A DNA stretch of 64,000 nt from Trueperaceae bacterium (GTDB taxonomy: Bacteria; Deinococcota; Deinococci; Deinococcales; Trueperaceae). Within the stretch, counting starts at the first letter, position 1; every line of letters begins with the position of its first letter. The notes below the pieces were generated by a model. The model searched no databases, was not told the DNA's origin, and saw only the letters and a program-made list of their open reading frames with translations. The translations under genes and the position numbers were made by a program. Below are positions 1 to 64,000 of this stretch, one piece after another. The stretch lies in assembly GCA_023954415.1 (NCBI GenBank), contig JAMLIB010000003.1, forward strand, positions 1 through 64,000, given 5' to 3'.

Positions 1-98
1 TCGTCGGCGTGCAGGCGCCTGTACTCGTCGACGGCTTCGTCGCGCAGGCCGATCACCATGCCTACGCGCTGGACCTTACGCTCACCGGGTTCGGGCAT
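1..98 (-). CDS. L-rhamnose mutarotase-like protein, 5' part only
   Basis: The first 32 codons run off the left edge. The translation contains QRVGMVIGLRD followed by EYRRLHAD, the N-terminal strand and helix signature of the L-rhamnose mutarotase (RhaM, DUF718) family, which interconverts anomers of L-rhamnose and related 6-deoxy sugars in the cytoplasm. The start is the ATG at 98, preceded by a clear AGGAGG about 7 bases upstream. The catalytic His and Trp residues lie outside the window, so only family membership can be claimed. A sugar ABC transporter lies at the other end of the window, too far away to link. Confidence 0.8.
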   Translation of the reverse strand, partial: MPEPGERKVQRVGMVIGLRDEAVDEYRRLHAD

Positions 99-220
99 GC
101 TGGTCCTCCTGTGGTCGGGCGTCGAGCCTGATCGAACCATGCCGAGCGCGACCCCGCCGCTCGCGCCGAGCTCCCCCTCTCTACCGGCGCCGCTCTTCGC
201 GTTCCCGGGCGCAGGGTGGT

Positions 221-1420
221 CTACTCCGTCGCTCCGACGTACCTGGCCCTCGGCCGTATCACCCGGTCAGACGTGTACTGCTCCATCACATGCGCGATGA
301 TGCCGGCGGTTCGACCTATCGCGACCAACCCGTGGATCGCGTCTTGGGGTAGACCTAGTATCGGCTCCGACACCGCTAGCGCGAAGTCCACGCGCGGGTG
401 CTCGTGCGAGGCTAGCTCTATCAGCCTGGACGTTTCCTGGAGAAGAGGGTAGTGCTTCGTCCCGGAGAGGTTGTCCATCAGCGTCAGCACCCGCGGATCT
501 GGCCCGGCGTAAAGGCGGCGGTACGGGTTGTGTACGCCGGGGATGTTGCCGCTGCGGCGCAGGTAGCGCCGGATCACGGTCTCCGGGTCACCCGTGGCTA
601 TCACCTCGTTGAAGAAGGCCTTGGCCTCCGACACCTGGCCGAAGAGGTGGCGGTACCCCTGTAAGGAAGCCAGACCGGCCATCAACGATTGATAGAGGGT
701 CGCGCCCGCGCTGGCGGCACAGCGCGCGGTGAACGTGGCGATGTTCAGTTCATGGTCGGCGACCACGATCAGCAGGGTCTCCAGTCGTTTCCGATCGGCT
801 TCCCATGCGCTAGCGAGGGTCGAGCTGACGCTACCGTGGTACGTGCGCCCAGTGCTCAGATAGACGAGGTAGAGCATCAACTCGATGGCACTCGGTGTCA
901 ACAGTGCTGCCGTCGTACCGTAGGCCCGTAGGTTCCGGTGCTCGAGGACGGGGAGGATGGTCTGCATGCGCTCGATCGGTGTCATGCTCTCGTCCAACCG
1001 ATCGACGAGCGTGAGGTCGATGTCTCCCAGCCACTGCTCCCGGGGTGGGGGCAGCTGGTCGCCTTGCCGGTCGCCTGTCCACAGGAACTGAGCGACCTGC
1101 TCGAAGCAGAAGTTGCGCGACAGCTCGCGTGAGCTGATCCCCCGGTACGAATGCTCCGTCTCGGTGATCTGGGATATCGCCGTGGTCAGGATCGGCGTGC
1201 CGAACTCGATGACCTCGGTCGCGGCCCGATCGGGGTCTTTGCGAAAGCTGGTCCTATGCTTGAACGCCAACAACTCCCCCTTGTGGTACACGCGCGCGCG
1301 GCTGCGTGGCGAGACCGCTCTGGAGTGCAGCATGCCGCGGCTGACGTACGAGTAGAGCGTGGCCTTGCTGACACCGAGGAGCTCGGCCGCCTCGTCTGCG
1401 CTCAGGCTGTCGTCGTTCAT
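221..1420 (-). CDS. HTH-citrate synthase-like protein, probably a regulator
   Basis: Residues about 5-55 form an excisionase/MerR-type helix-turn-helix (AAELLGVSKATLYSYVSRG). The rest is a citrate synthase fold with DHELNIATF, a GVHNPYRRL segment and DPR, and VDF for the catalytic Asp. The segment matching the catalytic GPLHGGA loop reads ASLQGYRH, so the first catalytic His is replaced by Gln. Condensation activity is therefore doubtful, and acyl-CoA or oxoacid sensing is an inference. I chose the ATG at 1420 because a TACCCT box lies 5 bases before it; an in-frame ATG at 1444 would add eight residues. It is divergent from the cassette 1 operon and shares a dyad-bearing promoter region with it. 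Confidence 0.8.
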   Translation of the reverse strand: MNDDSLSADEAAELLGVSKATLYSYVSRGMLHSRAVSPRSRARVYHKGELLAFKHRTSFRKDPDRAATEVIEFGTPILTTAISQITETEHSYRGISSRELSRNFCFEQVAQFLWTGDRQGDQLPPPREQWLGDIDLTLVDRLDESMTPIERMQTILPVLEHRNLRAYGTTAALLTPSAIELMLYLVYLSTGRTYHGSVSSTLASAWEADRKRLETLLIVVADHELNIATFTARCAASAGATLYQSLMAGLASLQGYRHLFGQVSEAKAFFNEVIATGDPETVIRRYLRRSGNIPGVHNPYRRLYAGPDPRVLTLMDNLSGTKHYPLLQETSRLIELASHEHPRVDFALAVSEPILGLPQDAIHGLVAIGRTAGIIAHVMEQYTSDRVIRPRARYVGATE

Positions 1421-1506
1421 GGCACAGGGTACCAGAAAACGCATGGATCACTTGATCATCAATCAAGATTGACAGCACTTCTGGGCCGGTGCAATCCTCT
1501 CGCAAC
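1421..1506. promoter_or_regulatory. Divergent promoter region with dyad CTTGAT-N5-ATCAAG
   Basis: The dyad occupies 1451-1456 and 1462-1467. To its right, TTGACA (1469-1474) is followed after 18 bases by AATCCT (1493-1498), 8 bases before the ATG at 1507. To its left, on the minus strand, TACCCT (1431-1426) precedes the ATG at 1420 by 5 bases. The dyad sits between the two promoters, next to one -35 box and over the expected -35 of the other. It suits autoregulation plus control of the transport operon. Confidence 0.5.
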
Positions 1507-2490
1507 ATGCAAGCCAACATGCACGCGACAAACTTGATGTTCGGTGCTCGTCGCCTGGCTAACGAGGTGGCAGGCGTAGAAGCGGGCGAGAGGGCGTTGG
1601 TGATCATCGATTCGGCGACGGACGAGAGCATCGCTGCGGCCCTTGAAGCAGCCCTTCAGGAGGTCGGTGCCGAGGTCACGGTGTTGGGCACCGAGCGCGC
1701 CAAGACCGACTCCGGCGAACCGCCCCCGGAGGTCGCACGGGCGATGGTTACGGCTGACGTCGTGTTCCTCGCCGTGCAAGTGTCCCTCACCCACACCGAG
1801 GCGGTGAAGGCGGTCTGCGCCTCGGGCGGGCGTGTGGCAGCCCTGACGCAGTGGGTGCCGGAGATGCTCGTAGGCGGTGGCATCGAGGCCGACTTCCGCG
1901 CCATCGAACCGACCGTCCTGCGCATGGCGGCGATCTGGGACGAGGGCTCCAGCGTGCGGGTGACGAGTGAGGCGGGCACCGACATCACGTTGAACATCGA
2001 GGGCCGGTTCGGTACCCCCCATGCCAAGACCGGCGTGGTCCGGCCGGGGACGTTCCACCCGATACCCGACATCGAGTCGCCCGTATCACCCGTCACGGGC
2101 GACGGCATCATCGTCTGTGACGCGAGCATCCCCTACCTTGGCATCGGGGTGTTGACGGAGCCCGTGACCTTGATCGTGCGAGGCGGCAAGGTGGTCGACA
2201 TCTCCGGCGGCTGGGCGGCCGACCGCGTACGGGGTTCCTGGCAGGCGCTGGAAGATCCGAACGTCTACAACCTCGCCGAGATCGGCATCGGCATGAACCC
2301 GCACTGCCGTCTTACGGGTCGCATGCTGGAGGACGAGGGGGTCGCCACCACCTGCCACTTCGGCATAGGGACCAGCAACACCTTGGGTGGGACCATCAAG
2401 GCCAAGTGCCACTACGACTTCATCGTCCAGCACCCCACCATCTCCGTCGACGGCCGCGTGGTGATGGACGCCGGCTCACTTCACGTGTGA
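1507..2490 (+). CDS. M29 aminopeptidase / NicX-family metallo-hydrolase
   Basis: The sequence matches the family shared by clan M29 (AmpS-like) aminopeptidases and 2,5-dihydroxypyridine dioxygenase NicX, with the late NLAEIGIGMNP, HFGIG and AKCHYD motifs. Candidate metal ligands are Glu258, His284, His302 and Asp304 counting from the ATG at 1507. NicX has His where this protein has Glu258, so the ligand set looks more like the M29 peptidases than the ring-cleaving enzyme. At 327 residues it is short for M29 (about 400). It is likely cytoplasmic and first in cassette 1, 16 bases before the permease gene. The start is uncertain: GTG 1489, ATG 1519 and ATG 1534 are in frame and no Shine-Dalgarno is visible. 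Confidence 0.75.
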   Translation: MQANMHATNLMFGARRLANEVAGVEAGERALVIIDSATDESIAAALEAALQEVGAEVTVLGTERAKTDSGEPPPEVARAMVTADVVFLAVQVSLTHTEAVKAVCASGGRVAALTQWVPEMLVGGGIEADFRAIEPTVLRMAAIWDEGSSVRVTSEAGTDITLNIEGRFGTPHAKTGVVRPGTFHPIPDIESPVSPVTGDGIIVCDASIPYLGIGVLTEPVTLIVRGGKVVDISGGWAADRVRGSWQALEDPNVYNLAEIGIGMNPHCRLTGRMLEDEGVATTCHFGIGTSNTLGGTIKAKCHYDFIVQHPTISVDGRVVMDAGSLHV

Positions 2491-2506
2491 GTAGGTAGGA
2501 GGAGAG

Positions 2507-3418
2507 ATGGCCATGCCCCCAGCCGAGTTGGGCGTTCCCCAAGCGAGGACGGCGCGCTCCCGTTCCGCCGTCAGCGCCTTGCTGAGGCAGTTCGCCAGGA
2601 GCAGAACGGCTGTCATGGGGCTGGTCATCTTCTCTGTGATCGTGCTTGTCTCGGTCTTCGCACCCTTCATCGCTACACATCCACCGCAGCAGATCGTGCC
2701 GGCCGAGAGGCTGCAGGCTCCCTCCAGAAGCCATCTGCTAGGCACCGACAACCTAGGCAGGGACGTCTTCAGCCGCGTCGTGTACGGGGGGCGCACGTCG
2801 TTGTCCATAGCCGCCGTCGTAGTGGTGATCACCGGTGTTATCGGCACGGCGCTGGGCCTCATCTCGGGTTTCTATCGGCGCATCGACGGCGTCCTGATGC
2901 GGTTCATGGATGGCCTGATGGCGATCCCAACGCTGCTCCTGGCGATCGCCCTCATCGGCGTGCTCGGCCCCAACTCGGTCAACCTCGTCATCGCGCTCAG
3001 CGTCGTGTACGTCCCACGGGTCGCCCGCATCGCCAGAGCCACGACCTTGCAGGTCCGAGGTCTCAGCTACGTCGAGGCGGCCCGTGCCTTGGGCGGCCTC
3101 GACCGCCGCCTCGTGTTTCGCCACATCGCCCCGAACGCACTGGGTTCGATCAACGTGCAGCTGACGTTCGTCTTCGCGTACGCGGTCTTATCCGAGGCCG
3201 CGTTGAGCTTCCTGGGAGTGGGCGCGCCACCGGAGGTCCCGACGTGGGGCAACATCCTCAGCGAGGGCCGGGCTTACATGATCCTGTCCCCATGGATCGC
3301 GTTCTACCCCGGCGTGGCGATCATGCTCACCGTGCTGGGCCTGAACCTGATGGGAGACGGCTTGCGTGACCTCCTCGACCCGCGACTGGTCCGCGGCACG
3401 GGAGGAGGTGGGGGCTGA
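2507..3418 (+). CDS. Peptide ABC transporter permease, DppC type
   Basis: Inner-membrane permease of the oligopeptide/dipeptide family. An N-terminal cytoplasmic stretch is followed by a first membrane segment (VMGLVIFSVIVLVSVFA), the DppC-specific LLGTDNLGRDVFSR motif, then five more hydrophobic segments. The ATPase-contact EAA loop is visible as EAARALGG. The C-terminal GDGLRDLLDPR is typical. The start follows TAGGAGGAG. Order in this operon is hydrolase, DppC, SBP, DppB, M20 peptidase, which splits the usual DppB-DppC pair. No DppD or DppF ATPase is encoded nearby. Confidence 0.93.
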   Translation: MAMPPAELGVPQARTARSRSAVSALLRQFARSRTAVMGLVIFSVIVLVSVFAPFIATHPPQQIVPAERLQAPSRSHLLGTDNLGRDVFSRVVYGGRTSLSIAAVVVVITGVIGTALGLISGFYRRIDGVLMRFMDGLMAIPTLLLAIALIGVLGPNSVNLVIALSVVYVPRVARIARATTLQVRGLSYVEAARALGGLDRRLVFRHIAPNALGSINVQLTFVFAYAVLSEAALSFLGVGAPPEVPTWGNILSEGRAYMILSPWIAFYPGVAIMLTVLGLNLMGDGLRDLLDPRLVRGTGGGGG

Positions 3419-3561
3419 TGTGAGGCGTGAGACGGCGGTTCCGGGCGGCCGAGCCGATATGCGGGAACCAGAAGAAGCGCCGATGGCCTCAACCACGACG
3501 GATCGACACCACGCGGTAACGACCACCCCAGCTAGCGATTCGCGGGAACGAAGGGAAAGCG

Positions 3562-5232
3562 ATGAAAGCAGCATCTAGCCCACCCACACTACGCACGACG
3601 GCCAGCGGGTTGCCGGGCCGGGCCGTCCTCTTCCGCCTCAGGCTCCTGATCGCGGTCTGCGCGCTGGCCTGTACTTGGGCTCTCGCGCAGCCGCCGCAGC
3701 GACTCATCGACTACGCCGCTGCCGTCGGCGTTCATCCGGAAGACCCACGCATCCCGAACGTCGGAACGCCGCGCTTCGGCGGGGTCTTCACCTACGCGCA
3801 TAATGAGACCTTGGCGTCGCTCGACGCTCACAAGAGCGCGGCGGCTACCACCGTGACGCTGAACATCCATTTCGCCGAGGGCCTGTTCGCGCTCGACGCC
3901 ACCGGGACCAGCCGACCCGATCTGGTGGACAGCTACACCGTCAGCGATGACGGCACCGTCTACACCTTCTCCTTGCGTCAGGGGGTTCCGTTCCACAACG
4001 GTGAGATCCTCGGTGCCGCCGACGTGGTCGCGTCGCTGCAGCGCTGGTTCGGCGGAACGTTGGGCAGCCAGGCCGCGCGCTACATCAGCGAGCTCAACGT
4101 CGTGGACCAGTACACCGTGGAGATGGTGCTCACCGAGCCATACCCCTTCATCATCTACCAGCTCACCGTGCCCCAGACCAGCGGGGCGTACATCTACCCT
4201 CGCTCACAGATCGAGGCGGTGGGCGACGGGACCATCGACACGCCGATCGCCACCGGACCCTACTACGTGGCCGACGTCCGAGAAGGCGACTACGTGCGCT
4301 TGGTGCGCTTCGACGACTACGTAGGACGCGTCGAGCCCCCCTCCGGTTTCGCGGGTGGCAGAGTCGCGTACCTAGACGAGATCATCATCCAGACGGTCCC
4401 CGACGCCATCGTTCGCATGGCCGGTGTCGAGACGGGGCAGTTCGACAAGGCGCACAACGCCACCAACGACATGTACTCGCTGTACGCCAACCGTCCTGAC
4501 ATCAGGCCCCGTATCGCGATGGGCAGCTTCGCCACCGCGCAGTTCAACAAACGCCAAGGTCCGATGACTGACCAGCGGCTACGCCTGGCGTTCAACTACG
4601 CGATCGACGTGCGCCAGATCGTGGCGGCTGCCGGACCGCCCGAGTTCACCGAGGCCAACTCCTCGTTGGCGCCGCGGGACGATCCTTGGTACACCCCCGT
4701 GGGCGAGGAGGTATACCTCGGCTACGACCCCGAGTACGCGAGGGCCCTGCTGGCCGAGGCCGGATACAACGGCGAGCCGATCAGATGGTTGGTCGACCCG
4801 TCCGTGGCGTCCTACTACACCTCGGCCCAGGTAGCCGTGCCGATGCTCGAAGCGGTCGGCTTCAACATCCAGTTGGTGCCGATGGATGCGGCCACGCTCC
4901 GCACCATGCGCAACGACGAGACGGCGTACGAGGTCTACGCCCAGGGGCTCGGGTGGCGTGCCGACCCTGCGGCGCTGACCAACCTCTCAGACAGCAATCC
5001 GGGCTGGTGGGTCACCGAAGAGAAGACCCGCATCCTGGAGGCGATGAGGCTCGAGCAGGACTTCGATAAGCGCTACGCCCTCTGGGAGGAGTTGCACGCG
5101 CACATGTATGACTACATGCCTGCAGTGAAGTTCGAGACCTTCGGATCGCTGAGCCTGGAGCGCGCTGCCTACAGTGGGGCCTTCCAGGCCTGGGCCTACG
5201 TCGACTTCATCAACACCTGGCTGAACGACTGA
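3562..5232 (+). CDS. ABC transporter substrate-binding protein, family 5
   Basis: A 556-residue extracytoplasmic solute-binding protein of the SBP_bac_5 (DppA/OppA) family. The N-terminus has a long basic leader, a hydrophobic core and an ALA-Q signal peptidase I site near residue 43. Family marks are SYTVSDDGTVYTFSLRQGV, PFHNGEI and the RLAFNYAIDV segment. No lipobox is seen. The start has AAGGGA upstream. The 143 bases before it hold no recognisable gene. The ligand cannot be read from sequence; the flanking M29-like and M20 hydrolases suggest a peptide or N-acyl amino acid. A strong hairpin follows the stop codon. Confidence 0.92.
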   Translation: MKAASSPPTLRTTASGLPGRAVLFRLRLLIAVCALACTWALAQPPQRLIDYAAAVGVHPEDPRIPNVGTPRFGGVFTYAHNETLASLDAHKSAAATTVTLNIHFAEGLFALDATGTSRPDLVDSYTVSDDGTVYTFSLRQGVPFHNGEILGAADVVASLQRWFGGTLGSQAARYISELNVVDQYTVEMVLTEPYPFIIYQLTVPQTSGAYIYPRSQIEAVGDGTIDTPIATGPYYVADVREGDYVRLVRFDDYVGRVEPPSGFAGGRVAYLDEIIIQTVPDAIVRMAGVETGQFDKAHNATNDMYSLYANRPDIRPRIAMGSFATAQFNKRQGPMTDQRLRLAFNYAIDVRQIVAAAGPPEFTEANSSLAPRDDPWYTPVGEEVYLGYDPEYARALLAEAGYNGEPIRWLVDPSVASYYTSAQVAVPMLEAVGFNIQLVPMDAATLRTMRNDETAYEVYAQGLGWRADPAALTNLSDSNPGWWVTEEKTRILEAMRLEQDFDKRYALWEELHAHMYDYMPAVKFETFGSLSLERAAYSGAFQAWAYVDFINTWLND

Positions 5233-5241
5233 CACGCCGAG

Positions 5242-5274
5242 CGTGCCCGCTCCCCCGCACGGGGAGCGGGCACG
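5242..5274 (+). terminator. Hairpin after the cassette 1 SBP gene
   Basis: A perfect 14-bp stem (5242-5255 with 5261-5274) closes a CGCAC loop. There is no T-run after it, so it may be a partial terminator or an mRNA 3'-end stabiliser that keeps SBP mRNA above permease mRNA. The permease gene downstream has the same orientation. Confidence 0.7.
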
Positions 5275-5320
5275 TCTTCCGCCGCTACCGGGGTTCCACG
5301 TGGAGAGCTGCTGAGATCAG

Positions 5321-6265
5321 ATGAGCGTGTACTTGCTACGTCGCCTCGTGGCGCTGCTACCGGTCCTTGCCGTGGTCGGCCTCGTCGGGTTCAGCCTCGT
5401 GCATCTCGCGCCGGGCGACCCAGCTGCGACTCTTGTCGGCGACGACGCGTCCGAAGAGGTCCTGCAGCAGATGCGCGAGCGTCTCGGCCTCGACCGGCCG
5501 CTGGGAACCCAGTTCTTCACGTGGGTGGGTAACGCCATCACGGGCAACCTGGGAACCTCGCTATACACCGGACGTCAGGTCCTGCCGAGCATCGTCTCGC
5601 GGCTCGAGCCTACGCTGATGCTCACCGCCATGAGCCTCGTGGTCGCCCTCCTCAATGGTGTGGTCGCGGGCGCCGCCAGCGCCATCTATCGCAACACCGT
5701 GCTCGACCAGGCCGTTCTCGTGGTCTCGCTGTTCGCGGCCGCGATGCCTAGCTTCTGGCTCGGCATCAACCTGATCCTGCTCTTCTCGGTGACCCTGAGG
5801 CTCTTCCCTGTCGCGGGGTACGTCCCACTCTCACAAGGACTGCTCGGAACCGTCCACTCCCTGATGCTGCCGGCCCTCGCGCTCGGCTTGAGCCAGGCCG
5901 CGATCATCACTCGCATGACCCGCACGACCATGCTCGAGGTGCTCGGGCTCGACTTCGTGCGCACCGCCAAGGCCAAAGGGCTCAGACAGCGGTCGGTGAT
6001 CTTCCGCCACGCTCTGCGCAACGCCCTGGTCTCGATCGTCACCGTCGTCGGCGTGGCGGTCACCGTACTGCTCAGCGGCTCCATCGTGGTCGAGAGCGTG
6101 TTCGGCCTTCCCGGCCTCGGACGCATGATGATCGAGGCCGTGCAGAGGCGCGACTACCCCGTCATCCAAGGGATGCTCGTCTTCGTGGCCGGGGTCAACG
6201 TGATCGTGAACCTGGTCGTCGACATCCTCTACGTGTTCATCGATCCACGTATCGAGTACGTGTAG
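5321..6265 (+). CDS. Peptide ABC transporter permease, DppB type
   Basis: Starts with the typical DppB N-terminus (MSVYLLRRLVALLPVL) and the LAPGDPA motif after the first membrane helix. The RLGLDRPL segment, six hydrophobic helices, the EAA-type FVRTAKAKGL loop and the C-terminal DILYVFIDPRIEYV all fit the family (314 residues, normal length). It pairs with the DppC at 2507-3418 to form the membrane channel for the SBP at 3562-5232. It lies 88 bases after that gene, beyond the hairpin, and 46 bases before the M20 peptidase gene. Confidence 0.93.
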   Translation: MSVYLLRRLVALLPVLAVVGLVGFSLVHLAPGDPAATLVGDDASEEVLQQMRERLGLDRPLGTQFFTWVGNAITGNLGTSLYTGRQVLPSIVSRLEPTLMLTAMSLVVALLNGVVAGAASAIYRNTVLDQAVLVVSLFAAAMPSFWLGINLILLFSVTLRLFPVAGYVPLSQGLLGTVHSLMLPALALGLSQAAIITRMTRTTMLEVLGLDFVRTAKAKGLRQRSVIFRHALRNALVSIVTVVGVAVTVLLSGSIVVESVFGLPGLGRMMIEAVQRRDYPVIQGMLVFVAGVNVIVNLVVDILYVFIDPRIEYV

Positions 6266-6311
6266 GCCGTACGGACCTCCCGTTCGGCGTGCCCCGAAGG
6301 AGAGTCACCAG

Positions 6312-7445
6312 ATGAGCAGGATCCTGAGCTACTTCCAGGAGCGCAAGGGCGCTCTCATCGACGGTCTGCGGCAGATGGTCGAGATCGAGTCGCCGACCCT
6401 CGAGCCGCAGCGCGTGAACGCCATGGGAGAGCATGTCAAGGAGAGGCTGCGCTCACTGGGGGCCAGCGTGGAGGTCGACACGCAGACCGAACGCGGTCAC
6501 AACGTGATAGGCAGGTTCGGGGACCCGGCCATGGGCGATCCGGTCCTGATGATCGGGCATACGGACACGGTATGGAAGGTGGGGACCCTCGAGGAGCGCC
6601 CGTTCCGTGTGGACGGCAACCGCGCCTTCGGGCCCGGAGCCGCAGACATGAAGTCGGGCTTGATCATCATGCTCGCCGTCCTGGAGGCCATCAACGACCT
6701 CCAGCTTCCGCTGCCCAAGCCCCTGACCCTGATCTTCAACTCCGACGAGGAGATGCAGAGCCTCTACTCGCGCGAGCTGATCGAGAAGGAGGCCCGCAAG
6801 AGCTTCTGCTCGCTGGCCTTCGAAGGTACCCGCGACCTTAACGCCTTCACCACCAGCCGTAAGGCGTCGGGCCGCTTCACGGTGCGGGCGAAGGGTAAGT
6901 CTGCGCATGCGGCCAGCGGTCTGAGGGAGGGTGTCAACGCCATAGAGGAGCTGGCCCACCAGGTCACCAAGGTTCAGGGATTGACGGATTTCGGCACCGG
7001 AACCACCATCAACGTCGGCACTATCGCGGGGGGTGACAGGCCGAACATCATCCCGGACTGGGCCGAGATGGTGCTCAGTGTGCGTGCGGTCACCACCGGG
7101 GAGATGGGACGCATCGAGCAGGTTCTCAGGAGCCTCGAACCGCACTTGGCAGGTGCCGAGATCTCGGTCTCGGGCGGCTTCCATCGCCCACCTCTCGAGG
7201 AGACGGAGGCCAGTAAGCGGTTGCTCGGGCGGCTGCGCGAGGTGGCCTCCGAGTTTGGCATCGATGCTAGAGGTGAGCTAGGTGGAGGCGCCGGCGATGC
7301 GAACCTCACGTCTGCAGTCGGTTGCCCTTCGATCGACAGCATGGGCGCGGTCGGGTTCGGCGCGCACAGCGTGGACGAGCACATCCTCATCGACGAGCTA
7401 CCGGCTCGAGCGGCGGTCGCAACGCGGTTCATCACGTCCTTGTGA
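6312..7445 (+). CDS. M20 family metallopeptidase (CPG2-like)
   Basis: A 377-residue cytoplasmic di-zinc peptidase of the M20A/carboxypeptidase G2 type, which removes C-terminal amino acids or deacylates N-acyl amino acids. All expected residues are visible: GHTDT with His83 and Asp85, bridging Asp112 in ADMKSG, catalytic Glu146-Glu147 in SDEEM, Glu171, and a C-terminal His in GFGAHSVDEH. His199 in the dimerisation domain (KSAHAASG) completes the site. The start follows GAAGGAG. It is last in cassette 1 and probably processes the imported solute. It is convergent with the S9 peptidase, 41 bases apart. Confidence 0.92.
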   Translation: MSRILSYFQERKGALIDGLRQMVEIESPTLEPQRVNAMGEHVKERLRSLGASVEVDTQTERGHNVIGRFGDPAMGDPVLMIGHTDTVWKVGTLEERPFRVDGNRAFGPGAADMKSGLIIMLAVLEAINDLQLPLPKPLTLIFNSDEEMQSLYSRELIEKEARKSFCSLAFEGTRDLNAFTTSRKASGRFTVRAKGKSAHAASGLREGVNAIEELAHQVTKVQGLTDFGTGTTINVGTIAGGDRPNIIPDWAEMVLSVRAVTTGEMGRIEQVLRSLEPHLAGAEISVSGGFHRPPLEETEASKRLLGRLREVASEFGIDARGELGGGAGDANLTSAVGCPSIDSMGAVGFGAHSVDEHILIDELPARAAVATRFITSL

Positions 7446-7486
7446 GCTGACTGCGAGGTTCGTTCCGCCTGGCCGGCCGATCTCCG

Positions 7487-9913
7487 CTACTCCCGACCCT
7501 TCACGTACCGATCGAACCACTCGAGTTCCTCCGCAGCGACGTGCAGGACCGACTCGTATGCGTGGAGGTAGTGGTTCTCATACGGCAGCAGGATCAGCTT
7601 GGACGTCTTCCCAAGGCCGCGCAGCGCGTGGAACATGGCGAGCGATTGGGTCGGCTTGCTAGTCTGGCTGTCGTCCGATTGGCCGTGGACCATGAGCAGC
7701 GGAGCGGTGATCTTGTCGGCGTGGAAGAGCGGGGACACCCCAACGTACGTGTCGGGTGCCTCCCAGAGGCTGCGACGCTCACGCTGGAAACCCCATGGGC
7801 TCAAGGTCCTGTTGTATGCGCAACTATGCGCGATCCCGGCAGCGAACAGGTCGCAATGGGCCAGCAGGTTGGCGGTCGAGAACCCACCGTAGCTATGGCC
7901 GATCATCCCGACGCGCCCTGGATCTACGATCCCCCGTTCATCTAGGTGCCCGATCGCGGCCGCCGCGGAAGCGACGAGCTGCTCGAGGTACGTGTCGTTG
8001 CGCGTCCTACTGTTGCCCACGACCGGCATCTCGGCCATGTCGAGGACGGCGTAGCCCTGAGTCGCGAACAGCTGTGGCGCCGCCGCGCGGCGCGGCAGGC
8101 TCGGGAAGAAGTTGAAGCTGCGCGGGGCGATGCGCACCTGAGAGGCGATCTCTGCCTGCACGTAATCGGTCGGATAGGCCCAGATCACCAGGGGCAGTCG
8201 CGCGCCGGGCTGGAACCCCTCGGGCAGGTAGAGGATGCCAGAGAGCCGGACCCCGTCACCGCGGAGGTATCGGACCATCTGCCTGCTGATCGTCCGGAGC
8301 CGCGGTGCTGGAGCCGGTGACTGGGTCAACCGGCGGGGCAGCGGGCCTGCCCCGCCGACCACGTAATAGTCTGGCGGCTCGTCGGGGCTCTCGCGGCTGA
8401 TGACGAGCTCGTGAGCGTGCGGTGACGGCATGCCGATGGGCTGGTCGTGATGGTCGGGGCTCGATTGGAACAGCCTCTCGCGCTCGAGCGTGTCCGGGTT
8501 GAAACGGTCCAGGAAGGGGCGGTCGCCTTCGTCAGAACCTCCGGGGCCGGTGAGGTAAAGCCAACCTTCGTCTTGACGAACGACGAGCTCACCCCTGCTG
8601 GTCAGGGTGGTGACCGGCGTTCCGGGATGACCGTAACGGTCGACCTGGCTGTAGCTGAAGACCTTGGACGGGGCCCCTCGGGGGAGGTCGACGAGTAGGA
8701 CGTCTATCCACTCGTTCTCGCTGTCGAACTCGTACACGAGTGCGAAGCGAGGATCGGCGAGCCACCTGATCTCCTGGGCAGTCTGCCCCAGGCGCATCAG
8801 CACTGTGGGCGGCCCATCGAACGGTGCGGTCAGCGAGAGGACCCTGTCACGGTACTGCGTACCTTCAGCCGTCATGGCGGCGCCCTTCTCGGCAGCCTCG
8901 GCCCAGACCAAGGTCGCGTCTTCGTGAGCCTGCCACTGAACCAGGCGCGGCCGGGGCGCGTTCTTCAGGCTGTCGGGCGCTGTGTCCGTTGGCAGGCGAT
9001 CGGCGACCACGTGCGCTAGCGAGCCGTCCCTGTGCCAGACCTCGATCGAAGTGCCGAACCCCCTGTAAGGCACCCAGTAGGAGTAGGGGCGTGTCACGCG
9101 GTGGACGAGGACGTAGCGGCCATCCGGGGAGACGGCGGGCGGTTCGCAGTAAAGGCCCGGTGGGCCCAGGGGGCGCCGCTCACCGGAGAGGACGTCTATC
9201 TCGACGAGCTGCGAACTACAGTAGTGCTCGAATAGCTGCTCGTCGTACGGCGAGGTGTTGAGGTCCTCCCACCGATGCTCCCTGGAGAAGCGGCCAACGG
9301 TGACCATCTCGATCGGACCGGTCGGGACGGTAGCCCGCTGGGGTGCTGGCCCCCGGCCCTCGGGGATGACGTGCACAAGCACCCCCTTCGAGTCAGGCGT
9401 CCAAGAGGCGTTCAGCACATGCTCCGTCTGGCGGTAGCCGGGGCTCAAGGTCGCGTTGACGACCGGGCCGGTCAGGTCGCGCACCTCCCCTGTGCCGGTG
9501 TCGGCCACCCAAAGCTCGACTCCGCTCGCGGCATAGCGCGGGAAGGCGACCTTGCTGCCGTCGTGCGCCCAGATCGGCAGCCCGAGCCGCGCGCGCTCGT
9601 CGAGGCGCAGCGTGACGGTCTTCCCGGTGAGCACGTCCACGACCTGAGGCCGGCGGTAAAAGCGGGTCTTCACCTGACTGTTGTCGTGAGCGAAGATCCG
9701 CATACCTGCTACCGAGACGGTCGGCTGAGCCAGGTACGCGAGGTCGAACAGGTCTTCGAGTTCGGCGGTGAGCACGAGCCTGCCGTCCGGGCTGGCGAAC
9801 CCGGCCCGCGGCTGCGGCGCGGTGACGAGTTGGGCGACGGCGGCAGGAGGAAGGCGGTAGCTTCGGCCCTCTTCTGGAATCGCCGCGGCCGGGATGGCGT
9901 CATGCGAGGTCAT
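7487..9913 (-). CDS. S9D-type prolyl oligopeptidase-family serine peptidase
   Basis: An 808-residue protein with an N-terminal beta-propeller (repeats such as ASPDGRLVLTAE and VSPDGRYVLVHRV) and a C-terminal alpha/beta hydrolase domain. The nucleophile is Ser674 in IGHSYGGFSTANLLAH, the acid is in HGQSDDSQ near 747 and the base in LPYENHYLHAYE near 781. The Ser region and the NRTLSPWGFQ and RRSLWEA blocks resemble glutamyl endopeptidases of the chloroplast/cyanobacterial S9D group. No export signal is seen, so a cytoplasmic role is likely. The start is the ATG at 9913 behind AGGGAG; the frame stays open upstream to 10168, but that part is Arg/Pro-rich and not protein-like. Confidence 0.88.
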   Translation of the reverse strand: MTSHDAIPAAAIPEEGRSYRLPPAAVAQLVTAPQPRAGFASPDGRLVLTAELEDLFDLAYLAQPTVSVAGMRIFAHDNSQVKTRFYRRPQVVDVLTGKTVTLRLDERARLGLPIWAHDGSKVAFPRYAASGVELWVADTGTGEVRDLTGPVVNATLSPGYRQTEHVLNASWTPDSKGVLVHVIPEGRGPAPQRATVPTGPIEMVTVGRFSREHRWEDLNTSPYDEQLFEHYCSSQLVEIDVLSGERRPLGPPGLYCEPPAVSPDGRYVLVHRVTRPYSYWVPYRGFGTSIEVWHRDGSLAHVVADRLPTDTAPDSLKNAPRPRLVQWQAHEDATLVWAEAAEKGAAMTAEGTQYRDRVLSLTAPFDGPPTVLMRLGQTAQEIRWLADPRFALVYEFDSENEWIDVLLVDLPRGAPSKVFSYSQVDRYGHPGTPVTTLTSRGELVVRQDEGWLYLTGPGGSDEGDRPFLDRFNPDTLERERLFQSSPDHHDQPIGMPSPHAHELVISRESPDEPPDYYVVGGAGPLPRRLTQSPAPAPRLRTISRQMVRYLRGDGVRLSGILYLPEGFQPGARLPLVIWAYPTDYVQAEIASQVRIAPRSFNFFPSLPRRAAAPQLFATQGYAVLDMAEMPVVGNSRTRNDTYLEQLVASAAAAIGHLDERGIVDPGRVGMIGHSYGGFSTANLLAHCDLFAAGIAHSCAYNRTLSPWGFQRERRSLWEAPDTYVGVSPLFHADKITAPLLMVHGQSDDSQTSKPTQSLAMFHALRGLGKTSKLILLPYENHYLHAYESVLHVAAEELEWFDRYVKGRE

Positions 9914-10216
9914 ACGAAGGCTCCCTGGGGAAGGCGGCAACACCCTCGGAGGCACGATACCTGACCGCCGCCCTGCACGTGACCGTCGCGACCGGCGCCA
10001 CCGAGGACGTCGCACGGAGGGGCGGGGCGGCAAGCCCTGCCGGACCCGTGGCGGGATCGGTAGCGAAACGCAGGCGCCAGAACTGAGGATCGACACCGCG
10101 CTTCCCCGGGTTCTCAGCCTTACTACCAGGCACGGGAGTGCGGGCCGAACGGCCTGAACCACTGTCATGGTTAGCCAGCCTGTATTACGCAGGCTGCGAA
10201 CGTAGACTAGGTCCTC
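9914..10216. promoter_or_regulatory. 303-bp divergent intergenic region with a dyad and -10 box
   Basis: It separates the S9 peptidase (minus) and amidase (plus) genes. A perfect dyad CAGCCTG-N7-CAGGCTG lies at 10176-10196. TAGACT (10203-10208) follows it, 8 bases before the amidase ATG, which fits the leaderless promoters of this genome. The dyad would cover the space between -10 and -35. No other gene is seen here. Confidence 0.4.
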
Positions 10217-11803
<1,587 letters not shown>

Positions 11804-11855
11804 ACCACGGAAGGCTGCCGCCGGATGGCGGTCCGCAAGCGCGCCCGCGCCGAGC

Positions 11856-12905
11856 TCAGCCGCCCCAGACGGTACTGAAGACGCGCAGCCAGTTCCCGCC
11901 GAGGATCTTCCCGACCGCCTCGCCGTCGTAGCCGCGGCCGCCCAACGCGGCGACGAGCGCCGGCAGGTCGCCGTAGTCGTCGAACCCCTTGACCTGCCGC
12001 AGCTTCGAGCGGGGAGAGCTCTCGATCGCGTCGCCGTACTCGGTGCCGCCTAGCGCCTTCCCGCGCACGTGCTCGCCGTCGGGGTAAGTGCCGATGCTCA
12101 TGTCCGTGCCGATGCCGACGTGATCGATCCCGATCAGGTCGACCAGGTAGTCGATGGCGTCCAGGTACCGCTCCACCGTCGGGCGAGTTCGTGAGCCCGG
12201 CTCGTAGTTGAGTGGCCCCCAGTTGGTCGGGGCGACGAGGCCGCCCGTCCTGGCGGCGCCCTTGATCTGCTCGTCCGTGATGTTGCGGGGGTTTTCTACG
12301 AGCGAGCGCGGGTTGGAATGGGAGAAGACCACGGGCTTCTCGCTCGCCTCGATGATGTCCAGCGAGCTCCGCTCCCCTACGTGCGTGAGGTCGATGACGA
12401 TCCCTAGACGGTTGCACTCCCTGACCCAGTCGCGGCCGAACCTGGTCAGCCCGGAGTTGGCCGGCTCCAGGCAACCGTCCGCGATGGCGTTGCGGTTGTT
12501 GTAGGTCGGCAGCATCATCCGCAGCCCGAGCGTATGGAACAGGGGCAGGCGGTCGAGGTTGGCCGCCAGGAAGTCGCCCCCTTGGGCTGTGAGCACCAGG
12601 GTCGTCCGCCCGTCCGCCTTGGCGTCCACGATGTCCTGCGCCTGGAGCGCCAGGGCGATGGTGTTGTGCCGCCTCGCCGCGCTTTGCCACGTGGCCATGG
12701 CGTCGAACGCGCGGCCGGCGTCATCGCGCGGATCGAACGCCGTGACGCACCAGGCCGCCACCCCGTACTCGTGCAGCGAACCCAGGTCGGCGTCTTCCCA
12801 GATCTGTACGCAGGAGTCGATGAAGAGCTGGTCTAGCTGGACCTTGCGGTGTACGCCCTTGGCGAGCGGGTTGGGTGGGTAGCTGTCGTAGCGGGTTCCC
12901 TGCAT
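11856..12905 (-). CDS. M19 dipeptidase-like protein with a degenerate metal site
   Basis: A 349-residue TIM-barrel protein of the peptidase M19 (renal/membrane dipeptidase) family, with DGCLEP, NRLGIVIDLTHVG, VFSHSNPRSL, NPRNITDEQI and DHVGIGTDMS. The N-terminal DGHxD ligand motif reads DSCVQIW, and the bridging Glu of EGGDxL is Gln (AQGGDFL). Only the two later His and the Asp remain, so a normal di-zinc centre cannot form. Activity on ordinary dipeptides is doubtful. The start follows AGGAGG. It is second of two M19-like genes in one operon and a close relative of the protein at 49176-50243. Confidence 0.85.
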   Translation of the reverse strand: MQGTRYDSYPPNPLAKGVHRKVQLDQLFIDSCVQIWEDADLGSLHEYGVAAWCVTAFDPRDDAGRAFDAMATWQSAARRHNTIALALQAQDIVDAKADGRTTLVLTAQGGDFLAANLDRLPLFHTLGLRMMLPTYNNRNAIADGCLEPANSGLTRFGRDWVRECNRLGIVIDLTHVGERSSLDIIEASEKPVVFSHSNPRSLVENPRNITDEQIKGAARTGGLVAPTNWGPLNYEPGSRTRPTVERYLDAIDYLVDLIGIDHVGIGTDMSIGTYPDGEHVRGKALGGTEYGDAIESSPRSKLRQVKGFDDYGDLPALVAALGGRGYDGEAVGKILGGNWLRVFSTVWGG

Positions 12906-12931
12906 CGTTGACCTCCTGATGACGGTGGGGT

Positions 12932-13918
12932 TTACTTCCAGGTTCGCGTATACAGGTCCAGCATGTTCCCGCCCAGGGCCCCGGCCACATCCGGCTCGCT
13001 CCAGCCTCGCCGGCGCAGCGCTTCCGCCAGCTTCGGGAAAGCGCTGATCGGCATGGGATAGCGGTGCTTGATGTTCGGCCCGAACTTGTCGACGAAGGCG
13101 CCCGTCACGCTGCCGTAGGCGGCGTTGATCTCCTGGAAGTGGGCGAGGATGTTGGCCATGTTGTGGCTGATCGGCCCGTCGGTGGCGATTCCGACGTGCT
13201 TGGGTCCGACGAGGTCGGCGATGTAGCTCACGTGATCCGCGACGGTCTCGATGGACGGCGGCTCGTCGGAGCCGGTCCAACTGATGGGCCCCCAGCCGCA
13301 GGCGCCTATCACGCCCCCGAGCGCGGCGCAGGCCTCGATCTGTTCGTCGCTGATGTTGCGAGGGTTGTCGGCCAGCGCCCGCGCGTTGGAATGGGAGAAC
13401 GTGACGGGGGCACGACTCGCTTCCATAGCCTCCATGCTCGTCCTAGCGCCGACGTGCGTGAGGTCTACGAGGATGCCCGTGCGGTTCAGCTCCGCGATCA
13501 GCTCCCGGCCGAAGGCCGTCAGACCCGTGTCGTCGGCGACCAGGCACCCGCAGCCGACGTCGTTCACCTCGTTGTACGTGATCTGGACCACCCGCACGCC
13601 GAGCTCGTGGAAGCGGCCGACGAGCGATAGATCTCGCCCGATGGGTAGCGCGTTCTGGAAGTGGAAGACGATCCCTACCCGCCCTTCCTCGTGGGCGGTG
13701 CGGATCTCATCGACTGTGCCGACGACGCAGAGCTTCTTCGGATCGGCGGCCACGATCTCCTTCGCCGCCTGGATCTGCCGGCTGGCGGCGGCCGCGTCCT
13801 CGGTGGCCGAGGCGACGGTGAGCTGCAGGACCGTCAGGCCGGACGCTTCGAGCTTGTCGTTGTAGCCATCGAACTCCCAAGCGCAGTTGTCGATGGCGAT
13901 GAAGGGTAGCTGAGACAT
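12932..13918 (-). CDS. Second M19 dipeptidase-like protein
   Basis: A 328-residue M19 relative, more divergent than its neighbour. DLTHVG, FSHSNARAL, NPRNISDEQI and VGIATDG show the later His and Asp positions. The N-terminal ligand motif is replaced by AIDNCAWEFDG, and the bridging Glu region reads HFQNALPIG, so HxD and Glu are again missing. The ATG at 13918 has GGAGG upstream; an upstream extension to 13966 is open but lacks such a site. Only 26 bases separate it from the second M19-like gene. It is divergent from the GntR gene, which makes it a likely target of that regulator. Confidence 0.83.
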   Translation of the reverse strand: MSQLPFIAIDNCAWEFDGYNDKLEASGLTVLQLTVASATEDAAAASRQIQAAKEIVAADPKKLCVVGTVDEIRTAHEEGRVGIVFHFQNALPIGRDLSLVGRFHELGVRVVQITYNEVNDVGCGCLVADDTGLTAFGRELIAELNRTGILVDLTHVGARTSMEAMEASRAPVTFSHSNARALADNPRNISDEQIEACAALGGVIGACGWGPISWTGSDEPPSIETVADHVSYIADLVGPKHVGIATDGPISHNMANILAHFQEINAAYGSVTGAFVDKFGPNIKHRYPMPISAFPKLAEALRRRGWSEPDVAGALGGNMLDLYTRTWK

Positions 13919-13959
13919 GGGAACCTCCGACTGCTTCCGAGGGTCGGCCCTCGACAAAG

Positions 13960-14017
13960 TTGACACCGTCTCACCTGCTTAGTACACTCTAGCGCATCGG
14001 TAGGCATTGGAGCAATG
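13960..14017 (+). promoter_or_regulatory. Promoter and dyad before the cassette 2 GntR gene
   Basis: TTGACA (13960-13965), a 17-base spacer and TACACT (13983-13988) form a strong sigma-70-type promoter. A short dyad CATTG-GAG-CAATG (14005-14017) lies in the expected leader and touches the Shine-Dalgarno GAGGTG, a plausible autoregulatory site. Confidence 0.65.
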
Positions 14018-14024
14018 AGGTGCG

Positions 14025-15083
14025 TTGAACGAGTTCTGGACGCAGTTATTCGTGGATCGCGAGAGCCAGGTGCCGCCCGTCCGTCAGATATCCGATGCCA
14101 TTCGGCACGCTATCGCGACGAACCGTCTACAGGGGGGTGAGGCGCTTCTATCGGTTCGGCAGTTGGCGGCGCTCCTCGAGGTGACCCCCGCCACGGTCGG
14201 TCGAGCCTTCTCGCTGCTCCGCGCCGAGGGGTTGCTGCGCTCTAAGACCGGATCGGCCACGGTCGTCGCCGACATCACGAACGTGGACGGCGCGGCCCAA
14301 GAGAGAGCCAAGGCCGTGGCGCGCGGCATCGTCGACAGGGCCATCGACACCGTCGTCGGCATGGGTCTGAGCATCCGTCAGATCCGGGCCATAGCCGACA
14401 GGAAGCTCACGCAGTTGGAGGCGTCGCGTAACGTGATCTTCGTCGCCGGTGCTCGACCGGTCGTAGACAAGTACCACGGCATCGTCGAGGCCGCCGTCGG
14501 ACCGGCCGGCTACAGCGTTCACTCCTACACCGTCGCGGAGCTGTCCCACCCGGCCCCCGAGCAGTTGGCGATCCTGAACTCGGCGGTGCGGCTCATCTGC
14601 CTTCTGAGCTTCAAGCAGACCGTCGAGGCGACCCTGCGCTCCGCTGGGTTCAGCGTGCCGGTCTCCGTCCTGCTCACGGAGATCACGATCGGGACTTCCG
14701 CGAAGCTCGCGAGCCTCTCGTCGGACGAGACGGTCCTAGTGGTCGCCGAACCGGAGTACCGCAACTCTGCCGTGGGGTTGGTGCGTTACTACGTGCCCGA
14801 CGAGCGGATCGTAATCGCGACAGAGCTCGACAGGGAGTCCTTGTTGGCGTGCTTCGAGCGCGTCGACATCGTCGTCCACACCCTCGGCTGCAGCATGCTC
14901 ATCGGGCCGGCGGGTGAGGTTGGCAAGAAGGTCGTCCAACTGGAGTACTACCCGCGCGCCGACGCCATCGAGCGCATCGTCGCGACCCTCGGTGAGCCCG
15001 ATCTTCGTCAAGGCCTGACCGACCTTGCTCCCGGCAGTGCGGCCAAGGAAACGTCATCGATTCGGAATGTGGAGGTAAGTTGA
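14025..15083 (+). CDS. GntR-family regulator with an unrecognised C-terminal domain
   Basis: Residues about 14-80 are a GntR-type winged helix (SVRQLAALLEVTPATVGRAFSLLRAEGLL) followed by a short hinge. The remaining 260 residues match none of FadR, HutC, MocR or YtrA by eye. They look like an alternating alpha/beta ligand-binding fold with NVIFVAGARPVVDKY and TVLVVAEPEYRNS strands. The protein at 44193-45278 has the same architecture and a similar length. The start is TTG at 14025 with GAGGTG four bases upstream. The stop overlaps the SBP start (TGATG), so the regulator and the binding protein are translationally coupled. Confidence 0.85.
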   Translation: MNEFWTQLFVDRESQVPPVRQISDAIRHAIATNRLQGGEALLSVRQLAALLEVTPATVGRAFSLLRAEGLLRSKTGSATVVADITNVDGAAQERAKAVARGIVDRAIDTVVGMGLSIRQIRAIADRKLTQLEASRNVIFVAGARPVVDKYHGIVEAAVGPAGYSVHSYTVAELSHPAPEQLAILNSAVRLICLLSFKQTVEATLRSAGFSVPVSVLLTEITIGTSAKLASLSSDETVLVVAEPEYRNSAVGLVRYYVPDERIVIATELDRESLLACFERVDIVVHTLGCSMLIGPAGEVGKKVVQLEYYPRADAIERIVATLGEPDLRQGLTDLAPGSAAKETSSIRNVEVS

Positions 15084-16576
15084 TGTTGAACCGAATGAAG
15101 CTCGTCATCCTCGCGCTTGCCGCGGCCGTGGTGCTCATCGGCACCGCGGGTGCTCAGCGGCTCGTCATAGCCCAGGGCCAGGACATCGTCTGGCTCAACC
15201 CCATGAAGACGACGGCGCAAGTCAACCTCAACGCTTCCACGCAGATCGTCGAGACCCTCATGGACTACAGCTACGAGGCCGGGGCCGTCGTCCCGCTCCT
15301 GGCCACGAGCTGGGAGCGACTCGACGATCTGACCATGCGGGTCAGTCTCCGCCAAGGCGTCACCTTCACGAACGGCGAGCCTTTCAACGCCGAGGCTGCG
15401 GCGTTCAGCCTCACCCTCGCCGCCTCCGAGCCTGCGATGTCCGGCTCCCTGTCGTTGGTGGAGAGGGTCGATGTTGTCGACGAGTACACCATCGACGTAG
15501 TCACTTCGAAGCCCGACCCGCTCCTCGACATCTCCCTTTCCAGGGCGTCGTACATGGTGCCGCCCGCCTACTTCCAGGAAGTAGGGGCGGAGCAGTTCAA
15601 CGTAGCGCCCATCGGCACCGGCCCGTACGTGCTTCAAGAGCGCGTCCCGGGCGAGCGCGTCGTCCTCGGCAGCAACGCGGACTACTGGGGAGGGGCTCCG
15701 GAGATCGCGGAGGTCGAGTTCCGGCCGATCCAGGAGGACGGCGCTCGGCTCGCCGCCCTGCAGGCCGGTGAGGTGCAGATCGCCACGAACATGCCTCACG
15801 GGCTTTACGACCGGCTCGCCGCCTCGAACGGCGTGGCCGCCGTCACCGTTCACGGCGCCAGGACGATGTACCTGATCCTCGATTCGCGAGAAGGCAGCGT
15901 GCTCAAGGACGTCCGTTTGCGGCAGGCCATCAACTACGCGATCGACAAGGAAGCCTTGCTCGACGTCCTGTTCGCGGGGCGGGGCACGGTGCTGCAGGGG
16001 CAGATGGTTACCCCCGACTACAACGGCTTCAACGACGCCCTGTCCGCCTACCCGTACGACCCGGAGCGCGCGCGTGAACTCCTGGCCGCCGCGGGCTACC
16101 CGAACGGCCTCACGCTCGACTTCAAGTACCCGTTCGGGCGTTACGCCGGCGACCGGGAGACGTCCGAGGCCGTGGCGGGGATGCTCGAGGAAGTCGGTAT
16201 CAAGACCAACCAGATCGTCCTGGAGGGCGGCGAGTTCCTGAGCCAGCTCACGACACTGCAGCTGACGCCGATGGCCTTCGTCGGGTACGCCACCGCTCCG
16301 GACGCGATCTACCAGTACAACATCAACATCACTGGCGAGCGCTACGCCTACTACAGCAACCCGGACTACGATGCCCTCGTGAACGCAGCGGCCACCGAGA
16401 TGGATCCCGCCAAGCGTCTTGACCTCCTCAAGCAGATCGGTCAGCTCGGCTACGACGACCCGCCGTACGCCTACCTGTTCGCGCCCGACGACCTCTACGG
16501 GGTGTCCGACCGCGTCGGCGGTTGGGTCCCGAGACCCGACCAGGGCATCGACCTAGCCGGCGTGACCCTCGACTGA
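15083..16576 (+). CDS. ABC transporter substrate-binding protein, family 5
   Basis: A 497-residue periplasmic binding protein of the DppA/OppA family. It has a short basic N-terminus, a hydrophobic core and a TAGA-Q cleavage site near residue 22. LLATSWERLDDLTMRVSLRQGV, FTNGEPF and LRQAINYAIDKEAL are family blocks. The ATG at 15083 has GGAGGT six bases upstream and overlaps the GntR stop codon by one base. It is related in sequence to the cassette 4 SBP (both have the LRQGVTFTNGEPF type block). The solute is unknown. A strong hairpin follows the stop codon. Confidence 0.92.
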   Translation: MLNRMKLVILALAAAVVLIGTAGAQRLVIAQGQDIVWLNPMKTTAQVNLNASTQIVETLMDYSYEAGAVVPLLATSWERLDDLTMRVSLRQGVTFTNGEPFNAEAAAFSLTLAASEPAMSGSLSLVERVDVVDEYTIDVVTSKPDPLLDISLSRASYMVPPAYFQEVGAEQFNVAPIGTGPYVLQERVPGERVVLGSNADYWGGAPEIAEVEFRPIQEDGARLAALQAGEVQIATNMPHGLYDRLAASNGVAAVTVHGARTMYLILDSREGSVLKDVRLRQAINYAIDKEALLDVLFAGRGTVLQGQMVTPDYNGFNDALSAYPYDPERARELLAAAGYPNGLTLDFKYPFGRYAGDRETSEAVAGMLEEVGIKTNQIVLEGGEFLSQLTTLQLTPMAFVGYATAPDAIYQYNINITGERYAYYSNPDYDALVNAAATEMDPAKRLDLLKQIGQLGYDDPPYAYLFAPDDLYGVSDRVGGWVPRPDQGIDLAGVTLD

Positions 16577-16589
16577 ACGAACGCCGTTC

Positions 16590-16626
16590 GCCGGGGGCCT
16601 GACCGCAGGTCGGTCAGGCCCCCGGC
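16590..16626 (+). terminator. Hairpin after the cassette 2 SBP gene
   Basis: A perfect 15-bp stem, 16590-16604 with 16612-16626, has a 7-base loop and is followed by GTTCAATTAGTT. It sits between the SBP and permease genes of one operon, so partial termination or 3'-end protection is more likely than a full stop. Confidence 0.75.
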
Positions 16627-16673
16627 GTTCAATTAGTTGACCAGTTCCCGAAGCGTCATCAGAAAATGATCGA

Positions 16674-17591
16674 GTGAGCGTCTACCTCATCCGCAGGGCA
16701 GTGAACACCTTGGTGGTGCTGGTCGGCGTGGCGACCTTGGCGTTCTTCCTGGTGCGCCTCACGGGTGACCCGGTGACCCTGCTGCTGCCCCTCAACGCAA
16801 CGCCCGAGGCCATCGCCAAGCTGCGTTCGACGCTCGGCCTCGACCAGCCACTATGGGTACAGTACCTGCGTTACTTGGAGTCGATCGTCAAGGGCGACTT
16901 CGGGAACTCGATGCGCTTCAGCCTCCCGGCATTCGACCTGTTCAAGGCCCGCTTCCCGGCGACCCTGGAGCTCGTCGGCATCGCGACCGCGGTCGCGGTC
17001 CTGCTCGGCATCCCGTTCGGCGTGGTCGCCGCGGCGTCGAGGGGGAGCGTGCTCGACGCGCTCCTGATGGGCCTGGCTGCGCTCGCCCAAGCCGTCCCAG
17101 GGTTCTACCTCGGCCTCATGCTCATGCTCCTGTTCTCGGTCGAGCTGGGATGGCTGCCGACGGGCGGGCGGGGGAGCTGGCAGCAGCTCGTCATGCCGGT
17201 GGCCGTGCTGAGCAGCTTCCTGATAGCGCTGCTGGCGCGCATGACCCGGTCGGCCTGCTTGGAGGTGGCGGGCCAGGACTTCATACGGACCGGCCGTGCG
17301 AAGGGGATCGGCGAAGCACGGCTGCTCCTCAAGCACGTGCTCAAGAACGCGTTGATCCCGATCATCACGCTGATCGGCCTGCAGGTGGGGACCCTCTTCA
17401 GCGGGGCCGTGGTCACGGAGACCATCTTCAGCTGGCCCGGGATCGCTCGCCTGGCTCTCGACGGCATCTACAGCCGCGACTACCCCATCGTGCAGGTCGT
17501 GGTGGTGATGAGCGCCTCCATCTTCGTGTTCATCAACTTGCTAGTTGACATCATCTACATCGCGGTCGACCCGAGGATCAAGTATGGGTAG
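16674..17591 (+). CDS. Peptide ABC transporter permease, DppB type
   Basis: A 305-residue permease with the DppB N-terminus (YLIRRAVNTLVVLVG), the RLTGDPV motif, LGLDQPL, the FIRTGRAKGIG EAA-type loop and the C-terminal DIIYIAVDPRIKYG. Six hydrophobic helices are evident. The start is GTG at 16674, and no convincing Shine-Dalgarno precedes it. Its 3' end overlaps the DppC gene by 8 bases, which implies coupled translation of the two permease subunits. No ATP-binding subunit is encoded nearby. Confidence 0.92.
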   Translation: MSVYLIRRAVNTLVVLVGVATLAFFLVRLTGDPVTLLLPLNATPEAIAKLRSTLGLDQPLWVQYLRYLESIVKGDFGNSMRFSLPAFDLFKARFPATLELVGIATAVAVLLGIPFGVVAAASRGSVLDALLMGLAALAQAVPGFYLGLMLMLLFSVELGWLPTGGRGSWQQLVMPVAVLSSFLIALLARMTRSACLEVAGQDFIRTGRAKGIGEARLLLKHVLKNALIPIITLIGLQVGTLFSGAVVTETIFSWPGIARLALDGIYSRDYPIVQVVVVMSASIFVFINLLVDIIYIAVDPRIKYG

Positions 17592-18471
17592 CCCGCCTTC
17601 GAGCCCCTCGCTAACGAGGCGACGCAGAAGCAAGCTCGCGAAGCTCCTGCGCAATCCCAAAGGGGTGATATCGGCCGGCGTGGTCGTGCTGTTCCTCGTC
17701 ATGGCGTGCCTGCCGAACTTCATGCTCCCCGGCGACCCCTACAAACAGACGCTCAGGAACAGGTTCCAACCACCCGCTTGGGTGGAGGGCGGGAGCTGGG
17801 CGAACCCGATCGGCGCGGACAACCTGGGTCGGGACCTGCTCTCGCGCACGCTTCGTGGCGCTCGGATCTCGCTGTTGACGACGGCGGCCAGCGTGGCTCT
17901 CGGCGCCCTCCTCGGTGTGACGCTCGGCCTGCTCGCAGGCTTCTACGGGGGTTGGTTCGACGAGGTCATCTCGCGACTGATGGACATCCAGCTGGCCTTC
18001 CCCCTGATGCTCTTGATGATCGCGATCGTAGGCGTGCTTGGCGCCAGCCTGCCGGTCCTGGTGTCCGCGCTCGCGGTATCGGCCTGGCCGAGGTACGCGA
18101 GGCTGATACGAGGTTCTGCCCTGGCGCTTCGTGGCAGGGAGTTCGTCGAGGCGTCGTACGCGCTGGGTTCCAGGAGCCTCGCCACGCTCTTCAAACATGT
18201 GGGTCCGAACGCCATCTCTCCCATCATCGTCTTCACGACGTTCGAGCTCTCGAGGATCATACTCATCGAGTCCTCGCTCTCGTTCCTGGGCCTTGGTGTG
18301 CCGCCGCCGACACCTTCCTGGGGTTCCATCGTCGCCGACGGGCGCACCTACTTGCTCGATGCCTGGTGGATTTCGGCGTTCCCGGGGCTGATGATCGTCG
18401 TCCTCGTGTTGGCCTTCAACTCGCTCGGTGACGTCCTGCGGGACCTGCTCGATCCGCAGGTCCGGGGCTGA
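17584..18471 (+). CDS. Peptide ABC transporter permease, DppC type
   Basis: Starts at the ATG at 17584 inside the end of the DppB gene. It has a basic N-terminus (RRRRSKLAKLLRNPKG), a first helix, the DppC-specific IGADNLGRDLLSR motif, five further helices, EASYALGS for the EAA loop and GDVLRDLLDPQ at the C-terminus. Its 295 residues are normal for the family. It forms the second half of the cassette 2 channel. The 120 bases that follow contain a small palindrome and a -10-like box before the aminotransferase gene. Confidence 0.92.
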   Translation: MGSPPSSPSLTRRRRSKLAKLLRNPKGVISAGVVVLFLVMACLPNFMLPGDPYKQTLRNRFQPPAWVEGGSWANPIGADNLGRDLLSRTLRGARISLLTTAASVALGALLGVTLGLLAGFYGGWFDEVISRLMDIQLAFPLMLLMIAIVGVLGASLPVLVSALAVSAWPRYARLIRGSALALRGREFVEASYALGSRSLATLFKHVGPNAISPIIVFTTFELSRIILIESSLSFLGLGVPPPTPSWGSIVADGRTYLLDAWWISAFPGLMIVVLVLAFNSLGDVLRDLLDPQVRG

Positions 18472-18570
18472 GGTAGCCGCCGGGCAACAGTCGATCCGCT
18501 GGCTGGTGTACCGGTTCGCCTGCTGGTCCGTGAGGTGGTGGTGCCGCGCCAGAGGCCTTACGCACGCCCC

Positions 18571-18586
18571 TACCGCGCGGTACCGT
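18571..18586 (+). promoter_or_regulatory. Possible leaderless promoter with palindrome TACCGCGCGGTA
   Basis: The 12-bp perfect palindrome (18571-18582) overlaps TACCGT (18581-18586), which is 5 bases before the ATG at 18592. The layout resembles the other TANNNT boxes placed just before start codons in this window, but the spacing is short. Confidence 0.3.
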
Positions 18587-18591
18587 CCGCC

Positions 18592-19818
18592 ATGTCACCG
18601 AGCCCGCTGGGCGACCGACCCGTCACGAACGCCACCCTCATGCAGCCCATCAGGCCGGACCTGTGGCTACTCGATCCGGAAGTGGCCCACCTCAACCACG
18701 GCTCGTACGGCGCCGTGCCAAGACCCGTGCTGGAGGCCCAACGCCGCGCTGCCGAGGCCATAGAGCGCAGCCCGGAGCGGTTCTACCGAGCCGAGCTGGC
18801 GCCGGCCATCGACGGGGTGCGACGGCGCGTGGCCGAGTTCCTCGCCACCGACCCGGACGGCCTCGTGCTCCTGCAGAACGCTACGGAGGCGGTGCAGGTC
18901 GTGCTGAGCAGCTTGCCGCTCGAGCCGCTCGCCGAGATCGTCTACACGGACCACACCTACCCGTGGGTGAAGGCCGCCATCGAGCGCGCGCGCGCCGAGC
19001 GTGGCGTGGTGCCCCGCTGCGTCGCGCTGCCGAACCGTAGCTGGCTGGCGGACGTGTTGGGGCCAGGCCTTTCGGACGGCCTGAGCGAGGCCGAGTTCGC
19101 CGCCGCGCTCGTCACCACGCTCAAGGGTGCGCTGAACGAGCGCACGGCGCTAGTGGTCCTGGACCAGATCACTTCGGCCTCCGCCCTGAGGTTGCCGGTG
19201 GAGGCGGTATGTGCCGAGCTGGGTGACCAGGTTCCCGTCCTCATCGACGGCGCGCACGCCCCCGGCCTGATCGACGCGCCGGTGCCTAAGGGCGCCGCCT
19301 TCTGGCTCGGCAACCTGCACAAATGGGCGTTCGCCGCGCGCACCGCTGCCGCGCTCGTCGTGGCGCCGGCCTGGCGCGAGCGCGTGCGGCCGCTCGTGGC
19401 CAGCGCCGGAGCGGCGCGCGGTTTCCCGGGCTCGTTCAGCTACTTGGGGACGCAGGACCCAACGGCCTACCTGGCGCTCCCCGCGGCGCTCGCCTTCCCC
19501 GCCGACCACCTCGGCATGACGTTCAGGCAGCTCCGGGAGCGCAACACGGCAGTGCTAGAGCTCGGCCTGGCGCGGCTGCACGACGCCCTCGGATGGCGGC
19601 TGCCGCCCGGCAACGGCCTGCCCATGCGAGCGGTGCCGCTCGGCCGGGCCGGGGGAGACGCGGAGGCGGGGGAGCTGGGCGGCCGTCTGCGCGAGAAGGG
19701 GGTCGAGGTGGCGATGACCTCGCCCGACGGACAGTTGCACTTGCGCCTATCCGTGCAGGCTTACGTCGGGGTGGAGGAGTTCGCTAGGCTGGCCACGGCG
19801 TTGGCAGAGGTCGTGTAG
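18592..19818 (+). CDS. Class V aminotransferase-family PLP enzyme
   Basis: A fold-type I PLP enzyme of the class V group (isopenicillin N epimerase-like, cysteine desulfurase-like). HLNHGSYGAVP is the N-terminal signature, VLIDGAHAPG holds the cofactor-binding Asp and His, and NLHKW carries the Schiff-base Lys. Enzymes of this branch epimerise, desulfurate or cleave amino-acid derivatives in the cytosol; the reaction here is not predictable. The start is uncertain: ATG 18592 is preceded by TACCGT, ATG 18640 gives the more usual N-terminus, and neither has a Shine-Dalgarno. It follows the cassette 2 transporter, and a shared role in amino-acid salvage is inferred. Confidence 0.85.
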   Translation: MSPSPLGDRPVTNATLMQPIRPDLWLLDPEVAHLNHGSYGAVPRPVLEAQRRAAEAIERSPERFYRAELAPAIDGVRRRVAEFLATDPDGLVLLQNATEAVQVVLSSLPLEPLAEIVYTDHTYPWVKAAIERARAERGVVPRCVALPNRSWLADVLGPGLSDGLSEAEFAAALVTTLKGALNERTALVVLDQITSASALRLPVEAVCAELGDQVPVLIDGAHAPGLIDAPVPKGAAFWLGNLHKWAFAARTAAALVVAPAWRERVRPLVASAGAARGFPGSFSYLGTQDPTAYLALPAALAFPADHLGMTFRQLRERNTAVLELGLARLHDALGWRLPPGNGLPMRAVPLGRAGGDAEAGELGGRLREKGVEVAMTSPDGQLHLRLSVQAYVGVEEFARLATALAEVV

Positions 19819-19858
19819 CTGGGTCGTCGGTCGTATGACCAAGGTCGGTCGGGCCCCG

Positions 19859-21118
19859 CTATGCCGCCCCTGCCCCCGCGCCCAGCGGCAGGACGACGGT
19901 GAACACGGCCCCGCCTTGAGGGTGGTTGGCGGCCTCGAGGCGGCCGCCGTGGCTCTCGGCGATGGCTTTGGCGATGGCGAGGCCGAGCCCGGAACCCGCT
20001 TCGTGGCGGGTACGCGAGGGGTCGCCGCGGTAGAAGCGCTCCAGTACGCGCTCCTCGTCGCCGGGAGGCAGTCCTGGACCGTGGTCGCGCACGGCGATGC
20101 GCAAGCGGTCGCCTTCCCGCTCGGCGCTCACGGTGACGGTCCCGGGCGTCGCGTAGCGGAGCGCGTTCTCGAGCAGGTTGCCCAGCACGCGAGCGATGCG
20201 GTCCGGGTCGAAGGTGGCGCTCAGGCCCTCCGGTATGGGGTCCAAGTCTAGGGTGGCGCCGGCTTCGGCGGCGCGACCGGCGAGGCTGTCCAGCAGCGTG
20301 CGCAGGTAGTCCGCCACCTTTACCGTTCGCGGCGTCAGCTCCAGGTGGCCGCTCTCCGCGGTCGAGAGGGTCCGGAGGTCGTCGACGAGGCGGGAGAGCA
20401 GCATGACCTCACGGTGTAGGCGCGCGAGCCCCGCGTCGTCGAGGGGGCGCACGCGATCCTGCATGGCCTCGAGCTCGCTGCGGAGCACGGCGAGCGGGGT
20501 GCGAAGGTCGTGGGCTATGTCCGCGACCATGCCGCGCCGCCACTCCTCCTGCCGCTCCAGCCCGCCGACGAGGGCGTTGAACGCTCCGGTGAGGCTGCGG
20601 AGCTCGTCTCGGTCGGGAGGGAGGTCGAGCCTCAGCCCGCGCTCGCCGGCGGCGAGGCGCCGCGCGCCCCGTTCGAGCGCTACCAACGGTCGGGTGAGGC
20701 GGCGCGTGACGAGCCCCGCCACGGTCGTGGCCAGCAGGAAGGCCAGGAAGCCGGCCAGCATGGCGGTGCGGGTCACCGTGCGGAAAGCGTTGCGGGCCGT
20801 ACCAGGAGAGCCGCCACCGACGGTGTGGTCGGTGGCGGACCAGTCTTGGAGAGCCGGCTCGCTTGCCGGTGTCTGCGCGAACAGGTCGCGTTGCGCGTTG
20901 AGCACGGCCCCGAGGGTGAGCCAGGCGGTGAGCGCCACCGCGGCGAGCGCCACGAACGCGAACGTCACGGTGAGGCGGCGGCGCAAGCCCCAGTGACGTC
21001 GGTGCGCTCGCCAGCCTGGGTGGTGCCTCGGCCACCGCTGCCCGGGGTGGCGTCGGCCCCAGCCGGTTCCGGCGTGCCACTCGTCCCACGGGGGGCCGGG
21101 TGGGCGATGACGTCTCAC
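19859..21118 (-). CDS. Two-component sensor histidine kinase
   Basis: A 419-residue membrane kinase. Residues 1-48 are an unusual cytoplasmic stretch rich in Arg, His, Pro, Gly and Trp. Helices lie at about 51-72 and 119-138 with a short periplasmic loop between them, then a HAMP domain (139-190). The phospho-acceptor is His203 in DIAHDLRTPLA. The N box NLLENALRYA and the DHGPGLPP and GSGLGLAIAKAI boxes complete the ATPase domain. The GTG at 21118 overlaps the response-regulator stop (GTGA), which fixes the start; an open frame further upstream is antisense-like. The third gene of the SHOCT-regulator-kinase operon. Confidence 0.9.
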   Translation of the reverse strand: MRRHRPPGPPWDEWHAGTGWGRRHPGQRWPRHHPGWRAHRRHWGLRRRLTVTFAFVALAAVALTAWLTLGAVLNAQRDLFAQTPASEPALQDWSATDHTVGGGSPGTARNAFRTVTRTAMLAGFLAFLLATTVAGLVTRRLTRPLVALERGARRLAAGERGLRLDLPPDRDELRSLTGAFNALVGGLERQEEWRRGMVADIAHDLRTPLAVLRSELEAMQDRVRPLDDAGLARLHREVMLLSRLVDDLRTLSTAESGHLELTPRTVKVADYLRTLLDSLAGRAAEAGATLDLDPIPEGLSATFDPDRIARVLGNLLENALRYATPGTVTVSAEREGDRLRIAVRDHGPGLPPGDEERVLERFYRGDPSRTRHEAGSGLGLAIAKAIAESHGGRLEAANHPQGGAVFTVVLPLGAGAGAA

Positions 21119-21795
21119 CGCCGATCTCGCAGGCGGTAGCCGACGCCCCTGACGGTCTCGACCATCTCGCCGCACGCTCCGAGCTTGCGACGGAGGTTCT
21201 TCACGTGCGCGTCGACGGCGCGCTCGTCGGCGAAGCTCTCCCCGGCTCCCATGCTCGCGAGCAGCTCCGTCCTGCGCTTCACGCGGCCCGGCTCGCGCGC
21301 GAGCTCGGCCAGCAGGCGGAGCTCGCTGGTCGTGAGGTCGATCCGCTCGCCGTCGCACTCGACCGCGTAGGCACCGAGGTCGACACTCAGCTCGCCTACC
21401 GTGAACCGGTCAGGGGCGGCCATGGTGCCGGCCGCTCGACGCAGCACGGCCTTGACGCGCGCCACGACCTCGCGCGGGCTGTACGGCTTGACCACGTAGT
21501 CGTCCGCGCCGATGCCGAGGCCGACGAGCTTGTCGACCTCCGCGTCGCGAGCGGTCAGCATGATGATGGGCACGGACGACTCGCCGCGGATGCGCCGGGC
21601 GACCTCGAGCCCGTCCACGCCGGGGAGCATCAGGTCGAGGAGGACCAGGTCGGGGCGCGCGGCTCGCCACAGCTCGAGCCCGCGCGCGCCGTCGAACGCG
21701 CTCTCGACCCGGTAGCCCTCGCCCTTGAGGTAATCGGTGAGGATGCCCACCAGGTTGCGCTCGTCTTCGATGATGAGCACCGTGCCCGTTGCCAT
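21115..21795 (-). CDS. OmpR-family response regulator
   Basis: A 226-residue receiver plus winged-helix protein. Acidic residues Glu10 and Asp11, phospho-acceptor Asp54 in LVLLDLMLPG and Lys103 in VVKPYSPRE are all present. The C-terminal half has the OmpR-type LTTSELRLLAELA and the VDAHVKNLRRKLG recognition region. The ATG at 21795 has GGAG upstream. It partners the kinase encoded by the next, overlapping gene. Upstream in the operon is a SHOCT-domain membrane protein, and a hairpin lies between the two. Confidence 0.93.
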   Translation of the reverse strand: MATGTVLIIEDERNLVGILTDYLKGEGYRVESAFDGARGLELWRAARPDLVLLDLMLPGVDGLEVARRIRGESSVPIIMLTARDAEVDKLVGLGIGADDYVVKPYSPREVVARVKAVLRRAAGTMAAPDRFTVGELSVDLGAYAVECDGERIDLTTSELRLLAELAREPGRVKRRTELLASMGAGESFADERAVDAHVKNLRRKLGACGEMVETVRGVGYRLRDRR

Positions 21796-21856
21796 CGTCT
21801 CCACTCTAGCCGCACCCGACGGGGCTCCCAAGGGTGTGTCGGGCCGCGCGGCGCGG

Positions 21857-21899
21857 CGGGTCGAGCATCCCAGCTGCCAACGCCGAGATGCTCGACCCG
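21857..21899 (-). terminator. Hairpin between SHOCT gene and response regulator
   Basis: A perfect 13-bp inverted repeat (21857-21869 with 21887-21899) has a 17-base loop. It lies in the 116-bp gap inside an apparent operon and has no T-run, so it could be an attenuator, an RNA processing site or an operator. Confidence 0.5.
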
Positions 21900-21911
21900 G
21901 TCCCGTGCCGG

Positions 21912-22367
21912 CTAGGCCTGTGCCAGTGCCCGCTTGATCGCCTCGAGGTCTTCGAGGCCGATCTCGCCCTTCGCGAAGCGCATGCGCGCCACGTTCAGCG
22001 CCTTGTCGAACCGGGGCTGGCCCTCGCCGTAGTGCGCGAGGCCGCGCTTCAGGGTCTCGAACTCCTGCGGGGTCACCTCGCCGTTGGCCAGGCGCTCGCG
22101 AGCCGTCTGCCAAGCCTGGTCATGCCCGGGTCCGTGCGCGTCGGACGCTCGGAACCGTGCGTCCGACGGTCCCCACCTGAACCCAGAGGCCTCGTCTTCG
22201 GCGCGTTCCCAGCGCCTGCCGGGCCACCCACCGCGCCAGCCACCGCGCACCACTGCCTTGATGAGGAACACGATGAAGAGGAAGAACAGCAGGGTGCCGA
22301 CGAGGTTCAAGAACCCCAGCCCGAACCCCAAGCCGGCTCCGTGGCCGAATCCGAATGCGTACGCCAT
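21912..22367 (-). CDS. Membrane protein with two SHOCT domains
   Basis: A 151-residue protein. A Gly/Phe-rich N-terminus leads into one hydrophobic helix (about 20-40), then a Trp/Arg/Gly-rich linker. Two short C-terminal hairpin motifs follow: ARERLANGEVTPQEFETLKRGL and a second with RFAKGEIGLEDLEAIKRAL. These are SHOCT domains, oligomerisation modules often found on small membrane proteins beside two-component systems. AAGGAG precedes the ATG. It is the first gene of the operon with the regulator and kinase. Its Trp/Arg/Gly-rich linker resembles the N-terminal tail of the kinase, which may hint at contact between them. Confidence 0.8.
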   Translation of the reverse strand: MAYAFGFGHGAGLGFGLGFLNLVGTLLFFLFIVFLIKAVVRGGWRGGWPGRRWERAEDEASGFRWGPSDARFRASDAHGPGHDQAWQTARERLANGEVTPQEFETLKRGLAHYGEGQPRFDKALNVARMRFAKGEIGLEDLEAIKRALAQA

Positions 22368-22575
22368 CGACGATCAACTCCTTCCGCCAGTCGGGCCGCT
22401 CGGCCCCTGGTCTGGAGCGAGGTTAGGGCGGGGGCCATGAAGGCCGGGGGTTCGCCGTGTGAACGTCGTGTGAAGGACGAGCCGGTCTGGGAGAAGTGGT
22501 ATCGGTCGACGCAGTGACGTCAGTGCGGAGCGCTCCCCCACGGTTCTGGGCTAAGGCCGGGCCGGCCGCGACCCC

Positions 22576-22624
22576 TTGACAAGCCCTGCCACCCTCCGGA
22601 TACTGAACCAGATGGTTCAGTATC
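22576..22624 (+). promoter_or_regulatory. ArsR promoter with an operator over the start codon
   Basis: TTGACA (22576-22581), a 17-base spacer and GATACT (22599-22604) place the transcription start at or next to the ATG at 22612. A perfect 11-bp inverted repeat GATACTGAACC-N4-GGTTCAGTATC (22599-22624) covers the -10 box, the start site and the start codon. This is a textbook position for autorepression of a leaderless gene. Confidence 0.8.
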
Positions 22625-22953
22625 AACCCCAAGCCCCCATCCACGAGACGTTCGCCGCCCTGGCGGACCCGACCCGTATCGCGTTCCTCGAGAGGCTGGG
22701 TCGTGCCGACGCGACCATCACCCAACTCGCCGACCGGGCCGGCATCTCGCTCCCGGGAGCGAGGAAGCACGTCAGGGTGCTGGAAGACGTCGGGCTCGTC
22801 AGCACCCGCAAGCAGGGCAGGGCGCGCGTCTGCACTCTCGGACCGCGCCGGCTGGAGCGCGAGGCTGCGTGGCTCGAGGGCTACCGGCGAACGCTCGAGG
22901 AGCGCTTCGACCATCTCGCCAAGTTGCTGGACCGCCTGAAGGAGGAGTCATGA
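22612..22953 (+). CDS. ArsR-family transcriptional repressor
   Basis: A 113-residue winged-helix protein: FAALADPTRIAFLERLG, then TITQLADRAGISLPGARKHVRVLEDVGLV with the recognition helix, then the wing STRKQGRARVCTL. There are no paired Cys or His of the classical metal sites, so it belongs with the metal-independent ArsR proteins that are coupled to SRPBCC (AHSA1) genes. The ATG at 22612 is chosen over the upstream TTG, which is part of the -35 box. The gene overlaps the following SRPBCC gene (ATGA). Confidence 0.92.
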   Translation: MVQYQPQAPIHETFAALADPTRIAFLERLGRADATITQLADRAGISLPGARKHVRVLEDVGLVSTRKQGRARVCTLGPRRLEREAAWLEGYRRTLEERFDHLAKLLDRLKEES

Positions 22954-23438
22954 CCGCGCAAGGAACGAACTACAAGCACACGGCCACGACCATCGACGAG
23001 CGCACCATCCGCGTGGAGCGCGTCTTCGATGCCCCACGCGACCTCGTGTGGCGCGCCTACTCCGAGCCCGAGCTGGTGGCGCAGTGGTGGGGCCGCGGCA
23101 ATCAGGTAGACATCGAGAAGTTCGAGTTCAGGAAGGGTGGCCACTGGCGCTTCGTCGAGCATCACGAGGGCGGCTCGGACGGCTTCGAGGGCCGCTTCCG
23201 CGAGATCGAGCCGAAGACGCTCATCTCGCAGACGTTCGAGTGGGACGGGATGCCTGGTCACCCCAGCATCGACACCGTGGAGCTCAGCGACGAGAACGGC
23301 GGGCGCGCCACGAAGATCTTGGCCACCTCCTACTTCTTCAACCAGGAGGAGCGCGACGGCATGGCCGCGGCCGGAGCCGAGGCGGGGATGGCCCAGAGCT
23401 ACGCGGCGTTGGATGCGTTGCTCGAGACCCTCAAGTAG
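22950..23438 (+). CDS. SRPBCC (AHSA1-like) domain protein
   Basis: A 162-residue START/Bet v1-fold protein with the AHSA1 pattern: RVFDAPRDLVWRAYSEPELVAQWWG, then GGHWRFVE and FREIEPKTLISQTFEWDG. It forms a hydrophobic ligand pocket; no enzymatic function can be given. The start codon overlaps the ArsR stop (ATGA) and has GGAGGAG upstream. ArsR-SRPBCC pairs are common in bacteria, with the repressor thought to control the partner. It is convergent with a lipoprotein gene across a 138-bp gap with no clear features. Confidence 0.9.
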   Translation: MTAQGTNYKHTATTIDERTIRVERVFDAPRDLVWRAYSEPELVAQWWGRGNQVDIEKFEFRKGGHWRFVEHHEGGSDGFEGRFREIEPKTLISQTFEWDGMPGHPSIDTVELSDENGGRATKILATSYFFNQEERDGMAAAGAEAGMAQSYAALDALLETLK

Positions 23439-23576
23439 GGGCCTCGAGAGGACGGGGCCCCGGCCTCCACCGGTTGGAAGTCGGGGCACCGCTGATAGGG
23501 TCGGGTCGGACCCCTGTTGGGCATCGTCGCGGCGGCTCGCGCTACGGCGCCGCGTCCACCTATCGCGGCCCAACGC

Positions 23577-24572
23577 TCAAGGCAGCCAGGCCATCACGGC
23601 ATCCACGAGGTTGGCCCTGTCCAACACGTACGCCTGGGTCATGGAGTGGTCGTTGATGTTCACGACGTACGGACCGGTCCCGTCGTTGGGCAAGACCATG
23701 GTGTCGCTCAAGCCGTAGCGCCGCACGCCGGCGAACGCGATGAGGGAGCCGTCAGGCGAGAAGGCCGGGCCCGCGTTGCCCGTCGGGCCGGTGGTCAGCT
23801 GGACCGCTGGGGCGGTGGTGGTGAGGTCCTTGACCCAGATATCGCCGTTGCGGACGTACGCCAACTGGGTCTCATCGGCGGAGAGCGCTAGGTCGTACGT
23901 GCCGGTCAGCCCCCACTCCGCCTGGTTGAAGGCCTCGACCACCTTGATCTGGAGCGTGTCCCCGCTCGCCTGAAACTCCGCGACGGGCACTGCGACCACG
24001 CCCGCGTACACGTCCTCAGTGGCCTGGTCTCCGAACTCCATGGTGAAGAGCAGCTCCGACTCCTCGGTCCAGAGCAGGTTGCTGGAGACGGCGTCTGCGA
24101 GCCCCGAGAACACGAACTCCTCCGTCTGCGTATCGAGGACCTCGAGGAACGTGCCACCGAAGCCCTCCAGCACGCTGGCCAAGTACCTGCCGCCTGGAGC
24201 GACCGCGAGCCCATGGACGCGCAGGAGGTCCTCGGTCAGCGGCCAAGTGAAGCTGTGCTTGGTTTCGAACGTGGCCAGGTCGTAGACGGTCACGAACATG
24301 GGGTCAGCCATGTTCAGGTCTGCCACGTACAGCTCGTTCCCGGCCAGGTGCAGGGCGGGAACGTCGTAACCGGTCGCGAGCGTGATCTGTTGCTTCCACT
24401 CGCCGTTGGTGCTCAGGTTCATGGTGTGCATGTAGCCGGTGCCTCGCGCGATCAGGCGCCCCGCGAACGGGTTACCGCTCGGAGGAGGCCCGTCGGGTCC
24501 GCCGCCGCTGCCGCAAGCACTCAGGAACAGTAGGGCGCTCAGGACGAGCGCGATCGACTTGTAGGGCTTCAT
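23577..24572 (-). CDS. Predicted lipoprotein with TolB/WD40-like beta-propeller
   Basis: A 331-residue exported protein. The signal ends in the lipobox LSAC with Cys20, followed by a Gly/Pro linker. The body has propeller-like repeats including LAVAPGGRYLASVLEG, LALSADETQLAYVRNGDIWV and PAFSPDGSLIAFAG, as in TolB or PD40 proteins. Function unknown; an anchored binding or scaffold role at the outer face is likely. GGAG precedes the ATG. The 200-bp upstream region also holds the promoter of the divergent HTH gene. Confidence 0.8.
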   Translation of the reverse strand: MKPYKSIALVLSALLFLSACGSGGGPDGPPPSGNPFAGRLIARGTGYMHTMNLSTNGEWKQQITLATGYDVPALHLAGNELYVADLNMADPMFVTVYDLATFETKHSFTWPLTEDLLRVHGLAVAPGGRYLASVLEGFGGTFLEVLDTQTEEFVFSGLADAVSSNLLWTEESELLFTMEFGDQATEDVYAGVVAVPVAEFQASGDTLQIKVVEAFNQAEWGLTGTYDLALSADETQLAYVRNGDIWVKDLTTTAPAVQLTTGPTGNAGPAFSPDGSLIAFAGVRRYGLSDTMVLPNDGTGPYVVNINDHSMTQAYVLDRANLVDAVMAWLP

Positions 24573-24760
24573 GCGAGGCTCCGATCCGCGACCGGCGCTG
24601 GGCCGGTCGGCTACCGTGGACGATGATCGGCGGACGAAGGGGGTGCCGACGGTCGCGGTTCTACCGAAGTGGAGCGCCCCAACGCGGGCGTGTTACCCAC
24701 CGGCAACGGTCGGCATGCTAACAGGCCGACGCCAAAAATCGCACCCATGAGATTGAATGG

Positions 24761-24766
24761 TAAGGT
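24761..24766 (+). promoter_or_regulatory. -10 box TAAGGT of a leaderless gene
   Basis: TAAGGT ends exactly 6 bases before the GTG at 24773. No Shine-Dalgarno is present. The same spacing is seen at 28704, 31731, 32472, 43620 and 62004, which supports both the promoter and the GTG start. Confidence 0.55.
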
Positions 24767-24772
24767 CGGGGC

Positions 24773-25387
24773 GTGGCCCTCGTGCTGCGCATCGTAGACC
24801 CCCAGGTGGCTGCCTTCATCGGTGATCGTAAGCGGGGCAGGCACCTCGACCCTTTCCTAGCCAACGACTCGAGCGTCGCCGAGGCGGCCACGGCCCTTGG
24901 GATCGGCCCGCAACGCATGCACTACTGGGTCAGGCGGATGGAAGGGCTCGGGCTGGTCGAGAAGGTCGGCACCGAGCTCAGGGGACGTAACCACACGGCC
25001 GTCTACCGGTCGAGCGCCGACGCGTACAGCCTGCCGCTCGAGCTCCTGCCAACAGGGGACATGGAGACCCTCGAGCTTCACTTCCAGCCGGTCTGGCGCC
25101 GGTTCCTGCGGTCGCTCGTGGCGGCGGGGCGGAAGTACGCGGACGGTTGGGTCATCAGTTACCGCCGGACGAGCGGACTGCCGGCTTTCCATATCGAACC
25201 CGCCACGGCACCCGTCACCGACGCCCCCATCGCCAACGCGTGGGTTCGCCTGGAGCTGACACACGGCGCCGCCATGGAGTTGAAGCGCGAGCTGGAGAGC
25301 CTGGTCGGCCGGTACCGCGCCCAGCCCACGGATCCGAACGCCAAGCCGTTCCTGGCGCACGTCGGGTTGGTGGAGGCCGTGGAGTAG
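24773..25387 (+). CDS. Winged-helix regulator of ArsR/HTH type
   Basis: A 204-residue protein. Residues about 30-80 form a helix-turn-helix (SVAEAATALGIGPQRMHYWVRRMEGLGLV) with a wing containing GRNHTAVYR. The C-terminal half is an uncharacterised domain. There are no metal-binding Cys pairs. The start is GTG, supported by a TAAGGT box 6 bases upstream. It stands alone, divergent from the lipoprotein gene and convergent with the sugar phosphorylase gene, so its targets cannot be inferred with confidence. Confidence 0.75.
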   Translation: MALVLRIVDPQVAAFIGDRKRGRHLDPFLANDSSVAEAATALGIGPQRMHYWVRRMEGLGLVEKVGTELRGRNHTAVYRSSADAYSLPLELLPTGDMETLELHFQPVWRRFLRSLVAAGRKYADGWVISYRRTSGLPAFHIEPATAPVTDAPIANAWVRLELTHGAAMELKRELESLVGRYRAQPTDPNAKPFLAHVGLVEAVE

Positions 25388-25455
25388 GCCGCCGCACCAC
25401 TTACCCTAGACGTCGAGGGGAGGCCGCTCGGACCCAAGAGCGAACCGACCCGATG

Positions 25456-28400
25456 TCAGTCGAGCACCGGTCCCTGGTCCGCGAGCGTCACCTTCACCTC
25501 GCCGTCCACGACGAACGCCTCGCCACGCACCCGCACGGGCACGGGCGCGCCATCCAGGAGCCGGAACCCTATGGAGGCACGCGAGAGCTTCACGCGTAGC
25601 GCCGAGCCGCGCCAACCCAGCCTGAACTCGAGCGCGCTCCACCCCGCCGGCAGGCGCGGGTCGAAGCGCAGCTCGCCCGCGTCGTCGCGCAGGCCGCCGA
25701 AGCCGCACACGAGCGCCAGCCAGGTCCCGCCCATCGCGGCCACGTGGACGCCGTCCGCCGTGTTCGCGTGCAAGTTCGCCAGGTCCGTCCACAGCATCCG
25801 CCTGAAGTGGCGGTAGGCGCGCCGCTGGTAGCCGACCTCGGCGGCCATGATGGACTGCACGGCGGCCGATAGGGTCGAGTCGCCCGTCGTCAACGGGTCG
25901 TAGTACTCGAAGTCCCGGCGCTTCTGCTCTGCCGAGAAGCGGCTGCCCAGCAGGAACTCGGCGAGCACGAGGTCCGTCTGCTTGAGCACCTGGTGCCGGT
26001 AGATGACCAACGGGTGGTAGTGGAGCAGGAGCGGGCGCTTCTCGCGCGGCGTGGCCGCGAGGTCCCAGCGCTGCCGGCTCAAGAACTCGGCGTCCTGGGC
26101 GTTGACGCCGAGCCGCTCGTCGAACGGCAGGGCCATCGCGGCGGCGGCGCGGCGCCACTCCGCGACCTCGGCCGGCGTCGTGTCGAGCAGGCCGGGCCTT
26201 CGCTCGGCCACGTCCGCAGCACGCTCCAGGTTGAGCCGCGCCATGGCGTTCGTGTAGAAGTTGTCGTTCACTACGGCGCTGTACTCGTCCGGGCCGGTCA
26301 CGGAGTGGAGGTGGAAGCGTCCGTCGCGTTCGGAGAAGAAGCCGAGCGAGCGCCACATGCGGGCCGTCTCGACGAGGATCTCCGCGCCGGGCCCAAGCAG
26401 GAACTCCTCGTCGCCGGTGACGCCGGCGTAACGGAGCACGGCGTAAGCGACGTCCGCGTCGATGTGGTACTGCGCCGTCCCGGCCGGGTAGTAGGCGGAA
26501 GCTTCCTCGCCGGCGATGGTGCGCCAGGCGAAGAGGGCGCCGGCCAGGCTCATGACCGCGGCGCGCCGGCGGGCGGCGGGGAGCAGCGCGTGGCGCAGTT
26601 CCAGCGTCGAGCGCGCGGCCGCGGGCATGGCGTACGCCAGGAACGGGAGGACGAAGACCTCCGTGTCCCAGAAGTAGTGCCCCGAGTAGCCGCTGCCGCT
26701 CACGCCCTTCGCGCTCACGCCCCGCCCGTCCGCGCGCGCCGCGGCCTGGGCGAGCTGGAAGACGTTCCAACGGATGGCCTGCTGAAGTGCCCGCTGCATG
26801 GCGGAGACCGGCATCGGCCTGGGGGCCGGTTCGGTCGCGGTAGCCGGTGTAGCTGCCGTGTCATCCGCGGCCCCCGCCCCGTAGCCGTCGTCGCCTCGCT
26901 CGCCCTGAGGCCCTGCATGCACCCGGACGTCGGCGCGCTCCCAGAACCCGGCGCACCAGGCACGCTGTTCCTCGATGACGACCGCCACGCCGGGCACCCC
27001 GTCCATGAGCTCGCCGGCGGCCGCGAGCAGCTCGTCACCGCCGAGCCCCACGCCGTCCAGGTAGACGGCCTTCTTCACGACGGTCACGCTCTCGCCCGCC
27101 GGTAGGTCGAAAGCGAACCGGGTCACGCTCCGGTCGGGGTGAACGGTCGTCTCGCCCGCCGGCGTGTGCTCGACCAACGCCGCTACCCCCAACCGCGACC
27201 GGCGCGTCTCGAACGCGAGGCCGACGCGGTCCTCTCCTAGCGTCTGGGCCGTCGGCACGAGCACGCGGCCCGCGAGCTCGTCGCTCCTACGGGGGTCGAG
27301 GCCCGCGGCCCGGCGGCGCGCGGCGAACTCCCCCTCGCCGTCCTGCCGGTTCACGAGGAGCGACTCGAGCTCCACGTGCGCGGGCGCGTCAAGCGCCGTG
27401 ACCCGGTACGTGATGAGCGCCAGGTTGCGGCGCTCGAACGACGCGAGCCTGGTGGAGGCGACCTCCAGGCGCTTGCCGGCGGCGGTCCGCCAGACGAGGC
27501 GCCGGAGCAGCGTCCCGGAACGTAGGTCGAGGCTGCGCTCGTACTCCTCCAGGTCGGCGGTAGCGAGATCTAGGCGCTCGCCGTCGGCGCTCAGGCGGAT
27601 CGTCTTGGCGTCCGGCACGTTGACGATCGTCTGACCGGCCGTCGCGAAGCCGTACGCCGCCTCCGGATACTCGATCTCCCAGGCTTCGAAGAAGCCGTTG
27701 ATGAAGGTGCCGTGCTCGTGCGCCGGTCCGCCCTCCTCCGAGTTCCCGCGCAGGCCGAGGTAGCCGTTGCCGAGGGCGAACAGCGTCTCGCCGACGCCGT
27801 CGACTCCGGTGGGCGGCCGCTTCTCGACGAGGCGCCACTCGTGCGCCGGCCAGCGTTCACGGTCGACGCCCCCACCGGTCACGCGCTCGGCGAGGGGAGC
27901 GAGGTCTGCCACCACGATGTCGGCGCCGGCCTCGCGGAGCGCGGGAGCGGAAGCGTCGGTGCCCACGCCGACGATGAGGCCGAAGCCGCCGGCCCTGCCC
28001 GCCGCCACGCCGGCGATCGCGTCCTCGATCACGACGGCGTGTGCCGGCTCTACTCCGAGGACGGCGGCGGCGTGCAGGAAAGCGTCGGGCGCCGGCTTCG
28101 AGGCGAGCGAGAGCTCCGCCGCCTCGATCCCGCCCACCACGAGCGGGAAGCGTGCGGTGAGCCCGGCCGCCGCGAGCACCGTGCGCGCGTTACGCGATCC
28201 GGACACCACCGCCACCGTCACGCCGGCGGCGATCAGGGCATCGACGAGCGCGACCGCCCCGGCGAAAGGCGCCACGCCTTCCTCGTCGAGCACCTGCTGG
28301 AACACCGCGTTCTTGCGGTTCCCGAGGCCGCACACGGTCTCGGCCTCGGGCGGGTCGTCCGGCGCCCCCCTCGGCAAGCTCAACCCCCTGGAGGCGAGGA

Positions 28401-28605
28401 GCGCCGCGACGCCGTCGTAGCGCTGGCGGCCGTCAAGGTGCTCGAAGTAGTCGCTCTCCTGGTAGGGTGCCGCGCCGCGGCTCGCGAGGTAGGGAGCGAA
28501 CAGCTCGCGCCACGCCGCCCGATGCACCTCGGCCGTCGGCGTGAGCACGCCGTCGAGGTCGAACAGGACCGCGTCGTGAAGACCCAGGTCCGGGATGTCG
28601 TTCAC
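25456..28605 (-). CDS. Fused beta-phosphoglucomutase and GH65 sugar phosphorylase
   Basis: A 1049-residue two-enzyme protein. Residues 1-240 are a HAD-family beta-phosphoglucomutase (nucleophile Asp16 and Asp18 in LFDLDGVLTPT, SKPAPDAFL, IEDAIAG). Residues about 245-1049 are a glycoside hydrolase 65 phosphorylase with the GNGYLGLRGN N-domain motif and the catalytic acid in VTGPDEYSAVVNDN. GH65 enzymes split trehalose, maltose or kojibiose with phosphate to give beta-glucose 1-phosphate, which the mutase turns into glucose 6-phosphate, so the fusion channels the intermediate. A proline/alanine-rich insert interrupts GH65 near TPATATEPAPRP. GTG 28605 is chosen because TATCCT lies 7 bases upstream; ATG 28668 is possible. 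Confidence 0.92.
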   Translation of the reverse strand: MNDIPDLGLHDAVLFDLDGVLTPTAEVHRAAWRELFAPYLASRGAAPYQESDYFEHLDGRQRYDGVAALLASRGLSLPRGAPDDPPEAETVCGLGNRKNAVFQQVLDEEGVAPFAGAVALVDALIAAGVTVAVVSGSRNARTVLAAAGLTARFPLVVGGIEAAELSLASKPAPDAFLHAAAVLGVEPAHAVVIEDAIAGVAAGRAGGFGLIVGVGTDASAPALREAGADIVVADLAPLAERVTGGGVDRERWPAHEWRLVEKRPPTGVDGVGETLFALGNGYLGLRGNSEEGGPAHEHGTFINGFFEAWEIEYPEAAYGFATAGQTIVNVPDAKTIRLSADGERLDLATADLEEYERSLDLRSGTLLRRLVWRTAAGKRLEVASTRLASFERRNLALITYRVTALDAPAHVELESLLVNRQDGEGEFAARRRAAGLDPRRSDELAGRVLVPTAQTLGEDRVGLAFETRRSRLGVAALVEHTPAGETTVHPDRSVTRFAFDLPAGESVTVVKKAVYLDGVGLGGDELLAAAGELMDGVPGVAVVIEEQRAWCAGFWERADVRVHAGPQGERGDDGYGAGAADDTAATPATATEPAPRPMPVSAMQRALQQAIRWNVFQLAQAAARADGRGVSAKGVSGSGYSGHYFWDTEVFVLPFLAYAMPAAARSTLELRHALLPAARRRAAVMSLAGALFAWRTIAGEEASAYYPAGTAQYHIDADVAYAVLRYAGVTGDEEFLLGPGAEILVETARMWRSLGFFSERDGRFHLHSVTGPDEYSAVVNDNFYTNAMARLNLERAADVAERRPGLLDTTPAEVAEWRRAAAAMALPFDERLGVNAQDAEFLSRQRWDLAATPREKRPLLLHYHPLVIYRHQVLKQTDLVLAEFLLGSRFSAEQKRRDFEYYDPLTTGDSTLSAAVQSIMAAEVGYQRRAYRHFRRMLWTDLANLHANTADGVHVAAMGGTWLALVCGFGGLRDDAGELRFDPRLPAGWSALEFRLGWRGSALRVKLSRASIGFRLLDGAPVPVRVRGEAFVVDGEVKVTLADQGPVLD

Positions 28606-28612
28606 GGCTCGC

Positions 28613-28618
28613 AGGATA
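28613..28618 (-). promoter_or_regulatory. -10 box TATCCT before the HAD-GH65 gene
   Basis: On the minus strand TATCCT ends 7 bases before the GTG at 28605 and no Shine-Dalgarno is present, as expected for a leaderless transcript. Confidence 0.45.
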
Positions 28619-28691
28619 CCCGCGGCGCGGGGCTCAGGGCCAGCAGGCGCAAGCCGCATCCCGCGCACACCAGGCCGGGCCGGAAGGGCAG

Positions 28692-28697
28692 TAGTCT
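28692..28697 (+). promoter_or_regulatory. -10 box TAGTCT of a leaderless gene
   Basis: TAGTCT ends 6 bases before the ATG at 28704, with no Shine-Dalgarno between. It shares the short divergent intergenic space with the TATCCT box of the opposite gene. Confidence 0.55.
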
Positions 28698-28703
28698 CAA
28701 GCG

Positions 28704-29720
28704 ATGCGGCGCTTCCTCAGGAGACTGCTCGGCGCGGTGCTGGTGGCCGCCGCCGCCGCGCTCGTGGTCGGCAAGCTCTGGCTCGTCAGCGGAGGCCCGT
28801 ACCTCGAGGCCCTCCCCCTGTACCCGTACTGCGCCGAGGCCGGCGCCGCGCTCCAAGACGGGCGCCCCCAGGACGCGCTGGAGCTTGCGGAGGCCGGCGG
28901 TTGCGACGAGGAGACGGCGGCGGCGCGGGCGGAGTGGAACCGGTTCGGCGCCGTGGTCGGGCGGTGCGCGCAAGGCATCTGGACGGGGCGCGGCGAGGAC
29001 GGCTACGGCATCGGTTGCGCCATGGCCAGCGACCTCGTCGTCCTGGGCGACGTTCGCGACCTGGTCAGGCAGGGCGTCACGTGGATCCAGGGCGGGCAGA
29101 CCGACCCGGTGCTCGTGGCGTTGTCGGCTGCCGGCGTGGCGCTCACCTTCACGCCGCAGATCGGGGCGGGTGCCTCGCTGTTCAAGTCGGCGAGGCGAGC
29201 CGGCTCGATCGGCGAGCCCCTCGCCAGGAGCGTAGTGAAGTTGGCGGGCGAGCGGGCATGGAAGCCGCTCGCCGGCATGCTCGGCGACGCCGGCCGCATC
29301 GGGCGGAAGCTGCCCATCGGCCGGGCCACCAAGGCCCTGGCTTACGCGGACGATGCCGACGACCTCGCCGCGATCGCCCGCTTCGTCGAGGTCGCCCCGA
29401 ACCCGCTCCTCGGGCTCAAGTGGGGCGGCAAGGGCGTTACGCGCTTATCGGACGAGGGGCTCTACGCCCAGGCGGCGCTGAGGGGCCCGGCCGGCATCCA
29501 ACTCGCGCTGGAACGCGGCGGCAAGGCGCTTCTGGTCAGGCAGCCGCTCATGGTGTTCGCGGCCAAGACGCTCTACGTCAACGGCGACCGCCTACTGCCG
29601 CTCGTCCTCGGCGTGCTCGCGTGGCCCTGGGCGTGGGGCATCGCCGCCGCCCTAGCGCTCGTGGGGTCGGTGCTCGTGGCTTCCGGTCGCAGGCGGGGGC
29701 GCAGGGAGGCGGTTGCCTAG
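28704..29720 (+). CDS. Uncharacterised membrane protein
   Basis: A 338-residue protein I do not recognise. A helix at about 7-24 anchors the N-terminus, a weakly hydrophobic segment (VALSAAGVALTFTPQIG) lies in the middle, and a strong C-terminal helix (about 303-330) ends in a run of Arg residues. Three Cys occur in the first third (PYCAEAG, GGCDEE, GRCAQG). The protein is Ala/Gly/Arg-rich. It is expressed alone, divergent from the phosphorylase gene. Function unknown. Confidence 0.65.
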   Translation: MRRFLRRLLGAVLVAAAAALVVGKLWLVSGGPYLEALPLYPYCAEAGAALQDGRPQDALELAEAGGCDEETAAARAEWNRFGAVVGRCAQGIWTGRGEDGYGIGCAMASDLVVLGDVRDLVRQGVTWIQGGQTDPVLVALSAAGVALTFTPQIGAGASLFKSARRAGSIGEPLARSVVKLAGERAWKPLAGMLGDAGRIGRKLPIGRATKALAYADDADDLAAIARFVEVAPNPLLGLKWGGKGVTRLSDEGLYAQAALRGPAGIQLALERGGKALLVRQPLMVFAAKTLYVNGDRLLPLVLGVLAWPWAWGIAAALALVGSVLVASGRRRGRREAVA

Positions 29721-29779
29721 GTGCATACTCGCTTGGCGATCGCTGCGGTAACGGAGGGTCGACAGCTACGCTCCCCGGG

Positions 29780-31249
29780 TCAAGCGGGTGCGTAGAGGTC
29801 TTCGAGGGTCCAGAGGATGACGCGCTTGCCACTGCCCTTGGCATACTTGGCGAAGCTTGGATCGAACCCGCCTGCCGCCGCGTACAGCAGCGGGGAGCCT
29901 TCCTCCAGCGCTGAGTGGGCCCACGCCTGACCGGCGTGCGCCGCTCGCGTAAGCATGTCCAGATGGGCGTAATGGACGTCGGCGCCGATCGGCGTCTCGT
30001 TCCACTTGATGCTGCCGGTCAGCGTTCCAGAGCTTAGGAGGGGGGCGACGACATCGATCTCGAGCCCGCGACCAGCGCGGTCCATCCCTTGCCAAGTCCC
30101 CCACTCCTTCACGATGGGCAACTCGTGCACCAGGCCGAGGCGACCGTACGCCTGCCTGACGATGGACTCGAACTCGAAGCCCATGTAGCTCGGGAGCGAG
30201 TTACGGATGGCTTCCGCCCAGACGAGCGCCGGATCCTCGCGTTCGAGCGCGGAACCGTTAGGTTGCACGAAGCGTTGATAGAAGCGCAGGGCAGGGTCGT
30301 TGACGCCGTATCGGACAGGGCTATTGACCTTGGCTCCGATGTTCCTGCTGGACCTCAAGTAGCCGAGCCCCACCAGCCTGTCGAGCTTGTCGCGTAGCCC
30401 CGTGTCGTTCGTCAACCCGGCTTGCTGCGCGATCTCGTTGCGCAAGGTGGCGCCGCGGGCTACGGCGCGCAGGATGGCGTTGTAAGTAGATACGTCCCTC
30501 AGGCCCTCTTCCTGATCCAACGCCGTTTCGACCAACAGCCGGACCTCACCTCGCGGTGATAGCAGCTGCCTGATGATGTTGCTCTCCAACGGCTCGGAGG
30601 TCGCTAGGGTGGAGAGGTAGCGCGGCGTGCCGCCGAACACGCCGTACACGGTCGCTCGGTCGCGAAGGGATTCATATGGGGCTAGCTCGCCTGCATACCA
30701 GTAATCGAGTGGGGCTAGTTGGTGCTGCCAGTTGAAGCGCCCATAGAGCGGTGCGCCTCCCGCCGCTAGGCCACGCATCGTCCCGACGGCCGATCCTGCA
30801 AGGACCATCAGGAACGGTTTCGGCGGTCGCGGTCGCTCCCAGGCGGCGTTCAGCTCGGAGGCCACCCTAGCGAGCCCGGCGTCATCTTCGGCGAGGTACT
30901 GGAACTCGTCCAGCACGACCGCGAGCGGCTCGCTCGTCTTCAGGTCCAGCAGCAGATTGAACACGGTCCGCCAAGTGGGGAAGTCCTCGGCGGGGAGGTC
31001 CTGACCCGTGAAGCGCTCCAGGTCCGCGAGCAACTGCCGGCGGTTGAGCTCGGGGGAAGTTCGTGACGCGGTGAACAAGAAGTACTGGTTCGGTGGCCAG
31101 ATGTGGGTCAGTAACCAGGTCTTCCCAACGCGCCTGCGCCCCGTGAGCAGAGCCAACTTCGGCGCGCCGGCGCTTAGCAACGCTCGCAGTTCCGCGGTTT
31201 CCAGCTCGCGGTCTACCAGCGCTTCCGGGTCTAGGTAGCGTCCGACCAT
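29780..31249 (-). CDS. AAA+ ATPase of the DUF234 (archaeal-type ATPase) family
   Basis: A 489-residue predicted ATPase. Walker A is GRRRVGKT at residues 37-44 and Walker B is LAVVLDEFQYL. Next come a sensor region (VLAGSAVGTMRG) and VYGVFGGTPRYL. A winged-helix segment (EIAQQAGLTNDTGLRDKLDRLVGLGYL) leads to a C-terminal DUF234 nuclease-like domain with FEFESIVRQAYGRL and EIDVVAPL. The DUF234 part has the E...EIDVVA arrangement of PD-(D/E)xK folds. Function of this family is unproven. I chose ATG 31249 because TATGGT lies 7 bases upstream; ATG 31261 is the alternative. A long palindrome covers its promoter. Confidence 0.87.
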   Translation of the reverse strand: MVGRYLDPEALVDRELETAELRALLSAGAPKLALLTGRRRVGKTWLLTHIWPPNQYFLFTASRTSPELNRRQLLADLERFTGQDLPAEDFPTWRTVFNLLLDLKTSEPLAVVLDEFQYLAEDDAGLARVASELNAAWERPRPPKPFLMVLAGSAVGTMRGLAAGGAPLYGRFNWQHQLAPLDYWYAGELAPYESLRDRATVYGVFGGTPRYLSTLATSEPLESNIIRQLLSPRGEVRLLVETALDQEEGLRDVSTYNAILRAVARGATLRNEIAQQAGLTNDTGLRDKLDRLVGLGYLRSSRNIGAKVNSPVRYGVNDPALRFYQRFVQPNGSALEREDPALVWAEAIRNSLPSYMGFEFESIVRQAYGRLGLVHELPIVKEWGTWQGMDRAGRGLEIDVVAPLLSSGTLTGSIKWNETPIGADVHYAHLDMLTRAAHAGQAWAHSALEEGSPLLYAAAGGFDPSFAKYAKGSGKRVILWTLEDLYAPA

Positions 31250-31250
31250 G

Positions 31251-31286
31251 CCTGCAACCATACTTGCATACAAGTATGGTTGCAGG
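31251..31286 (-). promoter_or_regulatory. 36-bp palindromic operator of the ATPase gene
   Basis: CCTGCAACCATACTTG (31251-31266) is repeated perfectly inverted at 31271-31286 around a CATA centre. On the minus strand it contains TATGGT (31262-31257), the likely -10 box, and ends one base before the ATG at 31249. Binding here would block transcription start; a hairpin in RNA is the other reading. Confidence 0.75.
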
Positions 31287-31329
31287 CAAGTACGATCGCG
31301 GGGAGCTGGAGATGGTTTGACTCCACGCG

Positions 31330-31731
31330 CTACCGCTCCTGCCCGAAGAGCGCCCCGGTGAACCGTTGCGCGAACTGCTGCGCCATGGCGTAGATGGCGT
31401 CGGCGTACGGCGGCTCGTAGAGTCCGTCGAGCGTCTGCCTGAAGAGCACGAGCCAATCATCGAAACGCTCGGGCGCCATGCCGGGAACGCCGATGTGCGC
31501 GCCTAGCGGGTAACCGCTGTAGCGCCCGCTCCTGAGCAACACGCTCGACCAGAAGTCCTTCATCTGGGACATGTGCCGGTCCCAGCGCCCTTCCAGACGC
31601 GGGTTGAAGACGGGTCCGAGTGTCGGGTGCTCCTGCACCGCGGCGTAGAAGCGCTCGACGAGGATGGCGATGTTCTCGTCGGTGACGTTGCTATGCAGTT
31701 CGTTGGCCGTGACGACGGCGGCATCGCTCAT
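31330..31731 (-). CDS. Group III truncated hemoglobin
   Basis: A 133-residue 2-over-2 globin. The expected group III residues are present: Tyr29 (B10) in ERFYAAV, His53 (E7) in RHMSQMKDFW, proximal His79 (F8) in PLGAHIGV and Trp93 (G8) in DDWLVLF, together with FWSSVLLRSGRYSG. Such proteins bind O2 or NO with haem in the cytoplasm and often serve in nitrosative or oxidative stress. The ATG is preceded by TACGCT at 6 bases. It lies downstream of the CsoR-type gene on the same strand but has its own promoter-like box. Confidence 0.92.
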   Translation of the reverse strand: MSDAAVVTANELHSNVTDENIAILVERFYAAVQEHPTLGPVFNPRLEGRWDRHMSQMKDFWSSVLLRSGRYSGYPLGAHIGVPGMAPERFDDWLVLFRQTLDGLYEPPYADAIYAMAQQFAQRFTGALFGQER

Positions 31732-31737
31732 GGTGGG

Positions 31738-31743
31738 AGCGTA
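31738..31743 (-). promoter_or_regulatory. -10 box TACGCT before the globin gene
   Basis: On the minus strand TACGCT ends 6 bases before the ATG at 31731; there is no Shine-Dalgarno. It matches the leaderless pattern of this window. Confidence 0.55.
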
Positions 31744-31807
31744 GCACCGGGCCGTCGCCGGCCAGGGGCCACGGTGGACCGGAAGCGGGCGACCCGCCGC
31801 CGCTACG

Positions 31808-32083
31808 TCAAGCCAACATCAAGAACAGCTTCTCGAACTCGTCGAGCGTGAGCTTGCCGCCCCGATCCGGAGCGTCCGGCTCGGCCAGGCACTCCTGCAT
31901 GGTGTTGCTGATCAGCACGACCCCGGCGCGGTCGAGGGCCTTGGACACGGCGGCGAGCTGGGTGATGACGTCGCGGCACGGCTTGCCTTCGTCTACCGCC
32001 GCTATGACGGCGGCCAACTGCCCCTGCGCGCGCCGGAGCCGGTGGACGATCCTGAGCCGCGCTTCGGGGTCCCTCGTGCTCAC
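31808..32083 (-). CDS. CsoR/CstR-family repressor
   Basis: A 91-residue all-helical DUF156 protein (LRIVHRLRRAQGQLAAVIAAV, DVITQLAAVSKALDRAG). The two family Cys are in GKPCRDV and MQECLAE. The His of the copper ligand set C-H-C is Thr here, which argues against Cu(I) sensing and for a thiol or persulfide sensor like CstR. A C-terminal tail (TLDEFEKLFLMLA) extends the core. The GTG at 32083 overlaps the thioredoxin stop codon (GTGA). The thioredoxin partner supports a redox role. Confidence 0.88.
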   Translation of the reverse strand: MSTRDPEARLRIVHRLRRAQGQLAAVIAAVDEGKPCRDVITQLAAVSKALDRAGVVLISNTMQECLAEPDAPDRGGKLTLDEFEKLFLMLA

Positions 32084-32472
32084 GCGGTCGCCCCTTCGGC
32101 CGCCTCCGACTTCTCGGCCTGGGCGGCCACTTCCGCGTGGACCTCCGCCATGTTCAGGTCGCGCACGGCCGTGATGACCTGCTCGAGCTGCGCGCCGTTC
32201 AGCGCTCCCGGCTGGGCGAACACGAGCACGTTCTCCCTGAAGGCCATCAAGGTCGGGATGGACATGATGCGGAAGGCGGCGGCGAGCTCCTGCTGTGCCT
32301 CGGTGTCGACCTTGCCGAACACCACGTCCTGATGGGTCTCGGAAGCCTTCTCGAACACGGGCGCGAACGCGCGGCACGGGCCGCACCACGACGCCCAGAA
32401 GTCGAGGAAGACGATGTCGTTGCCGGCGATGGTCTCGTTGAAGTTTGTTGCGGTGATCTCTCTGGAAGCCAT
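32080..32472 (-). CDS. Thioredoxin-family protein
   Basis: A 130-residue thioredoxin with the canonical FWASWCGPCRAFAPVF active site (Cys30 and Cys33) and the cis-Pro in MSIPTLMAF. It has an Ala/Glu-rich C-terminal tail of about 25 residues after the fold. No signal peptide is present, so a cytoplasmic disulfide reductase is expected. The mRNA looks leaderless: TATGCT ends 6 bases before the ATG. It is the first gene of an operon with a CsoR-type repressor, whose likely operator overlaps the promoter. Confidence 0.93.
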   Translation of the reverse strand: MASREITATNFNETIAGNDIVFLDFWASWCGPCRAFAPVFEKASETHQDVVFGKVDTEAQQELAAAFRIMSIPTLMAFRENVLVFAQPGALNGAQLEQVITAVRDLNMAEVHAEVAAQAEKSEAAEGATA

Positions 32473-32478
32473 GGGCGC

Positions 32479-32495
32479 AGCATACCCCTAGGGGT
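32479..32495 (-). promoter_or_regulatory. Thioredoxin promoter with CsoR-type operator ACCCCTAGGGGT
   Basis: On the minus strand TATGCT (32484-32479) lies 6 bases before the ATG at 32472. The perfect 12-bp palindrome ACCCCTAGGGGT (32484-32495) touches that box and has the G/C-tract form of CsoR/CstR-family operators. Autoregulation by the downstream repressor is the simple reading. Confidence 0.75.
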
Positions 32496-32582
32496 TTGAT
32501 GGTCGCGTGTCCTATGTGGCGCGGCGGCGTCCACGGCCTGTCACCTGCCGACGCCGCGACTCCGCGAGCCGACAGCGCGGGG

Positions 32583-33413
32583 CTACCTGAGCGCCACGGA
32601 CGCCAGCGCCAGATCGACTTCGGCTTCGGCCAGGGTCTGCCCTTCCCAACGGAAGCGCACGAGCCAGACGGACTCCCCGATCTGCTCCGCCTCGGAGACC
32701 CAGCCGTCGAGCCCGCGCACGGCCGCCGCCACGCGCGCGTCCGTGAAGGCGAGGGCCGCGGCGGCCGAGCCCCGCATGGACCGCCATTCGTCCACCGAGA
32801 CGAGCGCCGGGACCTCGATCTCGACGACGCGCAGGTCCTCGAGCGAGCGTGCCCACTCGTTGGCCGAGCGCAGGGTGACGACGAGTGACTCAGGGCCCCG
32901 CTCCACGTACACGGTCCACGTGTCACGCGAGTCGTCGTAGCCGACCCAGGTCCAGTCGTTGTCGTCCACATCGCCCGCGAAAGCGAGGAACTCGCTGTCG
33001 TAGCGCAAGAAGCCGAGTAGCGCTTCCTGGATCGCCTCGTAGGACTCGTCGGCTATGCCGAAACTCGAGTCCCAGGCGAACACTCGCTCGTCGCTTAGCC
33101 GAACCTGTGCCCAGCCGAGGGCAGCGCCGTCCGCGGCGAAGAAGTCGACACGCCAGAGCCCGTAGCGGTCCTGGGAGCCGTACGCGCTCGCCGTCCAGCC
33201 GGCGTGCTCGGCCAGGCCGGTGGCGAACATCGGCTGGCCGGCCGCGATGGCGATGGCGCGCTGCGCGTCTGCGCTGCCGTCCTGTGCGACCGTCACGGCA
33301 CCGAGCCATAGCGCGACCAGCGCATAGAGGGTCGTGGCGAGCCGCGCGACGGTCGCACGCGAAAGGGCGCCCGTTCGTCCGGCACCGGGTCCGTCACGCC
33401 GAGCCTTGCCCAT
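32583..33413 (-). CDS. Uncharacterised exported protein
   Basis: A 276-residue protein of unknown function. A basic N-terminus and hydrophobic segment (LYALVALWLGAVTVA) end in AVTVAQ, a likely signal peptidase I site or an anchor. The mature part is rich in Trp, Asp and Glu (FFAADGAALGWAQVRLSDERVFAWD, DVDDNDWTWVGYDD), possibly a beta-rich domain. The start codon overlaps the DUF1501 stop by one base (TGATG), so it is the third gene of the DUF1800-DUF1501 operon. Confidence 0.7.
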   Translation of the reverse strand: MGKARRDGPGAGRTGALSRATVARLATTLYALVALWLGAVTVAQDGSADAQRAIAIAAGQPMFATGLAEHAGWTASAYGSQDRYGLWRVDFFAADGAALGWAQVRLSDERVFAWDSSFGIADESYEAIQEALLGFLRYDSEFLAFAGDVDDNDWTWVGYDDSRDTWTVYVERGPESLVVTLRSANEWARSLEDLRVVEIEVPALVSVDEWRSMRGSAAAALAFTDARVAAAVRGLDGWVSEAEQIGESVWLVRFRWEGQTLAEAEVDLALASVALR

Positions 33414-34738
33414 CACGCCCCCGGCCGCACGATGCCGCGGTAGTTCGCCCGGTAGCCGGGGAAGACGCTCTTTACCGAAGGGTTCTGCAGGCGCTGCACG
33501 AGGATCTCCGAGAGCACGTCGCGGAAGTCGGTCGTGATGGCCAGGTCGCCGTCGTCGAGGGCCCCGGGCGCCAACGACGGCCATACCGTGTGGACCCCGC
33601 CGCGCACGCCCCCGCCCATGACGAGCATGGAGCCGCCCCGCCCGTGATCGGTCCCGCCGCTGGCGTTCTCCTCCAGCTTGCGACCGAACTCGCTCATGGT
33701 CACGACCGTCAGGCGGTTGGAGCGATCCGCCACGTCCTCGTAGAAGGCTGCGAGCCCGGCGCCCAGCTCCGCGAGCAGGTCGGCGAACTGGCCCTCTACG
33801 CCGCCCTGCTCCTCGTGGGTGTCCCAGCCGCCGAGGTCGACGCATGCGACCTCGAGGCCGACGTCGGCGCGGATGAGCTGGGCCACTTGCCTGAGCGCCT
33901 CCCCGAAGCTCGTCTCCGGGTACCCGAGCGAGCCCGAGTTGCCCCGCTCCAAGCCGCCGTCCGCCGCGACGCGCCTGAGGTCACGCATAGTGCTGAACAC
34001 GCTCTCGGCCTCGCGCTCGAACGCCGAGCCCGCTCCGACGCTCCGGTAGAGCTCGCGTAGCCCGACCTCGAGCTCGGGCCTGAGGTGATCGGGGACGTTC
34101 AGCTCGAAGCCGTCGAGCGACTCGAGCGCGAGCGCCGCCTCAGGCCCCTGCAGCGAGGAGGGGAGCAGGGTGCCCATCGCCACCGCCCGGAAGGGCGAGT
34201 CGTTCGTCCACGGGACGGACTGCAGGTGGCGCGTGAGCCACCCCGTCTCCGTGACGCGCACCCCCGGCGTGCCGCGCTCCATGTACTCCATGGCGTCGAA
34301 GTGCGAGCGCGACGGGTCGGGCGAACCGGCGGCGTGGACGACGGCCAGGTGACCGGCGCGGTAGACGTCCTGCAGACGCCCCAAGGCAGGGTGGAAGCCG
34401 AAGAAACCGTCGAGGTCCAGCACCCGCCCCTCGGGCACGGCGGTCTGCGACCGCCGGTCGTAGAAGGCGGCGCCCTCGCCGACGGGGACGATGGCGGCCA
34501 GGCTGTCCATGCCGCCCCGCAGGAAGACGACGACCAGCGTGTCGACCTCGCGCGGCGTCTGGGCGAACGCCACGAACGGCAGGTTCGGGAAGAGCGGTCT
34601 GGAGAGGAGCAGCGCGCCGGCCCCGACCATGCCTCTCAGGAAGGTGCGGCGGCTGGCGCCGCGCTGGTCGAGGGTGCGGTACTCGTTGCAGCCCGAGGCG
34701 GTGGTGGCTGGCGGCGGCGTGATGATGCGGCGGGACAT
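33413..34738 (-). CDS. DUF1501 family protein, Tat-exported
   Basis: A 441-residue protein. A twin-arginine signal (SRRTFLRGMVGAGALLL) ends near VAFAQ. The DUF1501 core, a sulfatase/alkaline-phosphatase-like fold, shows LVVVFLRGGMDSLAAIVP, SRSHFDAMEYME, DLGGWDTHEEQGG, VVTMSEFGRK and GGTDHGRGGSMLVMGG, with the expected metal-binding Asp and His. DUF1501 and DUF1800 genes are commonly paired; their substrate is unknown. GGAG precedes the ATG, and the DUF1800 gene ends 23 bases upstream. Confidence 0.9.
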   Translation of the reverse strand: MSRRIITPPPATTASGCNEYRTLDQRGASRRTFLRGMVGAGALLLSRPLFPNLPFVAFAQTPREVDTLVVVFLRGGMDSLAAIVPVGEGAAFYDRRSQTAVPEGRVLDLDGFFGFHPALGRLQDVYRAGHLAVVHAAGSPDPSRSHFDAMEYMERGTPGVRVTETGWLTRHLQSVPWTNDSPFRAVAMGTLLPSSLQGPEAALALESLDGFELNVPDHLRPELEVGLRELYRSVGAGSAFEREAESVFSTMRDLRRVAADGGLERGNSGSLGYPETSFGEALRQVAQLIRADVGLEVACVDLGGWDTHEEQGGVEGQFADLLAELGAGLAAFYEDVADRSNRLTVVTMSEFGRKLEENASGGTDHGRGGSMLVMGGGVRGGVHTVWPSLAPGALDDGDLAITTDFRDVLSEILVQRLQNPSVKSVFPGYRANYRGIVRPGA

Positions 34739-34761
34739 GGGATCTCCTCGAGCTCGAAGGC

Positions 34762-36165
34762 TCAGGTGAGTTGGAACGCAGGCGAGGCCAGGACCAGGCC
34801 GACGAGAGAGGGCAGGCGCTCCTCGCGGAACTCTTGCGTCACGCGCTGGGTGGGGCGCGGGTCGCCCAACGCGGCCAGGAGCGTCGAGCGCGTGCCGCGG
34901 TCGAGCTCCTGACCGACCAACCGGCGCCAGGTCGTCTCCACGAGCTCGCCGATCGTCGGGGCGGCGGGGATGACGGCGCTCAAGTCCAGGGTGATGGCCC
35001 CGTCCGTCCACCCTTGACTGGCGTACGCCAGCACCATCGCGGCGTTCCAGCGCTGGAGGAGGCCGTTGACGTTGAACCACGGGTCCGCGCTGTCGGGGTA
35101 GCCGTTCGGCGGGAACCAGTTGTACGGGAGGTGGCCCATCTGCTCCAGCGTCCAGGTGGCGGCCCACTGGTCGTGCACTTCTACACCGGGGCTCAGCGCC
35201 CGCAGCATCGCGACGACGGCCTCCATGGGGCGGCGGAACTTGGTGCCGCGGGCAGCACGGAAGCCCTCCGACATGAAGAGCGTGCGCAGCACGGCCCGGA
35301 TGTCGCCATCGGTCGCCAGGAAGGTGGCCGTTACGGCGGCGACGAGCTCCTCGGGGGGATCGTCCGAGACGAAACGTCGGCATAGCTTCCTACTCACGAA
35401 CCGCGCCGTCGACGGATGGGTGGCGAGGATGTCGATGACCTGCAGCCCGTCCTCGATGCCGCGCCCGGCGGCGATCCTATGGCCGAGGACGACTTTCTCG
35501 CCGTCGTCGTGGCGGTTGCGGTCGAACACGAAGGCGCCGCGCCACTCCTGGTCCAACGTCCAACCGGTGAAGCAGCGCGCCACCTCGACCACGTCCTGCT
35601 GCGTGTAGCCGCCGTCGACGCCGAGGGTATGCAGCTCCATCACCTCGCGCGAGTAGTTCTCGTTCGGGTGATCGCGGTTGCTGAACGTGTTGTCGAGGTA
35701 GATGAGCATGCCGGGGCTGCGCGCGGAGGCCATGAGCAGGTCGCGGAAGCGCCCGAGCGCGTGCGCACGCGCCACCTCCCGGTCGTCGATCACCTTCTCG
35801 GGGATCATGTCCGGCAGCGGCACGTTGAAGTGGTCGGTCCAGAACTCGACCATCTTCTCGTAGAGCTGACGCTCGCTGTAAGCGGCCCGGAACAGGCGCC
35901 CCCAGACGACCTGCTGGTAGACGGCCCCGTAGTCCTCGTCCAGGGCCCGGCGCAGCCCGCGCACGTCCTCGAGGAGCACGGGATGCTCGGTCAGGAAACG
36001 GTCGACTACGGGGTCGTCTATGGCCTCGTGGTCGAGCTGCCACTCCAAGTAGCCGGCCTCGCCGAGCTCGCGCACGCGCTCCAGGTCGTGAGGCCTTGCC
36101 CCCCAAGTGAGGCGGTTGACGAGGTGCAGGTCGGCGTCGACCGAGAGCGACGGTTCAAGATGCAT
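34762..36165 (-). CDS. DUF1800 family protein
   Basis: A 467-residue protein with the DUF1800 signatures: HLVNRLTWGARP, KMVEFWTDHFNVP, MLIYLDNTFSNRDHPNENYSRE with the ELHTLGVDGGYTQQDVVEVARCFTGW block, and the C-terminal region with PPNGYPDS. Function is not established. It is probably exported with its partner, though no clear signal peptide is seen at this start. The ATG at 36165 is preferred to TTG 36171. Next to it, divergently, lies the duplicated 5' end of a response-regulator gene. Confidence 0.88.
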   Translation of the reverse strand: MHLEPSLSVDADLHLVNRLTWGARPHDLERVRELGEAGYLEWQLDHEAIDDPVVDRFLTEHPVLLEDVRGLRRALDEDYGAVYQQVVWGRLFRAAYSERQLYEKMVEFWTDHFNVPLPDMIPEKVIDDREVARAHALGRFRDLLMASARSPGMLIYLDNTFSNRDHPNENYSREVMELHTLGVDGGYTQQDVVEVARCFTGWTLDQEWRGAFVFDRNRHDDGEKVVLGHRIAAGRGIEDGLQVIDILATHPSTARFVSRKLCRRFVSDDPPEELVAAVTATFLATDGDIRAVLRTLFMSEGFRAARGTKFRRPMEAVVAMLRALSPGVEVHDQWAATWTLEQMGHLPYNWFPPNGYPDSADPWFNVNGLLQRWNAAMVLAYASQGWTDGAITLDLSAVIPAAPTIGELVETTWRRLVGQELDRGTRSTLLAALGDPRPTQRVTQEFREERLPSLVGLVLASPAFQLT

Positions 36166-36241
36166 GGGCAATCATTAGCTCTACGTGGGAGAGGTATGTG
36201 AGAGGTTGTAAGGTATGGGCCCGAGCGAAGGCGGCAGCGCC

Positions 36242-36355
36242 ATGCACCGTATCTACCTTGTCGAGGACGAACCCAAGCTGGCCACCATGCTGGCCGCGCA
36301 CCTGGAGCGCTACGGCTATGAGGTCGTCATCGCGCGGCGCTTCGACGACCTCAAG
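36242..36355 (+). repeat. 114-bp direct repeat flanking the AlbA_2 island
   Basis: 36242-36355 repeats at 38624-38737 with one mismatch (36319 against 38701). Upstream of the ATG, similarity drops but the layout is kept. The copies enclose about 2.3 kb. Confidence 0.9.
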
Positions 36356-36436
36356 TTGCCGCGATGCCAAGGTCGTGCAGGCGCGTTGAGAGTGCGAAGG
36401 CGACGTTCCGGTTCCCCCTATCGATGTGGTGAATGA
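36242..36436 (+). pseudogene. Truncated 5' copy of the BceR-like response regulator
   Basis: The first 38 codons (MHRIYLVEDEPKLATMLAAH onwards, to DDLK) match the intact regulator at 38624 with one synonymous change at 36319 (TAT for TAC). After 36355 the frame enters unrelated DNA and stops at 36436. The phospho-acceptor Asp52 and the DNA-binding domain are absent, so it cannot act as a regulator. Its upstream -10 box TAAGGT (36209-36214) is in the same place as TAACCT before the intact copy. It probably marks the original gene start, cut by an insertion. Confidence 0.85.
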
Positions 36437-36490
36437 GCGCGTCGGCGGAGAGTCCGGTTGCTTTGCTGGACGCAGTGGTGAGGATGCGCT
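36356..36490 (-). pseudogene. IS3-family transposase (OrfB) remnant
   Basis: Read on the minus strand, this stretch gives TGLSADALIHHIDRG followed by NRNVAFALSTRLHDLGIAA. This aligns with the LIHHSDRGxQY...L...GI core of IS3-type OrfB, including the second Asp of the DDE triad. The frame is cut at 36356, exactly where the response-regulator duplicate ends, and no start, Glu motif or inverted repeat ends are seen. Confidence 0.5.
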
Positions 36491-36599
36491 TACTACTCCG
36501 TGCTCAACGAAGGCGGTGCAGACCATGCCGCTGCTAGTTCCTGTTCGGCGCACATGTGCCCGGCGCCACCCATAAGTAAGACGCTCATTCGTAACAGGA

Positions 36600-38408
36600 T
36601 TACTCCACGGGTCCTTCTTCGACGTTTGTGGAATCGAACAGGGGAGCCACTGCCGACGTAGTAGCGAGGGCCGATTTCCGGGGCGTTGAGGGGAACCGTG
36701 CGCCAGGGCCGTACTTCACAGCGATGCCGCGACGCTGCTCCGATGTCCTGACGAGAATCTTCCGATTCACTAGTTTCCTAAGGACATCTCGAGCCGCATA
36801 CACATCGACGTCCAACATCCGTTGTACGGCCGCACTGTTAATAGTGCCGTACTCGCGTACGTGGTCTCTTACCTTGCGGTCGATGTCAGCCTGGGGTCTC
36901 GATTGATAGGCCAACGCCGGCCCAAGCGCCGCCACGGCTTCGCTCCTCAGGCGGTAGTCCGGATGCTTGCGCCCATGGGTTCTCGGCGTTGGTTCGAGGA
37001 GTTGTGCCGATCCTTGCGCGAGTCGCATCAGCACGGCTTGGGCCGCTTCAGGACCGCGTTGAATCGTGCCGGCAAGCTGTTTCGCGTTGACGGTCCGCCG
37101 GCTGGCAAGGGTAGCAACCACGAGCAGAGTATCGGTGTCATCTTGCTCGTTTACCGGCAGAGTTGAAATGAACTTCGTGATGCGTGAGTTTGGAGGCCCG
37201 CCCAGGAAGCGGACCGTTGTCTCGGGCTGATCTCCCGCGGCGACTTCAACTATTGGTACGCTTCGGCCACTTCGAATCATCTCCTTGTACATTCGGTCTA
37301 TGCCCTGACCCCAGCGTTCCGCGAGCCCGCACGCACGCATGGCTTCTGCGAGCTTCGGGAACCTCGGCTTGGGCGGGTGCGTGAGGATGTTCGCAGGGGA
37401 TATCCCTGAAACAAGTGGCCCCGGCGACCTCACGTCCAGGAGTTGGGGGGAGTGTTCCACGTACACCGGTTGTCGGTCCCTATGGTCACCATGAGTCAGC
37501 GCGTTAGCTATTGCCTCCCTCACCGCAGCCACTGGGTAGTCTTGAATCTGCAACTGCTGACCATTTGGAAGACTAACCGGGGTCGTGCCGATCCTTGCTT
37601 CGATGGTCGAGAGGGTTTCGGTGAACGCAACGAGTAGTGGAGTTTGCCAGCGACGCCCCGCCTTGACCTCGCCGCCGGCCGTTTCCCTGTACTGATACAC
37701 CAAGAGCTCGGTTTGGTCGCCGGTCTTGGGTCGACACAAGAGAAGCTCTCCAGCGCGCGTCAGAGTGCCCGACGAGGTTGAAAGCGCTAGCAACGTTAGC
37801 AGGTCGGACAGGGCTGTACCGCTAACGTCTCTAGGGTTTGAGGGGGAGGTACGGAGCATCGATCTGAGGAGCAACTCTGCGGCGTCGTCGACATCCTCAA
37901 TGGGCCTTCCGCTTTCGCCATCACTCCAGTCCGTTCCTCTGCGCTCTTCGTGCAGGCGAGCTAGCTCGCCTGTTGACATGGGAACACATGTGTCTTCGAG
38001 TCGGCGCTTTGGGGCCTGGCCGTCGGCCAAGTACACGTCTAGGCCCTCCTGAACAGTGATCTCCAGAAGACGCGTGCCTCTGTATATGAACTCTTTGACG
38101 ATGACGTCGAGGCCAGGTTTCGTCTTCTGATATATGCGCTGCCTTACCCAAGCTGGCTCCAAATCAGTTCCCACGAGGGCTCCGATGCCGGGCTCGTCGT
38201 CTTTAACTCCTACGACTATCTTGCCTCCTGCGGCGTTAGCGAAGCATGCGGCAGTGGCCGCTAGTATTGAGATGGTCTCCTCGCGAGAGCGGCCCTGACG
38301 CTTGAAATCAAGGCCTTGGTGCTCCTGTTTGTCGGCGCGTGTACCTGCTACGATTTTGTCGAGTGCGTCGTTTGAGTCCACCACCGCATCCTTTGGGGCG
38401 CGCGCCAA
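36600..38408 (-). CDS. AlbA_2 (Schlafen-type) and HATPase_c_4 protein
   Basis: A 602-residue cytoplasmic protein. Residues about 30-150 are an AlbA_2 domain (HQGLDFKRQGRS, then FANAAGGKIVVGVKDDEPGIG). Residues about 280-390 match the HATPase_c_4 block of RecG-like regulators (PVAAVREAIANALTHGDHRD, then LLDVRSPGPLVSGISPANI and GLAERWGQGIDRM). A C-terminal winged helix lies near 500-570. Such proteins are called transcriptional regulators or helicase-like, and Schlafen/AlbA_2 proteins also occur in phage-defence settings; neither role is proven here. The start is TTG with GGGGGAAG upstream. Third-position G/C bias is lower than its surroundings. Confidence 0.85.
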   Translation of the reverse strand: MARAPKDAVVDSNDALDKIVAGTRADKQEHQGLDFKRQGRSREETISILAATAACFANAAGGKIVVGVKDDEPGIGALVGTDLEPAWVRQRIYQKTKPGLDVIVKEFIYRGTRLLEITVQEGLDVYLADGQAPKRRLEDTCVPMSTGELARLHEERRGTDWSDGESGRPIEDVDDAAELLLRSMLRTSPSNPRDVSGTALSDLLTLLALSTSSGTLTRAGELLLCRPKTGDQTELLVYQYRETAGGEVKAGRRWQTPLLVAFTETLSTIEARIGTTPVSLPNGQQLQIQDYPVAAVREAIANALTHGDHRDRQPVYVEHSPQLLDVRSPGPLVSGISPANILTHPPKPRFPKLAEAMRACGLAERWGQGIDRMYKEMIRSGRSVPIVEVAAGDQPETTVRFLGGPPNSRITKFISTLPVNEQDDTDTLLVVATLASRRTVNAKQLAGTIQRGPEAAQAVLMRLAQGSAQLLEPTPRTHGRKHPDYRLRSEAVAALGPALAYQSRPQADIDRKVRDHVREYGTINSAAVQRMLDVDVYAARDVLRKLVNRKILVRTSEQRRGIAVKYGPGARFPSTPRKSALATTSAVAPLFDSTNVEEGPVE

Positions 38409-38589
38409 CTTGCGCTTCCCCCAAAGTAAGCCAAAGCCGTCCGCAATGCAAGCCAGGGTTCACGGCTAGTAACCGTTGTGAGAAGCGGCCCTAGCCTCTA
38501 TGCACCTCTGGTCGACACCAAGTGGACGCGGTGTTTCGAAGTCGATGGTAGTACGTCGACCCCAAGAGGCCACGGCGCACGCCACGCTG

Positions 38590-38595
38590 TAACCT
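38590..38595 (+). promoter_or_regulatory. -10 box TAACCT before the response regulator
   Basis: TAACCT lies 28 bases before the ATG at 38624. The truncated copy has TAAGGT 27 bases before its ATG. The ATG at 38597 follows the box by one base and is unlikely to be translated. Confidence 0.4.
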
Positions 38596-38623
38596 CATGA
38601 CCCAGAGCGAGCCCGCAGACGCC

Positions 38624-39319
38624 ATGCACCGTATCTACCTTGTCGAGGACGAACCCAAGCTGGCCACCATGCTGGCCGCGCACCTGGAGCGCTACGGCTA
38701 CGAGGTCGTCATCGCGCGGCGCTTCGACGACCTCAAGAACGAGTTCCTCGCCTCCGGCGCCGGCCTGGTGCTCCTCGACGTGAACCTGCCCTGGTACGAC
38801 GGCTTCTACTGGTGCCGCCAGATCCGGACGGCCTCCAACGCGCCCGTGATCTTCATCTCGGCGCGCTCCAGCGGGATGGACCAGGTGCTGGCCATCGACA
38901 ACGGCGGCGACGACTACATCGTCAAACCGTTCAACCTCGAGGTCGTCACGGCCAAGGTGCGTGGCGCCCTGCGGCGCGCGTACGGCGAGTACTCGAACGC
39001 CAGCGAGCAGACCGTGACGTCCGCCGGCCTAGCCTTCGACCCCCTGCGGTTGGTAGTCGCCTTCGACGGCCGCCAGGTGGAGCTGAGCCGCAACGAGGGG
39101 CAGCTCCTCGAGGTCCTGCTGAGGGCCGACGGCAAGGTCGTCGGGCGGGAGGCGCTCCTCGAGGCCTTGTGGGACGACGCGGCGTTCGTCGACGACAACA
39201 CGCTCACCGTGAACGTGAACCGCCTGCGCAAGAAGTTGGCGGAGCTGGGCCTCGGCGACGCGGTCCGGACCGTGCGGGGCGCCGGTTACGCGCTGCAGCC
39301 CCCAGGGGGCCCAGGATGA
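38624..39319 (+). CDS. OmpR-family response regulator, BceR-like
   Basis: A 231-residue receiver plus winged-helix regulator. Glu8, Asp9, phospho-acceptor Asp52 (LDVNLPWYDG) and Lys101 (IVKPFNLE) are present, and NVNRLRKKLAELG forms the recognition region. LPWYDGFYWCRQIR is typical of BceR-type regulators of antimicrobial-peptide transporters. I start at the ATG at 38624, where identity with the truncated copy begins, rather than ATG 38597, which touches the -10 box. The stop overlaps the next small ORF (ATGA). The first 114 bases are duplicated at 36242. Confidence 0.9.
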   Translation: MHRIYLVEDEPKLATMLAAHLERYGYEVVIARRFDDLKNEFLASGAGLVLLDVNLPWYDGFYWCRQIRTASNAPVIFISARSSGMDQVLAIDNGGDDYIVKPFNLEVVTAKVRGALRRAYGEYSNASEQTVTSAGLAFDPLRLVVAFDGRQVELSRNEGQLLEVLLRADGKVVGREALLEALWDDAAFVDDNTLTVNVNRLRKKLAELGLGDAVRTVRGAGYALQPPGGPG

Positions 39320-39489
39320 CGCGCCGGGTGACATGCGGGGTGAGGCACCGGCTTACGTGCAGAGTTACGCGGAGAGTTACGCGTCGGGTGACGCTCGGTG
39401 TGCCGTGCAGTGCGAAGCGCAGTGCGACGCACAGTGCGATGTACCGCTGCGTTCGTGCATGGGTCCGAAGCGGGCCCCGCCGGCTATGA
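39316..39489 (+). CDS. Small ORF encoding tetrapeptide repeats, between regulator and kinase
   Basis: A 57-codon frame overlaps the response-regulator stop (ATGA at 39316) and the kinase start (ATGA at 39486). It reads as ten four-residue units beginning RRVT, CGVR, HRLT, CRVT and RRVT, drifting to CSAK and RSAT. It is highly basic with no hydrophobic segment. It may be a real peptide or only a means to carry ribosomes from one gene to the next. I know no homologue. Confidence 0.35.
   Translation: MTRRVTCGVRHRLTCRVTRRVTRRVTLGVPCSAKRSATHSAMYRCVRAWVRSGPRRL
39322..39441 (+). repeat. Ten 12-bp tandem repeats at the regulator-kinase junction
   Basis: From 39322 the sequence falls into ten consecutive 12-base units. 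Examples are CGCCGGGTGACA, TGCAGAGTTACG, CGGAGAGTTACG, CGTCGGGTGACG and CGCAGTGCGACG. The approximate consensus is CGCRGRGTKACG. The copies are degenerate but the period is exact. Confidence 0.8.
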
Positions 39490-40541
39490 GGCCTCGCGAC
39501 TATCTGCTCGATCGCCTGCCCCTCATCCTCGGCTTCGCGGTCGCGCTCCTCTTCCTCCTGCTGGTCGTGCACCTGGCCGTCGCGCGGTTGCGCGCGGTCG
39601 ATGCCGGCTACCTCCTCCTGCTCGGTGCGGTGAGCGGCGCCGTCTGCCTGCTCGTCGACCACCAGCGGCAGCGTCCGTTCCGCAAGGCGGTAGCGCGTGC
39701 GCTGGGGGCCGACCGTGAGGCGGACGCGAAGAACGGTTTCGCGCTCCTCCAGCTCCCTCCCGCCAAATCGCGCGAGCAGCGCGCGCTCGCCGAACTCCTG
39801 ACGCACTCGCAGCGTTCGGCGCTGGAGGCGTTGCAGCGCCACCGGCGCAGCGCGGAGGAGCATAGGGCGTTCGTAGACCTCTGGGTGCATCACATGAAGA
39901 CGCCCCTTGCCGTGCTGGAGGTGACGGTCCAGCAACAGGACGGCCAGGGTCAGGACGCCGACAGCGAGTGGCGGAGCGTCCGGGAGGAGGTCGACGAGCT
40001 CGGGCGCGGCTTGGAGCTGATGCTCGCCGCCTCCCGACTCGAGCGGTTCGAGCTCGACTTGAGGCTGGTCACCGTGGACTTGGTCGGGGTAGTCCGGGCG
40101 AGCGTGAACGAGCTCAGGCGGGCCTGGATCCGCAGCGGCGTCTTCCCGAGCGTCGATGCACCAAGCGGGCCAGTCGAGGTCGAGACCGACCCGAAGTGGC
40201 TCCAGGTCGTACTGCGCCAGCTCCTCACCAACGCGATGAAGTACAGCGAGGCCGGGCAGAAGGTCACGGTCGGCATCCGACCGCTTGGCGGCGGCGGGGC
40301 GACGGTCAGTGTGTCGGACGACGGCATCGGTATCCCACCGGAGGACGTGCCGCGCGTGTTCGATCGGTTCTTCACGGGTGCCAACGGCAGGCGCACGAAG
40401 GCGTCGACGGGCATGGGGCTCTTCCTGGCCGCGGAGGTCTGCAGGCGCCTGGGGCACGAGCTGTCGGTCGAGTCGCGCGTCGGGCAGGGTTCGACCTTCA
40501 CGGTCGAGCTGAGGCCGGAGGGGATCCACAGGTTGCTGTGA
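39486..40541 (+). CDS. Histidine kinase, BceS-like intramembrane sensor
   Basis: A 351-residue kinase with two close N-terminal helices (LPLILGFAVALLFLLLVV, then AGYLLLLGAVSGAVCLLV) and almost no external loop, as in BceS-type kinases that sense flux through a partner ABC transporter. The phospho-acceptor His135 is in FVDLWVHHMKTPLAV, followed by LLTNAMKYS, DDGIGIPP and STGMGLFLA boxes. The start is inferred at ATG 39486, which overlaps the stop of the repeat ORF; GTG 39333 and ATG 39459 are in frame. It is followed after 144 bases by the BceAB-like genes. Confidence 0.88.
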   Translation: MRPRDYLLDRLPLILGFAVALLFLLLVVHLAVARLRAVDAGYLLLLGAVSGAVCLLVDHQRQRPFRKAVARALGADREADAKNGFALLQLPPAKSREQRALAELLTHSQRSALEALQRHRRSAEEHRAFVDLWVHHMKTPLAVLEVTVQQQDGQGQDADSEWRSVREEVDELGRGLELMLAASRLERFELDLRLVTVDLVGVVRASVNELRRAWIRSGVFPSVDAPSGPVEVETDPKWLQVVLRQLLTNAMKYSEAGQKVTVGIRPLGGGGATVSVSDDGIGIPPEDVPRVFDRFFTGANGRRTKASTGMGLFLAAEVCRRLGHELSVESRVGQGSTFTVELRPEGIHRLL

Positions 40542-40685
40542 AGCCCGGGTGACAGCCTCGTAAGGTTCGCCCGGCGCATGTAAGGTCCGGCGCTGGCAGG
40601 CCTCGGCGGTGCGCGGCTACGCTCCTTCCATCACGAGCGGGCCCCGCCGGAACGGCGGACCGCGTCACCGGAGGTAAGCATCCTG

Positions 40686-41495
40686 ATGTCTCAGACTGCA
40701 AGCGCCACTACGCACGGCCACCGGGCCGTCCTTGAAGCGGCCGGTCTCACGAAGGTCTACGGCTCGGCGAACGGCACCGCCCATACCGCGCTGGACGGCT
40801 TCGACCTGCGCATCCTCCCCGGCGAGTTCCTAGGCGTGATGGGTCCGTCCGGCAGCGGCAAGACGACCCTGCTGAACATGCTAGCCACCATCGATTCGCC
40901 GACCGCAGGTAGCCTGCGCATAGCCGGCGCGGACCCGAGCGGCATGCGACCGACCGACCTCGCGCTTTTCCGCCGCCGCCGGCTCGGCTTCGTGTTCCAG
41001 GAGTTCAACCTCCTCGACACCCTCACCGTGCGGGAGAACATCCTGCTGCCACTCGTCCTCGACAACGTCAAGGTCGACGAGATGGAGCGCCGCCTCGCCA
41101 GCGTGACGGAGCGCCTCGGCATCGGCGCGCTGCTGGAGCGACGTCCTTACGAGATCTCGGGTGGTCAGCAGCAGCGCGTGGCCATCGCCCGCGCCATCAT
41201 CCCGGGGCCCGACCTGGTGTTGGCCGACGAGTTGACCGGCAACCTCGACTCCAAGAGCGCCCTCGACGTCATGCGGACGTTGCAGGGCCTCAACGACGAC
41301 GGCGTAACCGTCGTGATGGTCACCCACGACCCGTTCGCCGCGAGCTTCTGCAAGCGCATCGTCTTCATCAAGGACGGCAACCGCTTCGGGGAACTGGTGC
41401 GGGGCGTGAACCGGCAGGCGTTCTTCCAGCAGGTCCTGGACGCGCTCAGCGTGATGGGAGGGGGCGTCGATGACGTTCAGGCAGCTCGCACTTAG
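40686..41495 (+). CDS. ABC transporter ATP-binding protein, BceA-like
   Basis: A 269-residue ATPase. Walker A is GPSGSGKT at 53-60, signature YEISGGQQQRVAIARA, Walker B LVLADELTGNLD and switch VTHDP. Walker B has Leu where MacB/BceA proteins usually have Pro (ADEPTGNLD). It should energise the FtsX-like permease encoded by the overlapping next gene and remove peptide antibiotics such as lipid II binders. GGAGG lies 11 bases before the ATG. Two TAAGGT boxes 20 bases apart (40561 and 40581) precede the gene and might be promoter or regulator sites. Confidence 0.93.
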   Translation: MSQTASATTHGHRAVLEAAGLTKVYGSANGTAHTALDGFDLRILPGEFLGVMGPSGSGKTTLLNMLATIDSPTAGSLRIAGADPSGMRPTDLALFRRRRLGFVFQEFNLLDTLTVRENILLPLVLDNVKVDEMERRLASVTERLGIGALLERRPYEISGGQQQRVAIARAIIPGPDLVLADELTGNLDSKSALDVMRTLQGLNDDGVTVVMVTHDPFAASFCKRIVFIKDGNRFGELVRGVNRQAFFQQVLDALSVMGGGVDDVQAART

Positions 41496-43422
41496 CAACA
41501 TCAGGGGCAGCGCCCTCCGCTACGCGGCCTTCTTCCTGAGCAGCACCTTCTCCGTCGTCCTGTTCTTCGTCTACGCGCAGTTCATCATGCACCCGGACGT
41601 GGCCGGCGGCTACATCTACGGCGGCGACGCGACGCGGGTCGTGCTCACCGTGTGCGAGGTGCTCGTAGCCGTCTTCGCGTTCTTCTTCGTGCTCTACTCC
41701 AGCGGCGCCTTCCTGCGTGCCCGCAACCAAGAGTTCGGTCTCCTCTCACTGATGGGAACGACCCGCGGTCAGCTCAGGCGGCTCATCTGGCTCGAGAACT
41801 CCATCCTGTCGGTGGGCGCCATCGCTGTCGGCATCGGCCTGGGGCTCCTGCTCTCGCGCCTGTTCCTGCTTGGCATCAGTCGGATCCTCGGCCTGGACGA
41901 GCCCATCCGGTTCCTCTTCGTGCCGAACGCCATCCTCCTCACCGCCGTCAGCTTCCTCGCGCTGTTCCAGCTCGTCACCTTGGTTGGCGGCCTCAGGATC
42001 GGCCGGCAGGAGGTCGTCGAACTCATGCGGGCCGCCCGGAAGCCGCGCACCGTGCCGCGCGCCTCGCCGCTGCTAGCGGTTTTGGGAGCCGCGCTGGTCG
42101 TGGCCGGCTACGTCGTCGCCATGCGGGTGGAAGGAGCCGGGGTCGTGCTCGCTTTCGTACCCGTCGTGACCATCGTAGTGCTGGGCACGTTCCTCCTCTT
42201 CACGCACGGCAGCGTCCTCGTGCTGCGCCTGCTGCGTGGGGCCAAGGCCAGTTACTTGAGGGGCACGCGCATGCTGGTCGTGTCGCAGCTCATCTTCCGG
42301 GTGCGCGACAACGCCCGCCTCCTGGCCACCATCGCGACCCTGAGCGCCGTGGTCCTGGCTGCTGCCGGGTCGTTCTACGTCTTCAACCGCGGTTTCGAGC
42401 AGGGCCTCGAAGGCATGTACCAACAGGAGCTGGCGTTCGTGGAGAGGTCGGATGGCAGGCCGAGCCTCGCGTCGTCCGAGGTCGACAGCGTCCTGGCTCG
42501 CAACGAGGTCATTCCGACAGTGAAGGCTTCAGCAGTCATCCACGAGCTGCGGTTCAGCGACCTGGACGACGGTGCGGACGACGGTTGGCTCGTGCTCGTA
42601 GGTGCGAGCGACTACGCGGCTCTCGCCCGGGCGGCGGGGTTCCCCGCTGAGGCCGTGGCTGAGACCGCTGCTGACGTCGCGTCCGAGACCGGTGCCGAGA
42701 CCGCTGCTGGGGCCACAGCCGGGACCTCTGCTCCTTCTTGCACTGCTCTGCGCTTGTCGGACGGCGTTGCTGTCCTGGGTGACGGCGGGGTCGAGGCTGC
42801 TCGCGTAGCCCCGCCGATCACCATGCCCCCCGGCCTGCAAGGCCGGTGGTACGTGGTCGACGACTCGGCACTCGCCGGCCTGCCTACCGGGGGTCGCGAG
42901 TACGCCCCGGCCACGCTCTGGTTGTACGACTGGCCGGAGGGCGCTGCAACGCGGCGCCTGGAGTCGGAGCTGCAGCAGGCGGTCATGGCGGCTGCGCCCC
43001 GCCAGGACGTCGATGCCCGCTTCATGGGGGTGCGCCAGATCAGGCAGACGCTCGGGCTGTCGATGTTCGCCGGCGTGTTCGTGTCCCTACTCTTCTTCAT
43101 CGGAGCGGGCAGCCTGATCTACTTCAAGCTGTTCACCGAACTGGGCGAGGATCGCCGGCTGCATGGGCGCCTGCGCAGGATAGGCGTGACGCCCGGCGAG
43201 TCGGCGAAGGTCGTCACCGCACAGATCGCCGTCATCTACCTGCTGCCCTTCGCGCTGGGAGCGCTCCATGCGGGCTTCGCGCTCGACGCGCTAGGCAGCC
43301 TCCTCATGCAGGACGTGACGCGTTACACCCTCGTGGTGATCGGCCTCTTCGCCGCCGTCCAGGGCGCGTTCTTCCTGCTCACGCGCTGGACTTACCTGCG
43401 CGCCCTCAGGCCGGCGGGGTGA
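41470..43422 (+). CDS. FtsX-like ABC permease, BceB-like
   Basis: A 650-residue permease with about ten membrane helices. The N-terminus (TFRQLALSNIRGSALRYAAFFLSS) is typical of BceB. A large extracellular domain lies between helices 7 and 8 (about 300-510), which in this family binds the peptide antibiotic. Within it, residues about 390-425 are a low-complexity Ala/Glu/Thr stretch (ETAADVASETGAETAAGATA) encoded by short imperfect repeats. The start lies inside the BceA gene (26-base overlap), so the two are co-translated. With the upstream pair it forms a Bce-type sensing and resistance module. Confidence 0.92.
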   Translation: MTFRQLALSNIRGSALRYAAFFLSSTFSVVLFFVYAQFIMHPDVAGGYIYGGDATRVVLTVCEVLVAVFAFFFVLYSSGAFLRARNQEFGLLSLMGTTRGQLRRLIWLENSILSVGAIAVGIGLGLLLSRLFLLGISRILGLDEPIRFLFVPNAILLTAVSFLALFQLVTLVGGLRIGRQEVVELMRAARKPRTVPRASPLLAVLGAALVVAGYVVAMRVEGAGVVLAFVPVVTIVVLGTFLLFTHGSVLVLRLLRGAKASYLRGTRMLVVSQLIFRVRDNARLLATIATLSAVVLAAAGSFYVFNRGFEQGLEGMYQQELAFVERSDGRPSLASSEVDSVLARNEVIPTVKASAVIHELRFSDLDDGADDGWLVLVGASDYAALARAAGFPAEAVAETAADVASETGAETAAGATAGTSAPSCTALRLSDGVAVLGDGGVEAARVAPPITMPPGLQGRWYVVDDSALAGLPTGGREYAPATLWLYDWPEGAATRRLESELQQAVMAAAPRQDVDARFMGVRQIRQTLGLSMFAGVFVSLLFFIGAGSLIYFKLFTELGEDRRLHGRLRRIGVTPGESAKVVTAQIAVIYLLPFALGALHAGFALDALGSLLMQDVTRYTLVVIGLFAAVQGAFFLLTRWTYLRALRPAG

Positions 43423-43607
43423 ACTGCCTGTGGTTAGGGTGCGGGTCTTCCGTACGGCACGTGCCGGGGGTGGTCACGGTTCGGGTACGCGGCCGCGCCT
43501 TCGCACGGGTCGTCCACCGGGTCCGTGCCGGGGATGGCGGTCAAGTTACTCGACTCCGGCCGCCACCGCGTAGGCTCCCGACCATGGCCTCGCGCCGCCG
43601 CCGCGTA

Positions 43608-43613
43608 TAGCCT
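43608..43613 (+). promoter_or_regulatory. -10 box TAGCCT of a leaderless gene
   Basis: TAGCCT ends 6 bases before the ATG at 43620 and there is no Shine-Dalgarno. The rest of the 197-bp gap before it shows nothing that I recognise. Confidence 0.6.
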
Positions 43614-43619
43614 TAGCGC

Positions 43620-44174
43620 ATGACGACCGAACCGGATGGCTCCGCAACCAGGCCCGCTTGGGCCGAGCAGGACGACATCATGCGCGCCTACTACGACCAC
43701 GAGTGGGGCGTGCCCGTCACCGACGAGCGCGGGCTGTTCGAGGCGCTGAGCCTGGAGGTGTTCCAGACCGGGCTCTCGTGGTCGACGGTCTTGCGCAAGC
43801 GTCCGGCGTTTCGCGAGGCGTTCGCGGACTTCCGCCCGGAGGTGGTGGCGAGGTTCGAGCAGTCGGACGTGGCGAGGCTGATGACGGACGCCGGCATCGT
43901 CAGGAACGAGCAGAAGATCCGCGCCACCGTCCGCAACGCCGCCGCCACGGTGGCGCTGCGCGACCACGGCGGGTTGGTGGACCTCGTCTGGTCGTTCAGG
44001 GCCGAGCCGGGGGCGGATGCCGCGGCGGTGTCGCCAACGCGCTCGCCAGAATCGGAGGCCCTCGCCAAGGCGCTCCGCGCTCGCGACTTCACCTTCGTGG
44101 GTCCGACGACCATGTACGCGCTCATGCAGGCGATCGGGGTCGTTGACGTGAGGGGCGAGAGGACGACTGGTTGA
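43620..44174 (+). CDS. DNA-3-methyladenine glycosylase I (Tag)-like, zinc ligands absent
   Basis: A 184-residue Tag-family base-excision protein with YDHEWGVPVTDE, FEALSLEVFQTGLSWSTVLRKR, DAGIVRNEQKI, DLVWSF and FTFVGPTTMYALMQAIGVV, so the alkyl-adenine pocket looks intact. E. coli Tag binds zinc through Cys4, His17, His175 and Cys179. Here those positions read Pro (RPAW), Tyr (YYDHEW) and a changed tail (VDVRGERTTG) with neither His nor Cys. It should fold without zinc or have shifted function. It is monocistronic with a TAGCCT box 6 bases before the ATG, and convergent with the cassette 3 GntR gene. Confidence 0.88.
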   Translation: MTTEPDGSATRPAWAEQDDIMRAYYDHEWGVPVTDERGLFEALSLEVFQTGLSWSTVLRKRPAFREAFADFRPEVVARFEQSDVARLMTDAGIVRNEQKIRATVRNAAATVALRDHGGLVDLVWSFRAEPGADAAAVSPTRSPESEALAKALRARDFTFVGPTTMYALMQAIGVVDVRGERTTG

Positions 44175-44192
44175 AACCTAGCGGAGCGGTGG

Positions 44193-45278
44193 TTAGGAGA
44201 CTATGTCCAAAACCCCACCGGTCGCTTGTCGTTTGGCCGCTACGGATGAGGGCTCCGCAGCAGCCCCCATGCCCCCGAAGACCGTCCTCAGCTTCGCCAC
44301 CGAGTCTTGGGCGATGTCGAACCCCAGCTCGAAGCATGTCGCTTCGATCCCCTTGGCCGCCAGGTCCAGCTCTGCCAGAGCGGATCCCGCCCCGAACGTA
44401 TAGAGGATCACGTCCGCTTCGCGTGCGGCACCGATGAACCTGTCCAGTGCGTCGAGCGTGAACGCTTCCGCGTCGTTGGGGTCGATGCTGCTATAGAGGG
44501 AGAGCAGGTTCAGAGAGCTGTACAGGTAATGCTCTTCGGCCAGCACGACCGTCGACTTGCTCGGGTCCAGAGCGGCCAGCATGCGGACCGTGCTCGGAAG
44601 CGGCTCGGCGACGATGGTCAGGACCTCGTGAGCGGGGGCGAAGCGCGGCAGCTGCTGCTCGAGCCACGGCACGTTCCTCGCTACCGTCACTACGTAGAAC
44701 GCCTCGGCGAGAGCGGCCTTGGTTTCCTCGGTCTCCGCAGCGATATCGTCGAACGTCAGAGGGGTGACTCTCACGGCCCGGCCCATATGATGCTCCAGGC
44801 GCCTCGCGTACTTCCTGGCTATGTGCGGCACGCGGTCCACGTACACCACGTGACACGGCACGTCGTCGCGCTGCGTTATCGAGGTGAGGCGTTGGATGGT
44901 CTCTTGATCCGAGAAGCCGAGGGCGCGTGCCCGGTGGCGCGCCTGCTCCAACGCGTCGTTCAGCAACTCGTGGCGAGTGGCGTTCACGCGGTCGAGGTCG
45001 CTGAAGCGCCTGACGAACGAGCCCCTGCCCACGGTCGAGTCGATGAGGCCGTCGTTCTGTAGGGCTCGGTAAGCCTGGGCGACGGTGTGGTGATTGACCC
45101 CTAGGTGTTGGGCCAGGTTCCTCACCGCCGGCAGTCTGGACGCCGGCAGCAGCTTCTCGGTGGTGATCAGATAGCTCAACTGGTACTTGAGCTGGAGATA
45201 GATCGGAAGGTCGCCGGAAGGGTCGATCCTCAACTGGTGTAACGCGTCGGCGTCGTTCACTAGATTAGTGTCACCCAC
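44193..45278 (-). CDS. GntR-family regulator, second with the unrecognised C-domain
   Basis: A 361-residue protein. Residues about 15-85 are a GntR winged helix (LPAVRNLAQHLGVNHHTVAQAYRALQNDGLI). The C-terminal 260 residues form an alpha/beta domain with CHVVYVDRVPHIARKYARRLE and STVVLAEEHYLYSS, which parallels the regulator at 14025-15083. This is probably an effector domain, ligand unknown. The start is GTG 45278 with AGGTGG overlapping it; GTG 45260 is possible. It is divergent from the cassette 3 transporter operon, its likely target. Confidence 0.85.
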   Translation of the reverse strand: MGDTNLVNDADALHQLRIDPSGDLPIYLQLKYQLSYLITTEKLLPASRLPAVRNLAQHLGVNHHTVAQAYRALQNDGLIDSTVGRGSFVRRFSDLDRVNATRHELLNDALEQARHRARALGFSDQETIQRLTSITQRDDVPCHVVYVDRVPHIARKYARRLEHHMGRAVRVTPLTFDDIAAETEETKAALAEAFYVVTVARNVPWLEQQLPRFAPAHEVLTIVAEPLPSTVRMLAALDPSKSTVVLAEEHYLYSSLNLLSLYSSIDPNDAEAFTLDALDRFIGAAREADVILYTFGAGSALAELDLAAKGIEATCFELGFDIAQDSVAKLRTVFGGMGAAAEPSSVAAKRQATGGVLDIVS

Positions 45279-45588
45279 CTACTGGCTGCGAAGCAGACCC
45301 TTCTTGACGATACGAAATCGGTTCGAGCGTGTTTGCCCCAGGATAAGGTTTCGCGATCGCTCTCGCCAACAAGCCGATCGGTGATCGCGGCTTGGCATGC
45401 GAGGCCGCCTCATGGCGACGCCCCTCCACTTCCCCCGGGCCATCCAGGACCATTCGTGCTGGTTGACAATGCTATCACAATGCCCTAGTCTACTACCACA
45501 ATCTTATAGAAGGGTCGAAGCGCAGAGGGTCACGACAAGACCGCAAGGCCAACCGTAACGTTGCTCGCAATGCACTCTGGAGGAGCAT
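45279..45588. promoter_or_regulatory. 310-bp divergent region; strong promoter and CACAAT direct repeats
   Basis: The plus-strand promoter is TTGACA (45463-45468), a 17-base spacer and TAGTCT (45486-45491). CACAAT occurs at 45476-45481 and 45497-45502, 21 bases apart or two helical turns, on either side of the -10 box. This is a good candidate for GntR binding. About 180 bp nearer the GntR gene show no clear promoter. Confidence 0.6.
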
Positions 45589-47193
45589 GTGCCGCGTTTG
45601 AACACCCCCTACCGCTGGTTAGTGATGCTCGCCCTTGCCGTTCTAGGCGGCGCCGTTCCCCTGGCCATGGCCCAGCCCGGCGGGTCCGGAAGCGTCCGGA
45701 TCGCGCTCCAAGCGATGCCCGAGACCTTCAACCCGGTGCTGCCGGCGGAGTTGAACGCCAACATCGTCACGGGCGCCATGTTCGCTCCGTTGGCCGCCGT
45801 CAACCCGACGACGTTCGCTACGGAGCCCTACCTGGCCGAGAGCTGGGAAGTCTCGGACGACCTGCTCACGTGGACGTTCCACCTCCGCCAGAACGCGAAG
45901 TGGCACGACGGCGTGCCCATCACGGCCGACGACGTGAAGTTCACGTTCGACAAGATAAAGGACCCGGCCGAGTCGGCGAGCGCCTACGTGGCCGCCGGCA
46001 ACTTCGCGTCGATAGACGTCATCGACGAGCACACCGTTCGGATCGTCCTGACCGCCCCGAACGCCCTCCTGCCCGACACGCTGAGCTCCGGCGGGTTCGA
46101 GCCGTTGCCCAAGCACGTCTACGAAGGCTTCGCTCACTTGGCCGACGCCGTCGACGCCAACACCCGCAACCCGGTCGGCAGCGGCGCGTTCCGCATGGCC
46201 AGCGTGCAGCCGGGTGCGCAGATAGAGCTCGTGGCCTTCGACGACTTCTTCCTCGGGCAGCCGAAGGTTCCGGGGCTCACGTTCAAGATCGTGCGCGACC
46301 AGAACGCTGCCGTCGCCCAGATCCGCGCCGGTGAGCTCGACTACGTTCCCATCGAGGCCGTGCACAGGCAGGCCGTGGCCGCCGATCCGCGCATGGAGAT
46401 CTTCTCGGTCAACGGCACCAGGTACGTGATGATGGCCATCAACATGTCCGACTACGAGCCGTGGCACACCATGTTCAGCGACGTGCGCGTCCGCAAGGCC
46501 ATGATGTACGCGGTAGACCGCGTCGAGATCGCCGAGCACATCGGCCAAGGCCTCATGCCCGTGCTGGACGGCCTGATGCCGACCACCCTCACGTGGATCC
46601 CCGCGCCGGACATCGTTCCCTACCGCTACGACCCGGAGCTCGCGATGCAGCTGCTCGACGAGGCGGGTTGGGTCGACACCAACGGTAACGGCATCCGCGA
46701 CAAGGACGGCATGGAGCTGAGCTTCTACATCCTCGTCGACAGGGGCAACGCGGTCCGCGAGCAGATCACCCCCGTCCTGCAGGCCGCATGGCAGGCGATC
46801 GGCATGGAGGTCGAGTACTTCGCCACCGAGCGCACGGGCAGGTGGCTGGAGGAGACGAGGGACGGGACGTTCCCAACGCGCGTCTCGACGTTCCCCATCC
46901 CCAACGCCGACTGGGCGTACCGCCTCTTCCACAGCAAGGGTCTGAACAACAGCCAGCATTACGTCAACCCTGAGGTGGACGAGATCCTTGACACGATGCT
47001 GGCGAGCCCCGACCTCGAGGTGCGCGGCCAACTCCTCAAGCAGCTGCAGGAAGTGCTGAACGAGGACCCGTACATCATGCCGTTCTTCCTCGAGCCCACG
47101 CTGCACGCCATCGACAAGCGTCTGGTCGACGTTCCGCGCAGCGAGCTCCAGCGCGCCATGCCGTACGCCTACCTCATCAGCTGGGCGCAGTGA
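45589..47193 (+). CDS. ABC transporter substrate-binding protein, family 5
   Basis: A 534-residue DppA/OppA-type binding protein with a hydrophobic leader (LVMLALAVLGGAVPLAMAQ) cut near residue 28. ESWEVSDDLLTWTFHLRQNAKWHDG, DDVKFTFDKIKDP and VRKAMMYAVDRVEIAEH are standard family blocks. The start is GTG 45589 behind GGAGGAG. It is the first gene of the cassette 3 operon, under a TTGACA-TAGTCT promoter. The solute is unknown; downstream genes suggest an amide- or N-acyl-bearing small peptide. A hairpin follows the stop. Confidence 0.93.
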   Translation: MPRLNTPYRWLVMLALAVLGGAVPLAMAQPGGSGSVRIALQAMPETFNPVLPAELNANIVTGAMFAPLAAVNPTTFATEPYLAESWEVSDDLLTWTFHLRQNAKWHDGVPITADDVKFTFDKIKDPAESASAYVAAGNFASIDVIDEHTVRIVLTAPNALLPDTLSSGGFEPLPKHVYEGFAHLADAVDANTRNPVGSGAFRMASVQPGAQIELVAFDDFFLGQPKVPGLTFKIVRDQNAAVAQIRAGELDYVPIEAVHRQAVAADPRMEIFSVNGTRYVMMAINMSDYEPWHTMFSDVRVRKAMMYAVDRVEIAEHIGQGLMPVLDGLMPTTLTWIPAPDIVPYRYDPELAMQLLDEAGWVDTNGNGIRDKDGMELSFYILVDRGNAVREQITPVLQAAWQAIGMEVEYFATERTGRWLEETRDGTFPTRVSTFPIPNADWAYRLFHSKGLNNSQHYVNPEVDEILDTMLASPDLEVRGQLLKQLQEVLNEDPYIMPFFLEPTLHAIDKRLVDVPRSELQRAMPYAYLISWAQ

Positions 47194-47233
47194 CGAGAGC
47201 CTCCTGAGCCCTAGGCGCCATGCATCGACGTCG

Positions 47234-47268
47234 AGCTTGTGGGGTCGCAGACCGCGGCCCCACAAGCT
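47234..47268 (+). terminator. Hairpin after the cassette 3 SBP gene
   Basis: AGCTTGTGGGG (47234-47244) pairs perfectly with 47258-47268 across a 13-base loop. As in cassettes 1 and 2 it separates the SBP gene from its permeases, and it has no T-run. Confidence 0.65.
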
Positions 47269-47293
47269 TCGGCTAAGGTGCCGCTAAGCTTCC

Positions 47294-48235
47294 ATGTTCT
47301 CCTACGTTCTCAAGAGGTCCGTGTCGGCCGTGGTCGTCGTCGTGCTCGTCGCGACGCTCACGTTCCTGCTCATCCAGGCCGCGCCGGGTGGGCTCTCGAT
47401 CCTCATGGACCCGAACATGTCGTCCGCCGAGGCGGCGCGGCTGAAACACAACCTCGGGCTGGACAGGCCCATCCATATCCAGTACCTCAACTGGCTGAGC
47501 AACGCCGTGCAAGGCGACCTGGGCGCGTCGCTCAGCTACGGGGGCCGCTCCGTCACGTCCATGATCATGGAGCGCGTCCCGGCGACGGTGAAGCTGGGCG
47601 TGGCCTCCCTGCTCCTGACGCTCGTAATAGGCATCCCGGCCGGGGTCGTGGCCGGGCGCCGACCGAACGGCCTGGTGGACCAGGTCATCGGCTTCCTGTC
47701 GTTCGTAGCGCTGGCCGTGCCGAGCTTCTGGCTGGGCATCATCCTGATGATCGTGTTCGGCGCCGAGCTCCGCTGGCTCCCGACCTCCGGGATGGGGCCG
47801 AAGGGCGACCTCGTCCTCGGTCTCAAGCATCTGATCATGCCCGCCCTCGTGCTCGCCTCTTCCAGCGCTGCGGCGGTCATCCGCTACACCCGGTCCAGCT
47901 GGCTGGAGGTCGCCAGGTTGGACTACGTCCGTACGGGCCGCAGCAAAGGCCTGACAGAAGGTCAACTCGGCCGGAGGCACATCCTGAGGAACGCGCTCAT
48001 CCCGGTCGTGACCATCATCGGGGTGCAGCTGCCGAGGCTCGTGGGCGGGGCCGCGGTCATCGAGACGTTGTTCAGCTGGCCCGGCCTCGGCCAACTGGGC
48101 GTGGACGCAGCCCTCAGGCGTGACACCCCGCTCATCCTCGGCGTCACCCTGCTCGTATCGGCAGCCGTCGTCGCCAGCAACCTGCTCGTCGACATCCTGT
48201 ACCCCGTCATAGATCCGAGGATCCGTTACTCATGA
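47294..48235 (+). CDS. Peptide ABC transporter permease, DppB type
   Basis: A 313-residue permease starting MFSYVLKRSVSAVVVV. It carries LGLDRPIHIQYL, the segment AVPSFWLGIILM, the EAA-type YVRTGRSKGLTEGQL loop and the C-terminal DILYPVIDPRIRYS. Six helices are evident. The first external loop has QAAPGGL where many DppB proteins have APGDP. The stop overlaps the DppC start (ATGA). It partners the SBP at 45589-47193. Confidence 0.93.
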   Translation: MFSYVLKRSVSAVVVVVLVATLTFLLIQAAPGGLSILMDPNMSSAEAARLKHNLGLDRPIHIQYLNWLSNAVQGDLGASLSYGGRSVTSMIMERVPATVKLGVASLLLTLVIGIPAGVVAGRRPNGLVDQVIGFLSFVALAVPSFWLGIILMIVFGAELRWLPTSGMGPKGDLVLGLKHLIMPALVLASSSAAAVIRYTRSSWLEVARLDYVRTGRSKGLTEGQLGRRHILRNALIPVVTIIGVQLPRLVGGAAVIETLFSWPGLGQLGVDAALRRDTPLILGVTLLVSAAVVASNLLVDILYPVIDPRIRYS

Positions 48236-49107
48236 CGACGAGCGCTGCGCAGAAGGGCTCGACCAGGCGGGGTGCGCTCAAGGGGATCGTCCGAGCGCTC
48301 AGGCGCAACCCACTCGCGGCCTGCGGCTGTGTCTGGCTGGTCGTCCTCGTCGCCCTGGTCCTTGGCCAGCCCTACCTAGGGCTACCCTCGCCGACCAAGC
48401 TGTCCCTCTCCAACCAGTTCCAACCCCCGTCCAAGCAGCACGTCCTCGGGACCGACGAGAGCGGGCGCGACGTCTTCTCCCGCCTCCTCTCCGGCGGCCG
48501 GGTGTCGCTGGCGGTGGGTTTCGCCGGTGCGCTGCTGACCGTCCTGATCGCCTCGGTCCTCGGCCTCGCCGCCGGCTACTTCGGCGGCACCGTCGACGAG
48601 GTCCTGATGCGGCTCACGGACACCCTCATGGCCATACCCACGTTCTTCCTCATCATGGTGATCGTCGCCATCTGGGGTTCGGGCCTGGTCGTCCTGATAC
48701 TGGCGCTGGCCTTGACCAGGTGGATGGACGTCGCTCGGCTCGTCAGGGCGGAGGTCCTACGCACCAAGGACCTGGAGTACGTATCGGCCGCCACCGCCCT
48801 CGGCGGCTCCCACTGGCGCGTGATGTTCAAACATCTGCTGCCGCAAGCCTTGCCGTCGTTGATCGTGGCCACCTCCCTGAACGTCGGCTACGTGATGCTC
48901 GTCGAGGCGGCGCTCTCGTTCCTCGGCCTCGGCGTCCTCCCGCCTACACCGAGCTGGGGCAACATGCTGAGCGACAGCCAGTACTACGTATGGTCGGCGC
49001 CCCAGTTGGCGGTGTACCCGGGCGTGATGATCACCCTCACCGTCCTGGCGTTCAACTCGCTTGGGGACGTCGTGCGTGACCTGGTCGACCCGAGGATGTC
49101 CTCCTAG
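48232..49107 (+). CDS. Peptide ABC transporter permease, DppC type
   Basis: A 291-residue permease with the LGTDESGRDVFSRLLSGGRVSL motif, six helices, SAATALGGSHWRV for the EAA loop and GDVVRDLVDPRMS at the C-terminus. Its ATG overlaps the DppB stop codon (ATGA), so the two membrane subunits are made together. It completes the cassette 3 channel. The next gene is 68 bases downstream and on the same strand. Confidence 0.93.
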   Translation: MTTSAAQKGSTRRGALKGIVRALRRNPLAACGCVWLVVLVALVLGQPYLGLPSPTKLSLSNQFQPPSKQHVLGTDESGRDVFSRLLSGGRVSLAVGFAGALLTVLIASVLGLAAGYFGGTVDEVLMRLTDTLMAIPTFFLIMVIVAIWGSGLVVLILALALTRWMDVARLVRAEVLRTKDLEYVSAATALGGSHWRVMFKHLLPQALPSLIVATSLNVGYVMLVEAALSFLGLGVLPPTPSWGNMLSDSQYYVWSAPQLAVYPGVMITLTVLAFNSLGDVVRDLVDPRMSS

Positions 49108-49175
49108 AGGGCCGCGCGGCGCGACCGCCGACTTCCCCGATCCCCCTAACCGTCACAAGAAGTAAGGAGCTAACC

Positions 49176-50243
49176 ATGGCCGGCTACCCCCACACCACCC
49201 TCGACGACGTTCTGCCGCACCCCCTGCAGAAGGGTCACCACACGCCGGGCACGACCCCGTACATCTTCATCGACAGCTGCGTCCAGATCTGGGAGGACAC
49301 GGAGTACGGCAAGCTGAGCGACTACTCGGCCGACGCGTACTGCATCACGACTTTCAGGCCGCACGACGACGCCGGCAACGCGCTCGACGCGATAGCCGAC
49401 TGGTACAAGGTCGAGCGCAGCTACCCCAACATCCGCATCGCTCGCACCGCCCAGGACATCGTCGACGCGAAGGCCAACGGCCAGACGGCGATCGTCATCA
49501 ACTCTCAGGGCGGCGACTTCCTGGGCAGCTACATAGAGCGGCTCGACGTCTTCCACGCCATGGGCTTGCGGATGATGCTGCCCGCGTACAACAACCGCAA
49601 CGCCCTGTGCGACGGTTGCCTGGAGCCGAACGACGCCGGGCTCTCGACGATGGGGCGCGAGTGGGTGGACGGTTGCAACCGCCTGGGCATCGTCATGGAC
49701 CTCACGCACGTCGGTGAGCGCGCCACGTTCGAGGTGATGGAGCGCACCACCCAGCCCGTCGTGTTCTCGCACTCCAACCCGAAGGGCGTCGTCGCCAACG
49801 CGCGCAACGTCACCGACGAGCAGATCAAGGCGTGCGCGGCCACGGGCGGCGTCGTCGCGCCTACCAACTGGGGCCCTCTCAACCTCAAAGCCGGCTCCAT
49901 CACGCGCCCGACCGTGAACGACTACCTCGACGCCATCGACTACGTCGTCGATCTCGTCGGCATCGACCACGTCGGCATCGGCACGGACATGTCGCACGGT
50001 ACCTACCCCGACGGCGACAAGATCCGCGGCCTGCCCTCCAAGCGCTCGGTGGGCGGCGCCTACGCCGATCACATCGAGCGCGCGCCGCGCTCGCGCCTGC
50101 GCTACGTGGAGGGGTTCGACGACTACGGCCAGCTCCCGTCCGTCATCGAGCTCATGAAGCGACGCGGCTACAGCGAGGAGCAGGTGGGTAAGGTGCTCGG
50201 AGGGAACTACCTGCGCGTCTTCCGCGCGGTATGGGGCGCGTGA
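49176..50243 (+). CDS. M19 dipeptidase-like protein with a degenerate metal site
   Basis: A 355-residue relative of the protein at 11856-12905. It shares FIDSCVQIWED, YNNRNA, CLEPNDAGLSTMGREW, NRLGIVMDLTHVG, VFSHSNP, TNWGPLN and the DHVGIGTDMSHGTYPDG block. The metal-binding DGHxD is again DSCVQIW, and the bridging Glu is Gln (NSQGGDFL). The later His and Asp remain. It may bind one metal or none, so an altered hydrolase or a binding role is possible. TAAGGAG precedes the ATG. It lies between the transporter and the dehydrogenase of cassette 3. Confidence 0.86.
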   Translation: MAGYPHTTLDDVLPHPLQKGHHTPGTTPYIFIDSCVQIWEDTEYGKLSDYSADAYCITTFRPHDDAGNALDAIADWYKVERSYPNIRIARTAQDIVDAKANGQTAIVINSQGGDFLGSYIERLDVFHAMGLRMMLPAYNNRNALCDGCLEPNDAGLSTMGREWVDGCNRLGIVMDLTHVGERATFEVMERTTQPVVFSHSNPKGVVANARNVTDEQIKACAATGGVVAPTNWGPLNLKAGSITRPTVNDYLDAIDYVVDLVGIDHVGIGTDMSHGTYPDGDKIRGLPSKRSVGGAYADHIERAPRSRLRYVEGFDDYGQLPSVIELMKRRGYSEEQVGKVLGGNYLRVFRAVWGA

Positions 50244-51211
50244 CGCGTCGCTCGCATACCCTCCTGCTGTCCCACCGCATCGGAACCGAGACCGAGGGCG
50301 TCCTGACGGCGCGGTTCCCCGAGCTGAGGGTCGTGAGGCTCCCCGCGAGCGGGGACGTCCCGGAGGACGCTCGCGACGCCACGGTGCTCTACCGTGCCGG
50401 CATGTCGCACGACGCGTTGCGGACGGCGTTGGCCCAGCTCCCCGATCTCGACTGGATCCATACGGCGTCCGCCGGGTTCAACTGGGTGCTGATCCCGGAG
50501 GTGGTCGCGCGGCCCATCCGGCTGACGCGTACGGCCCGCGTGCTCGACGTTCCCATCGCGGAGTACGTCGTCGGCACCACCCTGGCACTGCTGAAAGGGC
50601 TACCGGCGTTGCTCGAGGCGCAGCGCGCGCGGCGCTGGGAGCGCGAGGTGAGCGCCCGGGGGCTGCTAGGCGCGACCGTTGGCATCATCGGCGCCGGCGC
50701 CATCGGCTCGGCCGTGGCCGCCAGGTTCCGGCCGTTCGGCGTCAGGGTCCTTGGGATGAAGCGCGATCCGAAGCCGCTGGCCGACTTCGACGAGATCCTC
50801 GCCCCCACCGAACTGGACCGCCTACTGATCGAGTCCGACGTCGTGGTCGTGGCGTGCCCCCTGACGCCCGAGACCCGCCACCTGCTCGGCGCGCGGGAGT
50901 TCGCGCTCCTGCGGACGCACGCGGTCCTGGTCAACATCGCCAGGGGTGAGGTGCTGGTGGAGTCCGACCTGGTCGAGGCGCTGCGCCAGCGGCGCTTCGC
51001 CGCCGCCGCACTGGACGTCTTCAGCGAGGAGCCGCTACCGGCCACGAGCCCCCTGTGGGATCTCGACAACGTCATCCTCACGCCGCACATCTCCTACGTC
51101 GACCCGAACAACTCGCTTCGCGGGGTCGTCGAGTTCGCCGACAACCTCGAGCGTTACGTCGCCGGAGCCCCGCTGCTCAACGAGATCAAGTCGCGCGAGC
51201 TGGGGTACTGA
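50240..51211 (+). CDS. D-2-hydroxyacid dehydrogenase family protein
   Basis: A 323-residue NAD(P)-dependent dehydrogenase of the D-isomer 2-hydroxyacid family. The Rossmann motif is GATVGIIGAGAIGSAVAARF. The catalytic Arg is in LVNIARGEV, the Glu in DVFSEEPLPA and the His in ILTPHISYV. It interconverts 2-oxo and 2-hydroxy acids in the cytosol; the substrate is unknown. The GTG at 50240 overlaps the M19-like stop (GTGA); ATG 50231 is also in frame. It is similar to the enzyme at 60687-61643 (both end DVFxEEPLPAxSPLWDL...). A role in recycling an acid released by the cassette is inferred. Confidence 0.9.
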   Translation: MTRRSHTLLLSHRIGTETEGVLTARFPELRVVRLPASGDVPEDARDATVLYRAGMSHDALRTALAQLPDLDWIHTASAGFNWVLIPEVVARPIRLTRTARVLDVPIAEYVVGTTLALLKGLPALLEAQRARRWEREVSARGLLGATVGIIGAGAIGSAVAARFRPFGVRVLGMKRDPKPLADFDEILAPTELDRLLIESDVVVVACPLTPETRHLLGAREFALLRTHAVLVNIARGEVLVESDLVEALRQRRFAAAALDVFSEEPLPATSPLWDLDNVILTPHISYVDPNNSLRGVVEFADNLERYVAGAPLLNEIKSRELGY

Positions 51212-51246
51212 CCCCGCACCCCTCGCCACGACGCCAAGGAGTACAC

Positions 51247-52290
51247 ATGCCGCCTTACGAGAACCTAGACGACCTGCCAACGGCTCCAGGCCGCTACCAC
51301 GCGCATCTGCCCGTCGCTCGCGACCTGTCCGGTCGCGGCGTCGGCATCGACGTCATCGTCCACCAGGGGGCCGAGCCCGGCCCCACCTTGACGGTCCTGT
51401 CCGGCATGCACGGCGACGAATGGCTACACCTCGAGTTCTTCCGGCGTCTCGACTCCGAGCTCGCCCCGGACGCGCTGCGGGGACGCCTCCTGTTGGTGCC
51501 CATGGCCAACGCGGCCGCGTTCGCCAACCAGATGCGCAACGTCTTGCACGAGGCGGACGCGCCCGACATGAACCGTGTCTTCCCCGTGACGGCTCGGCCG
51601 CAGAACGGTCTGCCGGAGCAGCTCGCGGCGAAGCTGGCGCACGAGGTGTTGGCGCGCAGCGACGCGCTCCTCGACTTCCACTTGGGCATCTGGGGTTCGA
51701 CGCTCGCCTCCAGCATCGTCGGTACCGACTTCACCGACCCGAGCGTGAGCGCCCGTAGCCAGGAGCTGGCGCTCGTGTTCGGCCTCCCCCTCGTGTACCA
51801 GGCGAAGATGATGAGCGTGTTCCCGGGGCCGCGCGCCGCGCAGGCCTACGTGGGCGAGGTCCTCAAGATCCCCAGTTGCGGCAGCTTCCACGGCGGCGCC
51901 GGCTTCGACTCCGACCTCGAGGACGACTGGATGAACGCCAACTACCGGGGGATCCGCAACGTCATGCGTCACCTCGGCATGGAGGACGGCGCCATCGAGC
52001 GCCCCGAGCGCTACCTCGTCTACGAGACGGTCCAGCGCGTCAACCCGAGGAACGGCGGTTACTTGAGGCCGGAGAGGCGTCGCGACACCTTCGGCCGCGA
52101 GGTGCGTGCGGGGGAGTTGCTCGGGAAGGTCATCAGCCCCTTCACCTTCGAGACCGTAGAGGAGCTGCGCGCGCCTGTCGACGGCTACCTCGGCTACTGG
52201 GCGAGGAACTACCCGGTGCATCCGGGCGACTGGGCCTTCGCGGTCGTGCCGCGCGACCACGCCGGAACGCGTTGGATCGAGGCGGGATGA
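51247..52290 (+). CDS. Succinylglutamate desuccinylase/aspartoacylase family protein
   Basis: A 347-residue zinc carboxypeptidase-fold deacylase (AstE/AspA, M14 relatives). Zinc ligands are in SGMHGDEW (His and Glu) and LLDFHLG (His). NQMRNVLHEADAPDMNRVFP holds the substrate-binding Asn and Arg segment. The C-terminal domain has VETVEELRAPVDGYLG-like barrel features (FTFETVEELRAPVDG). Members remove succinyl or acetyl groups from amino acids. AAGGAG precedes the ATG. Placement after the dehydrogenase gene suggests that the imported solute may be an N-acyl amino acid. Confidence 0.9.
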   Translation: MPPYENLDDLPTAPGRYHAHLPVARDLSGRGVGIDVIVHQGAEPGPTLTVLSGMHGDEWLHLEFFRRLDSELAPDALRGRLLLVPMANAAAFANQMRNVLHEADAPDMNRVFPVTARPQNGLPEQLAAKLAHEVLARSDALLDFHLGIWGSTLASSIVGTDFTDPSVSARSQELALVFGLPLVYQAKMMSVFPGPRAAQAYVGEVLKIPSCGSFHGGAGFDSDLEDDWMNANYRGIRNVMRHLGMEDGAIERPERYLVYETVQRVNPRNGGYLRPERRRDTFGREVRAGELLGKVISPFTFETVEELRAPVDGYLGYWARNYPVHPGDWAFAVVPRDHAGTRWIEAG

Positions 52291-52332
52291 AGCCGGTCGC
52301 GCGCCGGCACGATACGAGACGGGCGGTGGGCG

Positions 52333-52554
52333 ATGGTCGGGGAGACTGAGCCGAGGCCCGTCGAGTTCACCACCGCCGAGGTCGCCGCGATGCTCGCGGC
52401 GCAAGGCTACCGGGTCCCCGAGAGCGACCTGGAGGAGATCACGGAACGTCTTCGGGGGCTCGTCGCGGGCCTCATGGCGTACGACGCCTACCGACCGTTC
52501 GACGTGGAGCCGTGGAGCGAGTGGCCGAGGGTGGTGGCGGATGAGCGCGAGTGA
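52333..52554 (+). CDS. AtzG-like small amidase-partner protein
   Basis: A 73-residue protein, mostly helical, with PVEFTTAEVAAMLAAQGYRV and DLEEITERLRGLVAGL. Its size, its composition and its position directly before an amidase-signature gene resemble AtzG (DUF4089/GatC-like), the small subunit that stabilises the amidase AtzE in the cyanuric-acid pathway. The two genes overlap by 14 bases, which fits a 1:1 complex. The match is by pattern only, so confidence is moderate. The Shine-Dalgarno is weak (GGTGGG). Confidence 0.65.
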   Translation: MVGETEPRPVEFTTAEVAAMLAAQGYRVPESDLEEITERLRGLVAGLMAYDAYRPFDVEPWSEWPRVVADERE

Positions 52555-53995
52555 GTGGGTCTACCGGGGCGTGACGGAGCAGTCCGACGGCTTCGTGACC
52601 GGCGAGCTCGATCCGGTCGAGCTGACGGAGGCCTACCTCGCGAGGATAAGGGCGGTGGACGGCCAACTGCGCAGCTTCATAACAGTGCTCGAGGACGAGG
52701 CGCGCGAGGCCGCTGGGCGCTCCGCCGAGCGCCTGCGCGCCGGCGAGCGCCGATCCCGGCTCGACGGCATCCCCTTCGCGGTGAAGGACCAGATGTTGAT
52801 CGAGGGCGTGCGCGTGACCGGCGGGTCGCGCGTGCTAGCCGACTTCGTCGGGTCGCGAGACGCCACCGTCGTCAGGCGCCTGCGCGAGGCCGGCGCCGTC
52901 TTGCTCGGCACCTTGAACACCCACGAGTTCCACTCCGGGATGACCCGCGACCCGCTCTTCGGCAAGGTCAGGAACCCGTGGAACCTCGAGCGCTCGCCCG
53001 GCGCGTCGTCGAGCGGCTCGGCGGCGGCGGTCGCCGCGGGCTTGTGCTCCTTCTCGCTGGGCGGGGACACCGGCGGGTCCATCCGCGCCCCGGCGTCCTA
53101 CTGCGGCGTCGTCGGCCTGAAGGCGACCTGGTCGCGCGTCAGCCGCGACGGTGTCATACCGCTGGCCTACTCGATGGATTGCGTCGGACCGCTCGCCCGC
53201 CGGGTGGAAGATACCGCCCTCGTACTGGAGCACTTGGCGGGCGCAGACCCAGCGGACCCGACCTGCAGCCGCCTGCCCGTCCCGCGCTACTCGGAAGCCC
53301 TGTCGGGCGAGCTCTCCGGGCTCCGCGTCGGCGTGATCGCCGAGATGCTCGATCCGTCCGTCGTCCAGCCCGCCGCCATCGCGACGACGGAGGCGGCCGT
53401 GGCCGTGCTTCGTGAGTTGGGCGCCACCGTGACCACCGTGTCGGTCCCGTTGCTGCACCAGACCCGCTTCATCTCGGTGGCGCTCGTCATGGCCGAAGCG
53501 GCCAGCCATCACCGTAAGTGGTTGCTGGAGCGTTACGAGGACTACGACGTGAACACGCGCACCAACTTCCTGACGGGCGCCCTGCTGCCCGCAGGCGCGC
53601 TTGGCCAAGCGCAGCGCATGCGCGCCCTGGTGGCGCGGCAGGTCGTGAGCAGCCTCGAGGAGGTGGACGTGCTCGTCGGCCCGACGGCGGACGCGGCGTT
53701 CCCGCTGCGACCTCGCGACCCCCTGCCTCTACGCGAGGAGGTGCGCGCCTCCCTGAGGATGCCGGCCATGGCGAGCGGCCCGCAGACGAGGGTGTTCAGC
53801 CTCTCCGGGCACCCGTCCCTGTCGGTCCCGTGCGGCTTCGACCCCGACGGGTTGCCGCTAGGCCTGCAGTTGGCAACGAGGCATTTCGACGAGGCCACCC
53901 TGCTGCGCGTCGCGCACGCTTACGAGGCGCGCACGCCGTGGCACACGCGCCGGCCCGCCTTCACTGCCTCAACGTGGGGTCCAGGAGGTCCCTGA
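52541..53995 (+). CDS. Amidase-signature hydrolase, AtzE/GatA-like
   Basis: A 484-residue amidase. The triad is Lys82 (PFAVKDQ), the cis-Ser in GASSSGSAAA (156-158) and Ser180 in GGDTGGSIRAPASYCGVVGLK. Overlap with the AtzG-like gene suggests a heteromeric enzyme. It would cleave an amide or biuret-like bond of the imported solute in the cytosol. It is the last gene of the cassette 3 operon. Its 3' end overlaps the convergent DppC gene of cassette 4 by 35 bases. Confidence 0.9.
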   Translation: MSASEWVYRGVTEQSDGFVTGELDPVELTEAYLARIRAVDGQLRSFITVLEDEAREAAGRSAERLRAGERRSRLDGIPFAVKDQMLIEGVRVTGGSRVLADFVGSRDATVVRRLREAGAVLLGTLNTHEFHSGMTRDPLFGKVRNPWNLERSPGASSSGSAAAVAAGLCSFSLGGDTGGSIRAPASYCGVVGLKATWSRVSRDGVIPLAYSMDCVGPLARRVEDTALVLEHLAGADPADPTCSRLPVPRYSEALSGELSGLRVGVIAEMLDPSVVQPAAIATTEAAVAVLRELGATVTTVSVPLLHQTRFISVALVMAEAASHHRKWLLERYEDYDVNTRTNFLTGALLPAGALGQAQRMRALVARQVVSSLEEVDVLVGPTADAAFPLRPRDPLPLREEVRASLRMPAMASGPQTRVFSLSGHPSLSVPCGFDPDGLPLGLQLATRHFDEATLLRVAHAYEARTPWHTRRPAFTASTWGPGGP

Positions 53996-54797
53996 GCCAG
54001 TCGCCTAGGAAGTTGACTCCCATGACCGTCAGGAAGATCGCGAGGCCTGGCAGGGTGGTGACCCACCACGCCGTCGTCATGTAGGCCCGGCCGTCCGCCG
54101 CGATGCTGCCCCAGGTCGGGATGCTGGGCGGCACGCCGAGGCCGAGGAACGACAGCGAGGCTTCGGTGAGGATCATCGTGCCGACCTGCACGGTCGAGAT
54201 GACCGTGAGCGGCGGGATGGCGGCCGGCAGCACGTGCTTGAGGAGGACGCGGAGGTGCGGTACGCCGAGCGCCCTCGCCGCCGCCACGTACTCGCGGCTC
54301 TTCACCGCCATGACCTGCGCTCGCATGACCCTCGCGTAGACGACCCAGCCCGTTATGACCAACACGAGCAGCAGGTTCGTCAGGCCCGGCCCGAGCGCCG
54401 CCAGGACGGCGAGCGCAAGTACGAGGAACGGGATGGCCATCTGGAGGTCGACGAGGCGCATGATCACGGCGTCGACCTTGCCGCCGACGTAGCCCGCCAC
54501 GGCCCCGAGGATCAGACCGATCGTGCCGGCGCCCAGGACGGAGGCCAGACCGAGGAGGATGGAGATCCTGCTGCCGTAGATGATGCGGCTGAGCAGGTCG
54601 CGGCCCAAGGGGTCGGTGCCGAGCGGGTGCTCGAGTGTGCCGCCCAGGAGCACGGGCGGCAGCAGACGGGCCTTGGTCGATTGCGCCGCGGGGTCGTGAG
54701 GGGCGATCCACGGGGCGAGGAGCGCCATGACGGCGACGATGGCGACGAGCCCGAAGCCGATCACGAAGGTGCGTTGGGTGAGGTGGCGTCTACGCAT
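53961..54797 (-). CDS. Peptide ABC transporter permease, DppC type
   Basis: A 278-residue permease. LGTDPLGRDLLSRIIYGSRISI is the DppC motif, AAARALGVPHLRV the EAA loop and GDWLRDLLDPTLRQ the C-terminus, with six helices. It is the last gene of the cassette 4 operon, 6 bases after DppB. The 3' end overlaps the convergent amidase gene by 35 bases, so transcripts from the two sides are complementary there. Confidence 0.93.
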   Translation of the reverse strand: MRRRHLTQRTFVIGFGLVAIVAVMALLAPWIAPHDPAAQSTKARLLPPVLLGGTLEHPLGTDPLGRDLLSRIIYGSRISILLGLASVLGAGTIGLILGAVAGYVGGKVDAVIMRLVDLQMAIPFLVLALAVLAALGPGLTNLLLVLVITGWVVYARVMRAQVMAVKSREYVAAARALGVPHLRVLLKHVLPAAIPPLTVISTVQVGTMILTEASLSFLGLGVPPSIPTWGSIAADGRAYMTTAWWVTTLPGLAIFLTVMGVNFLGDWLRDLLDPTLRQ

Positions 54798-54803
54798 GTG
54801 GCC

Positions 54804-55721
54804 CTAACCGAGGGTGATCCGCGGGTCGATCGCGGCGTAGACGACGTCCACGACGAGGTTGACCACCAGGACCCCGATGGCGGTGACGAACACGAACGCC
54901 TGCACCACCGGGTAGTCGCGGTTGAGGACGGCTTGCGTGGCGAGGCGGGCCATCCCAGGGAAGGAGAAGACGAACTCGGTGACTATCGCGCCACCGAGGA
55001 GGGCGCCGACCTGGAGCCCGAGGATGGTGACGGTGGGGATGAGCGCGTTGCGCAGGGCGTGCTTGCCGAACACGCGCAGGTCGCCCAGCCCCTTGGCGCG
55101 GGCCGTGCGCACGAAGTCCTGCCTGATGACCTCGAGCATGGACGAGCGTACGGTGCGGGCCACGATGCCTACGGAGTAGGCGCCGAGGGTCACGCCGGGG
55201 AGGATCAGGGCGGCCGGGGACGTGTACCCGAACACCGGCAACCAGCCGAGGGCGACGCCGAACACGAGGATCAGGATCACGCCGAGCCAGAAGGTGGGCA
55301 TGGACTGCCCGACCATGGCGAGCGCCATGACGAGGCTGTCCACCGCCGTGTTGCGCTTCACGGCGGCCAGGATCCCGAGGGGGATGCCGACGAGCACAAC
55401 GATCCCCATGGCGACGGCGGTCAGGTGCAGCGTGGCGGGCAGGCGCTCGAGCACGAGCCCGAAGGCGGGCTCGGAGAAGCGCACCGACGTCCCCAGGTCC
55501 CCCTGTAGGACGTCGCGCCAGAACGTCGCCAGCTGCACCAGCAGGGGCCTGTCGAAGCCGAGCTCGTGGCGGATCCGCTCGACGTCGGCGGCGCTCGCCC
55601 CCACCGGCACGAACAGGGCGAGGGGCTCGCCGGACAGCCGCGTGAGGAAGAACACGACGGTCAGCACCCCGGCGAGCACCAGCACGCCTTGCGCCAGCCG
55701 CCTGACCACGAACTGCAGCAT
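54804..55721 (-). CDS. Peptide ABC transporter permease, DppB type
   Basis: A 305-residue permease. It starts MLQFVVRRLAQGVLVLAGV, with RLSGEPL where APGDP is usual, LGFDRPLLVQL, the QSMPTFWLGVILIL helix, FVRTARAKGLGDLRV and the C-terminal DVVYAAIDPRITLG. The ATG at 55721 follows the creatininase stop by 8 bases. It pairs with the DppC encoded just downstream to serve the SBP at 56551-58065. Confidence 0.93.
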   Translation of the reverse strand: MLQFVVRRLAQGVLVLAGVLTVVFFLTRLSGEPLALFVPVGASAADVERIRHELGFDRPLLVQLATFWRDVLQGDLGTSVRFSEPAFGLVLERLPATLHLTAVAMGIVVLVGIPLGILAAVKRNTAVDSLVMALAMVGQSMPTFWLGVILILVFGVALGWLPVFGYTSPAALILPGVTLGAYSVGIVARTVRSSMLEVIRQDFVRTARAKGLGDLRVFGKHALRNALIPTVTILGLQVGALLGGAIVTEFVFSFPGMARLATQAVLNRDYPVVQAFVFVTAIGVLVVNLVVDVVYAAIDPRITLG

Positions 55722-55729
55722 CGCCGGGC

Positions 55730-56548
55730 CTACTCCGTGGTGCGGGTCAGGTGCGCCAGCAGCGTGCCGTGGTGTTCGAGGAGCTGAGTGATCGTGCTGC
55801 GCAGGTTCTTGGTGGCCTCGGAGACCATGGTCTCGCCCTTGGCCCTGGTCGCCAGCTTCGCGAGGCCGATGGTCCCGCTCGCGCTGAGCGCGTCGGTCTT
55901 GGGGAGCCCCAGGTCCACCTTGGTGGCGAGGAGCGCCTCCTCGGTGAACTTGAAGAACGGCAGGTCCCTCGGCCGCTCGTCTACCGCCTTGCCCTCGCGA
56001 ACGAGCTCGGGCGCGAACGCCAGCATCAGCGACGTCTCCGACTCGTCGGCGTGCCAGGAGATGTCGCCCTCCAACACGTTCCACGAGTCGTGGATCGTGG
56101 CCGTCCACATGAGCTGCGCCACGACCTTGCCGCTGCGCTGCCGCAGCTCGTGGGCCGCCGCCGCCACGGCCTGGGTGTTGCCGCCGTGGCCGTTGACGAT
56201 CAGCAGTATGTCGACGCCCTGGCGGAACAGGTCGAGGCCGATGTCGACGATGAGCCTGACGAGCGTGTCCAGGCCGACGCTGACGGTGCCGGGGAAGGCG
56301 TCGTGGTTCGCTGAGGTGCCGTAGTGCAGCCCCGGCGCCACGACGACTTGCTCCAGGCCGGCGGCGGCTAGGCCGCAGAGCGCGTCCACCATGATGGAGT
56401 CGGTCCCGAGCGGGAGGTGGTGCCCGTGCTGCTCGAGCGCGCCGACGGGCAGTATGACCAGGTTGGGGCGCCGCTTGAACACGGCGCCCACTTCCGGCCA
56501 CGTCATCCTTGCCATCTCGGCGGGGGGATGATCGTGCGAGTCGACCAT
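55730..56548 (-). CDS. Creatininase family amidohydrolase
   Basis: A 272-residue metal-dependent amidohydrolase of the creatininase family (creatinine amidohydrolase, MftE and ArfB relatives), which open cyclic or linear amides. LPVGALEQHGHHLPLGTD supplies Glu, His and Asp ligands, NGHGGN another His, and HADESETSLML the catalytic Glu region. It is cytoplasmic. It is placed between the SBP and the permeases of cassette 4, 2 bases after the SBP stop, so it very likely acts on the imported compound. Creatinine itself is not implied. Confidence 0.9.
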   Translation of the reverse strand: MVDSHDHPPAEMARMTWPEVGAVFKRRPNLVILPVGALEQHGHHLPLGTDSIMVDALCGLAAAGLEQVVVAPGLHYGTSANHDAFPGTVSVGLDTLVRLIVDIGLDLFRQGVDILLIVNGHGGNTQAVAAAAHELRQRSGKVVAQLMWTATIHDSWNVLEGDISWHADESETSLMLAFAPELVREGKAVDERPRDLPFFKFTEEALLATKVDLGLPKTDALSASGTIGLAKLATRAKGETMVSEATKNLRSTITQLLEHHGTLLAHLTRTTE

Positions 56549-56550
56549 GG

Positions 56551-58065
56551 TTACTTGACCGTCACGCCCCAGAGGTAGATGGCCTCGTCAGGGCTGGGTG
56601 TCCAGCCGGAGACGCGGGCCGTCACCCCGTAGACGTCGACCTGCTGGTAGAGGAAGATGAACGGCGCCTGCTCGTGGACGAGCTCCTCGGCCTGTTGGTA
56701 GATGGCCAGGCGGGCGGCCCGGTCGACCGTCTTGGCGCCCTGGGCGACGAGCGCGTCGAACTCCGGGTTCGTGTAGACGGAGTAGGCGGCGCCGGTGCCG
56801 AGCATGGCACCGAGCCAGGCGTCGGCGTCGGGAACCGTCGAGGCACCCCAGAAGGCCGCGGTCTCGAACTCCTTGGCGAGGAGCCGGTTGATGAACAGGC
56901 CCCACTCGAGGACCTCGACCTCGGCGTCGATACCGGCCTCGCGGAGCTGGCCGCCGATGGCTTGGAGGATCTCGCTGTCCCTCAAGTAACGACCTTGTGG
57001 GCCGTAGATCGTGATGCTGAGCGGGTTCGCGTCCGTGTAGCCGGCTTCGGCGAGGAGCTCGCGCGCCTTCGCCGGGTCGTACGGGTACGCCTCGACGTCG
57101 GGGTTGAAGCCGAAGTACTCGCTCGAGAGGGCCTGCCCCTCGAGGACCTTGCCGTAACCGCCGAGGATGTCGTCGACGAGGGCCTGCTTGTCGACCGCGT
57201 AGTTGAGGGCCTGGCGCACGCGCACGTCGTAGAGCGGGGTGCTGCCCGGCTCTCCGTCGAGCGTGATGGCGATCATCATCAGGCGCAGGCCGGGGACCGG
57301 GGCGATGACGATGCCGGAGCGCTCGAGCATCGGAGCCTGGTCGACCGACACCTGGGTCACGATGTCGGCCTCGCCCGTCTGGAGGGCGGCCATGCGCGTG
57401 GCGGTCTCGGGGATCGACACGAACGTCACCTGGTCGAGGCTCGGGGCCCCGCGCCAGTAGTCCGCGTTGGCGGCGAGGACGACCCGGTCGTCCTTGACCC
57501 AGCGGACGAGCTTGAACGGGCCGGTGCCGACCGGGTTCTGGCCGAAGGCGTCGTCGCCGACCTCCTCGATGTAGGCGGGCGGGACCATCGCGATGCGTGT
57601 GAGGTAGAGGGGGAGCGCGGGGGCGGGGCCGTCCGTGGCGATGCGCACAGTATGCTCGTCGACGACCGCGACGTCCACGATGGGACGCACGTAGATCGTG
57701 GCCGGCGACTTGAGCTCGGGCTTGCTGACCCGGAGGAGGCTGTACCGCACCGCCTCGGCGTCGAACGGCTCGCCGTTCGTGAACGTAACGCCTTCCTGCA
57801 ACTCGACTTCCCATGTCGTATCGTCTACGGCGACCAACGACTTGCCGAGCAGCGGAGTGATGTCGCTCGTGGCGTAATCGAGCTGGAACAGCGGTTCGTT
57901 GATGTGGTACGAGACGTTCAGCGTCTGCTGGACCGTGCTCCTCTGGGCGTCGAGCGTGTCGGGCGCCGTACCTTGCGCGACCGTCAACGACCGTTGCGCC
58001 AACGCGCCCGTTGCGGCGGCGGCGAGGAGCGTGACGACCACCGAGAGTGCGAGCTTAGATCTCAT
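56551..58065 (-). CDS. ABC transporter substrate-binding protein, family 5
   Basis: A 504-residue DppA/OppA-type binding protein. The signal peptide is MRSKLALSVVVTLLAAAATGALA, with cleavage before QRSLTVAQ. Family blocks are WEVELQEGVTFTNGEPF, VRQALNYAVDKQALVDDILGG and YPYDPAKARELLAEAGY. It is most like the cassette 2 SBP among the four in this window. CCAGGAGGAAC precedes the ATG. It is first in its operon, under a promoter that carries an IclR-like operator. Confidence 0.93.
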   Translation of the reverse strand: MRSKLALSVVVTLLAAAATGALAQRSLTVAQGTAPDTLDAQRSTVQQTLNVSYHINEPLFQLDYATSDITPLLGKSLVAVDDTTWEVELQEGVTFTNGEPFDAEAVRYSLLRVSKPELKSPATIYVRPIVDVAVVDEHTVRIATDGPAPALPLYLTRIAMVPPAYIEEVGDDAFGQNPVGTGPFKLVRWVKDDRVVLAANADYWRGAPSLDQVTFVSIPETATRMAALQTGEADIVTQVSVDQAPMLERSGIVIAPVPGLRLMMIAITLDGEPGSTPLYDVRVRQALNYAVDKQALVDDILGGYGKVLEGQALSSEYFGFNPDVEAYPYDPAKARELLAEAGYTDANPLSITIYGPQGRYLRDSEILQAIGGQLREAGIDAEVEVLEWGLFINRLLAKEFETAAFWGASTVPDADAWLGAMLGTGAAYSVYTNPEFDALVAQGAKTVDRAARLAIYQQAEELVHEQAPFIFLYQQVDVYGVTARVSGWTPSPDEAIYLWGVTVK

Positions 58066-58161
58066 GTTCTGTTCCTCCTGGCCTTCCTGTGTGCCGTTGC
58101 CCTCATGTCTTCGAGGGTCCTTCGCTGGCTCCGTACGGTGCCGCCTACCATCGGCCTAGCC

Positions 58162-58214
58162 TTCCACAATATGGAACGCGCACAAGGATAGAACGACGAA
58201 CCGAGCGTTGTCAA
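58162..58214 (-). promoter_or_regulatory. Cassette 4 promoter with IclR-type operator
   Basis: On the minus strand, TTGACA (58214-58209), an 18-base spacer and TATCCT (58190-58185) form a promoter. TTCCA-N5-TGGAA (58162-58176) starts just after the predicted transcription start and would block elongation or open-complex formation when bound. The TGGAACGC half is shared with the site at the IclR gene. Confidence 0.75.
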
Positions 58215-58312
58215 CGCGCCGCGATCGGCTGCTGCGTTGATCAACGGCCTTCTACAGCGGTCTTCTGCTGATAGCGCGAATCAAGGAGTGTGCATGGCGC
58301 CGCGGCATGGCT

Positions 58313-58340
58313 TATAATGGCGTCGTTCAACATAATGGAA
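58313..58340 (+). promoter_or_regulatory. IclR gene promoter and autoregulatory operator
   Basis: A consensus TATAAT box lies at 58313-58318. TTCAA-N5-TGGAA (58326-58340) covers the predicted transcription start and the ATG at 58335. It differs from the site at 58162-58176 by one arm base, and both continue CGC. Confidence 0.75.
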
Positions 58341-59120
58341 CGCATCCCGGAATCATCGACCATCACGAAAGTAAGCGACCTTCTGGAGGCCCTCGCGCGC
58401 ATCGGGCGACCGGCCAGCCTCAACGACCTGGCGGAAGTGTTGGCGTTCCCGAAGCCCACCCTGCGGCGCCTGCTGCTACAGCTCAAGGGCGTGGGCATGG
58501 TCATGCAAGACGAGGAGACCCGGCTCTACCGGCTCGGCAGCCGGCTGATCACCCTCGCCGCCGCCGTCCTGGAAGAGATGGAGGTCAGGCGCGCGGCGTC
58601 CGACATCCTCTACGACCTCATGAAGGCGACGGGCGAGAGCTCCTACCTGGCCGTTCTCGACCAGATCAACAGCGTCTACGTCGACTTGGTGGAGTGCGAC
58701 CGCTCTGTGAAGGTGCTCACCAAGGTTGGCGCAAGGCGCCTCGCCTGGACCACGGCGACAGGGAAGGTGATGCTGGCCTTCCTGCCGAACGAGGAGCGGA
58801 AGCGGCGCCTCGCGGCGGCGCTGCGCGCCTCCAGCGCCATGACGCTGCCCGACCCGGCGCTGCTCGCCGCGCAGCTGCGCGGCATCCGCGAGGCGGGCTT
58901 CGCCGTCTCCAGGGACGAGGCCGAGATCGGCGTGACCGGCGTGGCCGCGCCCGTGCTCGACGCATCCGGTGAGTGCGTGGCCGCGCTTGCCCTCGCCGCA
59001 CCAACCTACAGGTTCACCCCGACGCTCGAGCAGCGGTCGGTCGAAGCCACCGTCGCCGCCGCCGGCAGGTTGTCGGAACGCATGAAGGGGCTATCCAGCC
59101 ACGAGCTGGTCCCCACTTGA
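58335..59120 (+). CDS. IclR-family transcriptional regulator
   Basis: A 261-residue regulator. The N-terminal winged helix is ITKVSDLLEALARIGRPASLNDLAEVLAFP-type (SLNDLAEVLAFPKPTLRRLL as recognition region), and the C-terminal GAF-like effector domain has RLGSRLITLAAAVLEEM, GARRLAWTTATGKVMLAF and GVTGVAAPVLD. The ATG at 58335 is chosen because the upstream ATG at 58317 lies within the TATAAT box. It is divergent from the cassette 4 transporter operon and followed by an amidohydrolase 10 bases downstream. Two matching operators suggest that it controls both directions. Confidence 0.9.
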   Translation: MERIPESSTITKVSDLLEALARIGRPASLNDLAEVLAFPKPTLRRLLLQLKGVGMVMQDEETRLYRLGSRLITLAAAVLEEMEVRRAASDILYDLMKATGESSYLAVLDQINSVYVDLVECDRSVKVLTKVGARRLAWTTATGKVMLAFLPNEERKRRLAAALRASSAMTLPDPALLAAQLRGIREAGFAVSRDEAEIGVTGVAAPVLDASGECVAALALAAPTYRFTPTLEQRSVEATVAAAGRLSERMKGLSSHELVPT

Positions 59121-59130
59121 GGAGGAACAG

Positions 59131-60273
59131 ATGAAGTACGTAAGCAGCAAGGTCGCTATCACCGCGGACGGTCAGGTCATCGACGACGCGGTGATCGCCG
59201 TCGGCGACGACGGCAAGATCACCGCCATCCTGAACGCGGTTCCCGAGGGTGGGGAGCATGTCGATTGGTCTGCTTACGCGGTGATCCCGGGGTTGATCGA
59301 CACCCACGATCACCTGAGCATCGACCTCGGCGACGAGGAAGCGCAGTCCAGGGAGAGCGTGGCCACGCACATGATCCGCAGCGTGCGCAACGCGAAGAAG
59401 ATCCTGCATGCCGGGATCACGACCGTCCGGGACGTCGGCGCACGCGACTACATCGACGTGGAGCTAAGGGACGCCTTCGCGCGCGGCGAGCTCGAAGGTC
59501 CTCGCCTCGTCGTCAGCGGCCAGTTCATCACGCGCACCGGCGGGCACGCCTGGTACTTCGCCGACGAGGCTGATGGGCAGGACGCCATCGTCCGGGCAGT
59601 GAGGAAGCAGGCCAAGCACAACGTCGATCTCATCAAGCTGATGATCACCGGCGGCATCGGGACCGCCAACTCGGACCCGTGCCAGGCCGGCTACTCCAAG
59701 GCCGAGATCGCGGCGGCGGTCACGGAGGCCCACACCCTCGGCTACAAGGTGGCCGGGCACATCCACGGGGGCCCGGCGGCGAGATGGTCGATCGAGAGCG
59801 GGCTCGACACCCTCGAGCACGGTCTCTACCTCACGGACGACGACCTGCGCGCCATGGTCGACCACGGCACGTACCTCGTCGTCACCTACGGTCTGATCGA
59901 CCTCGCGCTGGCCCTCCCCGACGTGCCGGCTTACTACAAGGCGAAGGCGCGGGCCGCCAAGGCCTCGTACGACGGCGTGTTGCGCAAGGCCGTCGAGTAC
60001 GGCGTGAAGATCGCCGTCGGTGGGGATACCTACCACGCGGACATGCCCGAGGAGCTGAGCGCCCTCGTCAAGGCCGGGATGACGCCGCTGGAGGCCCTGG
60101 CCGCCGCCACCCGGAACGGGGCGGAGGCCAGCGGCATCCTCGATCGCACCGGGACCATCACAGTCGGCAAGGACGCCGACCTCGTGGCGTTGGCGCGCGA
60201 TCCGCGTGACGACGTCGCGGCCGTCGGCGAGGTCAGGGGCGTCATGAAACAGGGCACGCTCGTCCGGCTCTGA
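59131..60273 (+). CDS. Amidohydrolase-superfamily protein (Xaa-Pro/Xaa-Arg dipeptidase-like)
   Basis: A 380-residue cytoplasmic TIM-barrel hydrolase. Metal ligands are in LIDTHDHL (HxH), the barrel Lys in VDLIKLMITGG, His in VAGHIHGG, His in DTLEHGLYL and Asp in VGGDTYHAD. It resembles the group of zinc dipeptidases and imidazolonepropionase-like enzymes that act on N-acyl or prolyl dipeptides. GGAGGAAC precedes the ATG. It is probably in one operon with IclR, so it should be induced with the cassette 4 transporter and creatininase. Confidence 0.9.
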   Translation: MKYVSSKVAITADGQVIDDAVIAVGDDGKITAILNAVPEGGEHVDWSAYAVIPGLIDTHDHLSIDLGDEEAQSRESVATHMIRSVRNAKKILHAGITTVRDVGARDYIDVELRDAFARGELEGPRLVVSGQFITRTGGHAWYFADEADGQDAIVRAVRKQAKHNVDLIKLMITGGIGTANSDPCQAGYSKAEIAAAVTEAHTLGYKVAGHIHGGPAARWSIESGLDTLEHGLYLTDDDLRAMVDHGTYLVVTYGLIDLALALPDVPAYYKAKARAAKASYDGVLRKAVEYGVKIAVGGDTYHADMPEELSALVKAGMTPLEALAAATRNGAEASGILDRTGTITVGKDADLVALARDPRDDVAAVGEVRGVMKQGTLVRL

Positions 60274-60424
60274 CTTCGCTGCCGGTCTAGCGGCCTCGCG
60301 GGCGCGGCGCCGCGGAGGCCAGGGTCCGCGGTGGCCGCTCGGGCCGAAGCCGGCGCTTTACGTTGGCTCCGGCCCGAACGGACTATCCTATAGCCCTGAC
60401 ACCAGAAGGGGAGGAACGAACGCC

Positions 60425-60670
60425 ATGTCCAAGCCCACTGTCCAGATCCAGTACTGCGTGCCATGCGGCCACTTGCCGCGCGCGCTCGACGTGCAGAAGT
60501 CGATCCTCGAGCGCTTCGGGCAGCGCATCGAGGGCGTCATGCTCAAGACCGGCTCCGGCGGCGTCTTCACGATCGACGTCGACGGGGAGCGCATCTACAC
60601 GAAGCCGGACGAGTTCGAGCTGGACGCGATCATGCAGTCCATCGAAGCGCGCGCGGCGCAGCCCGCTTAG
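60425..60670 (+). CDS. SelT/SelW/SelH (Rdx) domain protein
   Basis: An 81-residue thioredoxin-fold protein of the Rdx family. The redox motif CVPC (Cys11 and Cys14) follows a first strand (VQIQY), as in selenoprotein W relatives; here both positions are Cys and there is no UGA. GSGGVFTIDVDGERIYTK is the typical beta hairpin. GGGGAGG precedes the ATG. The partner protein is unknown. It ends 16 bases before the dehydrogenase gene and probably shares its transcript. A TATCCT box at about 60386 may be the promoter. Confidence 0.9.
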   Translation: MSKPTVQIQYCVPCGHLPRALDVQKSILERFGQRIEGVMLKTGSGGVFTIDVDGERIYTKPDEFELDAIMQSIEARAAQPA

Positions 60671-60686
60671 GCAAGAGGGGCGCGCC

Positions 60687-61643
60687 ACGAAGGTCCTGTT
60701 CCCTACCAACGCCGCCTTCGACTTCTCCAAGGGGGCCGAGGGGGTCGAGTACGTCCCTTACGACCCCCTGCAGCGCGTTCCGGCCGAGCACCGCGACGCG
60801 GCCGTCCTCGTCGCCTGGCTGAACCCGCCCGCGCAGCTCGCCCAGGCGGCGGCCGACCTCGGGGGCGTGAAGCTCGTTCAGGGCCTCATGGCCGGCGTGA
60901 ACACGCTCGTGACGGCCGGCTTCGGCGCGGGCGTGACCATCTGCAACGGTCGCGGGCTGCACGACCAGCCCGTGGCCGAGCACACGGTCGCGCTCCTCCT
61001 GGCGGCCGCCCGCCGCTTGCACCTCATGCGCGACGCCCAGCACGAGCGCCGCTGGCCGGGCGAGTTCGGCGGTGCCCAACCGGACCGGGACCCGAACGTC
61101 TTCATGACCTTGGACGCCTCGAACGTGACCGTCTGGGGGTTCGGGAGCATCGCGGCCAGGCTCGCGCCCATGCTCTCGGCGCTCGGCGCCAACGTGACGG
61201 GCGTCGCCACGGCGCCGGGCACTCGGCACGGTCATCCCGTCGTCGGCCCCGACGGGCTCGACGGGCTCTTGCCGAGCACCGACGCCCTGGTGATGATCCT
61301 CCCGGCCTCGGAAGCCACGTCCGGCGCCTTGGACGCCAGGCGGCTGAGGCTCCTCCCGCGCCACGCCTGGGTCGTCAACGTCGGCCGCGGCAACAGCGTG
61401 AACGAGGCCGACCTCGTGCGAGCGTTGGCGGCCGGCGAGCTGGGCGGCGCGGCGCTCGACGTCTTCGCCGAGGAGCCGCTCCCAGCCGCCTCCCCGCTCT
61501 GGGACCTGCCGAACGTGATCATCTCGCCCCACGCCGCCGGCGGGCGACCGCTCGGCGCGGACGCGTTCGTGCGCGAGAACGTGCGGCGGCTCGTGCGCGG
61601 CGAGCAGCTCCTCAACGTCGTGGACCGCGTCAAGGGGTACTGA
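60687..61643 (+). CDS. D-2-hydroxyacid dehydrogenase with an apparent ACG start
   Basis: A 318-residue NAD-binding dehydrogenase with VTVWGFGSIAARLAPML for the nucleotide, catalytic Arg in WVVNVGRGNSVNEADL, Glu in DVFAEEPLPA and His in VIISPHAAGG. Family members usually begin with a KVLFPTN-like strand right after Met. Here KVLFPTNAAFD is preceded by ACG, with AAGAGGGG 6 bases upstream, and no ATG, GTG or TTG lies in frame nearby. Either ACG is used as start or the sequence carries a T-to-C change. Related to the enzyme at 50240-51211. Confidence 0.87.
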   Translation, partial: TKVLFPTNAAFDFSKGAEGVEYVPYDPLQRVPAEHRDAAVLVAWLNPPAQLAQAAADLGGVKLVQGLMAGVNTLVTAGFGAGVTICNGRGLHDQPVAEHTVALLLAAARRLHLMRDAQHERRWPGEFGGAQPDRDPNVFMTLDASNVTVWGFGSIAARLAPMLSALGANVTGVATAPGTRHGHPVVGPDGLDGLLPSTDALVMILPASEATSGALDARRLRLLPRHAWVVNVGRGNSVNEADLVRALAAGELGGAALDVFAEEPLPAASPLWDLPNVIISPHAAGGRPLGADAFVRENVRRLVRGEQLLNVVDRVKGY

Positions 61644-61695
61644 CCCCAGGGCGGCGCGCTACGATGCCTTGCGGGGCACGGTCGGCCGGACCGCC

Positions 61696-62004
61696 TTACC
61701 GCTCCAACTCCAACTCCAACCCGACCTCTTCCCACAGGTGGACGCCGCCGTCCAGGTTGGCGACCTCGCCGAAGCCGCTGCGGTCCAGGTACGCCGCTGC
61801 CGAGGCCGAGCGCGAACCGCTGGCGCACACGAGCACGAGCGGGGCCCGAAGCTCGTCCAGCCGAGCCACGAACTCGCTCAAGGGGATGTTCGTGGAACCG
61901 GGCACGTGGCCGGCGGCGAACTCCCACGGCTCGCGCACGTCGACCACCTGGGCGCCGCGTTCGCGCCACGCGGCTACGTCTTGGGGGAGGATGTCTTCGT
62001 ACAT
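61696..62004 (-). CDS. Rhodanese-like domain protein
   Basis: A 102-residue single-domain rhodanese. VVDVREPWEFAAGHVPGSTNIPLSEF is the CH2A-type entry and the active-site loop CASGSRS carries Cys60, so it should carry a persulfide and transfer sulfur. No export signal is present. The ATG at 62004 is preferred to GTG 62007 because TAGAAT lies exactly 6 bases before it. It stands alone between the dehydrogenase gene and the sugar transporter. Confidence 0.92.
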   Translation of the reverse strand: MYEDILPQDVAAWRERGAQVVDVREPWEFAAGHVPGSTNIPLSEFVARLDELRAPLVLVCASGSRSASAAAYLDRSGFGEVANLDGGVHLWEEVGLELELER

Positions 62005-62010
62005 CACGTG

Positions 62011-62016
62011 ATTCTA
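62011..62016 (-). promoter_or_regulatory. -10 box TAGAAT of the rhodanese gene
   Basis: On the minus strand TAGAAT ends 6 bases before the ATG at 62004. The spacer is the palindrome CACGTG. There is no Shine-Dalgarno. Confidence 0.6.
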
Positions 62017-62186
62017 GTATCGCGGCGATCTATTTATTAGGAAGGGTCAGCACGCCCCCGTCGATGAGGCTGCGCGAAGACCTCGGCCAGCATATCCGCG
62101 GACCGTCCGTCGGACCGCTGGTGGCGACGCCGCAAGAGCGTGCCGCCGGGGGCGGATGGTCACTCAGGTAGGGCGATGGGTGATGA

Positions 62187-63392
62187 TCAGCCGGCCGCGC
62201 CCCGGCGCCTGATCACGACATCGACGAAGATCGACGCGAGCAACACGACGGCGGTCGCGATCAGCTGGATCGCCGCGCTGAGGCCGAGGAGCGCCATGCC
62301 GTTGACGATGGCCGCGATGACCACCCCGCCGAGCACGGCGTGCAGCGGGTGGCCGCGCCCACCGAAGAGGCTCGTGCCCCCGATCACGGCCGTCGCGACG
62401 ACGTACAGGACGATGGTGCCGCCGTCGAAGCTCGTGGACATGGAGCGTAGGCGCGAGGCGTAGACGATGCCGCCCAGCCCGGCGGTCATGCCGGCGCACG
62501 TGAACGCCAGCGTGCGCACCCAGCCGAGCGCGATGCCGGCGCGCCGCGCGGCCTCCGCGTTGCCGCCGATGGCGTAGACGTAGCGCCCGAAGCGCGTACG
62601 GGTGAGGACCACCGACCACACGAGCAGGACCGCGAAGACGAGCGGGAGCACGTACGGCATCCCGCGCAGCGAGTACGGGCCGACGCCCCGGTCGGCGTTC
62701 GTGAGCAGCGCGATGGCCAGCGCTGCCACCGCTACCGAGAGCACCTTGAGGGCGGTGGTGGCGGGACTCGGCGCCGCGATGCCGGCGGCACGGCGTTGCG
62801 CGTCGCTGCCTAGCGTGACGGCGGCGTAGACGATGACGACGGCCGCGGCGAGGACCCAGCCGCCCAGCGGGGCGAGGGTGCCATTCGCGATGGCGTTGAC
62901 GGTCGCGTTGGGGATGGGGATGGTGCCGCCCGTGCCGAGGAGGATGATCATCACCCCCTGCCAGCCGAGCAGGCCGGCGAGCGTCACCACGAACGACGGG
63001 AGCCGCAGCCGCGTGATGAGGCTGCCCTGCAGGAACCCGATGGCGCCGGTGGCGACGAGCGCTATCAGGATGGCCGACCACCACGGCCAGCCCGTGCGCA
63101 CCTGGACGAGCTCCGTGACGATGACCCCGCCGATGCCGGCCACGTAGCCGAGCGAGAGGTCGATCTCGCCGAGCAGCAGGACGAAGACCTCGCCCATGCC
63201 GATGAGCATGAAGACGGACGCCTGCACGAAGAGGTTGACTAGGTTGCCGGTCGAGAGGAAGCGGTCGTTGAGCGACTGGAAGATGACGGCGATGACCGCG
63301 ACGCCGATGAGGACGGGCAGCACGTTGGTGCCGCCCGCGCCGGCCACCCGCCGCGGGGTCTCGACCCTGGTCGCGGCGGTGTCCGGCGTCAT
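62187..63392 (-). CDS. Sugar ABC transporter permease, RbsC/XylH type
   Basis: A 401-residue inner-membrane permease of the branched-chain/monosaccharide (CUT2) family with about ten helices. FLSTGNLVNLFVQASVFMLIGMGEVFVLLLGEIDLSLG is the family N-terminal hallmark (shown by its parts STGNLVNL and GEIDLSLG), and RTRFGRYVYAIGGNAEAARRAGI is the ATPase-contact loop. The extra length and two inserted helices resemble XylH. Its ATG overlaps the ATPase stop (ATGA). The substrate is likely a pentose or other monosaccharide. No gene is seen in the 182 bp downstream. Confidence 0.92.
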   Translation of the reverse strand: MTPDTAATRVETPRRVAGAGGTNVLPVLIGVAVIAVIFQSLNDRFLSTGNLVNLFVQASVFMLIGMGEVFVLLLGEIDLSLGYVAGIGGVIVTELVQVRTGWPWWSAILIALVATGAIGFLQGSLITRLRLPSFVVTLAGLLGWQGVMIILLGTGGTIPIPNATVNAIANGTLAPLGGWVLAAAVVIVYAAVTLGSDAQRRAAGIAAPSPATTALKVLSVAVAALAIALLTNADRGVGPYSLRGMPYVLPLVFAVLLVWSVVLTRTRFGRYVYAIGGNAEAARRAGIALGWVRTLAFTCAGMTAGLGGIVYASRLRSMSTSFDGGTIVLYVVATAVIGGTSLFGGRGHPLHAVLGGVVIAAIVNGMALLGLSAAIQLIATAVVLLASIFVDVVIRRRGAAG

Positions 63393-64000
63393 GCCGCCCT
63401 AGCGTTCCCGGTCGTCATGAGCTCCACGACCGTCTGCACGTCCGTCCCGGAAGCCGGCCCCTCGCTTACGACCTGGCCGAGGCGCATGACGGCGATCCGG
63501 TCGGCCACCGCGAAGACGTCCGTCAGGTTGTGCGAGATGATGACGACCCCGAGCCCCCGCTCGGCCAGGCGCCTGACGAGCTCCAGGACCTGGCGCGTCT
63601 GGGCGACGCCGAGGGCCGCGGTCGGTTCGTCGAGGATCACGAGCTTCGAGTTCCACATGACGGCCTTGGCCACGGCGACCGACTGGCGCTGTCCGCCAGA
63701 GAGGGAGGCGACGGGCAGGCGCACGGACTGGATGGTCGTCACCTGCAGCTCGGCGAGCGTCCGCATGGCCGAGCGCTCCATGGCGTCCTCGTCGAGGAAG
63801 CCGCGCCTCACCGCCTCGCGGCCGAGGAACATGTTCTGGACCACGTCGAGGTTGTCGCATAGGGCCAGGTCCTGGTAGACGACCTCGATGCCGAGGGCGG
63901 CCGCCTCGCGCGGCGTCCGGGGGTGGACGGGGCGGCCTTCCCAGAACATCTGCCCCTCGTCGGGCAGGTGCGTGCCGGCGACGACCTTGACGGTGACGGA
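63389..64000 (-). CDS. Sugar ABC transporter ATP-binding protein, C-terminal part
   Basis: The gene enters from the right edge, and 203 codons are visible. They cover the region after Walker A: VVAGTHLPDEGQM, the Q-loop VVYQDLALCDNLDVVQNMFLG, signature SLSGGQRQSVAVAKAV, Walker B LVILDEPTAALG and the switch His in VIISHNL. Only one nucleotide-binding domain is present before the stop, so it is the single-domain XylG/FrcA-like form or the last domain of a double one. It overlaps the permease start by 4 bases. Confidence 0.92.
   Translation of the reverse strand, partial: SVTVKVVAGTHLPDEGQMFWEGRPVHPRTPREAAALGIEVVYQDLALCDNLDVVQNMFLGREAVRRGFLDEDAMERSAMRTLAELQVTTIQSVRLPVASLSGGQRQSVAVAKAVMWNSKLVILDEPTAALGVAQTRQVLELVRRLAERGLGVVIISHNLTDVFAVADRIAVMRLGQVVSEGPASGTDVQTVVELMTTGNARAA

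Follow-up and report, generated by a model that had tools for sequence, protein, structure and literature searches.

The locus at 221-1420 on the minus strand of the window, by which we mean the whole 64,000-nucleotide stretch of Trueperaceae DNA that was analysed, raises the question of what a citrate synthase (CS) domain does when it is joined to a DNA-binding helix-turn-helix (HTH). The open reading frame extends over 221-1444 (407 aa) with an in-frame ATG at 1444; the ATG at 1420, which gives a protein of 399 aa, fits the relatives better, homologue starts lying 5-10 residues ahead of the HTH, and the gene limits of an earlier sequence-only reading thus hold. That reading had described an excisionase/MerR-type HTH fused to a CS domain, and Pfam finds both above cut-off in the one protein: HTH_17 (E = 6.5e-9) over 1259-1405 and Citrate_synt (PF00285; E = 2.6e-43, 148.9 bits against a cut-off of 27) over 248-1201. 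The HTH also scores 23.9 bits with MerR_1 (cut-off 21.6) and 20.3 bits with MerR (cut-off 28.2), and neither a GntR HTH nor an aminotransferase domain was found by Pfam. Its recognition segment, TLYSYVSRG, contains T, L, Y, S, R and G residues that are invariant among 51 relatives. In an AlphaFold model computed from a 36-row alignment (mean pLDDT over the whole protein 89.8), the HTH (residues 5-58) is set apart by a linker of low confidence (66-76) from a full CS domain, for which all PDB matches listed by Foldseek are citrate or methylcitrate synthases (best TM 0.68-0.69); the HTH is covered by no PDB chain among the matches listed, all of which start at profile position 73 or later. Against the NCBIfam CS models the protein stays far below every cut-off (105.7 bits where 421.3 are needed), and two further ordinary citrate synthases are encoded in the same genome, so that the tricarboxylic acid cycle has no need of this one.

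The gene is divergent from a plus-strand operon (1489/1519-7445), and the description of the latter as a peptide-uptake operon is borne out by its content: an OppC/DppC-type ABC permease (2507-3418), a family 5 extracellular solute-binding protein (SBP_bac_5, 3562-5232), an OppB/DppB-type ABC permease (5321-6265) and an M20 family, glutamate carboxypeptidase-like peptidase (6312-7445). No ATPase gene was found in this operon. Its first gene encodes an M29/NicX-like metallohydrolase (1519-2490); the start in the list of open reading frames is a GTG at 1489, 68 bp from the ATG at 1420, and the orthologues favour the ATG at 1519. The product resembles 2,5-dihydroxypyridine dioxygenase (PDB 7cn3, E 2e-10); as a side observation, the protein read from 1489-2490 has no Pfam match at E<=1, and an orthologue weakly matches Peptidase_M29. 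An orthologue of the M29-like gene is the divergent gene in all four genus members, and the genus relatives retain it together with the peptide-type ABC operon. A second amide/peptide cluster lies nearby (10217-18471), with an amidase, an M19 dipeptidase, a GntR regulator, an SBP_bac_5 protein and two apparent permease genes.

Proteins of this architecture (HTH-CS) can be told from plain CS by the score of the A1 profile, above 330 bits for the former and below 200 for the latter. They occur in 8 of 111 genomes of Deinococcota, the phylum of the window, in 44 of 398 sampled Pseudomonadota genomes (about one in nine) and in 3 of 199 genomes of an Acidobacteriota-type phylum that is represented by a Bryobacterales record (G114), as well as on public plasmids from Rhizobiaceae, Burkholderiaceae, Azospirillum, Ewingella and Deinococcus. 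When genome contigs were scanned with the window protein, every locus returned was CS-like and lacked an HTH. For the 51 HTH-CS loci analysed here, which come from three phyla, Citrate_synt was detected in all and HTH_17 in 47. In a tree of the CS domains, from which L019 and L032 (wrong reading frames) and the long-branched L046 were excluded, HTH-CS forms one side of a branch with an SH-aLRT value of 100, apart from plain CS. In public records such proteins are annotated as 'citrate synthase' or 'citrate/2-methylcitrate synthase', and CS-like groups of no assigned function are listed in domain databases. No account of an HTH-citrate synthase regulator turned up in the literature searched, which is weak evidence of absence because subscription papers lay mostly outside the search; the family is widespread and, it appears, uncharacterised.

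Among these 51 loci, 47 are divergent from one of six kinds of enzyme. The most frequent partner is a plain CS of the PRK12350 type (28 loci: L040, L041, L043, L048, L086-L088, L091-L098, L102-L105, L107-L111, L113, L115, L117 and L118), followed by an HMGL/NifV-LeuA-like synthase (5 loci, all in Deinococcota), a CaiB-type CoA-transferase (5 loci), the M29/NicX-like protein of the window genus (4 loci), a prpB-like protein (4 loci) and a TPP enzyme (1 locus). Transport genes, the target assigned by the sequence-only reading, are thus a feature of the window genus; elsewhere the partner is usually an enzyme of CoA, oxoacid or tricarboxylate metabolism. One of the prpB-like partners (L106), the one tested, is a methylisocitrate lyase above the NCBIfam equivalog cut-off, that at L114 belongs to the same superfamily at a greater distance, and that at L120 heads a divergent run of prpB, prpC, a gene for a 927-aa aconitase-like protein and prpF, the last three recognized by eye from sequence. 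The HMGL-like condensing enzymes of Deinococcota (L052, 8386-9687; L053, 10956-12290; L039, 3620-4663; L045, 4631-5929), which carry a TTHRDGQQGG motif, match NifV, LeuA and citramalate synthase models, all below cut-off. In the partner CS of the PRK12350 type, Glu replaces the catalytic Asp (28 of 28) and the GPLHGGA loop is followed by Pro where Asn is usual; the real substrates of these enzymes may be other than acetyl-CoA and oxaloacetate.

A link between these proteins and DNA is provided by the intergenic region. A candidate operator, CTTGATCATCAATCAAGATTGACA, lies at 1451-1474 (no strand assigned), 30-55 bp ahead of the regulator's own start codon, and is marked out by its conservation in the genus, its recurrence in three phyla and its single genomic copy. 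It contains the perfect dyad TCAATCAAGATTGA (TCAATC-AA-GATTGA) at 1459-1472, a second dyad, CTTGAT-N5-ATCAAG, at 1451-1467, and a TTGACA hexamer at 1469-1474; TCAATNTTGAT is matched exactly 52 bp upstream of the ATG at 1420. In three genus relatives with about 62% protein identity, TCAATCAAGATTGACA is identical and the rest of the intergenic DNA has changed. Upstream regions of HTH-CS genes (up to 120 bp, either strand) contain TCAATNTTGAT exactly in 44 of 51 cases (0.08% in dinucleotide shuffles) and, if one mismatch is allowed, in 49 of 51 (2.1% in shuffles); the 51 loci include close relatives and amount to fewer than 51 independent observations, and the deepest branches share the motif. 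The two HTH-CS genes without it are those at L046 and L099, and in the upstream regions of 37 plain CS genes it was not found with either 0 or 1 mismatch. Between loci the 11-bp core is 93% identical and the outer flanks are 28% identical, as expected at random. The dyad noted earlier between the two genes is therefore real and, recurring upstream of nearly all relatives, far above chance; its supposed position between promoters is not supported, as no sigma-70-like promoter was found.

The site is as restricted within genomes as it is conserved between them. TCAATNTTGAT occurs once in the 3.2-Mb genome of the window, at this site, and once in each of the sister genomes G003, G004 and G005, adjoining the HTH-CS gene, and it was not found in G001 and G002, which belong to the same genus and lack HTH-CS. 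In Pseudomonadota the consensus extends to (G/A)TCAATCTTGAT-N7-ATCAATnT, and a 23-bp form (at most one mismatch) is present once per genome, beside HTH-CS, in all 11 Pseudomonadota genomes tested; a backwards control of this form gave zero copies in the same 11 genomes. The bare 11-mer is an imperfect marker, because a few copies occur in other genomes without HTH-CS. Read by eye at L009-L012, L013, L039, L045, L116, L117 and the Pseudomonadota loci, TTGAT and the outer ATCAA half-site are 5 bp apart in the window genus, 7 bp apart in Pseudomonadota and 6 bp apart in the Acidobacteriota-type loci and most of the other Deinococcota; such variation would not be expected of a simple rigid dimer.

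One alternative is that another regulator owns the site, or that it is itself a promoter or RNA element, HTH-CS proteins then being orphan enzymes whose HTH is vestigial. The TTGACA-like hexamers inside the site, which could overlap a -35 box, speak for this view. However, the site has stayed with HTH-CS across three phyla and no fewer than six partner changes, is absent from the genus members that lack HTH-CS and exists as a single copy per genome, and the supposedly vestigial HTH has an invariant recognition segment; we consider this explanation very improbable. A simple overlap with a sigma-70 promoter was rejected, given the missing promoter and the lack of any sharp -10 enrichment at a fixed spacing downstream of the operator on the target strand; the sole -10-type signal lies at +3 on the HTH-CS strand, inside the operator. 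The conserved upstream sequence is, on comparative sequence evidence, almost certainly the binding site of HTH-CS. Since the partner class changes at least six times on the CS-domain tree and the operator is retained throughout, regulator and operator stay together as the target changes.

The active site of the CS domain bears on both the activity of these proteins and the nature of their effector. The residue equivalents below follow pig CS numbering. The sequence-only reading had held that the GPLHGGA loop reads ASLQGYRH, with the catalytic His replaced by Gln, but this was a misalignment: LQGYRH pairs with LKGPLH, and in both pairwise and multiple alignments the Gln is the residue preceding the Gly. 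The catalytic His of the GPxH loop (pig His274) is kept as His258 of the 399-aa form, within GYRH (647-658, minus strand), and far from being lost in general it is present in 49 of 51 HTH-CS. Also kept in the window protein are the catalytic Asp (pig Asp375) as D345 and pig Arg329, Arg401 and Arg421 as R310, R370 and R389. The second catalytic loop has been rebuilt: GFGH has become GVHNPYR, so that PGVHNPYRRLY (509-541, minus strand) stands where plain CS have PGFGHxLY, a 3-residue insertion displaces the catalytic His, and the pig His320 position is aligned with Asn or Arg, one His sitting one residue earlier. The three genus relatives share with the window protein both the three additional residues in this loop and one additional residue after the GPxH-loop His. 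Directly after PGVHNPYRRLY, the window protein has Ala at the position four residues past the GFGH-loop His that is equivalent to pig Arg324, which contacts the CoA phosphate.

Across the family, 49-51 of the 51 members retain the catalytic Asp and the residues for oxaloacetate and citrate (pig His238, Arg329, Arg401 and Arg421), and the catalytic set stands at 49 for the GPxH His, 46 for the GFGH His and 49 for the Asp. A family-wide loss of catalytic residues is thereby ruled out. At L046 (6007-7275) the GPxH His is replaced by Thr and the catalytic Asp by Glu, and at L099 (1495-2751) a Gln is found in the GFGH loop. Since most members keep His, His and Asp, those outside the window genus may be enzymatically active, and it can be imagined that HTH-CS proteins are bifunctional (trigger) enzymes, active as citrate, methylcitrate or alkylmalate synthases, that also bind DNA and repress without substrate in the manner of PutA. 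The retained triad and the Lys that six members have at the CoA position would fit such a role, but the window clade combines a displaced GFGH His and the 3-residue insertion with Ala at the CoA position, the CoA Arg/Lys is lost in most members, and the divergent target is often a separate plain CS, which would make a second enzyme redundant. Taken together, these points make a bifunctional enzyme unlikely.

A regulator of the same kind, acting on the same operator, could instead respond to an acyl-CoA such as acetyl- or propionyl-CoA. The CS fold has a CoA site, and several partners use acyl-CoA, namely the plain CS and the CoA-transferases. This ligand nevertheless seems rather doubtful: the CoA-phosphate position is always Lys or Arg in the plain and partner CS rows (22 plain rows, two of which, L019 and L032, are wrong reading frames), whereas in the 51 HTH-CS it is Pro in 38, Ala in 5, Ser in 1 and Lys or Arg in only 7, and some partners, such as the M29-like protein, prpB and the TPP enzyme, involve no CoA chemistry. 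The likely effector of HTH-CS is an oxoacid or a citrate-like or malate-like acid rather than acetyl-CoA, because the pocket keeps the residues for oxoacids and tricarboxylates and has lost the one for the CoA phosphate, and because most partner enzymes act on oxoacids, tricarboxylates or CoA derivatives of these. Of the earlier proposal of a CoA or oxoacid sensor, the second half is accordingly favoured over the first. The window genus has both active-site loops rebuilt and an operon for uptake and hydrolysis as its target, so the effector there is probably a different acid, for example an acidic product of the imported compound, rather than citrate.

We propose that the window gene very likely encodes a one-component transcription regulator, in which the HTH binds 1451-1474 and the CS domain serves as a dimeric sensor, controlling the divergent operon. 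The HTH would bind the operator as a CS-type dimer, and the protein would control 1489/1519-7445 and probably, the operator lying so close before its own start codon, its own gene as well. When bound, it would restrain both the divergent promoter and its own; an acid fitting the oxoacid/tricarboxylate pocket would then shift the arrangement of the two HTHs and lead to release. A repressor released by its ligand is only slightly favoured over an activator, both being inferred. For the family, the best reading is that HTH-CS are single-target transcription regulators that use the CS fold as an oxoacid/tricarboxylate sensor, their operator conserved and their targets changed. We put at roughly 70% the probability of the full proposal: that this is a previously undescribed family of bacterial transcription factors in which the CS fold, its oxoacid pocket largely intact, acts as ligand sensor, that it has kept one operator in at least three phyla and swapped its target several times, and that in the window genus the pocket has been rebuilt for a new ligand tied to the uptake and hydrolysis of a peptide-like compound. 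The idea that an enzyme fold acts here as the sensor of a DNA-binding regulator is thus strongly supported, by an operator that follows HTH-CS across three phyla and by genomes with a single site, and not by the loss of the catalytic His from which it had been argued.

If so, proteins that are counted in public records as enzymes of central metabolism are probably regulators, and some of them may be the missing regulators of methylcitrate operons in some Pseudomonadota. The family would illustrate cleanly how an enzyme fold can become a sensor whose DNA site is conserved and whose targets change, and it is relevant to the question of how enzymes give rise to their own regulators; a single operator and one target per genome make it directly testable.

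Several known systems invite comparison. Type II citrate synthases and 2-methylcitrate synthases (PF00285; PDB 3hwk, 3o8j and 1ixe) share with the window protein the fold (TM 0.68-0.69), the oxoacid-binding His and Arg residues and the catalytic Asp; the window protein differs from them in its N-terminal HTH, its rebuilt GFGH loop, the lack of a CoA-phosphate Arg or Lys and its place on a separate branch. With MerR/excisionase-like proteins, HTH-CS have in common an N-terminus that matches HTH_17 and, weakly, MerR_1, but the CS domain occupies the place of the coiled coil and effector domain of MerR. Regulators of propionate catabolism are known as PrpR, either the sigma-54 PrpR of enterobacteria or mycobacterial PrpR (PMC6765138), and some HTH-CS loci (L120) are likewise divergent from an apparently whole methylcitrate operon of prpB, prpC, aconitase and prpF genes; unlike PrpR, HTH-CS comprise HTH and CS domains only (by Pfam), with no sigma-54 activator domain, the CS domain being the proposed sensor. 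Regulators of the MocR/PdxR type, which consist of a GntR HTH and an aminotransferase-fold sensor, resemble HTH-CS in the fusion of an enzyme fold to an HTH, in operators that contain repeats and in the control of related metabolic genes (PMC5320631), whereas HTH-CS combine an unrelated HTH class with an unrelated enzyme fold, do without PLP and, where tested, have a single operator in each genome.
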